Counted from the stretch's first letter, positions 1-64,000 are shown. The stretch is DNA of 64,000 nt from Thomasclavelia cocleata (GCF_900102365.1 NZ_FOIN01000011.1:1-64000), one strand, 5' to 3'. Translations and numbers: made by a program. Notes: generated by a model from the letters alone, not told the origin.

Positions 1-2
1 CA

Positions 3-722
3 GGTCCGTGTTCAGTTGAAAGCAAGGAACAGGTAATTGAAATTGCCAAAGCTGCTAAAGCTGCTGGTGCTAATATTTTAAGAGGCGGGGCTTTCAAGCC
101 AAGAACTTCACCATATGCATTCCAGGGGATGGGATCATCTGGACTGGATATTTTAGTAGCAGCAAAGGAGGCGACAGGACTGCCAATCTGTTCGGAATTG
201 ATGGATGTACAGTATCTGGATGAATTTAATGAAAAAGTGGATTTGATTCAGATAGGAGCAAGAAATATGCAAAACTTTGATCTGTTGAAAAAAGTAGGAG
301 CAGGAACAAAGAAACCGATTCTGTTGAAAAGAGGATTAAGTGCAACATTTGAAGAATGGATAATGTCAGCAGAATATATAATGGCAAATGGTAACCCAAA
401 TGTGATATTATGTGAAAGAGGGATAAGAACATTTGAGACATATACAAGAAATACATTAGACCTGCAGGCGATACCAGTGGTGAAAAAGCTGACACATTTG
501 CCAATAGTAATAGATCCAAGTCATGCAGGAGGAAAATGGTGGCTGGTAGAACCGATGGCAAAGGCATCAGTAGCAGGAGGAGCAGATGGACTGATGATAG
601 AAGTGCATAATAATCCAGAAAAAGCATTATGTGATGGACCACAGTCATTAAGACCAGAAAGATATGAAGAGTTATTGAAACAAATCAGTAAAATTGCTGA
701 AGTTGTTGGTAAAAAAGTATAG
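3..722 (+). CDS. aroF: 3-deoxy-7-phosphoheptulonate (DAHP) synthase, 5'-truncated by window edge
   Basis: First enzyme of the shikimate pathway: it condenses phosphoenolpyruvate and erythrose 4-phosphate. The reading frame is open from the first bases (GPCSVES at position 3), so the gene begins outside the window; the ATG at 129 is internal. 239 C-terminal residues are visible. Conserved stretches of the AroA(beta)/KDOPS-like family are [43 protein letters not shown] and [10 protein letters not shown] (metal and phosphate binding). It leads the operon aroF-aroB-aroA-aroC-pheA-aroK; aroB starts 23 bases after its stop. Odd: roughly 110-675 uses almost only A/G-ending codons (GGA, GCA, ACA, ATA, CTG), while the flanks and downstream genes use T-ending codons, which suggests allelic replacement inside the gene. 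Whether a regulatory N-terminal domain exists cannot be seen. Confidence 0.95.
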
Positions 723-745
723 TTAATTTAGGAGGAAATATAACG

Positions 746-1804
746 ATGGAAATGACAGTTGCATTAGAGGATAATAGTTATCCTATTTATATCGAAAAAG
801 GGATTTTAGCTCAAAGTGATAAGTATATAAAGAAGGTTTATCAGGGAAATAAAATTATGATCATATCTGATGATCAAGTGTATAGCTATTATGGAGAGCT
901 TTTAACTAATGTCTTAAATAAAGAGTTTATCGTAGAACATGTAATTGTTCCTCATGGTGAACAATCTAAGCGGTTTGATATATTACCATCGTTATATAAA
1001 GCTTTATTAGATTTTAAATTAACTAGAACTGATTTAATTGTTGCTTTAGGTGGTGGTGTAATTGGTGATTTAGCTGGATTTGTTGCGGCAACTTATTTAA
1101 GGGGAGTAAAGCTGGTGCAAATACCAACATCTTTGTTAGCTCAGGTTGATTCATCAGTTGGAGGAAAAGTAGCTGTAGATTTGCCAGAAGGTAAAAATCT
1201 TGTAGGGGCTTTTTATCATCCTAAGATGGTTTTAATTGATCCTGAAACATTAAGAACATTACCTAAACGATTTGTTAATGATGGAATGGGAGAAGTGATT
1301 AAATACGGTTGTATCAAAGATAAAGGATTATTTGATAAAATAAATAGCTATCAAGGTTTTGATGAATTATATCAGGATATTGATGAGATTATTTATCGTT
1401 GTGTTGATATTAAACGTGATGTAGTAGAGCGTGATCAATTTGATTTTGGAGACCGTTTATTATTAAATTTTGGTCATACTTTAGGTCATGCGATTGAACA
1501 GTATTATCAATATCAAAAATATTCACATGGAGAAGCAGTGGCTATTGGTATGGTTCAGCTGACAAAAATAGCTGAAGAAAAGGGGTTATCACCAATGGCG
1601 ACTAGTGATATAATCAAAGATATTTGTACTAAATATGATCTGCCTACTTATAGTGATGTAAAGACAAGTGATTTAATAGGCGCTATTAGCCTTGATAAGA
1701 AAAATATCAATAGAAAGTTATCATTAGTATTGTTAAAAGAGATTGGAAGTAGTTATGTTTATCAAAGTGATCTTTCGTTAATTAAAATAAAGGATAGGGT
1801 TTAA
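746..1804 (+). CDS. aroB: 3-dehydroquinate synthase
   Basis: Converts DAHP to 3-dehydroquinate using NAD and a divalent metal. 352 residues, the usual length. Visible motifs: GGGVIGDLAGFVAATYLRG (about 100-120, NAD binding), PTSLLAQVDSSVGGK (about 125-140), GMGEVIKYG, and the metal-ligand segment NFGHTLGHAIE (about 240-250) with a second HGEAVAIGM. The start at 746 is preceded by GGAGG at 731-735; an in-frame ATG at 752 is a possible alternative. It lies directly between aroF and aroA (1 base before aroA), so it is clearly co-transcribed. Confidence 0.97.
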   Translation: MEMTVALEDNSYPIYIEKGILAQSDKYIKKVYQGNKIMIISDDQVYSYYGELLTNVLNKEFIVEHVIVPHGEQSKRFDILPSLYKALLDFKLTRTDLIVALGGGVIGDLAGFVAATYLRGVKLVQIPTSLLAQVDSSVGGKVAVDLPEGKNLVGAFYHPKMVLIDPETLRTLPKRFVNDGMGEVIKYGCIKDKGLFDKINSYQGFDELYQDIDEIIYRCVDIKRDVVERDQFDFGDRLLLNFGHTLGHAIEQYYQYQKYSHGEAVAIGMVQLTKIAEEKGLSPMATSDIIKDICTKYDLPTYSDVKTSDLIGAISLDKKNINRKLSLVLLKEIGSSYVYQSDLSLIKIKDRV

Positions 1805-1805
1805 A

Positions 1806-3086
1806 ATGACAGCAGTAAAAATAACACCAACTAAATTAAAAGGGATAGTTCAGGTACCGCCTTCAAAATCATTAGCTCATCGAGCTATTATTTGTGCTAG
1901 CTTGGCTAAAGGAGTAAGTCGAATTGATAATATTGAATATTCAAAGGATATTCAAGCGACTATTAAAGCAATGAAGTCTTTAGGTACTAAAATTGAAGAG
2001 TTTGAAAATTATTTAATTATTGATGGAACTACTACTTTTACAAAACAAAATAGTGAAATAGATTGTGAGGAGTCAGGTTCAACTCTTAGATTCATGATTC
2101 CAATTTCAATTGTTGAAGAAAATAAAGTTCATTTTGTTGGTCGAGGTAATTTAGGGAAAAGACCATTAGATACTTTTTATGAAATTTTTGAGCGTCAAAA
2201 TATCGGATATATGTATAAAAAAGATGTTTTAGACTTATATGTAATTGGGAAGTTAAAACCAGATCATTATATTATTCCTGGAAATATCTCATCTCAGTTT
2301 ATAACAGGATTATTATTTGCTTTACCATTATTGAAAGGAGATTCAATAATTGAGATAACTTCAACTTTGGAATCTAAAGGATATATTGATTTAACATTAC
2401 AAATGCTAAGTCAATATGGAATCAAGATTATAAATAATGATTATAAAAGTTTTGTTGTGATGGGAAATCAAGAGTACCAGGCTCACGATTATCGAGTAGA
2501 GGCTGATTTTTCACAAGCTGCTTTTTATTTAGTTGCAGGAGCAATTGGAAATGATGTTGTTTTAACTGATTTGAATCTTAATTCTTTACAAGGAGATAAA
2601 GCAACTTTAAGCATTTTAGAGGCAATGGGGGCTAAGATTAATGTTGTTAGTGATGGGATAAAAGTGACAGGAGAAAACTTATCTGCGACCCAAGTTGATG
2701 CAAGTCAGTGTCCTGATGTTATTCCTGTTGTTTCTGTAGCTTTAGCTTTAGCTCAAGGGAAAAGTGAAGTCATAAATGCAAAACGATTACGAATCAAAGA
2801 ATGTGATCGAATAATTGCAACAAGTTCACAGCTTAATGAATTAGGAGGATCAGTTGTAGAATTATCTGATAGTATGACAATTAGAGGAGTAAGTGAGTTT
2901 GTTGGTGGGAATTGTTCAAGTTTTGCTGATCATCGAATTGCAATGATGTTAGCAATTGCTACAACAAGATGTAATCAGTCTGTCATTATTGATAATATGG
3001 AGTGTGTCGAAAAATCTTATCCAAGCTTTTGGGAAGATTATCAATCATTAGGAGGAATTATTGATGTCATCAACATGGAAGAATAA
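1806..3086 (+). CDS. aroA: 3-phosphoshikimate 1-carboxyvinyltransferase (EPSP synthase)
   Basis: Transfers the enolpyruvyl group of PEP to shikimate 3-phosphate. 426 residues, normal for the family. Motifs: PPSKSLAHRAIICASLA near the N-terminus (substrate-binding Lys/Ser), ESGSTLRF (about 95), LRIKECDRI (about 335) and FADHRIAMMLA (about 385). It starts 1 base after the aroB stop, and its 3' end overlaps aroC by 23 bases, so the two are probably translationally coupled. ESGSTLRF replaces the common GNAGT-type sequence, as in other Firmicute enzymes. Confidence 0.97.
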   Translation: MTAVKITPTKLKGIVQVPPSKSLAHRAIICASLAKGVSRIDNIEYSKDIQATIKAMKSLGTKIEEFENYLIIDGTTTFTKQNSEIDCEESGSTLRFMIPISIVEENKVHFVGRGNLGKRPLDTFYEIFERQNIGYMYKKDVLDLYVIGKLKPDHYIIPGNISSQFITGLLFALPLLKGDSIIEITSTLESKGYIDLTLQMLSQYGIKIINNDYKSFVVMGNQEYQAHDYRVEADFSQAAFYLVAGAIGNDVVLTDLNLNSLQGDKATLSILEAMGAKINVVSDGIKVTGENLSATQVDASQCPDVIPVVSVALALAQGKSEVINAKRLRIKECDRIIATSSQLNELGGSVVELSDSMTIRGVSEFVGGNCSSFADHRIAMMLAIATTRCNQSVIIDNMECVEKSYPSFWEDYQSLGGIIDVINMEE

Positions 3087-4131
3087 TATTGAAATTACTA
3101 TTTTTGGGGAATCACATGGTAAGGCTATTGGTGTGGTTTTAGGTAATCTTCCTAGTGGGATCAAAATTGATATGGATGAAGTGGCTAAAGAGATGAAACG
3201 CCGAGCTCCAGGACAAAATAAGATGTCAACTGCTAGAAAAGAGGCAGATAATGTTGAAATAATGAGTGGTCTTCAAGATAACATTACAACTGGGGCACCA
3301 TTATGTGGAATGATTTATAATAGTGATCAGCACTCAAAAGATTACTCTCTTTTGAAAGAGAAAATGCGTCCAGGACATAGTGATTATCCTGCTTTTGTTA
3401 AATATAAAGGATTTAATGATGTACGTGGTGGAGGTCATTTTTCTGGGCGAATAACAGCACCAATTGTTTTTGCTGGAGCGATTGCAAAACAAATTTTAGC
3501 TAAAAAAGGTATTTATATTGGTGGCCATATTTTAAGTATTAAAGATAAATATGATGAGTATTTTGATATGCGTCTTTCTAAAGATACTTTAAATTATTTA
3601 GCTGGTCAAAAATATCCAGTTTTAAATCGGGATATTTATGAACCATTTATAGAAATTATTGATAATGCTAGGATGAATCAAGATTCGGTTGGAGGCAAGA
3701 TAGAATGTGCAGTAATTGGTTTAGAACCAGGACTGGGAGAACCTTTCTTTGATTCAATTGAAAGTCATTTATCAAGTTTGTTATTTTCAATTCCAGCCGT
3801 AAAATCTGTTTCTTTTGGAAATGATAAGATTAGTGAAATGTATGGCAGTGAAGCTAATGATTGTTATTATTATGATGGTGATAAGATAAAAACTAAGACA
3901 AATAATAATGGTGGTATTACTGGAGGAATTAGTAATGGAATGCCGATTGTTTTTAATGTTGGAATTAAGCCAACGCCATCTATTTCTAAGTGTCAGGAGA
4001 CAATAGATATAAAAAATCATTTAAATACAACATTAGAAATTCATGGACGTCATGATCCATGTATTGTTTTTAGAGCAGTAGTTGTAGTAGAGGCCATAGC
4101 AGCTCTAACAATTCTTGATTTAGTGAGGTAA
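3064..4131 (+). CDS. aroC: chorismate synthase
   Basis: FMNH2-dependent formation of chorismate from EPSP. 355 residues. Signature segments: FGESHGKAIG at the N-terminus, MRPGHSDYPAF, DVRGGGHFSGRITAP (about 115-130), NNNGGITGGISNGMPI and GRHDPCI. I chose ATG 3064 because GGAGGA at 3051-3056 is 7 bases upstream; TTG 3061 is only 4 bases from it. The gene begins inside the aroA reading frame, and pheA follows 2 bases after its stop. Confidence 0.96.
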   Translation: MSSTWKNNIEITIFGESHGKAIGVVLGNLPSGIKIDMDEVAKEMKRRAPGQNKMSTARKEADNVEIMSGLQDNITTGAPLCGMIYNSDQHSKDYSLLKEKMRPGHSDYPAFVKYKGFNDVRGGGHFSGRITAPIVFAGAIAKQILAKKGIYIGGHILSIKDKYDEYFDMRLSKDTLNYLAGQKYPVLNRDIYEPFIEIIDNARMNQDSVGGKIECAVIGLEPGLGEPFFDSIESHLSSLLFSIPAVKSVSFGNDKISEMYGSEANDCYYYDGDKIKTKTNNNGGITGGISNGMPIVFNVGIKPTPSISKCQETIDIKNHLNTTLEIHGRHDPCIVFRAVVVVEAIAALTILDLVR

Positions 4132-4133
4132 AT

Positions 4134-5252
4134 ATGAAAGACTTAGAACAGTGTCGTAAAGAAATTGATGAAATTGATCAGCAGTTAATTAGACTCTTTG
4201 AACAAAGAATGAAAGTTAGTAAAGATGTAGTAACTTATAAATTAGCTCATGATATGGAGATATTTCAGCCACAGCGAGAAAAGGCAGTGATTAAAAAAAA
4301 TGCTGATCGTGTCGTTGATAAAGAATTAGTTGAATATGCTTGTGATTTTATTCAAGATGTGATGGATATAGGGAAAAGTTATCAAGCTACTTTTATCCCA
4401 TCAAAAGATAGTTATAAATTAGCTAAATCAAAAATTGAAGATATTAAAGTTGGTTATGCAGGAGTACCTGGGGCTTTTGCTCATCAAGCTTTACATGAAT
4501 ATTTTGGAGATGTTAAAAATGTTAATTATGAACATTTTCAAGATGTTTATGAGGCATTAAAAAATGATGAAATTGATTATGGAATCGTTCCTTTAGAAAA
4601 TTCTTCAACTGGTGCAATAAATGATAACTATGATTTAGTAAGGGATTATGATTTTTATATTGTTGGTGAACATAGTGTAAATATCACACAACATCTTTTA
4701 GGAATTAAAGGAACTAGTCTAGAAGAAATTAAATATGTGTATAGTCATCCCCAAGGAATTCAACAGTCATCTAAGTTTCTTAAACAATTTCCAGATATTA
4801 GACCTCAAAGTTTCTCTAATACAGCAGCAGCAGCTAAATTTGTAAGTGAAAATAAAAATAAACAGTTTGCTGCGATTGCATCAAAAATAGCAGCTGATTT
4901 ATATGATTTGGAAGTAATAAAAGAAAATATTCATAATCAGGAAACTAATAATACTCGTTTCATTATCTTTGGAAAACAGCTGGAGGATCATGAAAAAACT
5001 GATCGAGTTAGTATAGTTTTTACATTGCAGCATAAAGCAGGAGCACTTTATTCAATTTTAAAAGTAATTAAAGATCATCAGATAAATCTATCACGAATTG
5101 AATCACGTCCTTTAAAGGATAAACATTGGCAGTATTATTTCTATATCGATTTTGAAGGAAGTTTACATGATGATAATGTTAAATTAGCATTGGAACAATT
5201 AAAAACAAATTGTTTAACTTTAAGAGTGTTAGGAAACTATCGTCATGCATAA
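4134..5252 (+). CDS. pheA: bifunctional chorismate mutase / prephenate dehydratase (P-protein)
   Basis: Makes phenylpyruvate from chorismate. Three parts are seen in 372 residues: an AroQ-type helical chorismate mutase (about 1-85; CRKEIDEIDQQLIRLFEQRM), a prephenate dehydratase domain (about 105-285; VGYAGVPGAFAHQAL, VPLENSSTGAI, and NNTRF with the catalytic Thr-Arg-Phe), and a C-terminal ACT domain (about 295-370; GALYSILKVIKDHQINL followed by IESRP, the phenylalanine-binding motif). Phe feedback inhibition is therefore expected, from family knowledge. Its place in the operon commits part of the chorismate to phenylalanine; no tyrA is present in the window. Confidence 0.95.
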   Translation: MKDLEQCRKEIDEIDQQLIRLFEQRMKVSKDVVTYKLAHDMEIFQPQREKAVIKKNADRVVDKELVEYACDFIQDVMDIGKSYQATFIPSKDSYKLAKSKIEDIKVGYAGVPGAFAHQALHEYFGDVKNVNYEHFQDVYEALKNDEIDYGIVPLENSSTGAINDNYDLVRDYDFYIVGEHSVNITQHLLGIKGTSLEEIKYVYSHPQGIQQSSKFLKQFPDIRPQSFSNTAAAAKFVSENKNKQFAAIASKIAADLYDLEVIKENIHNQETNNTRFIIFGKQLEDHEKTDRVSIVFTLQHKAGALYSILKVIKDHQINLSRIESRPLKDKHWQYYFYIDFEGSLHDDNVKLALEQLKTNCLTLRVLGNYRHA

Positions 5253-5261
5253 GGAGTTTAA

Positions 5262-5753
5262 ATGAAAAATATTGTTTTGATTGGGATTATGGGTTGTGGG
5301 AAAACAACAATTGCAAAGTTATTAGCAGATAAATTACAGCGTCCTGTTATTGATACTGATGAGTATATTGTAGAAAAGTATCAACAAACTATTCAAGAAA
5401 TGTTTGAGGTTAGTGAGGAATATTTTAGAAATAAGGAAACAGAAGCTTGTAAAGATATTGCGAGATTAGATGGTCATATTGTTTCAACAGGTGGAGGAGT
5501 TGTTTTAAATAGCTTAAATATTGATTATTTAAAGCAAAATGGAATTATTATTTATATTGATCGTCCGATTGATAATATCTTAATAGATGTTGAAACATCT
5601 ACTAGACCATTATTAAAAGAAGGACCGCAAAAGCTATTTGATTTAAAAAAACAGCGACATCAGTCATATTTAGATGCATGTGATGTTCATCTTATGAATA
5701 ATGATACAATCGAAAATATTATTGATAAAATAATCGAGCTAATTAATAAATGA
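5262..5753 (+). CDS. aroK: shikimate kinase
   Basis: Phosphorylates shikimate at the 3-OH with ATP. 163 residues with the P-loop GIMGCGKTTIAKLLA (about 7-21), the shikimate-binding DTDEYIVEKY (about 31), ETEACKDIA, STGGGVVLN (about 75-83), and a lid Arg in TRPLLKEG. Last gene of the aro operon: 9 bases after pheA, with a ribosome site AAGGAG, and an intrinsic terminator begins at its stop codon. aroD and aroE are not in the window, so the pathway is completed elsewhere or upstream. Confidence 0.95.
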   Translation: MKNIVLIGIMGCGKTTIAKLLADKLQRPVIDTDEYIVEKYQQTIQEMFEVSEEYFRNKETEACKDIARLDGHIVSTGGGVVLNSLNIDYLKQNGIIIYIDRPIDNILIDVETSTRPLLKEGPQKLFDLKKQRHQSYLDACDVHLMNNDTIENIIDKIIELINK

Positions 5754-5784
5754 GTTACAGTTTTAAACTAGTAACTTATTTTTT
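5753..5784 (+). terminator. intrinsic terminator of the aro operon
   Basis: AGTTAC (5753-5758) pairs with GTAACT (5771-5776) and the stem continues inward as AGTTT/AAACT. TATTTTTT follows at once. The stem uses the last base of the aroK stop codon. Confidence 0.8.
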
Positions 5785-5832
5785 ATACCAGCATAAATTC
5801 AAAGATTAGTAAAAACCGCAATATATTTATGT

Positions 5833-5838
5833 TATAAT
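5833..5838 (+). promoter_or_regulatory. -10 box (TATAAT) of the GNAT gene and sbcDC
   Basis: TATAAT lies 18 bases before the GTG start at 5856. The -35 region (about 5810-5815) is poor. The predicted transcript start near 5845 falls at the ribosome site, so the leader would be very short. Confidence 0.5.
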
Positions 5839-5855
5839 ATTGCAAGGTGATTAAA

Positions 5856-6266
5856 GTGAAATTGATTAAACAAGAATATGTAAATACTAGTCTACCTAAG
5901 GGGTGGAAACCATATTATATTTTTTTAATAGTTGTAGATGATATAGAGGTAGGAAAAATTGTATTACGTGAAGGAACACGCAAGGAACGTTATTATGATG
6001 GTCATATTGGTTATAATATCGAGTTAAAATATCGGGGACATCATTATGCTTATCAGGCAACAAAATTACTAATAAAAGAGGCAGTATTGCTAGGTTTTGA
6101 TGAATTGATTATTACATGTTCGCCAGATAATTTAGCTTCTAAAAAAACAATTTTAAAATTAAAAGCTGAGTATCTTGAAACAGTATTGATTCCAATAGCA
6201 TTGAGAAAAGATTTTGCAACAGATGAATTGGAAAAAGAAGTTTATTTGATTAAATTACGGAGGTAA
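5856..6266 (+). CDS. GNAT-family N-acetyltransferase
   Basis: 136 residues. The core shows the acetyl-CoA fold: a beta strand DGHIGYNIELKYRGHHYAYQATKLLIKEA (about 50-78; the RGHHYA segment matches the R/Q-x-x-G-x-G/A pyrophosphate loop in degenerate form), then ELIITCSPDNLASKKTILKL, the usual N-x-x-S-x-x motif of the family. The substrate cannot be predicted. GTG 5856 is preferred to GTG 5847 because AAGGTGA at 5844-5850 is a ribosome site with 5-base spacing to 5856. It is 3 bases upstream of sbcD and probably shares its message. Confidence 0.85.
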   Translation: MKLIKQEYVNTSLPKGWKPYYIFLIVVDDIEVGKIVLREGTRKERYYDGHIGYNIELKYRGHHYAYQATKLLIKEAVLLGFDELIITCSPDNLASKKTILKLKAEYLETVLIPIALRKDFATDELEKEVYLIKLRR

Positions 6267-6269
6267 ATA

Positions 6270-7400
6270 ATGAGATTTGTTCATATTAGTGATATTCATT
6301 TAGGAAAATTACTTTTTCAACAAAATTTATTAGAGATTCAGGCTGATTTATTAGCACAAATAACAAAATATTTAGTTGAAAATAAAATAAATGTTTTAAT
6401 TATGGCAGGCGATATATATGATCGTAGTGTTCCTAGTAATGAAGCAATAGATGTGTTAAATGATTTCTTATCTTTGTTGATTTTAAAACATAAAATAAAG
6501 GTTTTAATGATTGCTGGCAATCATGATAGTCCAACACGATTAAGTTTTGCAAGCGGTTTATTAAAACAGGAGGGACTGTACATTGAAGCTTATCCTCAAA
6601 AAGAGATGAAACCGATTGTAATTGATGGAGTTAATTTTTATTTACTGCCTTTTTTTAAACCTTCTTATTTGCGGTATTTATATAATGATGAGAGTATTGT
6701 TAGTTACCAGGATGCTTTTAAAAGCTATTTGAGTAGACAAAAGATTAATTATGATGAAACTAATGTTTTAATAACACATCAATTTATCGGTGGCAATCAA
6801 GATATTATTTGTAGTGAAAGTGAGTCTGTTTTAAGTGTTGGGGGAAGCGAAATGATTGATGTTTCACTAGTAAAACAATTTGATTATGTTGCTCTTGGTC
6901 ATATTCATGCTCCGCAAAAAGTTTTATATGATACGATTCGTTATAGTGGGAGTTTAATGCATTATTCTTTTGATGAAATAAAACATGAAAAAAGTATTGT
7001 AGATGTTACAATAGCTGATAAAGATATATCATTTGAATTGATTAAATTAAGACCACGACAAAACTTAATTAAGTTATCAGGATCATTTGATGAGATAATG
7101 GAACATTATGAGAGTAATAATAGTGATTTTGTAGCAATTGAACTGTTAGATACAATGATAGTTCCAAATGCAATAGATTATTTACGAACCAAATATGAAA
7201 ATGTATTACAAATAACATATCCTAATTTAACCAATTTACAATTAAAAAATAATACTAAAGCAGATATAGGTTTTGAAAAATTATCTTCAGTAGAATTATT
7301 TGAACAGTTTTATCAAAAGATAAAAGGGGTAGCAATTAATAATCAAGCTAAAAAAATAATTGCCGAAATAATGAAAGGAGCAAATGATCATGGTGCCTAA
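6270..7400 (+). CDS. sbcD: exonuclease subunit SbcD (Mre11-like)
   Basis: Nuclease subunit of the SbcCD complex, which cuts hairpins and blocked DNA ends. 376 residues. Phosphoesterase motifs in order: DIHLGK (metal site, residues 8-13), AGDIYDRSVPSNEA (about 47-60), GNHDSPTRL (about 85), THQFIGG (about 165) and LGHIHAPQ (about 210). It overlaps the start of sbcC, the usual arrangement of the partners. Confidence 0.96.
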   Translation: MRFVHISDIHLGKLLFQQNLLEIQADLLAQITKYLVENKINVLIMAGDIYDRSVPSNEAIDVLNDFLSLLILKHKIKVLMIAGNHDSPTRLSFASGLLKQEGLYIEAYPQKEMKPIVIDGVNFYLLPFFKPSYLRYLYNDESIVSYQDAFKSYLSRQKINYDETNVLITHQFIGGNQDIICSESESVLSVGGSEMIDVSLVKQFDYVALGHIHAPQKVLYDTIRYSGSLMHYSFDEIKHEKSIVDVTIADKDISFELIKLRPRQNLIKLSGSFDEIMEHYESNNSDFVAIELLDTMIVPNAIDYLRTKYENVLQITYPNLTNLQLKNNTKADIGFEKLSSVELFEQFYQKIKGVAINNQAKKIIAEIMKGANDHGA

Positions 7401-10400
7401 TACACTTATTATTTCAGCATTTGGACCATATCGTAATACTATTAAAATAGATTTTGAGCAATTCAAACAAGATGGTTTATTTTTAATTACTGGACCAACT
7501 GGTTCTGGTAAAACGATGATTTTTGATGCAATAACTTTTGCTTTATATGGAGTTTCTAGTGGTAGCGAAAGAAGTAGCGAACACTTTCGTTGTGATAGTG
7601 CTGATATTAGTGTTGCTACATATGTTGAATTGGATTTTTTGTTACATAATGATCATTATATAATAAGGCGTTCTCCTAAATATTTTATTGAAGGTAGAAA
7701 AACTCCTAAAATGCCAACAGCTATATTAACTTTACCAAATAAAAAAATAGTAGATGGCCTAAAAGAAGTTAATGCGAAGATAAAAGAAATTCTAGGTATT
7801 GATGAAAAACAATTTAAGCAAATTGCAATGATTGCTCAAGGAGAATTTACCAAACTTATTTATGCAGGTAGTGAAGAACGTGAAAAGGTTTTAAGAAACT
7901 TATTTAAGACAAATGATCTAGTTTATTTAGAGGAACAATTAAAAGAAAAGGTTAAAGAGTATCGAAATAAATATGATTTGTTATTTAGTCAGAGGAATTT
8001 ATTAGAAGCTAGTTTAGAGTTAAATGATCAGGAACTTGATTATCAAACATATTTAAATGAACTTAAAATTAAATTATCTAGTGATGAATTAGTTTATCAA
8101 AATATGGATAATGAGTATAATCAAGTTAGTCAGCAATTGAATATTACGAATTTAAATAATCAAAGAATCAAACAATTAGAGAGTCTTCAAGCTAAATTAG
8201 AAAACTACTTAAATAATCAAGAATATTATCATAGTCTAAAAGAAACTATTATTCTATTAAAAAAGGCTTTAGAGATTCAAAAAGATTACCAGGAAGTAAA
8301 AAAGATTCAAAGTAAAATAGATGAATTATTAATATTAAATGGACATAACAAAGAAAAATTATCTTGTACAGAACAAGAATTAAATTATGTTAAAGCTGAT
8401 TATCTAAAAATAGATGAGTACCAAAATAAAAGAAATAATTTATTATTACAATTACAGAAGAATAAAGAATTAAAAGAAACTTTTAAAGATTTTCAAAAAG
8501 ATTTAGCAAACCAAACAAATTTAATTAAACAAATAAAAAGAATTAAAAGTAAATTAGTTGGTTTAGAAGATAAACAACACAAATATCAAAAATTAATCGA
8601 AAGTGATAGTAGTAGTATTTCAAAATTAGATAAATTAAAAAGTGATTATGAGTTAATTAACCAGGAGTATCAAAAGGTGCATCATCATAAATTAGAATTA
8701 CATAAATTGAGTGATGATTATGATAAATTACTATTAGCAGAAGATCAGGGTTATGATTTAAAGGATGAGTATCAGAAATTAGAAGATATATATTTAAAAG
8801 AAAAACATCATTATGATTCAATTGAACATCGCTATCGTTTAAGTCAAGCAGGAATATTAGCACGTGATCTTAAAGATAATCAGCCTTGTCCTGTATGTGG
8901 TTCTTATCAGCATCCCCGTTTAGCAAATTTAGATAAAGATATTATTTATCAGGAAGATTTAAAAAAAGCTAAACAAGACTTTGATAAATGTTGTGAGCAG
9001 CGTAATGAACTTTATCGAGCTTTAATTTTGAAACAACAGGAAATCTCAATTTTAAAAACACAATTAGAAAATGATTCTAAACGTTTAAATATTAATGAAG
9101 AATTAGATAAAGAGGTTTTTATTAAAGTATTAGGGACAGTTAATATTGAAGAAAATATTTTACTTAAACAGGCTAAAGAATTAGATAATGAGATAATTTA
9201 TTTAAATAAATTAAAGACAACTTTAGATAATCATTGTAAAGATTTAGAATTAGTTGAAAAAGAAATTGCAGACTATAACTATACACTTAACAATTATAAT
9301 GATCAATTGAATCAATTTATGGGTAAAATCAAGCCATTAGAATATTTAAAACAATTAACAGAGTTACAAATTGATCAAAAGATTTATGATAATGAAAAAG
9401 AATTAAAGGATTTAGAATTGTTGATAGTTAAGATTGAAAATGATTATCGTGATTTGAAAGAAAAAACAATTCAAATTGAAACAAATGTTGAATTAATATC
9501 TAAGCAGTTAGTAGAAGAACAAAATAACTATCAAGATAAATTAAAAGTTTATCTTAATAAACTTGGACAATCATTTAGTGATGAAAAAACTTTTATAAAT
9601 TTATTACCACAAATCAATATGGTTAATAAAAAAGAAAAAGAATATAATGATTATTTGATTGTTACAGCAACTTTACAAAACCAGATTAGTGAATTAAAAG
9701 AAGAATTGGCAGATATAAAGTATGTTGATATATCAATTTTAAAAGAATCTACTAAAAAGTTAAAAATAGAATTAGAGGAATTACAAGATTCATTGAATAA
9801 GCAAAAAGCTAAGTTAATAACAGTCACAAATACAATTAATAATATTAGAGAAATTGATAAACAATTAAATGATAGTTATGATATATATCAACAGTATCTG
9901 GATTTAAGTGAAATAACAACTGGTAAAAATGAGTATCGTATTTCATTTGAACGGTATGTATTGGCTGCTTATTTTGAAAATATCTTAGCTTATTCAAATA
10001 TTTTATTAAAAAGAATGTCATTAGGTAGATATCAATTATATCGTCGTGATAATCGTTCTAAAGGTTCTTCAAAACAGGGATTAGAATTAGATGTACTGGA
10101 TTTAGAGAGTGGAATGCTCAGAGATGTAAAGACTTTATCTGGTGGTGAATCGTTTAAAGCAGCATTATCATTAGCTTTGGGGTTATCTAAAATGATTCAA
10201 AGTTTTGCTGGGGGAATAGAACTTAATACATTGTTTATTGATGAGGGATTTGGCTCTTTAGATAGTCAATCACTTGATCAAGCAATTGACTGTTTGATGG
10301 ATATCCAGCAGGATGGTAAATTAATTGGTATTATTTCACATGTTAGTGAATTGAAAGAGCGAATTGATCATAGGATTGTTCTTTCTAGAGTAAATAAAGA

Positions 10401-10422
10401 AACATATATTTCTATTGAATAA
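7390..10422 (+). CDS. sbcC: exonuclease subunit SbcC (Rad50-like SMC ATPase)
   Basis: ATPase partner of SbcD. 1010 residues from the chosen start. Walker A GPTGSGKT at 35-42, long coiled coils (about 180-480 and 540-830), zinc hook CPVCG at about 500-504, ABC signature LSGGES near 915, and Walker B TLFIDEGFGSLD near 950. Start choice: AAAGGAG at 7374-7380 lies 9 bases before ATG 7390 and only 3 before ATG 7384, and MVPNTLIISAFGPY fits the family N-terminus. Either start lies inside the sbcD 3' end, so the two are coupled. Confidence 0.96.
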   Translation: MVPNTLIISAFGPYRNTIKIDFEQFKQDGLFLITGPTGSGKTMIFDAITFALYGVSSGSERSSEHFRCDSADISVATYVELDFLLHNDHYIIRRSPKYFIEGRKTPKMPTAILTLPNKKIVDGLKEVNAKIKEILGIDEKQFKQIAMIAQGEFTKLIYAGSEEREKVLRNLFKTNDLVYLEEQLKEKVKEYRNKYDLLFSQRNLLEASLELNDQELDYQTYLNELKIKLSSDELVYQNMDNEYNQVSQQLNITNLNNQRIKQLESLQAKLENYLNNQEYYHSLKETIILLKKALEIQKDYQEVKKIQSKIDELLILNGHNKEKLSCTEQELNYVKADYLKIDEYQNKRNNLLLQLQKNKELKETFKDFQKDLANQTNLIKQIKRIKSKLVGLEDKQHKYQKLIESDSSSISKLDKLKSDYELINQEYQKVHHHKLELHKLSDDYDKLLLAEDQGYDLKDEYQKLEDIYLKEKHHYDSIEHRYRLSQAGILARDLKDNQPCPVCGSYQHPRLANLDKDIIYQEDLKKAKQDFDKCCEQRNELYRALILKQQEISILKTQLENDSKRLNINEELDKEVFIKVLGTVNIEENILLKQAKELDNEIIYLNKLKTTLDNHCKDLELVEKEIADYNYTLNNYNDQLNQFMGKIKPLEYLKQLTELQIDQKIYDNEKELKDLELLIVKIENDYRDLKEKTIQIETNVELISKQLVEEQNNYQDKLKVYLNKLGQSFSDEKTFINLLPQINMVNKKEKEYNDYLIVTATLQNQISELKEELADIKYVDISILKESTKKLKIELEELQDSLNKQKAKLITVTNTINNIREIDKQLNDSYDIYQQYLDLSEITTGKNEYRISFERYVLAAYFENILAYSNILLKRMSLGRYQLYRRDNRSKGSSKQGLELDVLDLESGMLRDVKTLSGGESFKAALSLALGLSKMIQSFAGGIELNTLFIDEGFGSLDSQSLDQAIDCLMDIQQDGKLIGIISHVSELKERIDHRIVLSRVNKETYISIE

Positions 10423-10475
10423 TGTTAATAGAAATAGTAAAATATACAAAGATTATAATGAAATGAGGAGAAATA

Positions 10476-11915
10476 ATGGCAAATAATAAAAAAAATGATG
10501 CGATATGTGCAATGGAAGATGACTTTGCTCAGTGGTATACAGATGTATGTCGTAAAGCAGAATTGATGGATTATAGTGGGGTAAAGGGATTTATAATTTA
10601 TCGCCCATATAGTTATGCAATGTGGGAAGCAATCCAACAATATATGGATAAGCGTTTTAAAGAAACAGGACATGAAAATGTTTATATGCCGATGCTAATT
10701 CCACAATCATTATTACAAAAAGAATCAGATCATGTTGAAGGATTTGCACCTGAATGTGCAATTGTAACTAAAGGTGGATTAGATAATTTAGAAGAAAACT
10801 TAATTATTCGTCCAACTTCAGAAACTTTATTTTGTGAACATTATGCAAAAGTTGTTAATTCTTATCGTGATTTACCAAAGTTATATAATCAGTGGTGTTC
10901 AGTTGTTCGTTGGGAAAAAACAACTCGTCCATTTTTAAGAGGATCAGAATTTTTATGGCAGGAAGGGCATACTGTTCATGCTAGTGAAGAAGAAGCTCGA
11001 GCAGAAACATTACAAATGCTGGAGATTTATGAAGAAACTGCTAAAAATTTATTAGCAATTCCAATGGTAACTGGTCGTAAAACAGAACGAGAAAAATTTG
11101 CAGGAGCTGAAATTACATATACGATTGAGGCTTTGATGCATGATGGTAAAGCTTTACAATCAGGAACTAGTCACTATTTTGGTCAAGGCTTTGCAAAAGC
11201 TTTTGATATGAAGTTTTTATCTAAAGAAAATAAATTAGAATATGTTTACCAAACTTCTTGGGGGGTATCGACTCGTTTATTAGGTGCGATTATTATGGTT
11301 CATGGTGATAATAATGGTTTGGTTTTACCACCACGAGTAGCTCCGATTCAAGTTATGATTATTCCAATCCAGCAACAAAAAGATGGTGTTTTAGATAAAG
11401 CTTATGAATTAGAACAAAGATTAAAGGCAGCAGGAATCAAAGTAAAAGTTGATGCTGGTGATAAATCACCAGGATGGAAATTTTCAGAAGCAGAAATGCG
11501 TGGTATTCCATTAAGACTTGAAATTGGACCTAAAGATATTGCTAATGATGCTTGCGTTATTGCTAAAAGAAATGATGGAAATAAAGATACATATTCATTG
11601 GATGAAAATCTTGAAACTACAGTTAAAGAGTTGTTAGATACGATTCATGAGGAAATGTATCAAAAAGCTTTAAAACATCGTAATGAAAATATTCGCAAGG
11701 CTAATAACTATGATGAGTTTAAAAACATCATTGAAACAAAAGGCGGATATGTCAAGATGATGTGGTGTGGTGATGAAGCATGTGAAGTTAAGATCAAAGA
11801 GGATACTAGTGCGACTAGTCGCTGTATTAAAGAAGACGAAGAGCCATTTGGTGATGTATGTCCAATCTGTGGTAAACCAGCAAAGAAAGTTGTATATTTT
11901 GCTAAAGCATATTAA
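10476..11915 (+). CDS. proS: prolyl-tRNA synthetase, archaeal/eukaryotic-type (short form)
   Basis: Charges tRNA-Pro. 479 residues, the length of the short ProRS without the bacterial editing insertion. Class II motifs: motif 2 with RPTSETLFCEHYAKVV and WCSVVRWEKTTRPFLRGSEFLWQEGHT, motif 3 GVSTRLLGAIIMVHGD, then an anticodon-binding domain and a C-terminal zinc-binding extension with Cys pairs (WCGDEAC about 430, CPICGK about 465) ending in the typical Tyr. Ribosome site GAGGAG; a TATAAT lies at about 10454-10459. The gap to sbcC is only 53 bases, so no T-box leader fits. Confidence 0.95.
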   Translation: MANNKKNDAICAMEDDFAQWYTDVCRKAELMDYSGVKGFIIYRPYSYAMWEAIQQYMDKRFKETGHENVYMPMLIPQSLLQKESDHVEGFAPECAIVTKGGLDNLEENLIIRPTSETLFCEHYAKVVNSYRDLPKLYNQWCSVVRWEKTTRPFLRGSEFLWQEGHTVHASEEEARAETLQMLEIYEETAKNLLAIPMVTGRKTEREKFAGAEITYTIEALMHDGKALQSGTSHYFGQGFAKAFDMKFLSKENKLEYVYQTSWGVSTRLLGAIIMVHGDNNGLVLPPRVAPIQVMIIPIQQQKDGVLDKAYELEQRLKAAGIKVKVDAGDKSPGWKFSEAEMRGIPLRLEIGPKDIANDACVIAKRNDGNKDTYSLDENLETTVKELLDTIHEEMYQKALKHRNENIRKANNYDEFKNIIETKGGYVKMMWCGDEACEVKIKEDTSATSRCIKEDEEPFGDVCPICGKPAKKVVYFAKAY

Positions 11916-11921
11916 TATTAG

Positions 11922-11951
11922 ACAGTTTAGATTTAATCTAAGCTGTTTTTA
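11922..11951 (+). terminator. intrinsic terminator of proS
   Basis: A 10-bp stem (ACAGTTTAGA 11922-11931 with TCTAAGCTGT 11937-11946, one G-T pair) and loop TTTAA, followed by TTTTTATTTTT. Confidence 0.8.
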
Positions 11952-11961
11952 TTTTTACAAC

Positions 11962-12007
11962 AGTTGACATATCAATTAATATGCATATAATAGTTGATAT
12001 ATCAACT
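11962..12007 (+). promoter_or_regulatory. marR-MATE promoter with two MarR-type operators
   Basis: Consensus promoter TTGACA (11964-11969), 16-bp spacer, TATAAT (11986-11991). A perfect 16-bp palindrome AGTTGATATATCAACT lies at 11992-12007, just after the -10. A near copy, AGTTGACATATCAATT, lies at 11962-11977 and contains the -35 box. The copies are 30 bp apart, about three helical turns, on the same DNA face. Binding by the MarR protein encoded next is inferred and would block RNA polymerase. Confidence 0.75.
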
Positions 12008-12022
12008 ATTGGAGGTGGCGAT

Positions 12023-12451
12023 ATGGAACGAATGGGAAAGATTATTAATCGTTTAGCAACGTTAAATAGGAATGATAGTAATCAAAGATTAAAAGAATAT
12101 AATTTAACAGGTAATGAGGGGGCTATTTTAATGATTTTAAAAAAGAATTCTGAAATTTATCAAGAAGATATTATTAAGGAATTACAAGTAGATAAAAGTG
12201 CAGTGACTAGACTTTTACAAAATATGGTGAGTAAAAACTTAGTTAAGCGAATTCAATCACCTGATGATAAGCGTTATTATTTAATAGCTATAACAAAGCA
12301 GGGATTAGAAAAGCAAAAACTAGTTGATAATGTATTTAGTAAAAAAGATAGAGATATAGTTGCTGGTTTATCTAAAAATGAGCAGATAGAGTTAAGAAGA
12401 ATGTTAGATATTATAAAATATAATTTAGAAGGAGGTAAAATTAGTGAATGA
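12023..12451 (+). CDS. MarR-family transcriptional regulator
   Basis: 142 residues. Winged helix in the middle: NEGAILMILKKNSEIYQEDIIKEL, then the recognition region QVDKSAVTRLLQNMVSKNLVKR (about 55-76) and the wing SPDDKRYYLIAITKQG. ATG 12023 is 6 bases after GGAGGT (12011-12016); the upstream ATG 11981 sits inside the promoter and is not used. It is followed, with an 8-base overlap, by a MATE exporter gene, so it probably represses its own operon until a toxic ligand binds. The ligand is unknown. Confidence 0.92.
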   Translation: MERMGKIINRLATLNRNDSNQRLKEYNLTGNEGAILMILKKNSEIYQEDIIKELQVDKSAVTRLLQNMVSKNLVKRIQSPDDKRYYLIAITKQGLEKQKLVDNVFSKKDRDIVAGLSKNEQIELRRMLDIIKYNLEGGKISE

Positions 12452-13793
12452 TGAAAGAATGGAAACTAAGGGAATTTTACCTTTATTAGTAGAGTTTAGT
12501 GTTCCAGCGATAATTGGAATGCTAGTAAATGCAATCTATAATGTAGTCGATCGAATGTTTATTGGTAATGCTCCTAACCTGGGGGCAGTTGGAATCGCAG
12601 GAATCACAATTAGTTATCCGATTACTTTAGTATTGATGGCTATTTCACTGATGGTTGGTGTCGGTGGAGCAACACGTTTTAGTATTTCATTAGGTAAAAA
12701 AGAGAAAGAAAAGGCTTGTATTTATCAAGGTAATGCAATTATTTTAACTATTATATTTGGATTGCTTTTTACAATTTTTGGAAATATTTTTATCAATCCT
12801 ATATTAAAAATATTAGGTGCTAGTAACACAGTAATGCCATATGCAAGTGATTATTTATCAATTGTGTTATTTGGAGCAGTTTTTCAGTGTATAGCGATGT
12901 GTGGAAATAATTTTTCAAGAGCTCAAGGGAATCCAAAAAATGCAATGATTTCACAGTTAATTGGAGCTGGCTTCAATATTTTATTTGATTATATATTAAT
13001 TATGCAATTACATATGGGAATGCAAGGAGCGGCAATTGCTACAATTGGTGGGCAATTTTTAAGTATGATCTGGCAGTTATTTTATTTGTGTTCTAATCGC
13101 TCATTAATTAAATTAGACATTGAACATTTAAAACTAAAATATGATTATGCATTAGATATTATTAAAACAGGGATTCCAGCATTTTTAATGCAAATGGCTA
13201 ATAGTGTTTTAAATTTTATTTTAAATAGTACATTGGGTAGATATGGTGGCGATATAGCTATTTCTGCTGTTGGCATTATTACTAGTTTTCAGACAATATG
13301 TCAAATGCCTTTAACAGGATTGATGCAAGGTCAGCAGCCATTGATTAGTTATAATTTTGGGGCAGGTAAAGATAATAGGGTCAAAGAAACTTTAAAATAT
13401 GCGATTATTGGGGGAACTATTATTGCAACTACTGGTTTTTTGGCAGTAGAATTATTTCCAGAGACTATTATTAGAATGTTTAATAGTGAAATAGAAGTGG
13501 TAAGATTAGGAACAAAAGCGATAAGAATCTGGTTTATTTGTTTACCTTTATTAGGTGCTCAAATTATGGCAGCTAATTATTTTCAATGTATAGGTAAAAT
13601 TAAAGTGGCTAGTATATTGAATTTATTAAGACAAGTAATTATTTTAATTCCAATGATTTTGCTTTTATCTATGATTATTGGTTTAGATGGTGTTTTTGTT
13701 GCAGTGCCAATTGCTGATTTTAGTGCGTTTGTAATTACTGTTTATTTGTTTAGTAAAGCAATTAAAAAATTATCTAAAGTAGTATATAATTAA
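12444..13793 (+). CDS. MATE-family multidrug/cation antiporter
   Basis: Integral membrane efflux pump of 449 residues with about 12 hydrophobic segments in two similar halves. The N-terminal stretch MLVNAIYNVVDRMFIGNAPNLGAVGIAGI and the second-half counterpart (QMANSVLNFILNSTLGRYGG; MPLTGLMQGQQPLISYNFGAG) are typical of the DinF/NorM group in Firmicutes. Starts at GTG 12444 with GGAGGT 7 bases upstream, inside the end of marR. Substrates are probably cationic drugs; they cannot be named. Confidence 0.92.
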   Translation: MNDERMETKGILPLLVEFSVPAIIGMLVNAIYNVVDRMFIGNAPNLGAVGIAGITISYPITLVLMAISLMVGVGGATRFSISLGKKEKEKACIYQGNAIILTIIFGLLFTIFGNIFINPILKILGASNTVMPYASDYLSIVLFGAVFQCIAMCGNNFSRAQGNPKNAMISQLIGAGFNILFDYILIMQLHMGMQGAAIATIGGQFLSMIWQLFYLCSNRSLIKLDIEHLKLKYDYALDIIKTGIPAFLMQMANSVLNFILNSTLGRYGGDIAISAVGIITSFQTICQMPLTGLMQGQQPLISYNFGAGKDNRVKETLKYAIIGGTIIATTGFLAVELFPETIIRMFNSEIEVVRLGTKAIRIWFICLPLLGAQIMAANYFQCIGKIKVASILNLLRQVIILIPMILLLSMIIGLDGVFVAVPIADFSAFVITVYLFSKAIKKLSKVVYN

Positions 13794-13800
13794 ATATTTA

Positions 13801-13837
13801 TAAAAAGAAAAAGCCAATTTCGTTAAGAAATTAGCTT
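13801..13837 (-). terminator. intrinsic terminator of the cyclophilin gene
   Basis: A stem of 11 pairs with one mismatch (13811-13821 with 13827-13837), loop GTTAA. Read on the minus strand it ends in TTTCTTTTTA. It may also help to stop the MATE transcript from the other side. Confidence 0.7.
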
Positions 13838-14450
13838 AGTCAGTTATTTTTACTGAATTGATTACTGGCTGGTTTGCTGCTTCTACAGTCCCGTTATTAT
13901 CAGTTACTGGAACACTTGTAGCGATTTTATCTACTACATCCATACCTTCATATACGTAACCGAAAACGGCATATTGCCCATCTAATGATTCAGCAGTTTG
14001 GTGAACGATAAAGAATTGTGAGCTGGCACTATCATAATCTTGTGAACGTGCCATTGAAATTGCTCCACGAGTATGTTTTAATATATTATCAACTTCATTA
14101 GCGCTAAATTCACCTTTAATTGTTTCATCAGATCCTCCAGTACCATTACCCTCAGGATCTCCACCTTGGATCATGAATTCATTAATAATACGATGGAATG
14201 TTAATCCATCATAGAATCCTTGTTTTGCTAATTTAACAAAGTTAGTAACTGTAATTGGAGCTTCATCAGCATTAAGCTCAACTTTAATTATTCCATAATC
14301 TTTAACATCAATTACAGCATGATGATTACCGCTTAGTAAATCATCATTTTTACTACCTGCATCTTTTTTGTTTTCATCATTACTGCTGCCACATCCTGCT
14401 AATGTAAGGGCTAGAAGCATAACCATTGCAACTTTAAATATCTTTTTCAT
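13836..14450 (-). CDS. peptidylprolyl isomerase, cyclophilin-type lipoprotein
   Basis: 204 residues. The lipoprotein signal is clear: MKKIF, a hydrophobic stretch, then LTLAGC with the lipidated Cys at 20, so the enzyme is anchored outside the membrane. A short linker is rich in Asn/Asp/Lys. The cyclophilin domain runs about 45-200: TVTNFVKLAKQGFYDGLTFHR (catalytic Arg), FMIQGGDPEGNGTGG, RGAISMARS, SSQFFIVH and GQYAVFGYV. It probably assists folding of secreted proteins. Monocistronic, with a ribosome site AGGAG before the ATG. Confidence 0.93.
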   Translation of the reverse strand: MKKIFKVAMVMLLALTLAGCGSSNDENKKDAGSKNDDLLSGNHHAVIDVKDYGIIKVELNADEAPITVTNFVKLAKQGFYDGLTFHRIINEFMIQGGDPEGNGTGGSDETIKGEFSANEVDNILKHTRGAISMARSQDYDSASSQFFIVHQTAESLDGQYAVFGYVYEGMDVVDKIATSVPVTDNNGTVEAANQPVINSVKITD

Positions 14451-14586
14451 AATGTCTCCTTTTTAATGTTCTTCTTTATTATACAAAATATTACTATTGA
14501 TTGTCCACATAAAAATAATTAAAACTGTCATGATTAATTTTAATAAAAATATGATAAAATTAAAGACAATGAAAAGGGGAGTATTT

Positions 14587-15405
14587 ATGAGACAAAAAAG
14601 AATTGCTTTAATAAACGATGTAACTGGATATAGTCGTTGTTCAATTGCAGCACAATTACCAATTATTTCTGCAATGGCAATTGAATGTGTATTTGTTCCA
14701 ACTGCAATTTTATCAATCAATACTTATCATTCTGGTTATTTTTTTGATGACTATACAGATAGAATGAATGATTATATTGCTACATATAAGAATATTAATT
14801 TAGAGTTTGATGGTATAGTAACAGGTTTTTTAGGTTCTGCTAAACAAATTGATATCGTTATTGATTTCATTAAGAATTTCAAACAGGAAAATACATTTGT
14901 ATTAATTGATCCTGTAATGGGTGATCATGGAAAACTCTATCCTACATATACACTTGAGATGCAGGAAAAGATGAGAGAACTAATTCCATATGCATCAATT
15001 ATGACACCTAATTTAACTGAATTATGTGCTCTTTTAAATCTTGATTATCCCCATGAAATACCGAGTTTTGAGGAGTTGTTTAAAATGTGTGAATTGTTAG
15101 CTAAAAAGGGGCCTGAGAAGATTGTTGTTACAGGAATCTGTATAAACGAAGAAATAATTAATTTTTTATATGAAAAAGGAAAAGATTATCGAATCATCAA
15201 AGTAAAAAAAATTGGTGAAGATCGCAGTGGTACAGGTGATGTTATTAGTGGGGTAATTGCTGGTAAGTATTTGTTAAATCATGATTTTTATCAAAGTGTA
15301 AAAGATGCAGCTGATTTTGCATCTAAATGTATTAGTTATAGTCAGGAAATTGGAGCTCATAATCATTTGGGATTATGTTTTGAACCATTTTTAAAAGAGT
15401 TATAA
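14587..15405 (+). CDS. pyridoxamine/pyridoxal kinase (PfkB-like, ribokinase fold)
   Basis: 272 residues. B6 salvage kinase: VTGYSRCSIAAQLPIISAMAIE at the N-terminus (pyridoxal-kinase substrate loop), FDGIVTGFLGSAKQ, LIDPVMGDHGKLYPTY (about 115-130), IMTPNLTELCALL, and the anion-hole motif RSGTGDVISGVIAG near 220. Phosphorylation of pyridoxal, pyridoxine or pyridoxamine is inferred; a ThiD-like HMP kinase is less likely given the DPVMGDHGKLY segment. ATG 14587 follows AAAAGGGGA; a TGA-TAAAAT extended -10 lies at about 14552-14560. The radical-SAM gene follows 13 bases later. Confidence 0.85.
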   Translation: MRQKRIALINDVTGYSRCSIAAQLPIISAMAIECVFVPTAILSINTYHSGYFFDDYTDRMNDYIATYKNINLEFDGIVTGFLGSAKQIDIVIDFIKNFKQENTFVLIDPVMGDHGKLYPTYTLEMQEKMRELIPYASIMTPNLTELCALLNLDYPHEIPSFEELFKMCELLAKKGPEKIVVTGICINEEIINFLYEKGKDYRIIKVKKIGEDRSGTGDVISGVIAGKYLLNHDFYQSVKDAADFASKCISYSQEIGAHNHLGLCFEPFLKEL

Positions 15406-15418
15406 GGGAGGAAGAATA

Positions 15419-16063
15419 ATGGTAATCTTGTATACAGTGTTTAAAAATAGTTATATTGATATTAAGGAGTTAGATGAATTAAAGGGAGTTACTTGTTATG
15501 TAAATAGTACTAATCGTTGTAGTTGTGCTTGTACTTTTTGTTTAAGGAATACTAAGGAAATGCTGGAGTCTAATTCTTTATGGCTAAAAGAAGAGCCTAC
15601 AGTAGAAATGATTATTGAAGAATTTAAAAAATATGATTTGAATGATTTTAAAGAAGTAGTTTTTTGTGGATTTGGAGAACCTTTGACTCGACATGATGAT
15701 TTAATGAAAGTAGCAAAGTATTTAAAAGAGACAAGAAATGATTTATTGATAAGAATAAATACTAATGGTTTATCGTCAGTTACTTTAAAAAGAGATATTA
15801 CTCCTGATTTTAAGGGCTTAATTGATACTGTTTCAATTAGTTTAAATGCACCTGATAAAGAAGAATATTATCAGTTAACAAGGGCAAGATATGGAATTGA
15901 TTCTTTTGATCATATGTTAGATTTTGCTAAAAAGGCTAAGCAGTATGTTAAAAATGTTATTTTGACAGTAGTTGATATTATTGGTGAAGAAAAGATTATA
16001 AAATGTCAAAACATAGCTGATGAATTGGGTGTTACGCTAAGAGTACGTCCTTTTGAAGAATAG
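15419..16063 (+). CDS. radical SAM protein, TatD-associated type (TIGR04038-like)
   Basis: 214 residues. The 4Fe-4S cluster motif is CSCACTFC (Cys-x3-Cys-x2-Cys) in NRCSCACTFCLRNTKEM, followed by VVFCGFGEPLTRHDD (the GGE-like SAM-binding segment), INTNGLSS and DTVSISLNAPDKEEYYQLTR. This matches the short radical-SAM family often found beside tatD in Firmicutes; here the neighbour is the B6 kinase instead. The reaction is unknown. Ribosome site GGGAGGA. It has no C-terminal auxiliary-cluster domain. Confidence 0.85.
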   Translation: MVILYTVFKNSYIDIKELDELKGVTCYVNSTNRCSCACTFCLRNTKEMLESNSLWLKEEPTVEMIIEEFKKYDLNDFKEVVFCGFGEPLTRHDDLMKVAKYLKETRNDLLIRINTNGLSSVTLKRDITPDFKGLIDTVSISLNAPDKEEYYQLTRARYGIDSFDHMLDFAKKAKQYVKNVILTVVDIIGEEKIIKCQNIADELGVTLRVRPFEE

Positions 16064-16067
16064 TAAA

Positions 16068-16096
16068 TTGAGTATCTGATATAGTTATGATATAAT
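16068..16096 (+). promoter_or_regulatory. promoter of the tyrosine phosphatase gene
   Basis: TTGAGT (16068-16073), 17-bp spacer, TATAAT (16091-16096) with an extended -10 TG at 16088-16089. Confidence 0.65.
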
Positions 16097-16117
16097 TCGA
16101 TCAGTGAGGTAAGTTAT

Positions 16118-16852
16118 ATGATGCAATTAAGTCGAGAAGAAAGAATGTTGAAAGTAGAAAGTATGACAAATATTCGAGATTTAGGAGGTTATGAAACTCA
16201 AGCTGGATATTACACTAAAAGTCATAAATTTATTCGTTCAACTAATCCTGCAAAATTAACTGATGATGAAAAAATATATTTGTATAATTATGGAATTAGG
16301 GTACAGGTTGATTTGCGAAGTGACTTTGAAGTAGAACAGCAGCCTAGTTCATTAATTAATTATCATGATATTGAATATTATAATGTTAATTTAATGAAAG
16401 CTAAAGATTTGAATATATTACCTAAAGAAATAGCTAATTATCAAGATTTGGCAGGCTTTTATATATTTATGTTAGAGGCTAATAAAGAACAGTTTAAAGA
16501 AGTTTTTGAAATTTTTTATAATCATCCATATGATGCTATCATGTTTAATTGTTCAGCTGGTAAAGATAGAACAGGGGTTATTGCAGCTTTATTATTAGAT
16601 TTAGCAGGTTGTCATGAATATGATATTGTTAAAGATTATTCTGAATCTTATGAGAATAATTTGAAACTTATTCCTGAATTAGAAAAGTTGATTGATGCTA
16701 AAAATCATGCTTTTCTAGAATCTGAACCGCGAATGATGATGAAGTTTTTTGATTATTTAAGGGGGCATTATGGTAGTGCTAAAGAGTATTTAGTAAATTG
16801 TGGAATGGATGAGGAAAAAATTATTGAAGTTATGGAAAATTTTATAATTTAA
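16118..16852 (+). CDS. tyrosine-protein phosphatase (Tyr/Ser phosphatase family)
   Basis: 244 residues. The N-terminal NIRDLGGYET segment and the C-x5-R active site FNCSAGKDRTGVIAALLLDLAG (Cys and Arg in CSAGKDR, about 147-153) define the bacterial Y_phosphatase3 (IphP/LipA-like) family. The last part, MMKFFDYLRGHYGSAKEYLVNCGM, is the usual C-terminal helical end. It may act on phosphotyrosine, phosphoserine or phosphoinositides; the target cannot be inferred. Ribosome site GAGGT 7 bases before the ATG. Confidence 0.88.
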   Translation: MMQLSREERMLKVESMTNIRDLGGYETQAGYYTKSHKFIRSTNPAKLTDDEKIYLYNYGIRVQVDLRSDFEVEQQPSSLINYHDIEYYNVNLMKAKDLNILPKEIANYQDLAGFYIFMLEANKEQFKEVFEIFYNHPYDAIMFNCSAGKDRTGVIAALLLDLAGCHEYDIVKDYSESYENNLKLIPELEKLIDAKNHAFLESEPRMMMKFFDYLRGHYGSAKEYLVNCGMDEEKIIEVMENFII

Positions 16853-16901
16853 TAAAGTAAATCTCTTATTTAATTTGTATATGATAATAGGAGGTTTTTT
16901 T

Positions 16902-17303
16902 ATGAATAAAAATACTTTAACGTTTAAACAAAAGCAAGAAGCTGTTGAAAATATATTTAAACAATATCATCGAGCTAAATTAAAGCTTTATTGTTTAGAG
17001 AATATGAATTATTATCCCCAGATTAGCACAAGTATAATTAGAGAGACTAAAAATCATTATAATAAATCAGTTGCAGAACGTTTAAACAGCAGGATTGAAG
17101 ATAAAGATGAATTGAGGAGTTTGATATCTTCTTTTGAGATAATTATTAAGGCTTTAAGTCCTGATAGTCAATTGATTATAACAAATGAGTTTGTTGAGCA
17201 AAGGGAAGATGAATGGTGGGTTGATTTTTATAGTCGAGCTACTTATTATCGGTTAAAAACCAGGGCATTAGAAGAAGTTTTATTTTATCTTAATATTACT
17301 TGA
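16902..17303 (+). CDS. small helical protein, MG284/ArpU-like with sigma-region-4-like C-terminus
   Basis: 133 residues, not certainly assigned. It is mostly helical and charged. The C-terminal WWVDFYSRATYYRLKTRALEEVLFYL resembles the helix-turn-helix of ArpU/RinA phage-type regulators and of the MG284/MPN403 proteins known in Mollicutes and their Erysipelotrichia relatives. A DNA-binding role is an inference. The ATG at 16902 has a perfect AGGAGGT (16889-16895) six bases upstream; TTG 16875 lacks one. Confidence 0.7.
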   Translation: MNKNTLTFKQKQEAVENIFKQYHRAKLKLYCLENMNYYPQISTSIIRETKNHYNKSVAERLNSRIEDKDELRSLISSFEIIIKALSPDSQLIITNEFVEQREDEWWVDFYSRATYYRLKTRALEEVLFYLNIT

Positions 17304-17321
17304 AAGATTATAACTTTTTTC

Positions 17322-17349
17322 TTGAAATGGATACAATTTAAGCTATAAT
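17322..17349 (+). promoter_or_regulatory. promoter of the NCS2 permease gene
   Basis: TTGAAA (17322-17327), 16-bp spacer, TATAAT (17344-17349). Only 76 bases separate the genes, too few for a purine riboswitch plus promoter. Confidence 0.65.
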
Positions 17350-17379
17350 TATATAGTATTTATAGAAGGAGAAAGAATA

Positions 17380-18696
17380 ATGCTTGAAAAAATTTTTAAA
17401 TTAAAAGAGAAAGGAACTACTGTTAGAACTGAAGTTATTGCAGGAATTACAACATTTTTAGCTATGGCTTATATTTTAGCGGTAAATCCTAATATGTTAC
17501 AAGAAACAGGATTATCGTATGACAGTGTTTTCTTAGCAACTGCTTTATCATCAGGAATTGCAACATTAATCATGGGATTGGTTGCAAATTATCCAGTTGC
17601 TTTAGCTCCAGGGATGGGGGTAAATGCTTTATTTACATATACCTTAGTCTTTAGTATGGGTTATAGTCCAGCTGCTGCGTTAGCGGCTGTAGTTGTATCA
17701 GGGATAATTTTCTTAGTTATTTCTGTAACCGGAATTCGTAAAGCTATTATTAATGCGATTCCCCAACAATTAAAATTAGCAATTGGAGCAGGGATAGGAT
17801 TTTTTATTGCATTTATTGGGTTAAAAAATGCTGGAATCATAGTTGGTAGTGAATCAACATTTGTTTCTTTAGGAAAATTAACTGATCCAGTTATTTTACT
17901 TGCTTTGTTTGGAATATTAATTACTATTGTTTTAATGGCTAAAAAGATTCCTGCGGCTGTATTTTATGGTTTAGTTATTACTGCGATTGTAGGAATTGTT
18001 TTTGGTTTGTTTGGAATTGAAGGAATGCCTGAAGTTCCTTCAGCAATTGTTTCAGTTGATTTAGATACAAGTGGTTTTGGAATTTTTATGAATGGTTTTG
18101 AGGAGTTATTTTCTCATCCTGATTGTATTGTGGCGTTATTTTCATTATTATTTGTTGATTTCTTTGATACTGCTGGAACTTTGATTTCAGTTGCGAATAA
18201 GACAAATTTAGTGGATAAAAATGGTGAATTAGCTAATATTGAACAAGCTTTGGTTGCTGATTCTACAGGTACTGTAATTGGTGGTGTTTTAGGAACTTCT
18301 ACAGTTACTTCTTTTGTTGAATCAACTGCTGGTGTTGAAGCAGGTGGTCGTACTGGATTAACAGCTTGTACTACAGCAATACTATTCTTTTTAGCTATTT
18401 TCTTTGCACCAGTATTAAGTGTTGTAACAAGTGCTGTAACTGCTCCAGCCTTAGTAGCAGTAGGAATTTCAATGGCTAGCCAATTAGGTGGAATTGAATG
18501 GGATGATATTGTTTTTGCAGCATCTGGTTTTATTACTGTAATAATGATGATATTAACATATTCAATATCTGATGGAATTGCATTTGGATTTATTGTATAC
18601 GGTCTTACTAGTGTTGTGGCTGGTAGAGCTAAACAAGTTAAACCGATTGTTTGGGTTTTAATTTTGATTTTTGTAGCTTATTTTGCGTTGATTTAA
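17380..18696 (+). CDS. NCS2-family purine permease (AzgA/PbuG-like, guanine/hypoxanthine)
   Basis: Membrane transporter of 438 residues with about 12-14 transmembrane segments. The start TTVRTEVIAGITTFLAMAYILAVNP and the segments APGMGVNALF, LFVDFFDTAGTLI, and GGVLGTSTVTSFVESTAGVEAGGRTGLTA are signatures of the AzgA branch, which takes up adenine, guanine or hypoxanthine by proton symport. The exact base cannot be chosen. Ribosome site AAGGAGA. It ends at a terminator shared with the convergent tspO. Confidence 0.92.
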   Translation: MLEKIFKLKEKGTTVRTEVIAGITTFLAMAYILAVNPNMLQETGLSYDSVFLATALSSGIATLIMGLVANYPVALAPGMGVNALFTYTLVFSMGYSPAAALAAVVVSGIIFLVISVTGIRKAIINAIPQQLKLAIGAGIGFFIAFIGLKNAGIIVGSESTFVSLGKLTDPVILLALFGILITIVLMAKKIPAAVFYGLVITAIVGIVFGLFGIEGMPEVPSAIVSVDLDTSGFGIFMNGFEELFSHPDCIVALFSLLFVDFFDTAGTLISVANKTNLVDKNGELANIEQALVADSTGTVIGGVLGTSTVTSFVESTAGVEAGGRTGLTACTTAILFFLAIFFAPVLSVVTSAVTAPALVAVGISMASQLGGIEWDDIVFAASGFITVIMMILTYSISDGIAFGFIVYGLTSVVAGRAKQVKPIVWVLILIFVAYFALI

Positions 18697-18697
18697 T

Positions 18698-18726
18698 AAA
18701 AAAAGCTTTTCTAGGAAAGCTTTTTT
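18698..18726. terminator. bidirectional terminator between NCS2 permease and tspO
   Basis: A-rich arm AAAAAAAGCTTTTC (18698-18711) pairs with GGAAAGCTTTTTT (18714-18726), giving a T-run on either strand. The tspO stop codon lies inside it. Confidence 0.75.
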
Positions 18727-19198
18727 AATTTCGTAAGAAAATCCAAAAATTTAGATATAAAGCAAATATAATCCATCCTAAATAGGGAAGTAATAAATAT
18801 GCAGCAATTGGCCTTATTTTATAGAATAGACGAATTAAAATTATAACAGAGATATTTAAAGCTAGTAAAATTGCTAAGGCTAAGAGAAAATTTTGATAAT
18901 TAAAAAAAGTAATTGGCCAAACGAAGTTTAATACTAATTGAAAATAGTAGAGAATTAATGCAGATTCTTTGTTATTATTATTGCTACGATGAATTAAATA
19001 ACTTGAAAGGCCTATCATAACATATAAAACTGACCATACAATTGGAAAAATAAATCCTGGCGGAGCTATTTTGGGACGGTTTATTTTTTGATAAAGATTC
19101 ATTGAATTCATTGTACAAAGTGCAATTGCTACACCAATCCCTAAAGATATAGCAATATTTAAAATAATGTATTTATATTTTTTCAATTTTATCACCAT
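18725..19198 (-). CDS. tspO: TspO/MBR family membrane protein
   Basis: 157 residues with five predicted membrane helices. The family signature is present: NRPKIAPPGFIFPIVWSVLYVMIG (about 40-63) and the Trp/Pro-rich LVLNFVWPITFF. TspO proteins bind porphyrins and cholesterol-like ligands and influence stress responses; the role here is unknown. The start is uncertain: ATG 19198 has no ribosome site, whereas TTG about 12 bases further in would have GGTGA upstream (MKKYKYIILN). A longer TTG start at 19213 is also possible. Confidence 0.88.
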   Translation of the reverse strand: MVIKLKKYKYIILNIAISLGIGVAIALCTMNSMNLYQKINRPKIAPPGFIFPIVWSVLYVMIGLSSYLIHRSNNNNKESALILYYFQLVLNFVWPITFFNYQNFLLALAILLALNISVIILIRLFYKIRPIAAYLLLPYLGWIIFALYLNFWIFLRN

Positions 19199-19326
19199 GA
19201 TTATTATTAACAAATTATTAAAAAATATTAATAGGTGATAAAGATTGATGAAAGTTTTTTGTTTTAGAAAATAATACTTCTAACTAAAAATGCTTTCATG
19301 TATAATGAAGTAGTGAGGTTATTTAA

Positions 19327-20082
19327 ATGAAATTATTATCGTGGAATGTAAATGGAATTAGAGCATGTATTACTAAAGGTTTTTATGATGTTTTAAAAGA
19401 TAGTCAGGCTGATATTTTTTGTGTTCAAGAAACAAAAATGCAAGAAGGACAAATTGAATTAGAAAAGCATGGCTATTTTACTTATATGAATAGTGCTAAA
19501 AAGAAGGGGTATAGTGGAACTTTGGTGTTTTCAAAAATTGAGCCATTAAGTTATAGTTATGGAATTGGGATTGAAGAACATGATCAAGAAGGACGGATTA
19601 TTACTTTAGAATATGAAAAATTTTATTTAGTTAATTGTTATACACCAAATAGTCAAAATGAGCTAAAACGTCTTGATTATAGAATAATTTGGGAAGATGC
19701 TTTTTTAGAGTATCTTAAAAAACTTGAAGAAAAAAAACCAGTTATTTTATGTGGTGATCTTAATGTCGCTCATCAGGAAATTGATTTGAAAAATCCTAAA
19801 AATAATCGAAAGAATGCTGGCTTTAGTGATGAAGAACGAAGTAAAATGACAACTTTATTAGAGAGTGGCTTCATTGATACTTTTAGATATTTGTATCCAG
19901 ATTTGGAAGGTATTTATTCATGGTGGTCATATCGCTTTAATGCTCGTAAAAATAATGCTGGCTGGCGAATTGATTATTTTCTTGTATCTGATTGTTTAAA
20001 AGAATTAGTTAAGGATGCTTATATTTACACAGATATTATGGGTAGTGATCATTGTCCAGTAGGATTAAAAATTGATTTGTAA
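19327..20082 (+). CDS. xth: exodeoxyribonuclease III / AP endonuclease
   Basis: Base-excision repair enzyme of 251 residues. Endonuclease/exonuclease/phosphatase motifs: [11 protein letters not shown] (N-terminus), FCVQETKMQ (catalytic Glu), [21 protein letters not shown] (Asp/Asn), and WRIDYFLVS plus GSDHCPVGL (the catalytic Asp-His pair). A TATAAT at 19301-19306 and GTGAGG supply expression signals. The small ORF at 20107 lies 24 bases downstream and may be read from the same message. Confidence 0.95.
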
Positions 20083-20106
20083 GATATAAACAAAGGAGAT
20101 CTTGTG

Positions 20107-20202
20107 ATGACACCTCTTACATTATTATCATTATATATATTGATAGGAGTAATAATATTTTTCTTTGGGTGTGTGGCTTACAATAAAATAAAAAACAAGT
20201 AA
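20107..20202 (+). CDS. 31-residue single-helix membrane peptide, MetS-like (candidate NSS transporter small subunit)
   Basis: MTPLTLLSLYILIGVIIFF is one membrane helix, followed by a short basic tail ending NKIKNK. AGGAG lies 8 bases before the ATG. Size, topology and basic tail match the MetS small subunits that sit beside NSS-family symporters such as MetP. The neighbour is indeed an NSS symporter gene, but it is on the opposite strand and convergent, which is unusual because metS is normally downstream on the same strand. Assignment by context, not by strong sequence identity. Confidence 0.6.
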   Translation: MTPLTLLSLYILIGVIIFFFGCVAYNKIKNK

Positions 20203-20221
20203 TTTATTTTACTTGTTTTTA
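20191..20221. terminator. bidirectional terminator between the 31-residue peptide and NSS genes
   Basis: A perfect 12-bp stem AAAAACAAGTAA (20191-20202) with TTACTTGTTTTT (20209-20220) and loop TTTATT. Both genes' stop codons lie in the stem. Confidence 0.85.
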
Positions 20222-21583
20222 TATTGAAATAACACCTAAAGTTGAAAGAATTGAACTAATTAAAATAATCATTAGACCAGGAACAACTATATATTTCATA
20301 CAGAAAATATATGCTTTTTTACGTTTAAATTTAGAACTATATTCAACTTCATCAATAACAGTTTTGAATCCAGTTACTTTTATAATTAATAAACACGTAC
20401 AAGCTGCTGAAATTGGCATCATGATAGAATTAGTCATAAAATCAAAGAAATCAAGAATACTCAAACCAAGTGGAGCAATAAAATCTAAAACCCCAAAGCC
20501 TAATGAGCAAGGAATACCTAAAATACATATTACTGCTAAAATAATAATACAGCATTTTTTTCTTGAAAAATTAAATTGATCTTGAATAACTGATACACAA
20601 CATTCCATTAATGAAATAGCAGAAGTTAAAGCAGCAAATAAAACTAATAAAAAGAAAATAATCCCAATAATATTACCAAAAGCTATACTATTAAATACTT
20701 TAGGTAAAGTAATAAACATTAATGATGCTCCAGCGTTTAATGTGTCTGGATTACCACCTGAAAATGCAAAGACAGCAGGAATGATCATTAAACCAGCTAA
20801 AAAGGCAATCAATGTATCCATTATTTCAACTTGAGTAATTGAATGTTCCATATCTATTTCTTTTCTCATATATGAACCATATGTAAATAATATTCCCATT
20901 CCAATTGAAAGTGAGTAAAACATTTGTCCCATTGCTGCTACAACAGTCATAATTGAAAATCTTGAAAAATCAGGAATTAAATAATATTTTGCTCCTTCAA
21001 TTGCTCCTGGAGTAAGCAAAGCATATCCAGCAATGAAAATAGCCATTATTACTAAAGTTGGCATTAAGATTTTACTACATTTTTCAATTCCCTTTTCAAC
21101 CCCTAATAATACAACACTAAAAACTAGAATTGCAAATACTAATAACCAAAATACTGGCTGAATTGGTGAAGAAGCAAAACTAGTGAAATATACATCGTTT
21201 ACTAAGCTGGCTGAATTATTAGTAATATATTCAAATAAGTATTTACATACCCATCCTCCAACAACACAATAGTATGGAACGATTAACATTGGAATAATAG
21301 CATTTAACCACCCACCAAATTGAAGTTTTTTGGCTCCTAATTGTTTATAAGCAACAATTGGACTTTTTTTAGTTTTTCTACCTAAGGCTGTTTCACTAAT
21401 TAAAAGAGCAAAACCAAAGGTAATTGCAAGGATAAAATAAGTAAATAGAAAAGTACCACCACCATATTTAGCTGCTAGATATGGAAAGCGCCAAATATTT
21501 CCTAGACCGACAGCAGATCCTGCAACTGCCATAACATAGCCAAGTTGTCCTGAGAAGGTACTACGCTTGTTTTTTGTCTCCAT
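20219..21583 (-). CDS. sodium-dependent transporter, neurotransmitter:sodium symporter (NSS/SNF) family
   Basis: 454 residues, about 11-12 membrane segments. The N-terminus has the LeuT-like motif GYVMAVAGSAVGLGNIWRFPY (about 15-34; unwound TM1 binding substrate and sodium), followed by GGGTFLFTYF. TM6 region SLSIGMGILFTYGSY also fits. Such bacterial transporters carry amino acids (methionine, tyrosine, tryptophan or branched chain); the substrate is unknown. Monocistronic, with a ribosome site GGAGA before the ATG. See the 31-residue peptide for a possible partner. Confidence 0.92.
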   Translation of the reverse strand: METKNKRSTFSGQLGYVMAVAGSAVGLGNIWRFPYLAAKYGGGTFLFTYFILAITFGFALLISETALGRKTKKSPIVAYKQLGAKKLQFGGWLNAIIPMLIVPYYCVVGGWVCKYLFEYITNNSASLVNDVYFTSFASSPIQPVFWLLVFAILVFSVVLLGVEKGIEKCSKILMPTLVIMAIFIAGYALLTPGAIEGAKYYLIPDFSRFSIMTVVAAMGQMFYSLSIGMGILFTYGSYMRKEIDMEHSITQVEIMDTLIAFLAGLMIIPAVFAFSGGNPDTLNAGASLMFITLPKVFNSIAFGNIIGIIFFLLVLFAALTSAISLMECCVSVIQDQFNFSRKKCCIIILAVICILGIPCSLGFGVLDFIAPLGLSILDFFDFMTNSIMMPISAACTCLLIIKVTGFKTVIDEVEYSSKFKRKKAYIFCMKYIVVPGLMIILISSILSTLGVISI

Positions 21584-21673
21584 TTCATTCTCCTATAATA
21601 AGTCTTGTATGATTAATTATAATAAAAGTAGAATATAAAAGTCAATTAAAGTGTAGAGATTTGTTGAATTTTT

Positions 21674-21728
21674 ATAAAAAAAGCTGAAACGAATTCAACT
21701 TTCTTTAAAAAGTTATTTCATTACAGCT
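21674..21728 (-). terminator. terminator of the amidohydrolase gene
   Basis: On the minus strand, arms AAGCTG/CAGCTT and ACTTT/AAAGT form an imperfect long hairpin running from the stop codon into a run of seven T. Confidence 0.6.
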
Positions 21729-23274
21729 TCTTATTATAAACGACTTTACCATCTTTGATAGTTGTTAAAATATTAATTTTTAGGATATCATCAATTGCTA
21801 TTTTACAAGGGTTTTTATCTAAAATAATTAAATCAGCAATTTTCCCTTCTTTGATAGAACCTTTGTATTTTTCTTCAAAATATTGATAAGCAGCATTAAT
21901 TGTAACACCTTTTAGTGCATTATAAACTGAAATTTGTTCATTTTCACCTAATATTAGACCAGCTTTAGTTTCTCTTTTACAAGCACACCAAACACTTTCA
22001 AGCATATTTGGAAGAATTACAGGACTATCTTGATGAAAAGTATATGGAAGTTCTTGTTTTAAAGCACTGTGGATACATGAAATTTGATTAGCACGTTTGC
22101 CAAGATTTTTAAGATGGATATCTCCCCAATAATAAATATGATTAACAAAGAAACTTGGTATCATTCCAATTCTTTTCAATTGTGGTAATTGCTCAGGCTG
22201 TAATATTTGACAATGAATCATGACTGGACGAGTATTAGTAGCTTTTTGTTTAAAGACATCTAATAATTGTTTAGCTGCCATATCACCATTGCAATGAGTT
22301 AAAAGTTGAACTTGTTCTTGTAAAGCACTGTCAACATATTTTTTTACTTCTTTATCTTGATAGATAGGGTAACCGCAATAATCACCACTATCTAGATAGG
22401 GTCTAGATATCCAGGCTGTTTTACCTTGTGGTGAGCCATCGAGGAAGAGTTTGTAACCACCTAACTTAAAATGATTTTGATATTGGTGATATGAAGGATT
22501 ATCTTGATAAAGTTTTTGATTGTCTTTAATATCAATATAACCAATTACATCTAAATATAATTTATTTTCTTTTGCTAATGAATCTAGTAGTACAAATTCT
22601 TCTTTTTTCATGAAGCCTTCTTGAACAGTAGTAATACCATAACTTGCATAGATTCCAAGAGCTTCTATAAGCTGTTTTTTTAAATCACCACTAGTACTGC
22701 TTTTTCCCGCAAAATCAATAAAAGCTCGTTCTTCAAGATAACCATTTAATTGATTATTTTCATCACGACCATATTTTCCACCATTTGGATCACTAACATT
22801 ATTATCCAATTTAAATAATTGCATTGCTTTATGATTAATTACTCCCATATGACCAGATGTGTGTGAAATCATAACAGGAAAAGGAATATGATCAAGATCT
22901 TTAGCTAAAGGATGACGTTGTTCTTTTAAAAAATTATGGTCATAACCATAACCGATTAATAATTTATTTTTCTTAGGCTTAGTTATGTTTATAAAATTGT
23001 TGAATTGTTCAATAATTTCTTTAATACTAGTACTATTACTTAAATCAACTAGATTTAATGTTTTAGCTAATGATACAATATGACTATGACTATCGATAAA
23101 TGCAGGCATTAAACATTTACCATGCAAATCAATTAATTCTGTATCATCAGGAATAGAATATTTTAATTGCTTGAAATCACCACATTTTTTTATAATACCA
23201 TTTTCAATATAAATAGCCTCAAAATCAGTGTTTTCCATTGTTAGAATATCACCATTGTAATATAATGTTTTCAT
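21721..23274 (-). CDS. amidohydrolase, YtcJ-like
   Basis: 517 residues. Metal-dependent hydrolase of the amidohydrolase_3 group. LMPAFIDSHSHIVSLAKTLNLVDLS carries the first metal ligands (His-x-His, about 60), TSGHMGVINHKAMQL is typical of YtcJ proteins, GGYKLFLDGSPQGKTAWIS (about 270), LTHCNGDMAAKQLLDVF (His), TFHQDSPV (the Asp ligand), and a C-terminal beta-sandwich end GSIKEGKIADLIILDKNP. The substrate is unknown. Ribosome site AGGAGG. It stands 54 bases upstream of the CoA-binding gene's stop, on the same strand. Confidence 0.88.
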   Translation of the reverse strand: MKTLYYNGDILTMENTDFEAIYIENGIIKKCGDFKQLKYSIPDDTELIDLHGKCLMPAFIDSHSHIVSLAKTLNLVDLSNSTSIKEIIEQFNNFINITKPKKNKLLIGYGYDHNFLKEQRHPLAKDLDHIPFPVMISHTSGHMGVINHKAMQLFKLDNNVSDPNGGKYGRDENNQLNGYLEERAFIDFAGKSSTSGDLKKQLIEALGIYASYGITTVQEGFMKKEEFVLLDSLAKENKLYLDVIGYIDIKDNQKLYQDNPSYHQYQNHFKLGGYKLFLDGSPQGKTAWISRPYLDSGDYCGYPIYQDKEVKKYVDSALQEQVQLLTHCNGDMAAKQLLDVFKQKATNTRPVMIHCQILQPEQLPQLKRIGMIPSFFVNHIYYWGDIHLKNLGKRANQISCIHSALKQELPYTFHQDSPVILPNMLESVWCACKRETKAGLILGENEQISVYNALKGVTINAAYQYFEEKYKGSIKEGKIADLIILDKNPCKIAIDDILKINILTTIKDGKVVYNKKL

Positions 23275-23328
23275 TTTTTGCCTCCTAAATATATTATAGC
23301 CAGTGATAATTAATTTTATGTAGTAGTT

Positions 23329-23712
23329 TTATATATCCTGACTTTCAACTAAAATACAATTAGGATAATAATTTATATTTGTATCTTTTATTAAGGAAAT
23401 AAGATTGTCATCATAAGTTCCTGGTTGTAACCAAATATGATTTATTTCAAGTTTTTGACACTCCTTGGCATATTCGATACCAAACTTAGGATTAACAACA
23501 AATACTGCAACATCAATTTTTTTATTGACTTCACTTAAACTAGAATATGTAGTTATTCCATCAATATCTTTATATATTGGAGATATTCCAAAAACAGTCT
23601 TATTTAATTGTTTTAATCTTTGAAATATTTTATAGCCAAATTTATCATGATTATTAGTTACACCAATTACTGCAAAATTTTGGTAGTTTGTTAAAATATC
23701 TTTAGCATTCAT
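23329..23712 (-). CDS. CoA-binding domain protein (YccU-like)
   Basis: 127 residues forming a single Rossmann domain: FAVIGVTNNHDKFGYKIFQRL near the N-terminus (nucleotide loop), VFGISPIYKDIDGITTYSSLSEV, IDVAVFVVNPKFGIEYAKEC and IWLQPGTYDDNLI. Members bind coenzyme A; no reaction is known. It precedes the amidohydrolase on the same strand and could be co-transcribed. Ribosome site AAGGAG. Confidence 0.85.
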   Translation of the reverse strand: MNAKDILTNYQNFAVIGVTNNHDKFGYKIFQRLKQLNKTVFGISPIYKDIDGITTYSSLSEVNKKIDVAVFVVNPKFGIEYAKECQKLEINHIWLQPGTYDDNLISLIKDTNINYYPNCILVESQDI

Positions 23713-23888
23713 ATTGTTCTCCTTTTATTATTTATATATGGTTTATTGTATCATGGAGAAAAATGATATTAAAGATATATACAAAATGAATATATTGTAT
23801 GAAATTTTAATTAGTAAAATAATTAGACCATTTTTTATATGCAAATTTTGAGAAAAATGATGAATTTTAGAATTGTTTATAGATAAGT

Positions 23889-24398
23889 TTATTTATTGAT
23901 AGCTTGCATTTTTAAAATAGTATATATTTCATCTGCTGATTCCTGCATACCACGAGCCAGCCATTCTTCTATCCAGCCATAAATTCCATAAGAAACAAAA
24001 GCAATAGCATATGCTTCAACATTATTAGAAATGATTTTATCTTTTATAATTATTTGTTTAAGGGTATTTCTAAAAAGATAGAATAGTTTTTTTTGATAAA
24101 GCAAAGTATAAAAATCTTTATTTGTAATAAGATGTTCGAATAAACATTTTAAAATATTATCTGTTGTTAAATTTTTTGTTGAATTTTTATTTTCCCATTC
24201 TTTGATAATTAAAAGTAAGTATTGTTTTAAAATATCTTCTTTATTTTTGTAGTTACGATAAAATGAAACTCTGCCTACCTGTGCTTTAGATGTGATTTCA
24301 CTTACTGTAATCTCTTCTAAGTTTTTTTCTTTTAATAAATTTAATAAGGCTGTTGTGATCTCTTTTTTTACATATTTATTTTTTTCTATATTATCCAT
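23889..24398 (-). CDS. TetR/AcrR-family transcriptional regulator
   Basis: 169 residues. N-terminal DNA-binding domain: ITTALLNLLKEKNLEEITVSEITSKAQVGRVSFYRNYKNKEDIL (about 12-55), the classic TetR helix-turn-helix ending in FYRNYKNKE. The C-terminal helical part resembles the TetR_C_7/DUF of Firmicute regulators (YGIYGWIEEWLARGMQESADEI). ATG 24398 has AGGAG upstream at slightly long spacing; a longer frame to 24482 covers the operators and is not used. It is divergent from a small membrane peptide and an esterase, its likely targets. Confidence 0.88.
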   Translation of the reverse strand: MDNIEKNKYVKKEITTALLNLLKEKNLEEITVSEITSKAQVGRVSFYRNYKNKEDILKQYLLLIIKEWENKNSTKNLTTDNILKCLFEHLITNKDFYTLLYQKKLFYLFRNTLKQIIIKDKIISNNVEAYAIAFVSYGIYGWIEEWLARGMQESADEIYTILKMQAINK

Positions 24399-24463
24399 GA
24401 TGATACATTCTCCTAAGTTTTGTTTCATTTTTATAAATATATTGAAAATTCTAAGAATTATAT

Positions 24464-24500
24464 GATACACTTGTTTCATCATTAATGATACATATGTTTC
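24464..24500. promoter_or_regulatory. tandem operator candidates for the divergent TetR regulator
   Basis: Two 14-bp copies, GATACACTTGTTTC (24464-24477) and GATACATATGTTTC (24487-24500), 23 bp apart. Each is an imperfect inverted repeat (GATACA / TGTTTC). They lie between the two divergent genes; binding by the TetR protein is inferred. Confidence 0.55.
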
Positions 24501-24560
24501 AACTAAATTCTAACAAAGATGTAAAAAACTAGTCAAGAGATATTTTAGGAGGTAATTGTA

Positions 24561-24695
24561 ATGCAAATAACAAAATTACGGATATTTATTTTAATTATTA
24601 TAAGTATTATTGCGTTTGTGTTAGGTAGAATGGTGGTAAGAGCGATTTTAAATTTTCTTGTGGGTGGAACATTGTTTAGAGGTGATTTTTTATGA
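24561..24695 (+). CDS. 44-residue hydrophobic peptide, translationally coupled to esterase
   Basis: Reads MQITKLRIFILIIISIIAF, then VLGRMVVRAILNFLVGGTL, ending RGDFL. One or two membrane helices and basic residues at the N-terminus. It has the strongest possible ribosome site, AGGAGGT, seven bases before the ATG. Its stop overlaps the esterase ATG as ATGA (24692-24695), so translation is coupled. I do not recognise a family. It could be a membrane tether or leader peptide for the esterase. Confidence 0.7.
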   Translation: MQITKLRIFILIIISIIAFVLGRMVVRAILNFLVGGTLFRGDFL

Positions 24696-25663
24696 TATTA
24701 AACAAAAAGGTGTTTATATTGATATGTATTATCTTATTTTTTATTTTCTTTGCATTAGGAATAGGTTCAAAATTTTTATTGAAACCAGCATGGGCTAAGA
24801 AATACGAAATAGAATTTACAGATGAAATAGGAACATTATATACAGATTTATCTTATGGTGAAAAAGAAGCGAATAAATTTGATATGTATCTGCCTAAAGA
24901 CAATACAAGAGATACTTATGGATTAATTGTATATCTTCATGCAGGTGGTTTTACTGCAGGAGATAAGGCTGAAGATAAACGAATGTTATCTTGGCTATGT
25001 TCAAAGGGGTATGTTGCTGTTGGTATCAACTATACACTTTTTAGTGAAGAAAATCCTAAAGCAAATGTTTATGTACAATCAATGGAAATAAAAGAAGCAA
25101 TTTCAAAAGTTATTGAAGAGGCAAAGAATTATGGTTATTCTATAAATGAAATGGGAATTGCAGGAGGATCAGCAGGGCATACTCTTGCAATGATTTATGC
25201 TTATAGAGATGCAGGTATATCTCCAGTTCCAGTAAAATTATTATTTGGAGCAGTAGGACCATCAAGTTATTATACAGAAGACTGGGGTATATATGGATTT
25301 GATAAAAATACTGATGAGTCAAGGAAAGGAGCAGCTAGTCTTTTTGGTGTTATGGGTGGAGTAGAATTAACATCAGAAATGATTAAAGATGGAACATACA
25401 TTGAAAAACTGAAACCAATATCTGCAGTCATGTGGATAGATGAAAATACTGTGCCAAGCGTGGTTGCTTATGGCAAACATGATAAAGTTCAGCCTTATAA
25501 AGCTTCACAACGATTATTGAAAGCGTATAAAGAACATAATGTAGATTATCAATATTTTGAATGTTCATATTCTGGTCATGGACTTCAAAATGATAATACT
25601 GTATATAAAGAATATATGGAAACTGTGGAGAAATATCTGAATAAATATATGACTATAAAATAA
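24692..25663 (+). CDS. membrane-anchored alpha/beta-hydrolase (esterase/lipase, HSL-like)
   Basis: 323 residues. A hydrophobic N-terminal anchor (about 5-30), then YLHAGGFTAGDK (the HxGG oxyanion motif, about 90), GIAGGSAGHTLAM (GxSxG nucleophile elbow, about 158), AYGKHDKVQPY (acid) and SYSGHGLQN (catalytic His, about 300). Probably acts at the outer face of the membrane on an acyl ester. It follows the 44-residue peptide with an ATGA overlap and lies divergent from tetR. Codons in this gene favour GGA/GCA/ATA, unlike most neighbours, which hints at a foreign origin. Confidence 0.85.
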   Translation: MILNKKVFILICIILFFIFFALGIGSKFLLKPAWAKKYEIEFTDEIGTLYTDLSYGEKEANKFDMYLPKDNTRDTYGLIVYLHAGGFTAGDKAEDKRMLSWLCSKGYVAVGINYTLFSEENPKANVYVQSMEIKEAISKVIEEAKNYGYSINEMGIAGGSAGHTLAMIYAYRDAGISPVPVKLLFGAVGPSSYYTEDWGIYGFDKNTDESRKGAASLFGVMGGVELTSEMIKDGTYIEKLKPISAVMWIDENTVPSVVAYGKHDKVQPYKASQRLLKAYKEHNVDYQYFECSYSGHGLQNDNTVYKEYMETVEKYLNKYMTIK

Positions 25664-25722
25664 GAAGAATCTTGAGCAGTTAAGAAATATAAAATTATTG
25701 AATAATAAATGAATATAAAAAT

Positions 25723-25765
25723 AAAAAGATTATAAGCTATTAAGATAGATCATAATCTTTTTTGA
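25723..25765. terminator. bidirectional terminator between esterase and helicase
   Basis: AAAAAGATTAT (25723-25733) pairs with ATAATCTTTTT (25752-25762), with an 18-base loop and T-runs on either strand. Confidence 0.75.
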
Positions 25766-25769
25766 TTAA

Positions 25770-28592
25770 TTAAATATTGTTAGTAATATAATTAAAGAGT
25801 TCTTCTTTTATAGGTGTTTCTAATTTATATGTAAATTGAATTGCAGAATTTTTATTATCAGGAAGTTTTACATTAATAGGTTTATTTATGGCATGTAATT
25901 GTCCCATGTAATAGAATTCTTTTGAAGTAGTATCATTTTTGTTTTTTCTTACAAATAAATGAATTTGAATATGATTATTAGTTTCGTTATATATTCTTTG
26001 AATTTCATCAGAATCAATACTACGATTTGGTTTGGAAAAACAAATTAGAGTACTAGTATCGATAAAACGATGTGAATATTTACCGCCATGACCAGCATCA
26101 TGATCATGATTAATAAATACTGGCATTGTATTAGTTCGCTGATCAAATTTATAACCACCGATATTAAGAGGAACAGCGTTTACTTCCCAATTTAATAAAC
26201 GACATACATCTTCATAAGTATATTTTTGATATAAACATAGATCGGTGTTTTTATGTGGATTGCTGTAGTTTTGTTTGTAACGATTAATTCCAAAATCTAT
26301 TACTTCAAGTAATTGATTTTTAAAAATATTATTTTGTAATAATTCAATTAATTGTGGATGAGTGTTTAAATTATTATCAATAAAAATGGCTTCTTGAAAT
26401 GTTGCTTTGGCCCCACCAGTCGCGAATTCTTGCTTTAACTGATTAATTATTGGAAGATAATTTATTTCTTTAAATTCAATATTATATTCATTAAATAGCT
26501 GTTTCTTTAATAAAGTAATAATATTATTTTTATTTTCGATACATAATTTAATTGCTAATAGTTCATGAATACGTTTACCAACTGCAAATTTATTAGAAAC
26601 ATATTCAAGATATTTTTCTTGTAGTGGTGTGAATTTAATAGAATATTCTTTTTCATATTTACTGAGAAATTTGTGATATGAGCCTAAACTTTTATTTTGG
26701 AAAATTCTTAAAGGATCAATCGAGTTATATTTATCGAAATCTGATAAATTAGGAATTTTTCCTAATTTATATTTTAATTCCTGATAACTATCTCTAATTA
26801 TTTTTAGATCATTAAACTTGGCTTGATCAATAGATTCATAGATTTTCTTTTTAGAAATTAAATCAAAATTAATTGTTGAAGCACCTGGTAATAATAAACT
26901 ACCTTCATTTACAAATCTTCTTAGGCTATCTTTGTTGTATGTGTAATTACCACTTAAAGCAATAGGAATTAAGAAGTTCTTTTCATAATTGCCAATAAAA
27001 TCGATAATTACAACATAATCTTTAGAAATATTTTTACGTAATCCCCGTCCTAATTGTTGTACAAAGATAATGGCAGATTGAGTAGGGCGTAACATAATAA
27101 TTTGATTTACTTTAGGAATGTCAATACCTTCATTAAATATATCAACAGTAAAAATATAATCTAAAGTATCATTTTCTAATTTATCAATTGCTTTTTGACG
27201 TTTTGTTTCACTATCATCACCTGTTAGAGCAACTGTATGATAGCCACGTTGATTGAATAAATTTGATAGTTCAATTGCTTCATCTTTACGACTGCAAAAA
27301 ATTAATCCCCGTACTTTATTTCCAGAATGACCATATAAGTTAATTTTATCAATAATATGATCAATACGAATACTAGTAACTAAATTATTGAATGATGTTT
27401 TATCATCAATACTTATACCATTAATAGAAATATCAGATATCCCATAATAATGAAAAGGACACAATAAATCATACTCCATTGCTTGTTGTAAACGAATTTC
27501 ATAAGCTATGTTATAATCAAACGTTTTATAGATATCAAAGTTATCAGTTCTTTCAGGAGTAGCTGACATTCCTAATAAAAATTTAGGTTTGAAATAATTG
27601 ATTAGTTCTTGATATGAATTAGCACCAGCACGATGCACTTCATCGATAATGATATAATCAAATGTATCAGGTTTAAACGTTTCACGATATTTTTGTTTAT
27701 GAATAGTTTGGATTGTTGAAAAGATATAATCACTATCAATATCTTTATTACTTCCAGTAAAAATTCCAAAGGTATGGTTCATAATTAAATTTTTGAAAGT
27801 ATTCATAGCATCACAAGCAATATTTTCACGATGAACAACAAATAACATTCTTTTAGGATCAACGTTTTTTACATCAAAAGCACTTAGATATGTTTTACCA
27901 GTACCTGTTGCAGAAATTAATAGGGCTTTATCCTTATAATCATTTCGCAATGCTTTTAGTGATGCTAGTGCTTCTTGCTGCATTAGATTAGGTTGGATAT
28001 TTTGATGTTTAATAGTTGGTATAGCTATCTTAGGAACATATATTTTTTCATATTCACTGATCCATGATTTTGTTAAAGGGATAGAATGAAACCATTGCAT
28101 ATTAAATTCATCTATTATTTCTGTAACTATGTCATCACATATATTTGCTTTAATCTTAATATTCCATTCCTGGTTTGTTGATAATGCAGATTGGGTTAAA
28201 TTAGAGCTTCCAACAATGATATCAAAGTTATTATTATGTTTAAAAATATATCCTTTAGGATGAAATCCTATTTGCTCATTTTCAAAAATACGAACTTCGA
28301 TATTATCAAACATTAATAATTCTTTAAATACATTAGGATGATTAAATCCTAGATATGTTGATGTAATGATTTTACCCCTAATTCCTTTATCTTTTAAATC
28401 AATCAATGCTTGTTTAATTACTGCTAAACCAGATTTATTGATAAAAGCAATAGAAAAATAGAATGTATCACATGAATTTAATTGACTAATTAATTCATGT
28501 GATATTTTTATTCCTTGTTTGTAGTTGTTGGTTAGTAGTTTAGTTTTATTTGTGTTACTAATGAAAGTTTCAGATTGCAATAATGTATCCAT
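25770..28592 (-). CDS. PLD-nuclease / DEAD helicase / DUF3427 protein (defence-type)
   Basis: 940 residues. Domains in order: phospholipase-D-like nuclease (about 20-170) with GFHPKGYIF (His-x-Lys) and IVGSSNLTQSAL; superfamily 2 helicase with Walker A SATGTGKTYLSAF (about 240), IIIDEVHRAGANSY, LLGMSATPER (about 330); helicase C with FIFTVDIFNEGIDIPKV-like segment and QQLGRGLRK (about 500); and a DUF3427 C-terminal region. Such proteins occur in phage-defence islands; the mechanism is not settled. ATG 28592 has AAGGAG seven bases upstream; the longer frame lacks one. Divergent from vsr, 104 bases away. Confidence 0.88.
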   Translation of the reverse strand: MDTLLQSETFISNTNKTKLLTNNYKQGIKISHELISQLNSCDTFYFSIAFINKSGLAVIKQALIDLKDKGIRGKIITSTYLGFNHPNVFKELLMFDNIEVRIFENEQIGFHPKGYIFKHNNNFDIIVGSSNLTQSALSTNQEWNIKIKANICDDIVTEIIDEFNMQWFHSIPLTKSWISEYEKIYVPKIAIPTIKHQNIQPNLMQQEALASLKALRNDYKDKALLISATGTGKTYLSAFDVKNVDPKRMLFVVHRENIACDAMNTFKNLIMNHTFGIFTGSNKDIDSDYIFSTIQTIHKQKYRETFKPDTFDYIIIDEVHRAGANSYQELINYFKPKFLLGMSATPERTDNFDIYKTFDYNIAYEIRLQQAMEYDLLCPFHYYGISDISINGISIDDKTSFNNLVTSIRIDHIIDKINLYGHSGNKVRGLIFCSRKDEAIELSNLFNQRGYHTVALTGDDSETKRQKAIDKLENDTLDYIFTVDIFNEGIDIPKVNQIIMLRPTQSAIIFVQQLGRGLRKNISKDYVVIIDFIGNYEKNFLIPIALSGNYTYNKDSLRRFVNEGSLLLPGASTINFDLISKKKIYESIDQAKFNDLKIIRDSYQELKYKLGKIPNLSDFDKYNSIDPLRIFQNKSLGSYHKFLSKYEKEYSIKFTPLQEKYLEYVSNKFAVGKRIHELLAIKLCIENKNNIITLLKKQLFNEYNIEFKEINYLPIINQLKQEFATGGAKATFQEAIFIDNNLNTHPQLIELLQNNIFKNQLLEVIDFGINRYKQNYSNPHKNTDLCLYQKYTYEDVCRLLNWEVNAVPLNIGGYKFDQRTNTMPVFINHDHDAGHGGKYSHRFIDTSTLICFSKPNRSIDSDEIQRIYNETNNHIQIHLFVRKNKNDTTSKEFYYMGQLHAINKPINVKLPDNKNSAIQFTYKLETPIKEELFNYITNNI

Positions 28593-28696
28593 GATATTAC
28601 TCCTTGTAGTTATCAATAGTATAATGTATTTTAGTGACAATAACTAGCGATTTACTTTTATAAATGATAAAATATATTAAGAAATGGGTGATAACT

Positions 28697-29119
28697 ATGG
28701 CAGATTGTATGACAAAAGAGCAGCGTTCAAGGAATATGTCACATATTAAAAGCAAAGACACTTCAATAGAACTAAAGGTTAGAAAGTATTTATACCATCA
28801 TGGTTTTCGATATAGAAAGAATGTTAAAACATTACCTGGTAAGCCAGATATTGTACTTTTAAAATATAGAACTGTCATCTTTATTAACGGCTGTTTTTGG
28901 CATCATCATTTTAATTGTAAATATGCAACATTGCCAAAGACAAGACAGGATTATTGGCTAAAGAAAATTAATCGAAACGTTGAAAATGATTTAAAACATT
29001 ATAAAGAATTAGAACAAATGGATTATAAAGTTATTGTTGTATGGGAGTGTGAACTTAAAGAGTGCTTTGAATATAGGATGGAGAAACTAATTGAGGAGAT
29101 AATTGAACTAATTATATGA
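28697..29119 (+). CDS. vsr: very short patch repair endonuclease
   Basis: 140 residues. Nicks DNA 5' of the T in T:G mismatches produced by deamination of 5-methylcytosine. Family motifs: EQRSRNMSHIKSKDTSIEL at the N-terminus, FRYRKNVKTLPGKPDIVL (catalytic Asp), VIFINGCFWHHHFNCKYATLPKTR (zinc and catalytic His/Cys), and WLKKINRNVENDL plus VVWECEL. Its position upstream of two cytosine-5 methyltransferases fits: it would repair the mutations they promote. ATG 28697 follows GGGTGA with 5-base spacing; the ATG at 28664 lacks a ribosome site. Confidence 0.93.
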   Translation: MADCMTKEQRSRNMSHIKSKDTSIELKVRKYLYHHGFRYRKNVKTLPGKPDIVLLKYRTVIFINGCFWHHHFNCKYATLPKTRQDYWLKKINRNVENDLKHYKELEQMDYKVIVVWECELKECFEYRMEKLIEEIIELII

Positions 29120-29563
29120 AGTTTAAACCAGAGTGTAATAAATTGTCTATTGTAAAAATATATAGTAATTCAATAGTTTCTATAAATAAGGTTATCTGGT
29201 CTTTAATATTTTTTACATTTTCGAGTACTAGTAAAATTATTTATATAGAAAATAAACGATAGATAGTAAACGTCGTTAAGATATTGTAGAGATATTGATA
29301 TAGTAAAAAAATTTAGAAATTTTAAATAAAAATATCGAAATTCAAATTATAGTATGTTGCAGAAATGTGGAAAATATGGTATTATCAAAAATTATAGTTT
29401 AAGTAAAGTAAATAAGTATGATTTTAAATATTATTGTTAATAATCAATGAAATAAATTTATTGAAAATGTATTTGATAAAGAAACTAATATAAAAAAGAA
29501 GTATATTGTTTTAAATATATTAATATTTTTAGTTTAATTAAAATTTAATTTGGAGAGAGATAA
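29120..29563. other. AT-rich intergenic region, no clear feature
   Basis: 444 bases between vsr and the first methyltransferase. Composition is above 75% AT. There is a 48-codon frame (29116-29262) that overlaps the vsr stop by ATGA, but it has no ribosome site or recognisable features. A weak TTGAAA...TAATAT pair lies at 29461-29491 (19-bp spacing). I see no RNA or repeat; the methyltransferase promoter presumably lies in the last 120 bases. Confidence 0.5.
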
Positions 29564-30766
29564 ATGAAATATAATTTTATAGATCTGTTCGCAGGATGTG
29601 GTGGATTAAGTGAAGGATTTTATAAAGAGAAGTTTAATGCATTAGCACATGTTGAAATTGATAAATATGCATGTCAAACTTTAAAGCGCCGTATGCAGTA
29701 TTATAACTATAAAAATGCTGATTTTTCTGTTATTGAAGATGATATAACAAGTGAAAGTATTATTAGCAAACTTGATGAAAGGGTTGCTGGTAAAAGAGTG
29801 GATATAATTATAGGTGGTCCCCCATGTCAGGCATATTCTAGTTTAGGAAGAGCAAAGGATGAAAAAAGAATGCAAGAAGATCCACGGAATTTTTTATTTG
29901 AAAGCTATGTTAAAATTTTAAATCATTTTAAACCAAGATTTTTTGTTTTTGAAAATGTTTTAGGAATGTTGAATGCTAAAGTTGGTGGGAATAAAATAAT
30001 TGATTTAGTTTTTAAATCACTAGAAGAAAATTATAAAGTTGTTTCAGATCCAGAAATAATTGTATTAAATTCAGTAAATTATGGGGTACCTCAAATAAGA
30101 AAAAGAGTTATTCTTATAGGTGTTAGAAATGATATTCAGATTAACCCTAAACAAGTATATAAGGATATAAAAAAAACACACTATAGTCCTGAGTTAGAAA
30201 ATCAATCATGCAAAGGACTAAAAAAATATGTGACTGTAAGGGATGCAATTGAAGAACTTCCCAAATTGTTGCCAGGTGGTGGGGATAAAGAAATATATTT
30301 TGTTTCAAAAAAGAATAATGAATTTTTAAAACAAATAACTGATAATGAGAAAAATGTACTGTATGATCATGTTTGTAGAAATCATAATTTTAAGGATATT
30401 GAAAGATATAAACAAATGAGTGAAAATAATTGGACATTTAGTGAACTTTTAAAAAATAGACCAGATCTTTCTCATTCTAAAAGACGTGTTTTTGGTAATA
30501 GTTATGTTGTTCAATGGTGGGATTATCCATCAAAAACCATTATCGCTCATCTTTATAAAGATGGAAATCAATTTATTCATCCTGATAGTAAGCAAGGAAG
30601 AACGTTAACAGTAAGAGAGGTGGCAAGATTACAGTCTTTTCCAGATAATTTTATTTTTATGGGTTCTCGTACCCAACAATACAAACAAATAGGAAATGCT
30701 GTACCTCCCTTATTGGCCCAAGCAATTGCAAAAAGTGTTAAAAAGCATTTAAAGGAAGTGAAATAA
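29564..30766 (+). CDS. DNA cytosine-5 methyltransferase (M1)
   Basis: 400 residues. Motif I DLFAGCGGLSEGF (residues 5-17), motif IV IGGPPCQAYS with the catalytic Cys (about 88), motif VI FVFENVLGM, motif VIII VPQIRKRVILIG, and motifs IX/X PSKTIIAHLYKDGNQFIHP and QIGNAVPPLLAQAIA. A classic C5 methyltransferase; the target recognition region lies between VIII and IX (about 210-305). Ribosome site GGAGAGAG. M2 follows after 1 base. Likely protects one strand or half of an asymmetric recognition site. Confidence 0.93.
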   Translation: MKYNFIDLFAGCGGLSEGFYKEKFNALAHVEIDKYACQTLKRRMQYYNYKNADFSVIEDDITSESIISKLDERVAGKRVDIIIGGPPCQAYSSLGRAKDEKRMQEDPRNFLFESYVKILNHFKPRFFVFENVLGMLNAKVGGNKIIDLVFKSLEENYKVVSDPEIIVLNSVNYGVPQIRKRVILIGVRNDIQINPKQVYKDIKKTHYSPELENQSCKGLKKYVTVRDAIEELPKLLPGGGDKEIYFVSKKNNEFLKQITDNEKNVLYDHVCRNHNFKDIERYKQMSENNWTFSELLKNRPDLSHSKRRVFGNSYVVQWWDYPSKTIIAHLYKDGNQFIHPDSKQGRTLTVREVARLQSFPDNFIFMGSRTQQYKQIGNAVPPLLAQAIAKSVKKHLKEVK

Positions 30767-30767
30767 A

Positions 30768-32285
30768 ATGATATTTAAAACACCAATACAAAATTTATCA
30801 AAAACTGAAAAAAAATTTTTTAGAGAAAAAATAGATATATATATCAGATTAGTTGAAGTATTTTGTGAAAAAAATAATATAAATTATAGTGATTATAAAA
30901 TAAATGAAATTTATGATTTCGATAAGGAATATAGAAAAATAGGTGTTCTTAGTTTAGATGAATATAAAAATGATCTCAAAGTATTTTTAGGTCCAAGTTA
31001 TTATTGTTTTAAAAAAGCAGTATCATTTGCTATTGAGAATAAAGAGGAAATAAATCATTTACTATATAATCTTAATAATTATGAACGATTTCTTAAACAA
31101 AAGGAATTTTATTTAAATAATAAACCAACAGTAGTTGATTTTTTTTGTGGTGCTGGAGGGTTGAGCTTAGGATTTAAACAAGAAGATTTTAAGATAAAAT
31201 TAGCAGTTGACATTGAAGACGTATGTATTGAAACTTATACATATAATCATCCTGAATTACCTAGCAAATACATTATAAAAGAGGATATAAAAAATATTAT
31301 TGGTGATGTTGACAAGTATATAAAAGGCGATATCGATGTTGTAATTGGTGGTCCACCTTGCCAGGGATTCAGTGAAGCTAATAGACAGAGGATAATTGAT
31401 GATCCAAGAAATAAATTATATAAGTATTTTGTAAAAGCTGTTGAAAAAATATCTCCTAAATATGTAGTAATGGAAAATGTAAAAGGCATGCTGAAAGTAG
31501 CAAATCAAGTAGTTGAAGATTATAAAAATATTAAAACAGTTGTAAATGGTTTAGAAATTGGATATATAGCTGATTATAAAATTTTAAATTCAGTTAATTT
31601 TTCTGTTGCTCAGAATCGGGAAAGATTAATATATATAGCAATAAGGGAAGATATTGTAAAAAATAAAGCTGTTACACCAGAAATGATTTTTGAAAAAATT
31701 ATAAAGGATTGCGAGAATAAATCGCATTTTAATTTGGAAGATGCATTAAAAGATATTAAAATTTTGGATTCAAATTTTGTAAAAAATACAAATGAATTAG
31801 ATAATGAAAAATCTGGAAAGAAAATAGATATTAATTATTTTGAAAATGAAAAAAATAAATATTTAAATTTAATCAATATGGGTGAGAGTATACCTTATAT
31901 ATTTAATCATAAGGCTAGATATTGTAGTCCGCTTAATTATGAAATATATGGTAAACTAAATCAAGGTGATAATGCAACTGATGAAAAAATAATGGATATT
32001 ATGCCATATGCACACAGAAATCATTGTTTTAAGGATAAGTATTTTAAACTTATTGCTGATAAACCTTGTAGAACAATAACTGCACATATGCGAATGGATT
32101 GCCATTCTCATATACATCCTTATCAGATTCGTAGTATTACTCCACGTGAAGCAGCTCGTATTCAGTCATTTCCAGATAGTTATCTTTTTTTAGGTCCTTA
32201 TTTGAAAACTTATATGCAGATTGGAAATGCTGTACCACCAATGATGTCTAGAGGAATAGCACATATTATAAAACAATATTTATAA
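30768..32285 (+). CDS. DNA cytosine-5 methyltransferase (M2) with N-terminal extension
   Basis: 505 residues. The first about 115 are a lysine-rich helical extension I do not recognise. Then motif I VDFFCGAGGLSLGF (about 122), motif IV GGPPCQGFSEANRQR (about 195), motif VI VVMENVKGM, motif VIII VAQNRERLIYIA, and motif X MQIGNAVPPMMSRGI. It is clearly different from M1, so it is not a duplicate. Two C5 methyltransferases plus McrB/McrC-like subunits is the gene set of LlaJI-type systems, where each enzyme methylates one strand of an asymmetric site. Confidence 0.92.
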   Translation: MIFKTPIQNLSKTEKKFFREKIDIYIRLVEVFCEKNNINYSDYKINEIYDFDKEYRKIGVLSLDEYKNDLKVFLGPSYYCFKKAVSFAIENKEEINHLLYNLNNYERFLKQKEFYLNNKPTVVDFFCGAGGLSLGFKQEDFKIKLAVDIEDVCIETYTYNHPELPSKYIIKEDIKNIIGDVDKYIKGDIDVVIGGPPCQGFSEANRQRIIDDPRNKLYKYFVKAVEKISPKYVVMENVKGMLKVANQVVEDYKNIKTVVNGLEIGYIADYKILNSVNFSVAQNRERLIYIAIREDIVKNKAVTPEMIFEKIIKDCENKSHFNLEDALKDIKILDSNFVKNTNELDNEKSGKKIDINYFENEKNKYLNLINMGESIPYIFNHKARYCSPLNYEIYGKLNQGDNATDEKIMDIMPYAHRNHCFKDKYFKLIADKPCRTITAHMRMDCHSHIHPYQIRSITPREAARIQSFPDSYLFLGPYLKTYMQIGNAVPPMMSRGIAHIIKQYL

Positions 32286-32299
32286 ACTGGAGATGGATT

Positions 32300-32932
32300 A
32301 TGGAAGTTATTCAAATTATAAAGAAACTCAACAATACAGAATTAGGAAAAAAAAATACACATGAAAGTTATATTTTAGTAAATAGAGGGTTGGATATTTC
32401 AGATTTATTTAAAAAAACTAATGTGCCACTGCAATTTATTTTTAAAAAAAATAATAAAGAAGTGATAACCATTCGGAAAACAGAAGGAAGAGAGACAAGG
32501 ATTGTAGGCTTAGGACCTTTTTATAGGAAATACAATTTAGAAGCTGGTGATGACATAATTTTAGAGAAGAGAATTGGTAAAACAGAGAATAATTTTTATA
32601 TCGATTTTAAAAAAAATGCTGATAAACTATATTTACAAAAAACTAGAGGATTATTTCAAGTTCTTACAAATGATCGTTTATCTTTGTTAGATAATACTTT
32701 TTTAATAATAGATAGCGAAAGCAAAAAAGTTGAACTAAGGTGTATAAAATCATGTATGAAAAGATCTGATTCACCTGAAGAAACTAAATTGTATGACTTT
32801 TTATTAGGGGGTATGAGTATTAAAGATAGATATATTAATAATGAAATAGTAGAGTTATCAGTTATAAATGGTAGGATAAAAATATTTAAGCCGATTCTTT
32901 GGAAAAAGATAGTTCTTGAATGGGAGGGATAA
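32300..32932 (+). CDS. stand-alone B3/EcoRII-N-like DNA-binding protein of the restriction operon
   Basis: 210 residues, not firmly recognised. The central ITIRKTEGRETRIVGLGPFY followed by RKYNLEAGDDIILEKRIG (about 55-95) has the pattern of the B3 / EcoRII-N / BfiI-C pseudobarrel (strand, Gly-x-Gly-x-Phe-Tyr, helix, Leu-x-x-Gly-Asp, strand). Family knowledge: the LlaJI.R1 subunit carries a B3 domain for site-specific binding, fused to its AAA+ motor. Here such a domain appears as a separate protein directly before the McrB-like gene (2-base gap). I infer that it is the specificity subunit of the nuclease. Confidence 0.6.
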   Translation: MEVIQIIKKLNNTELGKKNTHESYILVNRGLDISDLFKKTNVPLQFIFKKNNKEVITIRKTEGRETRIVGLGPFYRKYNLEAGDDIILEKRIGKTENNFYIDFKKNADKLYLQKTRGLFQVLTNDRLSLLDNTFLIIDSESKKVELRCIKSCMKRSDSPEETKLYDFLLGGMSIKDRYINNEIVELSVINGRIKIFKPILWKKIVLEWEG

Positions 32933-32934
32933 AA

Positions 32935-34371
32935 ATGACTAAATATTTCATAGTAACAGTTGATTCATTAGTAGATACGTTTTCTATAGTTAAAGCTGGT
33001 AGCAATATTTATGTTGAGTTTAAAACTAATGATAATAATATTTTTAATACTATTGAAAAAGGAGACAAAATACTAGGAATATATAATAATTGTGTAAAAT
33101 ACATATTTATTATGCAAAAAGTAACTGAAAAAGATAAAATTGTATTGAAAAAATATCTTGAGTTTGATAATGATATAAAAATTGATGAAATATATCAAAA
33201 TTATGAAATTAAAGAAATAAATAAGGAAGAGTTCAATAGAATTTATAATGAGATTTTATTAAATTTGAGTATTGATATTTCTTATCTCTACGAATTAGAA
33301 AATAAAGAATTTACCCTAAAAAAAAATAATAATATCATGAATGAAATCGATTATAATCAAATAGTATATGGTATTCCTGGCTGTGGAAAAAGCTATCATG
33401 TTGAGAATAAAATTTTGAAAGAGGTTGATAAAAATAATAATGTTATTAGAACAACTTTTTTTCCAGATTATTCTAATAGTGATTTTATCGGACAAATTTT
33501 ACCTTTTGTAAAAGATAAAGATGTTACATATAAATATGTACCAGGACCGTTTACTAAATCTTTAGAAAAAGCTTATAAAAATAAAAATGAAATGTTTTAT
33601 TTAGTTATAGAAGAAATTAATCGAGGTAATGCTGCTGCAATATTTGGAGATGTGTTCCAATTATTGGATAGGTTAAAAAAAAATAGTGATGATGAACGAG
33701 TTAAAGGTGATAGTGAGTATCCAATTTCAAATGAGTTTATTGAAGGGTATTTAAGACAAGAAAAAGTTAATTTTACACCTGAAAGAATACACATTCCTCA
33801 TAATTTGGTAATTATTGCAACTATGAATACTAGTGACCAAAATGTATTTCCTTTGGATACTGCATTTAAACGTAGATGGAAAATGGAGAGAATTACTAAT
33901 ACATGGGATGAAAATCATCCATTTGCTAATTACTATATTCCATTTACAAATATCACTTGGAAAAATTTTGTGGAAACAATAAATGAAAAGATGTTAGAAT
34001 TAACTAGTGATGGTTTGTATTTAGAAGATAAACAGCTTGGAGAATATTTTGCAAATGAAGAAATGTTTATTAAAAATAAAGCTGACGCATATATTGTAAA
34101 TGATGAAAATGAGAAAAAATTAAAAAACTTTACTTATAAAGTAATTGAATACTTATACAATGATGTATTTAAATTTAATAAAGATAAATTCTTTAAAGAA
34201 ACAACGATAAGCTTTAATAAGTTATGTGAAAGTATTATTAAATTCAATGAAAAAAAGACAGAATATATAGGTATGATTGAAACCTGTATGGACGTTAATT
34301 TTGATGTATCAAATGATGAGGGAATAGAGGATGTCATAATAGAACCAACTGATGAAGTAGCAGGTGAATAG
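32935..34371 (+). CDS. McrB-like AAA+ GTPase with N-terminal EVE/PUA-like domain
   Basis: 478 residues. The N-terminal about 90 residues look like an EVE/PUA fold (YFIVTVDSLVD; NIFNTIEKGDKILGIY; YIFIMQKVTEKD), a fold used elsewhere to read modified bases. The AAA+ part follows: Walker A YGIPGCGKSYHVE (about 145), Walker B FYLVIEEINRGNAAAIFGDVF (about 220), and the McrB signature MNTSDQNVFPLDTAFKRRW (about 300). The motor of the restriction complex, expected to hydrolyse GTP. ATG 32935 follows GGGAGGGA; the in-frame ATG 32920 lies inside the previous gene. Confidence 0.85.
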   Translation: MTKYFIVTVDSLVDTFSIVKAGSNIYVEFKTNDNNIFNTIEKGDKILGIYNNCVKYIFIMQKVTEKDKIVLKKYLEFDNDIKIDEIYQNYEIKEINKEEFNRIYNEILLNLSIDISYLYELENKEFTLKKNNNIMNEIDYNQIVYGIPGCGKSYHVENKILKEVDKNNNVIRTTFFPDYSNSDFIGQILPFVKDKDVTYKYVPGPFTKSLEKAYKNKNEMFYLVIEEINRGNAAAIFGDVFQLLDRLKKNSDDERVKGDSEYPISNEFIEGYLRQEKVNFTPERIHIPHNLVIIATMNTSDQNVFPLDTAFKRRWKMERITNTWDENHPFANYYIPFTNITWKNFVETINEKMLELTSDGLYLEDKQLGEYFANEEMFIKNKADAYIVNDENEKKLKNFTYKVIEYLYNDVFKFNKDKFFKETTISFNKLCESIIKFNEKKTEYIGMIETCMDVNFDVSNDEGIEDVIIEPTDEVAGE

Positions 34372-34374
34372 AAT

Positions 34375-35592
34375 ATGATTGCTCAAAATGAAGTTGAATT
34401 AATACATGTAAAAGAATCTAATAGATTTATAGGAATAAAAATAAACAATAGCAAAATAGAGGTTCATGTACCACAAATATTTCACAAAAATGTTGATGAA
34501 AAAGTGTATCATCGTGATTTGTTAAAGTTTCTAAAAAGTCTTTCATTGGTAACTGCTATGAGTGAGGATATTCAGATAAGTGATAATGAGTTAGTTGGGG
34601 AAATGTGGCCTATTGAATCATATTTATGGATGATTAATGATTTTTTTGAAAATGGTTATTATTTCAATCGTGAAAAGAAATATTATCATGATAATAAAGG
34701 TAAAATAGATTGGAAAAGAACACTAAGAACAACTCCAATATACTCAAATGGTAATATTATATATGATAAATTAATTACTTCAAGAGTATCTGCAAGTGAT
34801 GATAAAATTGCTCAGATTTATAAAATTTGTTTATCTATTAGTTTGAAAAGAATTGGATGGATTTATAATTTGAATTTTAAAGTTGATGTACAACAACATA
34901 TGTCAAATCAAATAATGATATATAATATACAAAAAGAGTTGGAATCAACCTTTGATGATGTTAAAAGATTACGTTTTAGACATATGTTAAAAGTAATTAG
35001 AGATATAAAAAGAGACAATGCTTTAAGTAATAAATCAACATTTGGTATTACAAATTACTATTATGTTGTTGAAAGAATGATTGATAAAATCTTTAAGGGT
35101 ATAAGTGCAAAACAATTAAAAGTTTACAATCCGTATGGATGGTGGGAAGTTGAAGGAAAAAAAACAAAGGCTTCTTTACTAAGACCAGATACTATTTATG
35201 AGCAGAATGATAATATTTATATTATTGATTCTAAAATGTATAAATATGGATATACTGCTAAAAAAAGCGATTTACCACAAACTTCCTCAATACTGAAACA
35301 AATTGCATATGGTGACTTTGTAAAAAAAATGCATCCTGGTAAAAATGTTAGAAATGTATTTATTATTCCATATGATAAAGAACTAAATGAGTTTAAGTTA
35401 TTAAATAAATCAAAAGTTTTAGAATATATAGGTAAAGCAAGCGGTGAATGGAATGTAAATGATGTCGAACATAATAGTATTTATACGTATGTCATTGATT
35501 ATATGTATTTATTAATGAATTATAATAATCCTAATAATACATTAATCGATGAATTGTGCTCTTCAATAGAAGAATATATCTCTAAAAAATAA
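34375..35592 (+). CDS. McrC-like nuclease subunit (LlaJI.R2 family)
   Basis: 405 residues. N-terminal beta-rich McrC-like region (about 1-160), helical middle, and a C-terminal PD-(D/E)xK nuclease: LLRPDTIYEQNDNIYIIDSKMYKYG (Asp, then Asp-Ser-Lys, about 262-285), which fits the McrC/LlaJI endonuclease pattern, followed by QTSSILKQIAYGDFV. Cuts DNA when activated by the McrB-like GTPase. Starts 3 bases after mcrB's stop with AGGTGA upstream; last gene of the operon, before a terminator. Confidence 0.85.
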   Translation: MIAQNEVELIHVKESNRFIGIKINNSKIEVHVPQIFHKNVDEKVYHRDLLKFLKSLSLVTAMSEDIQISDNELVGEMWPIESYLWMINDFFENGYYFNREKKYYHDNKGKIDWKRTLRTTPIYSNGNIIYDKLITSRVSASDDKIAQIYKICLSISLKRIGWIYNLNFKVDVQQHMSNQIMIYNIQKELESTFDDVKRLRFRHMLKVIRDIKRDNALSNKSTFGITNYYYVVERMIDKIFKGISAKQLKVYNPYGWWEVEGKKTKASLLRPDTIYEQNDNIYIIDSKMYKYGYTAKKSDLPQTSSILKQIAYGDFVKKMHPGKNVRNVFIIPYDKELNEFKLLNKSKVLEYIGKASGEWNVNDVEHNSIYTYVIDYMYLLMNYNNPNNTLIDELCSSIEEYISKK

Positions 35593-35612
35593 ATTTAATT
35601 TAATATGAAAAG

Positions 35613-35637
35613 ACGGTTATAATAAAACCGTTTTTTG
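35613..35637 (+). terminator. terminator of the restriction-modification operon
   Basis: ACGGTT (35613-35618) pairs with AACCGT (35626-35631), followed by six T. Confidence 0.8.
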
Positions 35638-35762
35638 CTTAAAATGTTGAATATCCTATAATTTGTGATATTTATCTTTTTTTGTTAAAAAATATAGTTT
35701 ATATAGCTATAGTTAATAGTTTTAAAATAAGGTATAATAAAATAACGGAAAGGGTGATAGAA

Positions 35763-37388
35763 ATGAAAAAAGCTATTCCATTAGGAATAATGGATTATGA
35801 GAAACTAATAAAAGATGATTATTATGCAGTAGATAAAACATTAATGATCAAAGATTTTCTTGAAAGAAAAAGTAGTGTTACATTAATTACAAGACCAAGA
35901 AGATTTGGAAAAACAATCAATATGTCAATGATGGCAGAATTTCTCGATATCACTAAAGATTCTAAAGAAATATTTAAAGATACAAAAATTATGAAGACTA
36001 ATTATGCTGACCAAATTAATCAGTATCCAACTATTTTTATCACTTTTGCAGGAGCTAAAAACAGCTTACAGGAAATTGTAAGCTGGATAAAAAGAGGAAT
36101 CTTAAAAGAATATCAGCGTTATAAATTTATTTTAAATGATTTGGATGAATTTGATAAACCAGTTTATGAAGCAATAAAAAAAGAATTAATTAATTTTGAT
36201 AATAATCAATTAAATGATATTACGGATTCTTTATCATTTTTAATGGAGCAGTTAGAGAAATATTATCAAAAAAAAGTTATGTTGTTTATCGATGAATACG
36301 ATACACCATTTATTGAAGGACATGTGGGAGGTTTTTATAATGAAATAAAAGGTGGGTTAGCAGGATTGCTCCATAATGCTTTAAAGCTATCATCAAGCTT
36401 ACAGTATGCTATGCTTACAGGAATTCAAAGAGTAGCTAAAGAAAGTATTTTCAGTGATTTAAATAATCTTATAGTATGTACAGTAATGGATAAACGATAT
36501 GATCAGTATTTTGGTTTTACAGAAACAGAAACAGAAACGTTGTTAAAATATTATGATTTAAGATTAAATGATGAAGTAAGAGAGATGTATGATGGTTATC
36601 ATATGGGTGAAGTAGAAATATATAATCCATGGTCGATTATTAATTATGCAGATAATAAAGAACTAATTCCTTATTGGGTGAATACCAGCAGTAATATAAT
36701 GATTAAAAAGGTGATGGAAAAAAGTGAAGTAAGCTTCAAAGAAGGTTATGAAACATTGATCAGACAAGGGTATTTAGATACGCAGATAATGATGGAGACA
36801 AGTTTTTATGAACAGTCGCAGACAGAAAGCTTATGGGGATTGTTTGTAAATGCAGGATATTTAACAATAGAACAGATGATTCGAAAAAACAGATATCGAA
36901 TTAGGATCCCAAATGAAGAAGTACAGCAAGAATTTATGTCATTGACAGCTTATTATTTACAGGTATCAGAAAGTATTTTAGATGATTTATTTTATGCAGT
37001 AGAAACGAAAGACAAGAAATTATTTGAAAACAGTTATAAAAATATTCTAATGACATTGCCATCATATTATGATTTAAAGGACGAAAACAGTTATCATATG
37101 ATGATATTAGGTATGAGTGCCTGGTTAACAAGTGAGTATGAAATAATAAGTAATCAAGAAGCTGGATTAGGAAGATGTGATATTATTTTAAAGGCGAAAA
37201 AGGCTTTACCATCATATGTAATTGAATTCAAGTATACTAAGGATAAAAAGGAAATAGAAAAAGAATCAGAAGAAGCGGTAAAACAGATTATTGAAAAGGA
37301 ATATTCCAAAAAACTAAAAGGAGAAATAGTATATATAGGATTAGCTCATTGTGGTAAAGAAGTAGAAGTTAAATGGGTGGAAAAATAA
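35763..37388 (+). CDS. AAA-ATPase with C-terminal PD-(D/E)xK domain (DUF1703-type), copy 1
   Basis: 541 residues. N-terminal AAA-ATPase_like domain (PF09820 type): IPLGIMDYEKLIKDDYYAVDKT, Walker A TRPRRFGKTINMSMM (about 43), MLFIDEYDTPF (Walker B, about 170), TGIQRVAKESIFSDLNN (sensor). C-terminal restriction-like fold with GRCDIIL and SYVIEFKYTKD (Asp...Glu-x-Lys, about 480-500). Very common in gut Firmicutes and Bacteroidetes; the function is unproven, with links to defence and mobile DNA suspected. ATG 35763 follows AAGGGTGA. Related to the copy at 45720-47354. Confidence 0.88.
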   Translation: MKKAIPLGIMDYEKLIKDDYYAVDKTLMIKDFLERKSSVTLITRPRRFGKTINMSMMAEFLDITKDSKEIFKDTKIMKTNYADQINQYPTIFITFAGAKNSLQEIVSWIKRGILKEYQRYKFILNDLDEFDKPVYEAIKKELINFDNNQLNDITDSLSFLMEQLEKYYQKKVMLFIDEYDTPFIEGHVGGFYNEIKGGLAGLLHNALKLSSSLQYAMLTGIQRVAKESIFSDLNNLIVCTVMDKRYDQYFGFTETETETLLKYYDLRLNDEVREMYDGYHMGEVEIYNPWSIINYADNKELIPYWVNTSSNIMIKKVMEKSEVSFKEGYETLIRQGYLDTQIMMETSFYEQSQTESLWGLFVNAGYLTIEQMIRKNRYRIRIPNEEVQQEFMSLTAYYLQVSESILDDLFYAVETKDKKLFENSYKNILMTLPSYYDLKDENSYHMMILGMSAWLTSEYEIISNQEAGLGRCDIILKAKKALPSYVIEFKYTKDKKEIEKESEEAVKQIIEKEYSKKLKGEIVYIGLAHCGKEVEVKWVEK

Positions 37389-37697
37389 TTTTCTAAAATG
37401 TCTATTAATTTCTTTAAAATACTTGTTGGTTTTATATCAAGTTTTTGGATTAACAAATGTAAGAAATTTGGTCAGTTTGTTTTAATATATATTCTCTTTA
37501 AAAATTATCTGGTGATAAATAGTTACAATGTATGTAGATTTTACCATGTTATAAAGTTTCTTTAAATATTAAAAAAACAATTAATAAGTGTAAGAATGTA
37601 TTATTTAAATCAGTGGAGTATTGTACAAGGATGAAAAGTTATATAGAGACAGAATATAGATGAGGGATAGTAAGTTATAGACAAATAGCAACTATTT
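37389..37697. other. intergenic region, no clear feature
   Basis: AT-rich. A 56-codon frame (37398-37568) lacks a ribosome site and is probably noise. Nothing else was recognised before the terminator at 37698. Confidence 0.5.
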
Positions 37698-37750
37698 AAA
37701 AAAGCATGATAGATTGATGAATAAGACATCGAAACATATCATGCTTTTTT
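37698..37750. terminator. bidirectional terminator between AAA-ATPase and merR
   Basis: A 14-bp perfect stem (AAAAAAGCATGATA 37698-37711 with TATCATGCTTTTTT 37737-37750) with a 25-base loop. T-runs on both strands. Confidence 0.85.
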
Positions 37751-37764
37751 AGTTGTTATATTAT

Positions 37765-38544
37765 TTAACTAGTATATAATAAAGCATACTTATTAATGTT
37801 GTCATTACATAAACTAATAATAAAATACATATTTTCACTATTATAACCTTTTTGTTCTAATAATTGAAAAAAATCAGCTATTTCAAATAATGAAAAATTT
37901 TCATTAATATTAAATATATTAAAAATGAAATTTACAGGATGGTTTATATGTGGAATTTTATCAATAAATTCATCATATGTACTCCAATTTTGATAAACAC
38001 TCTCAAATTCCCATGTTTTATTACTTAAATCTTTTAATAAATCTTCATCAAGTTTTATAATTTCATTATTAGGAAAAGTTTGCAATAAACGATATATATC
38101 ATTGCAACATTTATTAAAAGAAAGTGTTGCAGTAGAGTTGTTACGTTTTAGTATAATGGTATTTTTATTTTTTATAATTTCTAATTTTGATGTGTTTTTA
38201 ATATTTTTAATTTTATCATTCATGTTATTTATTTTTTCAAGATATGATTCCTTTAATTTAATTGAATTAGATAGTTTTTCTTGATGTATTTTAATTTTTT
38301 CATCTATTCTTAATAAGATACTTTCATCATTTCTACTAATTAATACTTTAATTTCTTTAATAGTAAAACCTATAGTTTGAAATTCTTTAATTTTATAGAA
38401 ATCTACTGCTTGTTCTATTTTATAAAAGCGATAGCCACTTAATTTATCAATATAATATGGTTTTAGTAAACCTTGATGATCATAGTATCTTAAAGTTTGT
38501 GTAGAGCATTGGCATAATTCAGCAAATTTTTTAATATTAAGCAT
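37765..38544 (-). CDS. MerR-family transcriptional regulator
   Basis: 259 residues. The N-terminal winged helix is clear: MLNIKKFAELCQCSTQTLRYYDHQGLLKP, then SGYRFYKIEQAVDFYKIKEFQTIGFTIKEIKVLI (about 1-75), followed by a coiled-coil linker (about 85-125) and a C-terminal ligand domain of about 120 residues I do not recognise. ATG 38544 follows AAGGAGGA; the longer frame to 38577 starts inside the promoter. No adjacent target gene on its strand, so autoregulation through the palindrome at 38575 is the visible role. Confidence 0.88.
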   Translation of the reverse strand: MLNIKKFAELCQCSTQTLRYYDHQGLLKPYYIDKLSGYRFYKIEQAVDFYKIKEFQTIGFTIKEIKVLISRNDESILLRIDEKIKIHQEKLSNSIKLKESYLEKINNMNDKIKNIKNTSKLEIIKNKNTIILKRNNSTATLSFNKCCNDIYRLLQTFPNNEIIKLDEDLLKDLSNKTWEFESVYQNWSTYDEFIDKIPHINHPVNFIFNIFNINENFSLFEIADFFQLLEQKGYNSENMYFIISLCNDNINKYALLYTS

Positions 38545-38574
38545 ATCTTGTTCCTCCTTCTGATGAAAGAATAT

Positions 38575-38594
38575 CATTATAGTACACTATAATG
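38575..38594. promoter_or_regulatory. 20-bp palindromic operator of merR
   Basis: A perfect palindrome with arms CATTATAGT and ACTATAATG around AC. It lies 30 bases before the merR start and includes a TATAAT-like hexamer on the minus strand, so a bound MerR protein would sit on the promoter. Confidence 0.6.
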
Positions 38595-38723
38595 TAAAGA
38601 ATAAATAATTAAGTTAAACGGTATTATTAAGAAGAAAAGGTGAAATTTATTGTTGTTTTTGGTAAAATAATGTAAAGATAACAAATTTGATTATAAACAT
38701 CTAAAATAAGAGTAATATGAGTA

Positions 38724-38846
38724 AATAAAAATAGTTGCATAGCAACTATTAGTATATCACCTATGTGATACCATTTAAAATGGCATTAAAGCAAAGCTTT
38801 ATTTTAACTCGTTATATAATTTAGAATAGTAGTCAAATTTCTTTGA
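38724..38846 (-). ncRNA. tracrRNA of the type II-A system (divergent from cas9)
   Basis: The minus strand carries an anti-repeat (38802-38837): 22 bases match the CRISPR repeat with one difference (plus-strand GTTATATAATTTAGAATAG). Reading downstream on the minus strand, the RNA has GAG bulge plus UUAAAAU, a nexus hairpin (38787-38801), then hairpins at 38771-38783 and 38755-38770, and a final stem AATAGTTGC/GCAACTATT (38730-38750) followed by TTTTTATTT. This mirrors the layout of known tracrRNAs: bulged repeat:anti-repeat with GA opposite GAG, nexus, 3' hairpins, terminator. A likely promoter on the minus strand is TTGACT (38877-38882) with TATTCT 17 bases on. Exact ends are estimates. Confidence 0.85.
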
Positions 38847-38883
38847 CATAATAAGAATAAAATAAAATGGGGAGAAAGTCAAT

Positions 38884-41800
38884 ATGGATAAAGAAAAAAT
38901 TAAGTATAGTATAGGCCTAGATATAGGAACGAGCTCAGTTGGGTGGGCTGTAGTTGATAACAATTTTAAATTATTAAAAAAAGGTAATAAAAATATGTGG
39001 GGAAGTCGATTGTTTGAAACAGCAAAAACTGCTGCTGATCGTCGTCAAAATCGTTCTAATCGAAGAAGATACAATAAAAGGCGGGAACGAATTAGATTGT
39101 TACAAGAACTTATGGCAAGCATGGTATTAAGTGTAGATCCAACTTTTTTTATTCGTTTAACACAAACTACTTTTTTGGATGAAGAAGATAAAAGTAGGTT
39201 TTTAAATGATAAATATAAGGGGAATTATAATTTATTTATTGAGGATGATTATAATGATCAAAATTTTTATAACAATTTTAAAACAATATATCATTTAAGA
39301 AATTATTTATGTCAAACTACTAAAAAAGAAGATCCTAGATTAATATATTTAGCTTTGCATCATATTGTTAAGTATCGTGGTAATTTTTTATATGAAAAGC
39401 AGGATTTTTCATTAGATGCTACAAGAATCGAAGATGATTTACAAAGTATTTTAGATAAAATTAATGAATTTAATGATTTAGGTATGATATTTGATGAACA
39501 GACAATTTTTAAAATATTAAATATTTTAAAAGAAAATAATAATCGAAGTGAAAAGATAGATAAGTGTTTAAAACAGATAGCTATTGATAAAAAGAATAAA
39601 CAAGTATTTAAAAATCTGTTTAGTGGAATAGCAGGTAATCAATTTAATTTTACAAAAATGATTTCTAATGAAGTTATACAATATGAAGATGAAGATATTA
39701 AATTAAAGTTTTCAGATGTGAATTTTGAAAATAAGATAGAGGAATATAGTGTTGCATTAGGAGAATATTTTGAATTTATTGAATTGATGAAAAAAATATA
39801 TAGCTGGATTACGCTAAATAATATTCTTAAATCTGGAAATAGTATATCAGAGGCAATGATCAATAGATATGATATGCATCATAATGATTTAAAAAGATTA
39901 AAAAAATTGATTAAAGAGTATGATAGAAAAGTTTATTATGAAGTTTTTAGAAATCAAAGTGATAAATTAAAAAATTATTACAACTATATAAATCATCCTG
40001 GTAAAACCAGTAGAGAAGAGTTTTATAAATATTTAAAAAAGGTATTAGAAAAAATAAATAATGAAGAAGTTAATTATTTTTTAATGAAGATTGAAGAGGA
40101 AGAGTTGTTATTAAAACAAAATGATCGTGATAATGGTGCTATTCCTTACCAGTTAAATTTAAATGAAATGAAGAAGATAATTGAAAATCAGTCGAAATTT
40201 TACGAAGATTTAAGAATAAATAAAGATAAATTAATTAGTATTTTAACATTTAAAATACCATATTATTATGGACCTTTAGATGGTAATGATAAATATGGCT
40301 GGTTAATTAAATATCAAAATAAAAAGCAGGAACGAATTACTCCATGGAATCATAATGAGGTTGTAGACATGGAAAGAACAGCTACAGCTTTTATTGAACG
40401 TTTAACTAGTTTTTGTACATATTTGCCTGATGAACTAGTTATGCCTAAAAATTCATTAACTTGTAATATGTATGAGCTTTTAAATGAATTAAATAGGATT
40501 AGAGTAAATGGAAAATTGTTGGGAAGAGATATTAAAGCAGGAATAATTGAAAAATTATTTATGAATAAAAAAATTATTAAAGAAAGTGATTTGAAAGAAT
40601 GGTTTATTAAAAACAAAATCTATTTAGAAATAGATGAGATTTCGGGATATCAAAAAGATAAAATATTTTCTTCTTCATTGGGGTCATGGATTGATTTTAA
40701 AAAGATTTTTAGTGTTATTGATGAGTCTAATTATTTAGTTATTGAAGAAATCATTAAAGATATCACAGTTTTTAATGAAAAAAATATTTTAAAGAAACGC
40801 TTAAAAAATGTTTATAAGTTGTCTAACGAGCAAATAAAGAAAATTTTAAAATTAAATTATAGTGGATGGTCAAAACTATCTTATGAATTAATTAACGGAA
40901 TTAAAGCTGATAATTGCTATGGAAGTTCAGTAAGTATTTTAGAAGTAATGAAGGAATCAAATCTTAATTTGATGCAGATAATTAATGATGATAAACTAGG
41001 TTACAAAAAAATCATAGATGAGAAGAACTGTTTTGAAACTGATGAAAAATTCGATTATGATGAGATAAAAAATTTACCTGGATCTCCAGCAATAAAAAAA
41101 GGAATTTGGCAATCGCTTCTAATTATAGAAGAAATAACAAAGTATATGAAGCATCAGCCAAAAAATGTCTATATTGAATTTGCACGTGAAGAAGGAAAAA
41201 AAGAGCGAACAAAAACACAAATAAAAAAACTTAAAAATATTTATAAAGATTTGGATTTACAGTTAAATCATGATATTTGGGTAAGAAATAAGCTTAATCA
41301 AGAAAAAGATGACTATAAGCTTAGTAATGAAAGATTGTATTTATATTATACGCAAATGGGAAAATGTATGTATTCAGGAGAGGCGATTGAAAGTATAGAT
41401 GATATTTTTAGTGATGAATTATATGAAATTGATCATATAATACCTCGTTCAATTATTAAAGATGATAGTATTGATAATAAAGTATTAGTAAAAAGAAAAG
41501 AAAATCAAAGAAAGTCAAATGATATTATTCCATTACCAATTAGAGAAAAACAAATTGAGCGGTGGAAATATTTATTAGATCACAAGCTGATATCTCAAAA
41601 AAAGTATTTTAATCTGATTCGTGATGAAATGGATTCTCAAACAATAGAAAAATTTATTAATCGTCAATTAGTTGAAACTAGGCAGATCATTAAACATGTT
41701 GCCAATATTATTGATAACCATTATGCTAATACATCAGTAGTAGCCATAAGGGCTAATATAATTCATGATTTTAGAATAAAGTACAATATTTATAAAAATC

Positions 41801-42843
41801 GTAACATAAATGATTATCATCATGGTCATGATGCATATATTGCTTGTGTTATAGGACAATACATGAAAATACGTTATCCACAATTTGATGCAAAATATGC
41901 TTATAATGAGTATATGCGCTATGGTAATAATAAACATGATAAATCAGGATTTATTTTAAATAGCATGAATTATGAAGGTTATGATAAAGATACTGGGGAG
42001 ATAATATGGCATCCTGATACAATTAAAAAAATTTTAAAATGTTTTAATTATCGAGATTGTTATATTACAAAAAAACTTGAGTCAAGTGATGGAGAATTAT
42101 TCGATGCAACTATATATTCGCCAAAAAGCAATAAAAAAGATTTGATTCCTGTAAATAAATTCAGAGCAAATAGTAATAAGTATGGTGGGTTTTCTGGAGT
42201 AAAATATATTATTTATGCAATTGAAGGAATTGATAAAAAATCGTCAGTTGTGCGTAAAATTGTCAAGGTTCCACTTATTTATAAAGATGAAAAACCAGAA
42301 AAAATAATTTCATATATTGAAAAGTATAATAATTATAAAGATGTTAAGCTCTTAAAAGTTATTAAGAAAAATCAATTAATTGAAATAGATGGCGGTTTTT
42401 ATTACATCACTTCACCAACCGAATTGAATACAGCCTGGCAGTTAGTTTTAAATCCACATGAAAATGCAGTAGTATATAAAATTAATCATGCACTAAAAAA
42501 TAATGTTGATAAAGAGTTGGATATTAAGGAACTGGATTCATTATATTTAAGTTTAATTGATAAATTAAACAATTATTATCCTAAATATCAAAGTACAATA
42601 AAAAATAAAATAATTGATCTACATGAACGATTTAAAAATTTATCATTACTTGATGCAGCAAAAGTAATTGAACAATTATTAGTTGCTATGTCTGCTGGTC
42701 CCCAAAATGGTAAAATTGACCTGCCTAATTTTAAAATTGGTGATCGTATTGGAAGATTAAAAGGACAAGATATTTTACTAGATAAAACTATATTTTATAA
42801 TCAATCAGTTACTGGTTTATATTCAAAAAAGGTAAAGTTATGA
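38884..42843 (+). CDS. cas9: CRISPR-associated endonuclease Cas9 (type II-A)
   Basis: RNA-guided DNA nuclease of 1319 residues. RuvC-I SIGLDIGTSSVGWAV (catalytic Asp13), arginine-rich bridge helix ADRRQNRSNRRRYNKRRER (about 52-70), long helical recognition lobe, RuvC-II VYIEFAREEGKK (Glu765), HNH YEIDHIIPRSIIKDDSIDNK with catalytic His851, RuvC-III YHHGHDAYIACVIG (His980, Asp983), and a PAM-interacting C-terminus. All catalytic residues are present, so it should be active. ATG 38884 has GGGGAG about 10 bases upstream. First gene of cas9-cas1-cas2-csn2, overlapping cas1 by ATGA. Confidence 0.97.
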   Translation: MDKEKIKYSIGLDIGTSSVGWAVVDNNFKLLKKGNKNMWGSRLFETAKTAADRRQNRSNRRRYNKRRERIRLLQELMASMVLSVDPTFFIRLTQTTFLDEEDKSRFLNDKYKGNYNLFIEDDYNDQNFYNNFKTIYHLRNYLCQTTKKEDPRLIYLALHHIVKYRGNFLYEKQDFSLDATRIEDDLQSILDKINEFNDLGMIFDEQTIFKILNILKENNNRSEKIDKCLKQIAIDKKNKQVFKNLFSGIAGNQFNFTKMISNEVIQYEDEDIKLKFSDVNFENKIEEYSVALGEYFEFIELMKKIYSWITLNNILKSGNSISEAMINRYDMHHNDLKRLKKLIKEYDRKVYYEVFRNQSDKLKNYYNYINHPGKTSREEFYKYLKKVLEKINNEEVNYFLMKIEEEELLLKQNDRDNGAIPYQLNLNEMKKIIENQSKFYEDLRINKDKLISILTFKIPYYYGPLDGNDKYGWLIKYQNKKQERITPWNHNEVVDMERTATAFIERLTSFCTYLPDELVMPKNSLTCNMYELLNELNRIRVNGKLLGRDIKAGIIEKLFMNKKIIKESDLKEWFIKNKIYLEIDEISGYQKDKIFSSSLGSWIDFKKIFSVIDESNYLVIEEIIKDITVFNEKNILKKRLKNVYKLSNEQIKKILKLNYSGWSKLSYELINGIKADNCYGSSVSILEVMKESNLNLMQIINDDKLGYKKIIDEKNCFETDEKFDYDEIKNLPGSPAIKKGIWQSLLIIEEITKYMKHQPKNVYIEFAREEGKKERTKTQIKKLKNIYKDLDLQLNHDIWVRNKLNQEKDDYKLSNERLYLYYTQMGKCMYSGEAIESIDDIFSDELYEIDHIIPRSIIKDDSIDNKVLVKRKENQRKSNDIIPLPIREKQIERWKYLLDHKLISQKKYFNLIRDEMDSQTIEKFINRQLVETRQIIKHVANIIDNHYANTSVVAIRANIIHDFRIKYNIYKNRNINDYHHGHDAYIACVIGQYMKIRYPQFDAKYAYNEYMRYGNNKHDKSGFILNSMNYEGYDKDTGEIIWHPDTIKKILKCFNYRDCYITKKLESSDGELFDATIYSPKSNKKDLIPVNKFRANSNKYGGFSGVKYIIYAIEGIDKKSSVVRKIVKVPLIYKDEKPEKIISYIEKYNNYKDVKLLKVIKKNQLIEIDGGFYYITSPTELNTAWQLVLNPHENAVVYKINHALKNNVDKELDIKELDSLYLSLIDKLNNYYPKYQSTIKNKIIDLHERFKNLSLLDAAKVIEQLLVAMSAGPQNGKIDLPNFKIGDRIGRLKGQDILLDKTIFYNQSVTGLYSKKVKL

Positions 42844-43709
42844 CATGGCGGACTATTTTTATAAAATCGAAGGCAAAATTATCTTACAAAAATGATTATT
42901 TAGTAGTTCGTAATGAAGAAATACATATGATTCACTTGTCGGAAATAAACACAGTAATAATTGATTCTACCGCAGTAACAGTTACTTCCTACTTAATATC
43001 AGAGATGTTGAGTAGGAAGATCAAATTAATTTTTTGTGATGATAAAAGAAATCCTCAAGGAGAAGTTGTACCATATTATGGATGTCATGATTCAAGTAAA
43101 AAAGTCCATGAGCAGTTAAAATGGGATGAGTATGTGTTAGTGGTATGGACTAGGATTATTAAAGAAAAAATTATAAACCAATCAAAATTGCTTCACTATT
43201 ATGAAAATGATAATTATAAAAAACTAGAATTATATGCTAGTCAATTATTAGCAAACGATATAACTAATCGTGAGGGACATGCAGCTAAAGTGTACTTCAA
43301 TTCATTATTTGGGTTAGGATTTAATCGAGAAGATGTTAGTGATATTAATGCATCTTTAAATTATGGATATGCTATAATTTTATCGCAGTTTAATAAAGAA
43401 ATTGTAGCAAGTGGATATTTGACACAGTTGGGAATTAAACATAGTAACTATTTTAATTTTTTCAACTTATCTTCCGATTTAATGGAGCCATTTAGACCAT
43501 TAATAGATAAAATTGTTAAAGATAATTATGGAAATGTATTTGATATAACAATGAAATTAAATTTAATCAATGTTTTAAATAAAAAAGTGAGAATAAAAAA
43601 TAGAGAGCAATATGTAAGCAATGCTATTGGTATATATGTAAAAAGTGTAATAAATGCAATTCAAAAGAGAAATATAGAGCTATTAGATTTTTTTGATTAT
43701 GAGTTATAG
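42840..43709 (+). CDS. cas1: CRISPR-associated integrase Cas1 (type II-A)
   Basis: Catalytic subunit of the Cas1-Cas2 spacer integrase, 289 residues. Visible are the metal-binding Glu145 in NREGHAAKVYF, His201 in LGIKHSN, and the acidic MEPFRPLID segment. MTWRTIFIKSKAKLSYKN and the start SYLISEMLSRKIKLIFCD are typical of the II-A branch. ATG overlaps the cas9 stop (ATGA). A separate, unrelated type I-B Cas1 is encoded at 62269-63267. Confidence 0.96.
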   Translation: MTWRTIFIKSKAKLSYKNDYLVVRNEEIHMIHLSEINTVIIDSTAVTVTSYLISEMLSRKIKLIFCDDKRNPQGEVVPYYGCHDSSKKVHEQLKWDEYVLVVWTRIIKEKIINQSKLLHYYENDNYKKLELYASQLLANDITNREGHAAKVYFNSLFGLGFNREDVSDINASLNYGYAIILSQFNKEIVASGYLTQLGIKHSNYFNFFNLSSDLMEPFRPLIDKIVKDNYGNVFDITMKLNLINVLNKKVRIKNREQYVSNAIGIYVKSVINAIQKRNIELLDFFDYEL

Positions 43710-44019
43710 ATATATGAGGATATTAGTGTTTTATGATTTACCAGTAGAAACATATGCTGAACAAAAAGAATATCGTAGATTTCAGAAAAGTTTAATTAAA
43801 AGTGGTTATATAATGATGCAAGAAAGTGTATATTGTAAACTTGCATTAAATAACTCTATTGTGAAAAGTGAAAAACAGAAGTTATACAAAAATAAACCTC
43901 ACTGTGGAATTGTTCAAGTTCTAGTTGTTACTGAAAAACAATTCGCTCAAATTGAATATATAGTTGGGAAAAAATCAAATATAAAAGAAGATAGGGATGA
44001 TAGGTTAATAGTATTATGA
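43699..44019 (+). CDS. cas2: CRISPR-associated protein Cas2 (type II-A)
   Basis: 106 residues from ATG 43699; MRILVFYDLPVET is the conserved first strand with the Asp, followed by EYRRFQKSLIKSGYIMMQESVYCKL and VQVLVVTEKQFAQIEYIVG. Structural partner of Cas1. The alternative TTG 43693 adds only two residues, and ATG 43714 would also keep the domain. It begins inside the cas1 3' end; csn2 starts at its stop (ATGA). Confidence 0.93.
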   Translation: MSYRYMRILVFYDLPVETYAEQKEYRRFQKSLIKSGYIMMQESVYCKLALNNSIVKSEKQKLYKNKPHCGIVQVLVVTEKQFAQIEYIVGKKSNIKEDRDDRLIVL

Positions 44020-44690
44020 AAATGAAAATAATTGGATTTGATATGGATGTAGATTTTAGTGATTCAATAGATACAATTTTAATTATTAAAGATAGTAAAT
44101 TATTTTCAAAAGTTGCATTTGAGATTTATAATTATTCATTAGTTAGTACGTGTGAGATAATTATATTAGATGATTATGGAGAGATAATCAAGAATAATTT
44201 TATTGAGTGTATATATGATATAATCAGTTATGATTTAACTTCTAAAAAGGTATTAGCAAAAATATATATGACAATAAAAAATAATATAATAGATGATATA
44301 GATAAAGAAACCACTCTTTTAAATGATATAAATAAAGTAAATGGTTTATTTATTGAGGAACTGGAAAATTATAATTTAGATTATTCTTATGAGACGAATA
44401 TAAAGATAGAAAATTATTTAAAACTGTTAAATTTAAAAATAGTAAGTTCTGGAGAATCAGTATTTAATAAGATGATAGATTTAATTGAGATTTATTCAGA
44501 ATTGTTTAATGAACATGTTATAATATTTATAAATATTATGTCGTATTTGAGTGATGATGAACTAGAGGAAGTCTTAAAATATAAGAGGTATAAAAAATTA
44601 AAATGTATTTTTATTGAGAATAATTTTACTAGAAATATAATAGCAAATAAGTATATAATAGATGATGATCTATATATGTATAAATTATAA
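44016..44690 (+). CDS. csn2: CRISPR-associated protein Csn2 (type II-A adaptation)
   Basis: 224 residues, the usual size of Csn2, which forms a ring that binds DNA ends during spacer acquisition. Sequence is divergent; recognition rests on position between cas2 and the array, on length, and on MKIIGFDMDVDFSD... with an alternating helical/acidic pattern (VNGLFIEELENYNLDYSYETNIKIENYLKLLNLKI is shortened here in reference to about residues 108-142). ATG overlaps the cas2 stop by ATGA. This gene defines the locus as II-A. Confidence 0.88.
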   Translation: MKMKIIGFDMDVDFSDSIDTILIIKDSKLFSKVAFEIYNYSLVSTCEIIILDDYGEIIKNNFIECIYDIISYDLTSKKVLAKIYMTIKNNIIDDIDKETTLLNDINKVNGLFIEELENYNLDYSYETNIKIENYLKLLNLKIVSSGESVFNKMIDLIEIYSELFNEHVIIFINIMSYLSDDELEEVLKYKRYKKLKCIFIENNFTRNIIANKYIIDDDLYMYKL

Positions 44691-44749
44691 CACTATCTAA
44701 ATTATGGATGAAGTCGTTATTCATTTATACTTTTAAAACCTAATTTGAG
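44691..44749 (+). promoter_or_regulatory. type II-A CRISPR leader
   Basis: AT-rich leader between csn2 and the first repeat. Its last seven bases are ATTTGAG (44743-44749), the leader-anchoring sequence known for II-A integration in streptococci. Next to it, AAAACCT (about 44736-44742) is the inverse of AGGTTTT at the repeat edge. TATACT at 44726-44731 may be a weak -10. Confidence 0.75.
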
Positions 44750-45434
44750 GTTTTAGAGTTATGTAATTTAGAATAGTAGCAAAACACATTTATTTCCATT
44801 TTTATAAGTGCCATTGTTTTAGAGTTATGTAATTTAGAATAGTAGCAAAACTAAAATTTTTTCATGGTATGCCTCTGTTGAGTTTTAGAGTTATGTAATT
44901 TAGAATAGTAGCAAAACACAATGAAGAACTGTACGATATCACCGAACGTTTTAGAGTTATGTAATTTAGAATAGTAGCAAAACTATTATTTCTTTGTTCC
45001 TAACAGATTGACTGTTTTAGAGTTATGTAATTTAGAATAGTAGCAAAACTTCCAATCCAAAAACAATAACATGATAGTGGTTTTAGAGTTATGTAATTTA
45101 GAATAGTAGCAAAACTCCAGAATTTTTAAGCGAAGCAATAGCATCGTTTTAGAGTTATGTAATTTAGAATAGTAGCAAAACTTCTTTCCAATGGTCCCAA
45201 GTCAACCTATTGTTTTAGAGTTATGTAATTTAGAATAGTAGCAAAACAATATCTGCGGGATAGTATAAGTAGTAGTAGTTTTAGAGTTATGTAATTTAGA
45301 ATAGTAGCAAAACAGCATTTCGTATGATAAATCTAACGGGCATGTTTTAGAGTTATGTAATTTAGAATAGTAGCAAAACATACCATATGGAATATCTGAC
45401 AAAATCAGGGTTTTAGAGTTATGTAATTTAGAAT
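44750..45434 (+). CRISPR. type II-A CRISPR array, 11 repeats and 10 spacers
   Basis: 36-base repeats start at 44750 and recur every 66 bases through 45410; all spacers are exactly 30 bases. Repeats begin GTTTTAGAG and end AGTAGCAAAAC, the start of II-A crRNA handles. Ten are identical; the eleventh (45410-45434) matches for 25 bases and then stops, as expected for the leader-distal end. Transcription is from the leader side, on the plus strand. Spacer 1 (44786-44815) should be the newest. No spacer matches another part of this window by eye. Confidence 0.98.
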
Positions 45435-45655
45435 GATTTTAAAATCAATAGACTAAATCACATATTTAGAAGGACTTGGAGTAAAAATTATTTATAGTGA
45501 TGCACAAATTAATAATATCATTATTGATAATAAGATTTTATGGATTCCAAATTATGGGTATTATGAAAAACAAAAGAATGTAAATGCATTTCGCATTAAA
45601 GATGTTAATGTGATTGAGGAAATTATTTCAATGATAAAAGATAATGATTGAGATG
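45435..45655 (+). pseudogene. gene remnant beyond the array (C-terminal fragment)
   Basis: After the broken last repeat, one frame stays open from 45457 to a TGA at 45650-45652 region. It reads ITYLEGLGVKIIYSDAQ, INNIIIDNKILWIPNYGYY, EKQKNVNAFRIKD, VNVIEEIISMIKDND. There is no start codon or ribosome site. The IIIDNKILWI segment recalls phospholipase-D-like domains but this is weak. It looks like the 3' end of a gene cut by the arrival of the CRISPR locus. Confidence 0.55.
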
Positions 45656-45719
45656 ATTGATAATAAATGTGGTATACTATAGGGGGCATATAATATACTT
45701 ATTATTTGGAGGTGTTTGG

Positions 45720-47354
45720 ATGAAAAGGGTTCCAATTGGTGTAGAAGATTTTAAAGAACTGATTTCTAATAATTATTATGTAGATAAAAGTGAATTGATT
45801 AAAGATATGATAAATGAAAAAGTTGTTTTATATACTAGACCAAGAAGATTTGGTAAAACATTAAATATGAGTATGTTATATTATTTCTTTTCAATTAAAC
45901 AAAAAGATAATGCTCATTTATTTAAGGGATTAAAAATAGAAAAAGATATTGAAGCTAAAAAACATCAAAATAAATATCCAACGATTTTCATTACTTTAAA
46001 AGATATGAAACGTAATAATTTTAATGATCAAACAGAAAAATTTGCAGCTTTAATTTCTGATATAGTTGATAAGAATATTGAATTATTAAAAAGTCCTTTT
46101 TTAAATGAACGACAAAAAAATTTATTATGCCAATATTTAAATACAACCAGCTCATCATCAAATCTGCAAGATGCACTACTTAATATTTCAATTTGTCTAC
46201 AAAAGCATTATCATAATAAAGTAGTTATATTAATTGATGAATACGATGTTCCTTTACAAGAAGCATATATAAATAATTATTATGAAGAAATGATTGATTT
46301 TTTAAAGAATGTTTTTAGTGCAGCGTTAAAGACAAATGATGTTTTACAAAAGGGTGTTTTAACAGGGTGTTTAAGAATTGCAAAAGAAAGTATTTTTACA
46401 GGTTTAAATAATTTTTCTACATGTTCTATTCTTGATGAAATATCAGATAATCGTTTTGGTTTTACGAATGATGAAATAGTGGATATTTTAAATTATTATC
46501 ATCTTGAACAGTATCAAAATGAATTTAAAAGATGGTATGATGGATATTTATTTGGTAAAACAGAAATATATAATCCTTGGAGTACACTATTATATGTAAA
46601 TAAATTAATAAAGACTTCTAGTGTAACTGGTGAATTATTTTGGGCTAATACTAGTGGTAATGAGATTATTTATCGTTATATTACTAATAATAATTTTGAA
46701 CTTAAAGAGGAATTTGCTATTTTAGTTAAGGGTGGGATGATAAAAAAAGTAATCAAGCCAGAATTAACATATCGACAAATGGATGATCTCAATAATATTT
46801 ATAGTTTTCTTCTTTTTACAGGTTATCTTAAAATTAATAAGTACTTGGATTATAATTATTATGAATTGATGATTCCTAATCATGAAATTAGGATGATTTA
46901 TAAGGAAACATTTGATGATTGGACAAAAGAAATTATAGAAAATAATAGTCAAAAATTAATTGATGCCCTTTTAAACAAAGATGAAGATGAAGCTAATAAA
47001 ATTTTAAATTATATATTATTACAATCAATTAGTTATTATGACAATAAAGAAAGTTTTTATCATGGTTTTATGATAGGGTTAATGAATGGAAATAATACTT
47101 ATTCTAATATTGAAACTGGTGATGGGAGCAGTGATATTAAATATTTACCTGTAAATAAAGAAAAAAGAGGCTTTATCTTAGAACTAAAGTTAGTTAAAGA
47201 TAAAGATCTCTATGATACTGCTATTGAAGGCTGCGATCAGATTGTTGAAAAACGATATATGGAAAGTGAAAAAGTTCGTGGATATCAGGATATAGTAGGT
47301 TATGGAATAGCATTTGATAAGAAAAGATGTTTTATCAAAATGGTCAAAGATTAG
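45720..47354 (+). CDS. AAA-ATPase with C-terminal PD-(D/E)xK domain, copy 2
   Basis: 544 residues, same family as 35763-37388: VPIGVEDFKELISNNYYVDKS, Walker A TRPRRFGKTLNMSML (about 35), VVILIDEYDVPLQE (about 180), TGCLRIAKESIFTGLNN, WYDGYLFGKTEIYNPWS, and a C-terminal GFILELKLVKD nuclease core. Identity with copy 1 is moderate, so they are paralogues or separate acquisitions, not a recent duplication. ATG 45720 follows GGAGGT. Its stop abuts that of the convergent PRD regulator with no gap. Confidence 0.88.
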   Translation: MKRVPIGVEDFKELISNNYYVDKSELIKDMINEKVVLYTRPRRFGKTLNMSMLYYFFSIKQKDNAHLFKGLKIEKDIEAKKHQNKYPTIFITLKDMKRNNFNDQTEKFAALISDIVDKNIELLKSPFLNERQKNLLCQYLNTTSSSSNLQDALLNISICLQKHYHNKVVILIDEYDVPLQEAYINNYYEEMIDFLKNVFSAALKTNDVLQKGVLTGCLRIAKESIFTGLNNFSTCSILDEISDNRFGFTNDEIVDILNYYHLEQYQNEFKRWYDGYLFGKTEIYNPWSTLLYVNKLIKTSSVTGELFWANTSGNEIIYRYITNNNFELKEEFAILVKGGMIKKVIKPELTYRQMDDLNNIYSFLLFTGYLKINKYLDYNYYELMIPNHEIRMIYKETFDDWTKEIIENNSQKLIDALLNKDEDEANKILNYILLQSISYYDNKESFYHGFMIGLMNGNNTYSNIETGDGSSDIKYLPVNKEKRGFILELKLVKDKDLYDTAIEGCDQIVEKRYMESEKVRGYQDIVGYGIAFDKKRCFIKMVKD

Positions 47355-49295
47355 CTATTCTATATTCTCTAATAAATTATTAATAAAACTATCATAGTTA
47401 TAACTATGAATAATACTTTGCTGTAACTTAGAATTATTAACAATCTCAATAAAGATATCATAAAGGTGCTCAATGTCTTGTTGGTCACCTTGTTTTATTG
47501 CAAGTAAAAAGACGATTTGAACTGTATCTTGCTGGTACCAGCTTAGAGGTTTATCAATGATGGCTACTGCAACTTTGGTATCCTTAGCACATAAACGCAT
47601 AGGATGAGGTAAAGCGAATACTTCGTTCATATTAGTTTTAGCTAAATTTTCACGTTCCATTACATAATCAAAATAGTCTGTATCAACTATATCCTGATTT
47701 TCCATTAAATGACACATTTGTTTTAGTAAAGCTTCTTTAGAGTCAACTTTATCTAAATGAATAAATAGATTCTTATCAAAAAACTTATTAGATTTCTTCA
47801 TTTTATTTAAAGATATTGAAGTAAGGAACTTAGAAATAGCTTCAATATCCTGATTATTTAAAGCAAAATCAACAATAATAGTAGGTATAAAATCACTTTT
47901 TAAAGGGATTGTAGAAATAACAAAATCAATATTCAACAATTCTCTTTTAGTATAATTAATAAACTCATTATATGAAGCTTTACGAACAATTGTTATCTTA
48001 TCTTTAAAGAAAACATTTAATCTAGTTTCTAACATTCTTGTAGTCGCTTGACCAGAGCCGCAAACTAAAATAACACTTTTATTTTGAAGACTACCAGAAA
48101 AACATCGTTCAATTGCAGCACCAATGTGTAGTGATACATAACCAACTTCATCTTCAGTTAAAATATATGGCTGTTTGTTAAAGATTTTTGCAGTACATGT
48201 AATAGTAATATCAAATGCTAAGGGAAAATTAGTTTTAATTGTATTTAATAAAGGATTGCGTTTATTTAAAGCAAAAGATTTAGTATTTAAAATTGATTTG
48301 AAATGTAAGAAGAGATCATGAGATAGGATTTCATCATTGCGTAAATCAAAATTATAGTCGAGATAAATATTATTTAGTAGTTCTGCTACTAATTCTTTGA
48401 TTTTACTATCATTATCAATTAAATCATTTAGCTGGGTATTAGCAACTAAATGAGAGTAAAGATACTTTTTTTCACCTTCACTAATAGTAATATTAAAATT
48501 ATTTTCTATTTCTAAAACAATATCATTAATAAAATCAATATAGTTATCATCAATACTAATAGTATTATTTGTATTGATATAACAATCAAACTGAATTCTT
48601 GAAATCATTAGTGCAAAATGAATAACTAAATTTTTAAAATTAAAGTCATTAGTTTTTATTTGAGCTTTCTTTAATTTATTAGAAATAATTTGTTTAAGTA
48701 AATCAAGATCAATTCCATCAAAAAGAGTATACTCATCTTTAGTAAATCCAGTAACATAGTTTTGAAAATTAAACGATAAAACATTTTCAACTAAACATTT
48801 ACGTTTATCATCTTCATTACCAATTACTTTAACACCAGCATTATTTTTAGAAATATATTCAAGATTATATTTTGAAAAGATATTTTTTAAAGTCTTAATA
48901 TAATTTTGCAAAGTATTTCTACTGACATATATATTATCAGCTAAATCATCAAGTGTTATATATTCATCACTATATAATAATAAATTTAGTAAATATTTAA
49001 TACGATCTTGGGAAGTGTCTAATTCAGGATTATTTGATTTTGTTTGTTTTATTGAAGATAAAAAAGTATTATATTTTTCTTGATCATTGATTTCAATATA
49101 ATATCCTGCTTTTCTTTTTAGTTTTAATTGGGCACCATTTTCTTTAATTATTTCGTTAATTGTTTGAATATCACTACGAATAGTACGATCAGTAATATTT
49201 AATAGAGATGATAAACGATTTACAGAAACAATATCATTTTGCCTAACATAATCAAAAATTTCATTTAAACGATTGTATGGAAACATTATTATCAC
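47355..49295 (-). CDS. PRD-containing PTS-linked transcriptional regulator (MtlR/LicR/ManR type)
   Basis: 646 residues. Domains: HTH_11 (about 5-60; DIVSVNRLSSLLNITDRTI), Mga-like HTH (about 95-165), PRD1 and PRD2 (about 180-400; conserved His in LVIHFALMISR, YLYSHLVA, YVSLHIGAAIER), EIIB-like domain with phosphorylatable Cys in LVCGSGQATTRML (about 410), and EIIA-like domain with His in ALPHPMRLCA (about 555). It should activate the divergent PTS/mannosidase operon, controlled by phosphorylation from the PTS. GTG 49295 fits AAGGAAGG best; ATG 49286 is possible. Confidence 0.92.
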   Translation of the reverse strand: MIIMFPYNRLNEIFDYVRQNDIVSVNRLSSLLNITDRTIRSDIQTINEIIKENGAQLKLKRKAGYYIEINDQEKYNTFLSSIKQTKSNNPELDTSQDRIKYLLNLLLYSDEYITLDDLADNIYVSRNTLQNYIKTLKNIFSKYNLEYISKNNAGVKVIGNEDDKRKCLVENVLSFNFQNYVTGFTKDEYTLFDGIDLDLLKQIISNKLKKAQIKTNDFNFKNLVIHFALMISRIQFDCYINTNNTISIDDNYIDFINDIVLEIENNFNITISEGEKKYLYSHLVANTQLNDLIDNDSKIKELVAELLNNIYLDYNFDLRNDEILSHDLFLHFKSILNTKSFALNKRNPLLNTIKTNFPLAFDITITCTAKIFNKQPYILTEDEVGYVSLHIGAAIERCFSGSLQNKSVILVCGSGQATTRMLETRLNVFFKDKITIVRKASYNEFINYTKRELLNIDFVISTIPLKSDFIPTIIVDFALNNQDIEAISKFLTSISLNKMKKSNKFFDKNLFIHLDKVDSKEALLKQMCHLMENQDIVDTDYFDYVMERENLAKTNMNEVFALPHPMRLCAKDTKVAVAIIDKPLSWYQQDTVQIVFLLAIKQGDQQDIEHLYDIFIEIVNNSKLQQSIIHSYNYDSFINNLLENIE

Positions 49296-49354
49296 GATTC
49301 CTTCCTTACTATGTTTATATTGTATAGATTATTGCTTTTTTATGCAAATAAATT

Positions 49355-49419
49355 ATTTCCGAAATAAAATGGAAATCTTGGTGTTTATTAAACAAAAGTT
49401 TCCGATAATAAGTGGAAAT
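49355..49419 (+). promoter_or_regulatory. two PRD-regulator operator candidates upstream of the PTS genes
   Basis: Two similar 22-bp inverted repeats, ATTTCC-N10-GGAAAT (49355-49376) and GTTTCC-N10-GGAAAT (49398-49419), 43 bp apart, share 17 of 21 core bases. The second lies nine bases upstream of the candidate -35. Function inferred. Confidence 0.6.
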
Positions 49420-49427
49420 ATCATTGA

Positions 49428-49456
49428 TTGAAATATAGCTAAATTCAAGATAGACT
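49428..49456 (+). promoter_or_regulatory. promoter of the PTS operon
   Basis: TTGAAA (49428-49433), 17-bp spacer, TAGACT (49451-49456). The poor -10 fits an activated promoter. Confidence 0.55.
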
Positions 49457-49484
49457 GTAGTTGTGGCAAGGAGGTAATAAGGTA

Positions 49485-49934
49485 ATGCTTAATGAAGATT
49501 ATATATTTTTAGATGTAAAAGCAGTTAATAAAGAACAGTTATTGGGATTTATTGCAGATATGGCTCAAGAATATGATATTTGCAATAATCGTCAAGGATT
49601 GTTTGAAGATTTAAAAAAACGGGAATCTGAGTTTCCAACAGGTTTGCAAGATGGATTTGCAATTCCTCATGCTCGCAGTAGTCATGTTAAAAAGGCTGCA
49701 ATTTTATATTTAAGAACTAATGAAGCAATTGAGTGGGGAACAATGGATGATAAAAAAGTTAATTATTTATTTTCTTTATTAGTTCCAAAGGAAAATGAAG
49801 GAAATCTTCATTTACAAATGATATCTAAATTAGCTACTTGTTTATTAGAAGATGATTTTAAGGATACAGTAAAATCTTCAACTGACAAGTTAGAACTAAA
49901 AGATTATATATTAAAAAATATGGAGGTAGAATAA
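49485..49934 (+). CDS. PTS EIIA component, fructose/mannitol family
   Basis: 149 residues of PTS_EIIA_2. The phosphorylated His62 lies in DGFAIPHARSSHV; KRESEFPTGLQDGFAIPHA is the family signature. Accepts phosphate from HPr and passes it to EIIB. ATG 49485 follows AAGGAGGT (49468-49475); upstream in-frame codons lack this spacing. First gene of EIIA-EIIB-EIIC-GH38. Confidence 0.93.
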   Translation: MLNEDYIFLDVKAVNKEQLLGFIADMAQEYDICNNRQGLFEDLKKRESEFPTGLQDGFAIPHARSSHVKKAAILYLRTNEAIEWGTMDDKKVNYLFSLLVPKENEGNLHLQMISKLATCLLEDDFKDTVKSSTDKLELKDYILKNMEVE

Positions 49935-50246
49935 ATGAAAATCGTTGGAATTGCCGCTTGTCCTGCAGGACTAGCACATACACCTATGGCAGCCAAAGCT
50001 TTAGAGAAAGCTGGAGCTAAATTAGGGTATGATTTAAAAATGGAACAACAAGGTAGTATGGGGCAAATTAATAAGATTACTGATGAAGAAGCAAAAGAAG
50101 CAGCTTTTGTAATCGTAGCTTCAGATCAAAAGATTTTAGGAATGGAACGTTTTGAAGGTAAGCCAGTAATCAGAATTGATATTACGACTTGTATTAAAGC
50201 ACCAGAAGCAGTAATTAAAAAATGTGTTCAAGCAACACAAAAATAA
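49935..50246 (+). CDS. PTS EIIB component, fructose-specific family
   Basis: 103 residues. Phosphorylated Cys9 in GIAACPAGLAHTPMAAKALE is typical of the fructose IIB family. The ATG follows the EIIA stop directly. It transfers phosphate to the sugar carried by EIIC. Two hairpins follow before eiic. Confidence 0.93.
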   Translation: MKIVGIAACPAGLAHTPMAAKALEKAGAKLGYDLKMEQQGSMGQINKITDEEAKEAAFVIVASDQKILGMERFEGKPVIRIDITTCIKAPEAVIKKCVQATQK

Positions 50247-50250
50247 AAAA

Positions 50251-50318
50251 GCAATTTAACTTGGCGGAGTTAAATTGCATCCACAAAACTATAATGAGTT
50301 GTGTGTACTCTCATTATA
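50251..50318 (+). promoter_or_regulatory. two intergenic hairpins between EIIB and EIIC
   Basis: Stem 1: GCAATTTAACT (50251-50261) with AGTTAAATTGC (50268-50278). Stem 2: TATAATGAG (50290-50298) with CTCATTATA (50310-50318). Neither is followed by T-runs, so they are more likely mRNA processing or stability elements than terminators. Confidence 0.55.
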
Positions 50319-50348
50319 ACATAAATTATGAAAAGAGAGGTAAAACGA

Positions 50349-51446
50349 ATGAAAAAGTTTTTAAAAGATGCTAAAGGACATATAATGTCTGGAATTGGTT
50401 ATATGTTACCTTTAATTATAGGAGCATCATTAGTTGTAGCAATTCCTAAATTGATAGGAGTAGCTATGGGTATTAATAGTTTAGATGCTTATGCTACTAA
50501 AGAAGGCTTTTTACACATTTTATATTTATTAGAACAAGTAGGTTGGACTGGAATTGGTTTAGTTAATACAGTATTAGCAGGATTTATTGCTTTTTCAATT
50601 GCTGATAAACCAGCTATTGGTGCTGGTTTGATTGGTGGAGCTTTAGCTAGTAATACTAAAGCTGGGTTCTTAGGAGCTGTTATTGCGGCGTTTATTGCAG
50701 GATATATTGTAAAATGGGGTAAAGAGCATATTAAATTACCTGATTCAATGCAGCAAATGATGCCATTAGTAATCTTACCATTTTTAGCAACAGGTGCAGT
50801 AGCTGTAATTATGGGTGTTATTTTGGCAACACCATTAGCTTCAATTAATGATGCTTTAGTGTCATGGTTAAGAGATATGTGTAGTGGTGGAACAAGTCAA
50901 TTGATTCTTTCATTAGTATTAGGGGCAATGATTGCTTCAGATATGGGTGGACCAATTAATAAGTCAGCATGGATGGCTGGGAATGTTTTAATGACAGAAG
51001 GAATATATCAACCTAATGTATATATCAACTGTGCTATTTGTATTCCACCTTTAGCATATGCAATTGCTACTGTAATTAAGAAAAATCGTTTCTCACCAAG
51101 TTTTAAAGAAGCAGGTAAAGGTAACTGGGTTATGGGATTTATTGGTATTACTGAAGGAGCGATTCCATTTACACTAGTTAAAGCAAGCCGTTTAATTCCA
51201 ATTAATATGATTGGTGGGGCTATAGGTGCAGGAATCTGTTGTTTACTTGGAGCGACTGCTGAAATTCCTCCAGTAGGAGGTATGTATGGATTTGTTTCAA
51301 TCACTAGTGGTTGGGCTTATCTTATAGGAATTATTGTTGGGGCATTATTTATTGCAATTGTGGCACCAATGGTAGTTGATTTTAATGAAAATGATGATGA
51401 AAAAGAAACCATCTCAATTGATGATATTGATATTGTAATTGAATAA
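50349..51446 (+). CDS. PTS EIIC component, fructose/mannosylglycerate family
   Basis: 365 residues, about 8-10 membrane segments, e.g. IMSGIGYMLPLIIGASLVVAIP, SDMGGPINKSAWMAGNVLM and FIGITEGAIPFTLVKASRLIP (the family GITEGAIPF motif). Permease that carries the sugar, phosphorylated by EIIB. ATG 50349 is chosen for GAGAGG about 8 bases upstream. Context with a GH38 mannosidase suggests an alpha-mannosyl sugar such as mannosylglycerate. Confidence 0.92.
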   Translation: MKKFLKDAKGHIMSGIGYMLPLIIGASLVVAIPKLIGVAMGINSLDAYATKEGFLHILYLLEQVGWTGIGLVNTVLAGFIAFSIADKPAIGAGLIGGALASNTKAGFLGAVIAAFIAGYIVKWGKEHIKLPDSMQQMMPLVILPFLATGAVAVIMGVILATPLASINDALVSWLRDMCSGGTSQLILSLVLGAMIASDMGGPINKSAWMAGNVLMTEGIYQPNVYINCAICIPPLAYAIATVIKKNRFSPSFKEAGKGNWVMGFIGITEGAIPFTLVKASRLIPINMIGGAIGAGICCLLGATAEIPPVGGMYGFVSITSGWAYLIGIIVGALFIAIVAPMVVDFNENDDEKETISIDDIDIVIE

Positions 51447-51453
51447 AAAAGAT

Positions 51454-51479
51454 AATAGGAAGATTCATATCTTCCTATT
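51454..51479 (+). promoter_or_regulatory. hairpin between EIIC and the mannosidase gene
   Basis: Perfect 11-bp stem AATAGGAAGAT (51454-51464) with ATCTTCCTATT (51469-51479), loop TCAT, no downstream T-run. Probably an mRNA element or attenuator, ahead of the ribosome site at 51486. Confidence 0.55.
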
Positions 51480-51496
51480 AAATTAAAGGAGTTAAC

Positions 51497-54217
51497 ATGA
51501 AAAGAAAAGTACATGTAATCCCACATTCGCATTGGGATCGAGAATGGTATTTTACAACATCTAGATCAAAAGTTTATTTAATGAAAGATTTTAAAGATGT
51601 TTTGGATACATTAGAAACAAATAATGATTTTAAATATTTTATGGTTGATGCTCAAGGTTCTTTATTAGATGATTATATAAAATGGGTGCCACAAGATAAA
51701 CAGAGAATTGAAAAGCTTGTCAAAGCTAAAAAATTAATTATTGGTCCTTGGTATACTCAAAGTGATCAATTAGTAATTTCGGGTGAAAGTATTGTTCGAA
51801 ATATGTATTATGGAATGAAACGATGCCTTGATTTTGGTGGGTATATGAATGTTGGTTATGTTCCAGATTCATTTGGACAGTCAGGTAATATGCCACAAAT
51901 TTATCGTCAATTTGGAATCAATGATACTTTATTTTGGCGTGGTGTTAGTGATGATATGGTTAAGCATACTGATTATAATTGGCGTGGTGATGATGGTAGT
52001 GTTGTTTTTACAACCCAGATTCCGTTCGGATATTATATTGGAGGTAATATTCCAGAAGAAGATAAAGCAAGTGATGAATTTTGGCAAAAAGAATGTTTTG
52101 AAAAAGCAGGGAGTCGTAGTGCTACTAAACATATATATTTTCCTAATGGTTTTGATCAGGCACCAATTCGAAAGAATCTTCCTGATTTAATTAAGGAAAG
52201 AAATGAAAAAGATCCAGATAATGAATATGTAATCAGTTGTATTGAAGATTATATTAAAGATGTTAAAAGTGAAAAGCTTGATTTAGAAGAGGTAAATGGT
52301 GAATTAGTAATTGCAAAGCATATGCGGATTCATAAATCGATCTTTTCGTCACGCAGTGATTTAAAGGTATTAAATACGCAGGTACAAAATTATGTTACTA
52401 ATATTTTAGAACCAATTTTAACAATCTCTTACCATTTAGGTAATGATTATCCTCATGAGGCAATTAGTGAGGTTTGGAAATTATTATTTGAAAATGCGGC
52501 CCATGATTCAATTGGTTCATGTATATCTGATACTGCTAATGAGGATGTTTATATGCGTTATAAACAAGCTCGAGATATTGCAGTTAATTTAGTTGAATTG
52601 CATTCTCGAATGATTGCAACAAAAATTAAGAATCAAACTAATAATGAAATCACTTTAACATTATTTAATACCTTACCTAAGAAACGTAGTGAAACAATTG
52701 TTTTTGAGACATATTTACCTGCTGATATTTTTTCAATCAAAGATGATCATGGTAATTCTGTTAAATATACAATAATTGAAAAAACAGATTTGACAGACTA
52801 TGTTTTATCGCAAACTATTCGATTAAATCCAAGTAAAAATATTTATTTGCCAAGCATAGTATATCAAGCTAAAATTGCGATTGAAGCTAAAAATGTACCA
52901 GCATTAGGATATGTGCAATATACAATTGATTTAGATGATAAATCTAATGATGATATTCAAGAAATAAATTATTTAGAAAACGAGTATTATCAAATTATAG
53001 TTAATGAGCATGGAAGCCTTGATATCTATGATAAATTAGCTGACTATCATTATCAAAATCAGGCGGTTCTTGTTGAAAATGGTGATGATGGTGACAGTTT
53101 CAATTACTCACCGCCACGTCAGGATTTAGAAATCTTTTCTACTAATAGCAAATTTGATTATCGTATAGATGGTTCTAGTCTATATCAAAAAATAACGATT
53201 AATTATCAAATGCTCATTCCTGCAAATTTACAAGAAAGAGCAAAACAACAGACAAGTGTTAAACTACCAGTAACCTTAGAAGTAGTTTTAAGGAAAGGTT
53301 CAAAAATAATTGATTTAAATGTTCATGTTGATAATCATGGGTTATCACATCGTTTATGTATTTTATTTGATAGTGCTCTAACAACTAAGTTCAATTATGC
53401 TGATCAGCAGTTTGGGTTAATTAAACGACCTAATAGTTATGATAAAGAAATGAAATTATATCTTGAGGGATTAAGTAATCAGGAAAAGATAGAGAAACCA
53501 AAAGAATTAGCTAACTGGGCCAATGATCAATCAGCTTGGCAAGAACCGCCTATTTCAATTGAACCAACTCAAAGCTATGTTGCATTAACTGATGAAAGCA
53601 GGGGGATTGCAGTTATTCCTCAAGGAGTTCGTGAATATGAGGTCATTGGTGAACAAGGAAATCAAATTAGATTAACTTTATTTAGAACATATGGTTTTAT
53701 GGGAAAAGAAAACTTGGTTTATCGTCCTGGTCGAGCATCAGGTGAACGAATTATTGCCACACCTGCTGCCCAATTATTAAAAGAAATGGATTTTAAACTT
53801 GGATTTACAACTTTTAACTGTGATATTAATGATGCTGATATTGATATTTTAGCTAAAGAGTATAATACGCCAATAGAGGTTTATGAGTATGCTGATTTTT
53901 TAAATGGTAGATTGATTTTTGCTCAAGAAGACGAAGAACAAATATTACCAGTTTCTAATTCATTATTTGAAAGTAAAAATAACTTGGTTATAAGTGCAAT
54001 CAAAAAAAGTGAAGATGCTGATGGATATATAATTCGGTTATTTAATGGTAAAGATCATCAAAATATTGGCGATAAACTTACTTTTAATTTTGATATTACT
54101 GAAGCATATTATACTAACTTAAAGGAAGAAAAGCTTGAAAGGATAGATGTAGTTGATAATAGTATAATAATTAAAGCAATATCACATTGTAAATTTATTA
54201 CAATATTAATAAAATAA
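51497..54217 (+). CDS. alpha-mannosidase, glycoside hydrolase family 38
   Basis: 906 residues. Zinc-dependent retaining mannosidase. HSHWDREWYF (about 10-19) holds metal ligands, FMVDAQGSLLDDY, WYTQSDQLVISGES, GYVPDSFGQSGNMPQIYRQFG (Asp124 is the likely nucleophile), NAAHDSIGSCISD (His/Asp, zinc site), and beta-sandwich C-terminal domains. MngB-like: with a PTS importing a phosphorylated mannoside it would release mannose 6-phosphate and the aglycone (glycerate or a glycan sugar). Ribosome site AAGGAG. Last gene of the operon. Confidence 0.93.
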   Translation: MKRKVHVIPHSHWDREWYFTTSRSKVYLMKDFKDVLDTLETNNDFKYFMVDAQGSLLDDYIKWVPQDKQRIEKLVKAKKLIIGPWYTQSDQLVISGESIVRNMYYGMKRCLDFGGYMNVGYVPDSFGQSGNMPQIYRQFGINDTLFWRGVSDDMVKHTDYNWRGDDGSVVFTTQIPFGYYIGGNIPEEDKASDEFWQKECFEKAGSRSATKHIYFPNGFDQAPIRKNLPDLIKERNEKDPDNEYVISCIEDYIKDVKSEKLDLEEVNGELVIAKHMRIHKSIFSSRSDLKVLNTQVQNYVTNILEPILTISYHLGNDYPHEAISEVWKLLFENAAHDSIGSCISDTANEDVYMRYKQARDIAVNLVELHSRMIATKIKNQTNNEITLTLFNTLPKKRSETIVFETYLPADIFSIKDDHGNSVKYTIIEKTDLTDYVLSQTIRLNPSKNIYLPSIVYQAKIAIEAKNVPALGYVQYTIDLDDKSNDDIQEINYLENEYYQIIVNEHGSLDIYDKLADYHYQNQAVLVENGDDGDSFNYSPPRQDLEIFSTNSKFDYRIDGSSLYQKITINYQMLIPANLQERAKQQTSVKLPVTLEVVLRKGSKIIDLNVHVDNHGLSHRLCILFDSALTTKFNYADQQFGLIKRPNSYDKEMKLYLEGLSNQEKIEKPKELANWANDQSAWQEPPISIEPTQSYVALTDESRGIAVIPQGVREYEVIGEQGNQIRLTLFRTYGFMGKENLVYRPGRASGERIIATPAAQLLKEMDFKLGFTTFNCDINDADIDILAKEYNTPIEVYEYADFLNGRLIFAQEDEEQILPVSNSLFESKNNLVISAIKKSEDADGYIIRLFNGKDHQNIGDKLTFNFDITEAYYTNLKEEKLERIDVVDNSIIIKAISHCKFITILIK

Positions 54218-54225
54218 TAAAAATA

Positions 54226-54267
54226 AACCTATGTAGAATACAAATTATTATTCTAATAGGTTTTTTT
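54226..54267 (+). terminator. terminator of the PTS/mannosidase operon
   Basis: Stem AACCTAT-g-TAGAATA (54226-54240) with TATTCTAATAGGTT (54249-54262), followed by seven T. Confidence 0.85.
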
Positions 54268-54352
54268 ATATAAAATTTCAATAGTTATGTAAAAAAAACT
54301 GTATGATAAAATCAATATTAATGATAAGTATTTTATTATAGGGAGAAGAAGT

Positions 54353-54848
54353 GTGGCATTGTTATTAAATGTTCCCTATGAACAAAAAGGTGAGGTGAAA
54401 AATGAGGGCTAAATGATATGTATTAAATAAAAAAGGTTATTATAAATTTATTGAATTGATTCCTGATTTAAAAGATGAAGTAACTATAATCTGATTATTT
54501 ATATGTTATCGAAGGGGTAATATGTTTTAGTTGTAATAAAAAACTAGGGTGATTGGATATGGAAAAGAAAATTATTTACAAATTTGTGATGGGAATTTTG
54601 AAAATAACTCAAGTGAAATCAATATTGTTTTATATTTATATCTTATACTAATGATCCTGCTAAATTGGGTGCAGACAAACTGTGATCATAAAGAACGTTA
54701 TTCTAAAACAACAAAGATATCTTATTTAGTTAACTTTTATGATTACTGTGAGGTATTACAAGGGAATTTTTATATTTTTAATGAAGTTGATGATCAATTT
54801 TTTATTTATGATAAAAAATTGCTACTAATTAAAAAACTATATAGATGA
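54353..54848 (+). pseudogene. decayed DUF5710-type protein gene with several frameshifts
   Basis: Starts GTG after GGGAGA. Frame 1 reads ALLLNVPYEQKGEVKNEG, the DUF5710 opening, then stops at 54410. The next part continues in another frame (YVLNKKGYYKFIELIPDLK), with a TGA at 54414-54416 where the family has Trp; then another frame gives VIEGVICFSCNKK; a six-A run near 54538-54543 shifts again to TRVIGYGKENYLQICDG; further on, SYLVNFYDYCEVLQGNF and FYIFNEVDDQFFIYD continue the same protein. The order of these blocks matches the family, so this was one gene. At least three frameshifts and one nonsense change. A 99-residue frame at 54549-54848 is only a fragment. Confidence 0.7.
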
Positions 54849-55079
54849 TTTAGTTTTAAATATAGAAGTAGGATGGGAAGTAATGATTATTTAATTAAGA
54901 AGTATGGTGAAATAATAGATTTGGGTATTATAATTTGATTTTTGATGTTATTAATATTTGAAAAAATATTAATCTATTGAAAAAATATTAGACATTTGTT
55001 TAGTTTTTTTACTTTTATATTCTATATTATGAAAATATTTTACTAAAAAATAATAACAGTTAATTTTTGTCGTTATTAA
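54849..55079. other. AT-rich spacer before the type I-B operon
   Basis: No gene seen. There is an imperfect inverted repeat AATAAC / GTTATT (about 55053-55077) just before the cre-like site. Confidence 0.5.
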
Positions 55080-55119
55080 TGTAAGCGCTTTTGCTTATGG
55101 GTTAAATATATATTATAAT
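55080..55119 (+). promoter_or_regulatory. type I-B cas promoter with cre-like CcpA site
   Basis: Promoter TTGCTT (55091-55096), 17-bp spacer, TATAAT (55114-55119). TGTAAGCGCTTTTG at 55080-55093 matches the Bacillus catabolite-responsive element TGWAANCGNTNWCA at 12 of 14 positions with the AAGCGCTT core intact, and overlaps the -35. A CcpA protein there would repress transcription; this is a prediction. Confidence 0.55.
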
Positions 55120-55150
55120 AGAAATATGTAAAAAATTGGAGAATAGAGAT

Positions 55151-55843
55151 ATGGAAATATATGAAATAAAGATAAAATTATACTTATTGAAAAATATAAA
55201 GATTGAAGAGACACAGACTTATTTAGCATATTTTATTGATAGTGTGATGGTTAAAGATAATATGTTTTTAGGGGTACATGAAACTAATCAATATAAATTT
55301 TATACTTTTGATAGCTTGTATCCTTTGGCTAAAAGTGGGGTTTATCAAAAAGATAATTCATATGTGTTTAGAATAAGGACATTAGATTATCAATTAGCTC
55401 AATATTTATATGATACCCTAGCTAAAAACCGTACTAAAGAATTTCAGGGCTTAACAGCTGAGGTTAAAATAATTAAACAAAAATTAATAAAAAAGCTGTA
55501 TACACTTACCCCAGTGATTTTAAAAACAGAACAGGGATATTGGAAAAATAGTATTAAAACAGAGGATTTTGAAGAACGATTAAAAACTAATTTGATTAAA
55601 AAATATAAAGATATTACTGATAAGGATATTAATGAAGATTTTCAGTTTTATTATCAAATTAATTTTAAAAACAAAGTTCCAGTATCAAGAAAATATAAAG
55701 AAATTAAATTATTGGGTGATATGATTGAACTAGAGATTGCGGAAAATGATGATGCTCAAAAATTAGCTTTTTTAGCAATCGGCTCAGGTTTGTTAGAAAT
55801 GAATGCTCGGGGATTCGGTTTTGTTAATTACATATATTATTAA
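55151..55843 (+). CDS. cas6: CRISPR-associated endoribonuclease Cas6 (type I-B)
   Basis: Processes pre-crRNA within repeats. 230 residues, two RAMP (ferredoxin-like) folds; the glycine-rich loop near the C-terminus is LAIGSGLLEMNARGFGFVNY. ATG 55151 is 9 bases after GGAG; a TTG at 55136 is unlikely. First gene of the I-B operon; expected to cut the repeats at 63728 onward. Confidence 0.9.
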   Translation: MEIYEIKIKLYLLKNIKIEETQTYLAYFIDSVMVKDNMFLGVHETNQYKFYTFDSLYPLAKSGVYQKDNSYVFRIRTLDYQLAQYLYDTLAKNRTKEFQGLTAEVKIIKQKLIKKLYTLTPVILKTEQGYWKNSIKTEDFEERLKTNLIKKYKDITDKDINEDFQFYYQINFKNKVPVSRKYKEIKLLGDMIELEIAENDDAQKLAFLAIGSGLLEMNARGFGFVNYIYY

Positions 55844-55857
55844 AAGGAGGGTATATA

Positions 55858-57573
55858 ATGCTTGATGATTGTTTGAGAATTTTTAAGCAGGAGCTTAAAG
55901 ATAATAGAAATTTAGTTTTAGATACAATAATCTTGGCTGATGGGGATTATGTTTTAGTACATGGCGATGGTACTTATGATGTTGAAAAAATTAAATATTC
56001 AAAAAGAGATCATTGTTTAATCGAAAAGCCAGAAGATGAAATATATGATAAATTGTGTTTTTATGATTATCAAAGTCAGTTAGTGAGTATGAATAAACCT
56101 CAGGATCCAGGGAAAACGATTCATTCAAATAACTATTTATCATTGTTTGTAAAAAAGGAAAGTTTTAATAATGGTAAGATGAATGATAAAGCAATTGAAA
56201 GATACTTCAAAGCTTTAGAGAACCCTCAAGATAAATATAAAGGTAAAGATTTACAGATGTATAATTTTGTAAATGATAATATTAGTGAGATCGATCAAGA
56301 AAAATTGTTACATAATAAGCAATGGTTAAAGGAGCATATATATAATTTAGAGGGCGTTGATTATAATGAAAAGGATTATTTAAAAATCTTTTTTGAGGTA
56401 GATGATCAGTTATATATTGATGAAGGAAATCGTTATCTTTTAACTAAGATATTTAATTGTAATGATTATAATGTTTATGATGATGGTACAGTTTATGGGT
56501 TACCCAATTATAATTTGCAGTTAAATGCAAAGAAGCCTTTTTTAGAAAATAAAACCAGAATGCATAAAATTCCATATATGGTTTCTTTAGAAGATGCCTT
56601 ATTACAAAAACAGTTTTTTGATTATTTGTTAAATCGAGTAAGTACTGGTAAGAGCAATGTATACATAAATGAAGATAATGATAAAAGAATTTATTGTTTA
56701 GATAATATTGAAAATATAGATAAGGGATTTAATGGATTTTATCTTAAAACTAAAAAAGGTAAAGAATTAGAAATACATTATATGGATGTTGTTACTGATT
56801 ATAAACAATATCTAAATCCTTTATTTGATTTTGAAAATATTATTGGGGCTTTAGATGATGAATGTTATCGAGAATATAAATATCGTAATGAAGTTGAAAA
56901 ATTAATTAATAATATTTTGTTTTCTAAGTATTTAATTAATAATTATTTTACGGCTCCAGATGATATAAAAAGTATTAAAGCAGATAGTGTTTATAAAAAG
57001 AATCTATTAACTTGTAGAAATGCAATATTTGCTTGGACACGTGCTGGAAGACTTGATGATATTGGATACGTTTTACCAAAAGCAGCATTAGAGGTTGTAA
57101 TTAATTCGATTAGAAAGGAATATATAAAATCAGCTCAAAAGCAGTTAAATCTTTATTTTGCTTTAAATAAATATTTTAATAAACAGGAGAATGGTATGGA
57201 AGGTATAAGAGAAAGCTTGCGAACTAAAATAAATAGTGAGCATCAAAATGTAATTGAAAATGATTTACAGTATAGTTTTGCAGTTGGACAAATAATTTAT
57301 TTTTTACAAACAAAAAGTAAAGCTAAAAAGAGAACACAAGACTTTATTAATCAATTTATTATTATAAGAAATGATGCAATATTAAAGAATAAATTAAGAC
57401 AATTTTATCGGAGATATAATTATGAAATGACTATAGAGGATAAGCGCTTTAAAAATTTATATGGTATGGTTGAGCTATATCTAAATGTTGGAAAAATTGA
57501 TCAAGGTATGTTATTAGCTGGATATTTAGGAGAAAATTTAATTTATGAAAAAGGAGAAAAAGAAAATGGATAA
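55858..57573 (+). CDS. cas8b: Cascade large subunit Cas8b (Csh1-type)
   Basis: 571 residues between cas6 and cas7, the place of the large subunit in type I-B. Sequence is divergent; recognition depends on position, length and motifs such as YIDEGNRYLLTKIFNCNDY and YVLPKAALEVVINSIRKEY typical of this family. It recognises the PAM and recruits Cas3. The last 125 residues are probably also made separately as Cas11b (see 57196). Ribosome site AAAGGAGGG. Confidence 0.85.
   Translation: MLDDCLRIFKQELKDNRNLVLDTIILADGDYVLVHGDGTYDVEKIKYSKRDHCLIEKPEDEIYDKLCFYDYQSQLVSMNKPQDPGKTIHSNNYLSLFVKKESFNNGKMNDKAIERYFKALENPQDKYKGKDLQMYNFVNDNISEIDQEKLLHNKQWLKEHIYNLEGVDYNEKDYLKIFFEVDDQLYIDEGNRYLLTKIFNCNDYNVYDDGTVYGLPNYNLQLNAKKPFLENKTRMHKIPYMVSLEDALLQKQFFDYLLNRVSTGKSNVYINEDNDKRIYCLDNIENIDKGFNGFYLKTKKGKELEIHYMDVVTDYKQYLNPLFDFENIIGALDDECYREYKYRNEVEKLINNILFSKYLINNYFTAPDDIKSIKADSVYKKNLLTCRNAIFAWTRAGRLDDIGYVLPKAALEVVINSIRKEYIKSAQKQLNLYFALNKYFNKQENGMEGIRESLRTKINSEHQNVIENDLQYSFAVGQIIYFLQTKSKAKKRTQDFINQFIIIRNDAILKNKLRQFYRRYNYEMTIEDKRFKNLYGMVELYLNVGKIDQGMLLAGYLGENLIYEKGEKENG
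57196..57573 (+). CDS. cas11b: Cas11b small subunit, internal in-frame translation within cas8b
   Basis: ATG 57196 is in the cas8b frame with a separate ribosome site AGGAG (57185-57189) six bases upstream. It would yield 125 residues, MEGIRESLRTKINSE onward, helical as Cas11 is. Family knowledge: in type I-B systems the small subunit is translated independently from an internal start of cas8b. Here the sequence provides exactly the required start, so I infer the same; protein not demonstrated. Confidence 0.7.
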   Translation: MEGIRESLRTKINSEHQNVIENDLQYSFAVGQIIYFLQTKSKAKKRTQDFINQFIIIRNDAILKNKLRQFYRRYNYEMTIEDKRFKNLYGMVELYLNVGKIDQGMLLAGYLGENLIYEKGEKENG

Positions 57574-58501
57574 GAGAGTATATGGAGTAATTGGAATATC
57601 ATCAATCATGGCAAACTGGAACGCTGATTTTTCTGGTTATCCAAAAAGTTTATCTGATGGGACGATTTTTGGTAGTGATAAGGCTTTAAAATATCCAATG
57701 AAAAAGATGTGGGATAATGAAGGTCAAAAAGTTTTATATATGAAATCAATGAAATTTTCACCACAGAAAGATGGCATTGTAACATTAGTACCTAATTCAT
57801 TAAAAGAAAGATATGAAAAATTATTTGATGTTGATGATTTAGGAAAATGTAAAGATGCTAAAGAAGTATTGTCTAATTTAATGAGTGCGGTTGATGTTAA
57901 AAACTTTGGAGCTACATTCGCAGAAGCTAAAAATAATATCTCAATTACTGGTGCTGTCCAGTTTGGGCAGGGAATTAATAAATATAGTGAAAGTGTAGCT
58001 GAAGAACAACAAATATTATCACCATTTAGAGATAGTTCAAAAGATAAAGAAAAAGATGAAGAGGCTAAAAATTCAACTTTAGGTACTAAGATCGTTAGTA
58101 ATGAAGCTCATTATTTCTATCCTTTTTCAATTAATCCTAGTGCTTATAAAGAACTTGTGACTTTAGGGGTTACAGATGGCTACACTAAAGAAGATTATTT
58201 AAATTTTAAAAGAACTGCTTTAGTTGCAGCAACTTCTTTCTCATCAAATGCTAAAGAAGGATGCCAAAATGAATTTGCTTTATTTGTGGAAACTAAATCG
58301 GATACATATTTGCCAAATTTAAGTGAGTATATTAGTTTTGAAAAAACAGATGTTAATAAGATTATAATTGAATGCAATATGTTAAATGAATTAGAAGATG
58401 TTTTAAATATTGAAATTTATTATAATCCTGAAACAACAGTTTTAGAATCAAATTTACCAAAAGCTAAAATTTATAACCTGATTACTAAAAAAGAGGTGTA
58501 A
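57566..58501 (+). CDS. cas7: Cascade backbone subunit Cas7 (Csh2-type)
   Basis: 311 residues. RAMP protein that lines the crRNA in about six copies. VYGVIGISSIMANWNADFSGYP at the N-terminus, VKNFGATFAEAKNNISITGAVQF and the TLGTKIVSNEAHYFYPFSINP segment are typical of Cas7b/Csh2. ATG 57566 follows AAGGAG by 9 bases and overlaps the cas8b end by 8 bases. Confidence 0.92.
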   Translation: MDKRVYGVIGISSIMANWNADFSGYPKSLSDGTIFGSDKALKYPMKKMWDNEGQKVLYMKSMKFSPQKDGIVTLVPNSLKERYEKLFDVDDLGKCKDAKEVLSNLMSAVDVKNFGATFAEAKNNISITGAVQFGQGINKYSESVAEEQQILSPFRDSSKDKEKDEEAKNSTLGTKIVSNEAHYFYPFSINPSAYKELVTLGVTDGYTKEDYLNFKRTALVAATSFSSNAKEGCQNEFALFVETKSDTYLPNLSEYISFEKTDVNKIIIECNMLNELEDVLNIEIYYNPETTVLESNLPKAKIYNLITKKEV

Positions 58502-58504
58502 TAT

Positions 58505-59206
58505 ATGCAGGCACTTAAATTTACTTTAAGTGGTAAAACAGCTTTTTTTAAGCGTCCAGAGGTCAATACATATTATTATTATACTTTTGGTAATATTCAT
58601 AAAGTTGCATTATTAGGAATGTTTGGAGCAATTTTAGGTTATCATGGTTATAATAATACGATTGAATTACCAGAGTTTTATCAAAAATTAAAAGATATCA
58701 AAGTATCTATTTTACCTCAAAATAAAAAGGGTTATTTTTCAAAGAAAATTCAATATTATAACAATTCAGTTGGTTATGCATCCAAAGAACAGGGTGGTAA
58801 TTTAATCATAAAAGAACAATGGCTAGAAGATCCTTGCTGGAATATTATTGTTTTATTGGATAATGAAGAAGCAAACAAACTTGCTCAAGCTTTAATTAAT
58901 CAAAAGTGCGTTTATATACCCTATTTAGGTAAAAATGATCATCCTGCTAATATTACTGATCCTATAATTATTGATTTGGAGAAACGTAATATTGATGAAG
59001 AGTCTTTGGCCTGTTTATTTCCTAAGGGAGCTTTTGAAGAAGCTGAGGATATTGATATTGATTTTTATAAATATCAAGAAAGTTTACCAGTTGGATTAAA
59101 TGAAAAAACGGGATTGTATGAGTATATGACATTTATTCATACTAATCTTTATATGGATGAAGGCAGTGTATACAGTTTTGATGAAAAAAACATTGTATTT
59201 TATTAA
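58505..59206 (+). CDS. cas5: Cascade subunit Cas5 (type I-B)
   Basis: 233 residues. Caps the 5' handle of the crRNA. The start LKFTLSGKTAFFKRPEVNTYYYYTFGNIHKVALLGMFGAILGY is the Cas5 RAMP fold with the family's phenylalanine/glycine pattern (about 3-45). Two bases after the cas7 stop; followed by a hairpin at the stop codon. Confidence 0.92.
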   Translation: MQALKFTLSGKTAFFKRPEVNTYYYYTFGNIHKVALLGMFGAILGYHGYNNTIELPEFYQKLKDIKVSILPQNKKGYFSKKIQYYNNSVGYASKEQGGNLIIKEQWLEDPCWNIIVLLDNEEANKLAQALINQKCVYIPYLGKNDHPANITDPIIIDLEKRNIDEESLACLFPKGAFEEAEDIDIDFYKYQESLPVGLNEKTGLYEYMTFIHTNLYMDEGSVYSFDEKNIVFY

Positions 59207-59229
59207 CCCGCTATTAAGCGGGTTTTATT
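59205..59229 (+). terminator. attenuator-like hairpin between cas5 and cas3
   Basis: 8-bp GC-rich stem AACCCGCT (59205-59212) with AGCGGGTT (59217-59224), loop ATTA, followed by TTTATTG. It includes the last bases of the cas5 stop. The short T-run suggests partial termination, which would lower cas3 relative to Cascade. Confidence 0.6.
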
Positions 59230-59243
59230 GAAGGGAGAACATT

Positions 59244-61751
59244 ATGGATATAGATAGATATCTAGTTTCACTAGAAAAAATAATAATTAATATAGATCAG
59301 TGCTATGGACATAGAGATGATGATTATCAAGAAACAATTAATGAACATATCCAATTATGCACAAAATATTTAAAAGAAATATTTAAATTAAAGAAATTGG
59401 ATTCAATTTTAAAATCTTTTAATATTTCTTTAGGAGAAGGGTTATTAGATGAAGGAAAAGAAATGTTTAATGAGTTATTTTTTAACACAATTACCTTTCA
59501 TGATACAGGAAAAATAAATCCTTTCTTCCAAAGTGAAAAAATGGCTAATCTAGTAATTAATTATTTAAATCCACCTAAAAATTTAGAATCTGATCATTCA
59601 AAATTATCAGCATATATTTATTTAGGTTATTATTTAAATAAACTAGATAGATTTAAGAAAAGTGATTATAAAATATTAAAAACAATTGTCTATATAAATG
59701 CCTTTGTAATTTCTAGGCATCATAGTAAGATTAATGATTTTAAAACATGCTTTATAGATAAATTTGATAGTGACGATGAATTAGAAAAAAGGATTATTGA
59801 TTGGGTTAATGATGATGAATTTACAAAATTGTTTAAAGATGGTTTTAGTTTTATACCTTTAAAACAAAAAGGACGTAATAATTTATTTGAAAAGTTGAGA
59901 AAACAAAATATTGACAAACAAATAGATATATATGCTTATGTTAGATTTTTGTATTCACTTCTAGTTTCTTGTGATTATTATGCAACAAGTGAATTTTATG
60001 GTGATAATAGAAACAATGTAATGCTTAGAGAGGCTGATTTTAGTGAAATCATTGAACTATATGATAATAGTGAATTAGTTACTAAGATTAGAAAAAATGA
60101 TATTGGAAAAGAAAAAATTAATGGATTAAGAACAAAGATATTTTTAGAAGCAGAAAGAAATTTAATAGAAAATATTGATAAGAATATTTTCTATTTAGAG
60201 GCCCCAACAGGTAGTGGTAAAAGTAATACAGCATTAAATTTAAGTTTATGTCTAGTTGAAAATAATGATAATTTGAATAAGATAGTATATGTATATCCTT
60301 TTAATACATTAGTAGAACAAAATCTAGCATCACTAAATAAAATTTTTGGTAATAGTAAGGCTATGAATAATATTGTTGTCGTTAATTCTACAATTCCATT
60401 AAAAAAGGGTGAAGATGAAAACTTTTCAGATGAATATCAAAAAGCATTATTAGACCGTCAATTTCTAACATATCCAATTATTCTAACGACCCACGTAGGT
60501 CTGTTTGATACTTTTTTTGGGAATAATCGAGAATCAGCGTTTGGTCTATGCCAATATGCTAATTCAGTAATAGTTTTAGATGAAATCCAAAATTATCGAA
60601 TTGAAATATGGAATGAGATAATCATTTTCTTAAAAGAATTTGCTAAAATTCTTAATCTAAAAATAATTATCATGTCAGCAACATTACCAGATTTAGAATT
60701 ACTTACAGATGATCGTAGTAATTCAGTATCATTAATAACAAATCCTCAAGAATATTTTTTAAATCCAATTTTTAAAGATCGGGTAAAAACAGACTATAGT
60801 TTAATGCATGTTGAAAATACTGAAAAAGCTTTACTAGATCATGTTTTAGAGATGAATAAGTTAAAGAAAAAAATAATGATTAAATTCATTGTTAGAAAAA
60901 GTGCAGAAAAGTTCTATCGTCAATTAAAAGAGATAGAATTAGATTGCGAAGTTTTATTTATTAGTGGTTTTGATAGTGTATTAGAAAGAGAAAAAATTAT
61001 TGGAACTGTTAAAACCTCAAAACATCTTATTTTGGTAGCAACTCAAGTAATTGAAGCAGGTGTGGATATTGATATGGATATTGGTTATAAAGATATATCT
61101 AAACTTGATAGTGAAGAACAGTTTATGGGAAGAATAAATCGCTCATGTAAAGAAGATGGAAAAGGAATAGTATATTTCTTTAATTTGAATAAAGCAACCA
61201 ATATTTATAAGGAAGATGATCGTGTTGTACAGAAAAATCTAACATTGTTTAATGATGATATGAAAGAAGTATTGTTAGAAAAGAACTTTAATCATTATTA
61301 CCAAAAACTTCTTATGACTCTAGCAAATAGAGCTAAAAAGCCTGAAGAAAAGAATGTTACCAATTTTTTTAGAGATTATGTTGCTTGTTTAGATTACAAT
61401 GCAGTGAGTAAACGAATGGAATTAATTTTGGATACTAGAGATAGAGTAACGATATTTTTAGGAAGAACTGTAACTGATATTAATGGTAATGAATTTGATG
61501 GTAAAGATATTTGGAATCGATATGTAGGTTTATTGAAAAACAATGAAATGGATTATGCCCAAAAAATATGTGAGTTATCAGTGGTTAAAAGTAAGATGAA
61601 TTATTTTATGTATCAAGTTATAAAAAAAAATCAATTTGATTTCAAAGAACAGGTTGGAGATATTTATTATATTGAAAATGGTGATGATTATATTTTAGAT
61701 GGTAAATTGAATACAATCCTTTTTGAAACTGAGGATGAGTTATTTATATAG
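59244..61751 (+). CDS. cas3: CRISPR-associated helicase/nuclease Cas3 (type I-B)
   Basis: 835 residues. N-terminal HD nuclease (about 1-240) with ITFHDTGKINPFF and ISRHHSKI, then SF2 helicase: Walker A APTGSGKSNTALNLS (about 318), VIVLDEIQNYRIEIW (about 440), IIMSATLPDLE (about 475), VATQVIEAGVDIDMD, and QFMGRINRSCK. Cuts and unwinds target DNA after recruitment by Cascade. Ribosome site AAGGGAG. Starts 38 bases after cas5, across a hairpin. Confidence 0.95.
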   Translation: MDIDRYLVSLEKIIINIDQCYGHRDDDYQETINEHIQLCTKYLKEIFKLKKLDSILKSFNISLGEGLLDEGKEMFNELFFNTITFHDTGKINPFFQSEKMANLVINYLNPPKNLESDHSKLSAYIYLGYYLNKLDRFKKSDYKILKTIVYINAFVISRHHSKINDFKTCFIDKFDSDDELEKRIIDWVNDDEFTKLFKDGFSFIPLKQKGRNNLFEKLRKQNIDKQIDIYAYVRFLYSLLVSCDYYATSEFYGDNRNNVMLREADFSEIIELYDNSELVTKIRKNDIGKEKINGLRTKIFLEAERNLIENIDKNIFYLEAPTGSGKSNTALNLSLCLVENNDNLNKIVYVYPFNTLVEQNLASLNKIFGNSKAMNNIVVVNSTIPLKKGEDENFSDEYQKALLDRQFLTYPIILTTHVGLFDTFFGNNRESAFGLCQYANSVIVLDEIQNYRIEIWNEIIIFLKEFAKILNLKIIIMSATLPDLELLTDDRSNSVSLITNPQEYFLNPIFKDRVKTDYSLMHVENTEKALLDHVLEMNKLKKKIMIKFIVRKSAEKFYRQLKEIELDCEVLFISGFDSVLEREKIIGTVKTSKHLILVATQVIEAGVDIDMDIGYKDISKLDSEEQFMGRINRSCKEDGKGIVYFFNLNKATNIYKEDDRVVQKNLTLFNDDMKEVLLEKNFNHYYQKLLMTLANRAKKPEEKNVTNFFRDYVACLDYNAVSKRMELILDTRDRVTIFLGRTVTDINGNEFDGKDIWNRYVGLLKNNEMDYAQKICELSVVKSKMNYFMYQVIKKNQFDFKEQVGDIYYIENGDDYILDGKLNTILFETEDELFI

Positions 61752-61761
61752 AGGTAAGAAT

Positions 61762-62256
61762 ATGGAAGTAAATGGAACATTAATAAATTATTATTTTCAT
61801 TGTCAAAGACAATGTTATTTACATGGTAATCGACTTAATTTAGAGGATGAAAGTGAAAATGTGAAAATTGGTAAAGCATTGCATGAGGAAAAATATAAGG
61901 ATGATAAAAGTTCAGAGATTGCAATTGATAATATTAGATTGGATAAACTCACTACAAAATACCTTACAGAAACAAAAAAGTCTGATGCTGATTTAGTTGC
62001 AGCAAAGTGGCAGCTTTTATATTATCTCAAAGTTTTAAAGTCAAAAGGAATAATACGAAAAGGGAGAATTCAGGTAATTGAAAAGAATAAACAAAATAAA
62101 TCTTATATTGAAGTAGAATTAACAGAAGCAGAAGAAAAAGAATTAGATAAAATTGTTATTAAAATTAAAGAATTATTAGAAAATGATCAAATACCACCAA
62201 TTTTAAATGAAAGTAAATGTAAAAAGTGTGCTTATTATGCATACTGCTATATATAG
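61762..62256 (+). CDS. cas4: CRISPR-associated exonuclease Cas4 (type I-B)
   Basis: 164 residues of the RecB-like Cas4 family; trims and selects prespacers. Cysteines for an iron-sulfur cluster: NYYFHCQRQCYLHGNRL at the N-terminus and CKKCAYYAYC at the C-terminus; KWQLLYYLKVLK is the QhxxY-like motif. Start ATG 61762 after GAGGT; the longer frame overlaps cas3. Confidence 0.92.
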   Translation: MEVNGTLINYYFHCQRQCYLHGNRLNLEDESENVKIGKALHEEKYKDDKSSEIAIDNIRLDKLTTKYLTETKKSDADLVAAKWQLLYYLKVLKSKGIIRKGRIQVIEKNKQNKSYIEVELTEAEEKELDKIVIKIKELLENDQIPPILNESKCKKCAYYAYCYI

Positions 62257-62268
62257 GAGGGGAGTATT

Positions 62269-63267
62269 GTGAAAAGTACTAAATACATAACTAGTATGGG
62301 AGATTTAAAACGTAAAGATGATTCACTATGTTTTAGAAAAAATGGTAAGAATATTTATTTACCTGTAGAAAATATAAAAGAGATATATTGTTTAAATGAA
62401 ATTTCTCTTAATACTAAATTATTAGATTTTATTTCATCAAAGAATATAATCATTCATTTCTTTAATTATTATCAGGGTTATAGTGGTACCTTTTATCCAA
62501 AGGATAAATATACTAGTGGGAAATTATTAATTAAACAGGTCGAAACATTTAATAATTGTAGAATTGATATTGCAAAGGCAATAGTCAATGGAATTGCAAT
62601 TAATATTGATGAAACCTTATATCATTATTATAAACATGGTAAAAATGAAGTTAAAGAGACAATAGATTGGTTAAGAAAAGAAGTTCCAAAACGTTTGAAA
62701 GAAGCAGAGGATGTTAAAATGATTATGGCAGTTGAGGGGGAAATATGGCAACGTTTTTATAGCATGTTTAGATATATACTACCAGATGATTTTATAATGA
62801 ATAAACGGGTAAAGAGACCACCAGATAATCCTATTAATGCATTAATCTCTTTTGGTAATACTTTGCTTTATACAAAAACAATATCAGCAATATATCAAAC
62901 ACATTTAAATCAGGGTATTTCCTTTTTACATGAGCCTACAGAACAAAGATTTTCTTTATCCTTGGATTTAAGTGAGGTATTTAAACCAATCATTGTTTTT
63001 AAAACTATTTTTGAGTTAGTAAATACCAAAAGATTAACAGTTGAAAAACATTTTGATAAAAAAACAAATTATTGTCTTTTAAATGATAAAGGTAGAAGTA
63101 TATTTATTGAAAGTTTTGAAAATAGAATGGAAACTAAATTTTTACATACAAAATTAAAGAGAAAAATAACTTATAAAACAGCTATTAAATATGATGGTTA
63201 TAAATTAATTAAAACAATTTTTGAAAAGAAACCATTTATACCTTTTTCAATAAAGGATAAATATTAA
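62269..63267 (+). CDS. cas1: CRISPR-associated integrase Cas1 (type I-B)
   Basis: 332 residues. Metal-binding residues in VEGEIWQRFYSMF (Glu), the His of YQTHLNQGISFLHEP and the acidic segment SLDLSEVFKPI fit Cas1. LRKEVPKRLKEAEDVKMIMAVEG precedes the first. GTG 62269, with AGGAGGGGA upstream. Distinct from the type II-A Cas1 at 42840 in sequence and length. Confidence 0.95.
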   Translation: MKSTKYITSMGDLKRKDDSLCFRKNGKNIYLPVENIKEIYCLNEISLNTKLLDFISSKNIIIHFFNYYQGYSGTFYPKDKYTSGKLLIKQVETFNNCRIDIAKAIVNGIAINIDETLYHYYKHGKNEVKETIDWLRKEVPKRLKEAEDVKMIMAVEGEIWQRFYSMFRYILPDDFIMNKRVKRPPDNPINALISFGNTLLYTKTISAIYQTHLNQGISFLHEPTEQRFSLSLDLSEVFKPIIVFKTIFELVNTKRLTVEKHFDKKTNYCLLNDKGRSIFIESFENRMETKFLHTKLKRKITYKTAIKYDGYKLIKTIFEKKPFIPFSIKDKY

Positions 63268-63554
63268 TGAAGATAAAAAATTATAATTATGTAATTGTAT
63301 GTTACGATATTGGGGAAAAAAGAGTAAATAAAATATTTAAGATATGTAAAAAGTATCTTCCTCATTATCAATATTCTATTTTTAAAGGTCCCATTACACC
63401 TTCTAAATTGATTTTATTGAAAAAAGAATTACGAAAAGCTATAAATAAAGAAGAAGATTGTGTTAGTATTATTAAATTACAAAGTGAAGATTCGTTTGAT
63501 GAAGAGGTTTTAGGAAGTCAAAAAGAAGAAAATAAAGATAGTTTAATTATATAA
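63267..63554 (+). CDS. cas2: CRISPR-associated protein Cas2 (type I-B)
   Basis: 95 residues. NYVIVCYDIGEKRVNKIFKICKKYLPHYQYSIFKG is the Cas2 ferredoxin-like fold with the Asp in CYDIG (about 13). Overlaps the cas1 stop by 1 base. Ends the operon before the leader. Confidence 0.93.
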   Translation: MKIKNYNYVIVCYDIGEKRVNKIFKICKKYLPHYQYSIFKGPITPSKLILLKKELRKAINKEEDCVSIIKLQSEDSFDEEVLGSQKEENKDSLII

Positions 63555-63727
63555 TTTACCAGGTGAATTTATTAGTGAAACTTCTAAAACCATTGGGAGA
63601 GTAAGAAGTTAAAGGAATTTTACTAAAAAATATAAAAAATAAAATTGCCTGGTAAAAAAATATAAAAGTGTTGATATATAAAGGTTTTGAGGTATAATGG
63701 AATATGAAAAGTGGCTTATTTACTAGG
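63555..63727 (+). promoter_or_regulatory. type I-B CRISPR leader
   Basis: AT-rich leader of 173 bases. Promoter candidate TTGATA (63671-63676), 16-bp spacer, TATAAT (63693-63698), pointing into the array. A 9-bp inverted repeat TTTACCAGG / CCTGGTAAA (63555-63563 and 63648-63656) spans its first part. Confidence 0.7.
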
Positions 63728-64000
63728 GTTTAATAACAACATAAGATGTATTGAAATCCAGTTAAATCAAATGGAATTTTTTCTTTAGAAGCAGTTTAAT
63801 AACAACATAAGATGTATTGAAATTTTGATTAATTAAATTAGTTAAATTCATAAAAATCCGTTTAATAACAACATAAGATGTATTGAAATGCTAAATGCCA
63901 AGCGTCCAAAGATTGTTTATAATGTTTAATAACAACATAAGATGTATTGAAATCTGACGAGGTAAACAATGCCAAAAAACGTGAAGAGGTTTAATAACAA
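63728..64000 (+). CRISPR. type I-B CRISPR array, 5' end (runs off window)
   Basis: 30-base repeats at 63728, 63794, 63860, 63924 and a partial one from 63989, each starting GTTTAATAACAACATAAG and ending GTATTGAAAT. Spacers are 36, 36, 34 and 35 bases (63758, 63824, 63890, 63954). Variable spacer length and GAAAT-type ends fit type I-B; the repeat is unrelated to the II-A one. The first spacers are very AT-rich. The leader lies on the left, so spacer 1 is the newest. Confidence 0.97.

Follow-up and report, generated by a model that had tools for sequence, protein, structure and literature searches.

The 64,000-nt stretch of DNA from the gut bacterium Thomasclavelia cocleata analysed here (GCF_900102365.1 NZ_FOIN01000011.1:1-64000; hereafter referred to as the window) carries, at positions 28697-35592, a locus that probably encodes a LlaJI-like, anti-phage restriction-modification (R-M) system, in which a stand-alone B3 protein would act as the specificity subunit of an McrBC-type motor nuclease and would dock on a short domain at the N-terminus of the motor. 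The genes follow one another on the + strand in the order vsr, M1, M2, a gene for a 210-aa protein, an McrB-like AAA+ motor and an RE_LlaJI nuclease. This order and the gene coordinates had been proposed from the sequence alone (hereafter the sequence-only reading) and were confirmed. Searches of Pfam, NCBIfam and PADLOC identified Vsr, two intact C5 methyltransferases, the AAA_5/McrB-like motor and the RE_LlaJI nuclease. The features are as follows.

25770..28640, - strand: DUF3427/ResIII/PLD-nuclease helicase of the PADLOC mREase_IV type, flank gene (Pfam DUF3427, E 5.9e-72)
28697..29119, + strand: vsr, mismatch nicking endonuclease, flank gene (TIGR00632, 138.8 bits)
29564..30766, + strand: M1, C5-cytosine DNA methyltransferase (PF00145, E 3.8e-68)
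30768..32285, + strand: M2, second C5-cytosine DNA methyltransferase (PF00145, E 4.6e-66)
32300..32932, + strand: stand-alone reader, 210 aa (AlphaFold pLDDT 81.4, Foldseek, homologues)
about 32300-32620, + strand: predicted B3 domain of the reader, residues 1-107 (B3 fold in the AlphaFold model)
residues 108-210 of the reader, + strand: second, beta-rich domain with the KRxDSP motif (AlphaFold model)
32935-34371, + strand: whole McrB-like motor (start chosen by ribosome-binding site)
32935..33288, + strand: motor N-domain (~residues 1-118) with a weak resemblance to EVE/PUA (homologue in locus L034)
33340..34371, + strand: AAA+ GTPase-type motor of the McrB/LlaJI.R1 kind (AAA_5, E 1.6e-9)
34375..35592, + strand: McrC-like nuclease of the RE_LlaJI family (PF09563, E 6.6e-30)

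The catalytic motifs of the locus are intact. Both methyltransferases retain the motifs GGPPCQ, ENV and GNAVPP, M2 has in addition a conserved N-terminal extension of ~118 aa, and no further C5 methyltransferase was found in the host genome. The motor retains its Walker A (GIPGCGKS) and Walker B (VIEEINRG) motifs as well as MNTSDQN, and it matches PADLOC REase_II (E 1.2e-66) and the McrB structure 6hz4 (E 7.7e-13). The PD-(D/E)XK residues of the nuclease (D272, D285 and K287) are invariant in six homologues. In a quick tree with SH-aLRT support only, as are all trees reported here, the motor groups with those of loci L034, L090 and L092, all of which adjoin RE_LlaJI nucleases (support 99). Two C5-cytosine methyltransferases in one operon (PF00145 twice), an McrB-like AAA+ motor of the R1.LlaJI branch by profile matches and tree, and an RE_LlaJI nuclease are thus present together, as in LlaJI-type systems. 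A strict LlaJI system has four genes with the reader fused to R1; because the B3 reader of the window lies in a separate gene, the cassette was filed as a LlaJI variant. It does not fall under type IV McrBC, which by definition lacks a cognate methyltransferase, as M1 and M2 share its operon.

The reader and motor genes are tightly packed. The reader stops at 32932 and the motor start is best placed at 32935, with a ribosome-binding site at ~32922-32927, inside the end of the reader gene; the corresponding spacing in L034 is 0 nt. This second example (L002/L034) carries the same split, which is thus neither a sequencing error nor a pseudogene.

At its left edge the cassette adjoins genes that belong to its surroundings. 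The sequence-only reading had counted vsr as part of the operon, but in G037, a genome of the same genus, the DUF3427 helicase, which is divergent from vsr (PADLOC mREase_IV, 737.6 bits), and vsr are kept at 83% nt identity, with another C5 R-M cassette next to them and the cas9 region beyond it. Since vsr stays beside a different R-M cassette there, we rejected it as a cassette member and delimit the cassette proper as 29564-35592. Because G037 keeps the helicase and vsr with a different cassette to their right, the site of the LlaJI-like cassette is an exchangeable slot in a defence island. The slot was noted at 25769-29119 of the window and at L138 3231-9873. The G037 cassette, which includes dcm, encodes a 470-aa protein with an NgoFVII-type B3-like domain. 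In genome G036 the helicase is present, and vsr and the cassette are absent from the compared interval. To the right, the window encodes an AAA-ATPase_like + PDDEXK_9 protein directly downstream of the cassette (35682-37388), a Cas9 of 1319 aa (38884-42843) in a region that is 90% identical in G037, and a CRISPR array (44749-45434) in which some ten or more 36-nt repeats recur every 66 nt.

The identity of the 210-aa protein rests on its predicted fold. It matched no family in Pfam, NCBIfam or PADLOC, and sequence and profile searches of the PDB with it gave nothing meaningful. The AlphaFold model, built with six homologues as input, has a pLDDT of 81.4 and a pTM of 0.74, and its residues 1-107 follow the B3 element order beta1-alpha1-beta2-5-alpha2-beta6-7, forming a seven-stranded open barrel with two short helices. 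The best Foldseek matches were plant B3 domains (TEM1 B3, E 4.1e-4), and the N-terminal domain of Helicobacter pylori LlaJI.R1 (6c5d) was matched with an E of 7.6e-4. A second structural aligner gave Z-scores of 12.3 for plant B3, 11.2 for 6c5d (106 residues, 2.5 A), 9.8 for UbaLAI, 9.6 for BfiI and 7.5-7.6 for EcoRII, with the first unrelated match at 3.9. A Foldseek comparison with viral proteins gave no significant match, and neither Foldseek nor the second aligner assigned a known fold to residues 108-210. The B3 domains of restriction enzymes such as EcoRII, BfiI and UbaLAI hold their DNA-reading arms in two stretches, and the residues shared by the five full-length readers include the two matching stretches. 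Common to all five are NNTELGKxNTH, GxExR, GDD/E and KRxDSP, the last of which reads KRSDSP in four of them. A separate B3-like protein, which the sequence-only reading had claimed at 32300-32932 and had proposed to check by structure prediction, is therefore what the model returned: as predicted, the locus encodes a B3 reader as a protein of its own, with the B3 fold over residues 1-107 of its 210 aa.

Relatives of this reader are few. Among 315 genomes of the order it was found in one further genome, an Erysipelotrichaceae MAG (L002 = L034), which has the same split and the same motor N-domain, with identities to the window of 42% for the reader, 46% for the whole motor and 37% for the N-domain; an apparent third homologue (L003, in G080) was rejected as a chance match inside an unrelated gene. 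A scan of GTDB genomes gave three Bacteroidales systems (L035, L036 and L037) and a genome search a fourth (L105), whereas plasmids, phages and IMG/VR gave none. In all four Bacteroidales loci an orthologous reader, including its second domain, forms the N-terminus of the motor protein (L105 is cut by its contig end inside the reader), and none of these fused motors carries the N-domain found in the window. Orthologous M1 and M2 are present in the three complete Bacteroidales loci, L035-L037, in which they could be read (the L034 contig ends inside M2). Identities are 55-60% between M1 and the Bacteroidales M1 and 54-67% between M2 and its relatives (54-60% overall for M1 and M2 against their Bacteroidales counterparts), and the trees place the M1 and M2 of the window each in one clade with the Bacteroidales enzymes (support 99 and 100, respectively).

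The motors and nucleases of the same systems do not follow this pattern. Against its fused relatives the motor of the window shows 35%, 26% and no detectable identity. In the motor tree L036 groups with EVE-McrB motors (support 100), L035 and L105 form a separate lineage (100) and L037 stands apart. In the Bacteroidales systems the reader is thus joined to motors of three kinds, and their nucleases differ as well; across all systems the nucleases are RE_LlaJI, PF10117 McrC, DUF2357+PDDEXK_7 and a 740-aa protein without an assigned family. This 740-aa protein, found at the nuclease position beside the B3-AAA motor of L037 (9722-11944), matches no Pfam family, and its IGDSKYYK stretch resembles a PD-(D/E)XK core. 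Motor and nuclease evidently come from at least three unrelated lineages. Because the methyltransferase clades are shared but the motors and nucleases differ, M1, M2 and the reader form a portable specificity cassette around which motor and nuclease were exchanged, and the detached reader is seen only in the Firmicute version of this cassette. Simple gene fission was rejected as the origin of the split, as the tree shows no orthology between this motor and the fused ones; since it does not descend from them, a motor replacement is indicated. The best explanation is that the reader historically belongs with the methyltransferases and not with the motor, and that in Erysipelotrichaceae a LlaJI-type pair took the place of motor and nuclease.

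The N-terminal domain of the motor is the point on which the possible readings of the locus diverge. The sequence-only reading had placed an EVE/PUA-like domain on the McrB-like subunit instead of B3, and had proposed a two-headed check of sequence plus modification. Residues 1-118 match no Pfam family, EVE included, and a PDB profile search with them gave nothing meaningful. An AlphaFold model computed with their only homologue reached a pLDDT of 41.5, so that the proposed structure prediction returned no confident fold, neither confirming nor refuting EVE, and the Foldseek list from the model carries no meaning. A control family was assembled from the EVE domains that EVE-McrB proteins carry (all four seeds match Pfam EVE; EVE-type structures 2gbs and 1zce in the PDB). 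Profile-profile comparison with this family gave a weak match over 75 columns (pairwise P 0.001); its score of 25.7 exceeds the highest value, 22.3, among 200 column-shuffled controls, and the alignment includes the GDxIxG core and the C-terminal helix motif. When a single EVE profile was searched, the domain of the window ranked 2nd among 10,000 shuffles and its L034 counterpart only 158th. The residues invariant in the EVE domains of this family (YWWL, NPK and NGNKRRIFQNF) are absent from the motor N-domain. The latter could possibly be a degenerate EVE/PUA relative. With a weak profile-profile match as the one sign of EVE, we do not retain the claim of an EVE domain in place of B3, nor the two-headed check built on it, in the form in which they were made.

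The two-headed enzyme still deserves consideration as the main rival reading, unlikely as we judge it to be. Here B3 would check the unmethylated target and the EVE-like N-domain would sense a modified base, with either head giving licence or both being needed. McrB proteins commonly have EVE as their specificity domain, and its combination with a methyltransferase of the system's own has been proposed for type I systems (PMC7641849). Both this precedent and the score above the shuffled maximum speak for such an arrangement, as does a LlaJI-type motor (L025) that probably carries EVE behind a different N-terminal domain, beside a C5 methyltransferase. They are countered by the missing Pfam match, the low rank of L034, the low pLDDT and the missing invariant residues. 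Moreover, with no C5 methyltransferase besides M1 and M2 found in the genome, a broad 5mC head would attack the host's own M1/M2 sites. A two-key enzyme, in which B3 reads unmethylated sequence, a degenerate EVE-like domain reads modification and the portable M1-M2-B3 cassette is plugged into unrelated motors, strikes us as rather improbable.

The B3 protein might instead be an accessory, acting as a regulator or as a helper of the methyltransferases, while the N-domain of the motor sets the target. The B3 gene does lie directly 3' of M2, and the motor does have a domain where other McrB homologues carry their reader; yet the four Bacteroidales systems fuse this same reader to the motor N-terminus, which is the place of the McrB and LlaJI.R1 readers, and their motors do without the N-domain of the window. 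We therefore give this possibility little credence. We consider it very improbable that the split arose by recent, perhaps broken, fission of a fused protein and has no functional meaning. The Bacteroidales relatives are indeed fused, but frames and start sites of the split version are intact in two diverged genomes (readers 42%, motors 46% identical), and its motor has another descent than the fused ones.

What favours a docking platform is the distribution of the N-domain: it was seen only in the two split systems, in both cases beside a detached reader, and a search of 309 genomes of the order, IMG/VR and plasmids found it nowhere else, with one insignificant phage match. A platform on which the detached reader docks is thus the most probable role of the domain.

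The nearest described systems differ in where the reader sits. LlaJI (Lactococcus pNP40, GACGC) and H. pylori LlaJI share with the window two C5 methyltransferases followed by an McrB-like motor and an RE_LlaJI nuclease, and H. pylori LlaJI.R1 (PDB 6c5d) shares the B3 reader. In LlaJI, however, the N-terminal half of the motor protein serves as reader, whereas in the window the reader has a gene of its own (32300-32932) and the motor carries a different, short N-domain. In the tree, the methyltransferases of pNP40 LlaJI also fall in a different clade from those of the window. The resemblance to LlaJI with a separate B3 reader, as originally suggested, agrees with the fold, the family matches and the second genome. 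EVE-McrB type IV systems share the McrB-like motor and, possibly, an EVE-like N-domain, but have the canonical EVE residues that the motor of the window lacks, no methyltransferase partner by definition and a nuclease of the McrC kind, in contrast to M1, M2 and RE_LlaJI. The motors of LlaI (pTR2030) and BsuMI, the methyltransferase(s) of which are likewise of the C5 type, are bare (337 and 343 aa), whereas that of the window has its N-domain. Both systems share with the window an extra stand-alone restriction subunit, an McrB-like motor and a nuclease, and were described in 2006 as three-ORF restriction cassettes with a bare McrB-like motor (PMC1459862).

Comparable arrangements recur among the 49 distinct motors from bacteria, plasmids and viral contigs, most of which carry a long N-terminal extension and are encoded directly after a methyltransferase gene. 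In L091, from the same order, a 257-aa non-methyltransferase ORF overlaps a nearly bare motor, and in the LlaI-like L098 a 252-aa ORF without a Pfam match precedes the bare 337-aa motor; in L025 and L072, too, an ORF of 244-246 aa without a family stands before the motor gene. The earlier statement that no such split had been described was thus half right: the split as such is anticipated by LlaI and BsuMI (PMC1459862), with L091 as a further case, while no description of a separate B3 subunit with an extra motor N-domain was found in our literature search, a weak absence as subscription papers were mostly outside it. The viral-contig motor of L025 (4604-6418) has its probable EVE domain at residues 129-276 (Pfam E 0.011, below the family cut-off; its score with our EVE search profile, in which L025 itself was included, is not independent) and adjoins, besides the C5 methyltransferase, a 244-aa protein also present in L070/L072. 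A fused B3-plus-EVE tandem was considered for the LlaJI-type motors of L025 and L070 and is not claimed, since hhalign found no link between their first domain and B3. A LlaJI-type motor on an L. curvatus plasmid (L096 5042-6975) is seemingly split by a frameshift relative to the contiguous version in L009.

For the preferred reading, with the B3 protein as specificity subunit, we infer the following course of action. M1 and M2 would methylate the target sites of the host, and the presence of two methyltransferases suggests an asymmetric site with one strand for each. The stand-alone B3 protein would, by homology, bind the unmethylated M1/M2 site, dock on the motor N-domain and either recruit the McrB-like AAA+ ring or join it as a peripheral part. 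Using GTP, the ring would activate the RE_LlaJI nuclease, which would then cut the invading DNA. In LlaJI itself, R1 binds the DNA and R2 acts as the nuclease; purified LlaJI.R1 showed no GTPase activity (PMC1459862), which leaves motor action putative in the LlaJI branch as such.

In McrBC-type enzymes the reader is normally joined to the AAA+ ring, which masks how reading is passed on to the motor. A reader family that is found free as well as joined to three unrelated motors makes the transfer from reading to motor testable. If the free subunit acts in trans, it would be HsdS-like, as in type I systems, and would provide GTP-driven nucleases with a naturally occurring specificity module that can be swapped.
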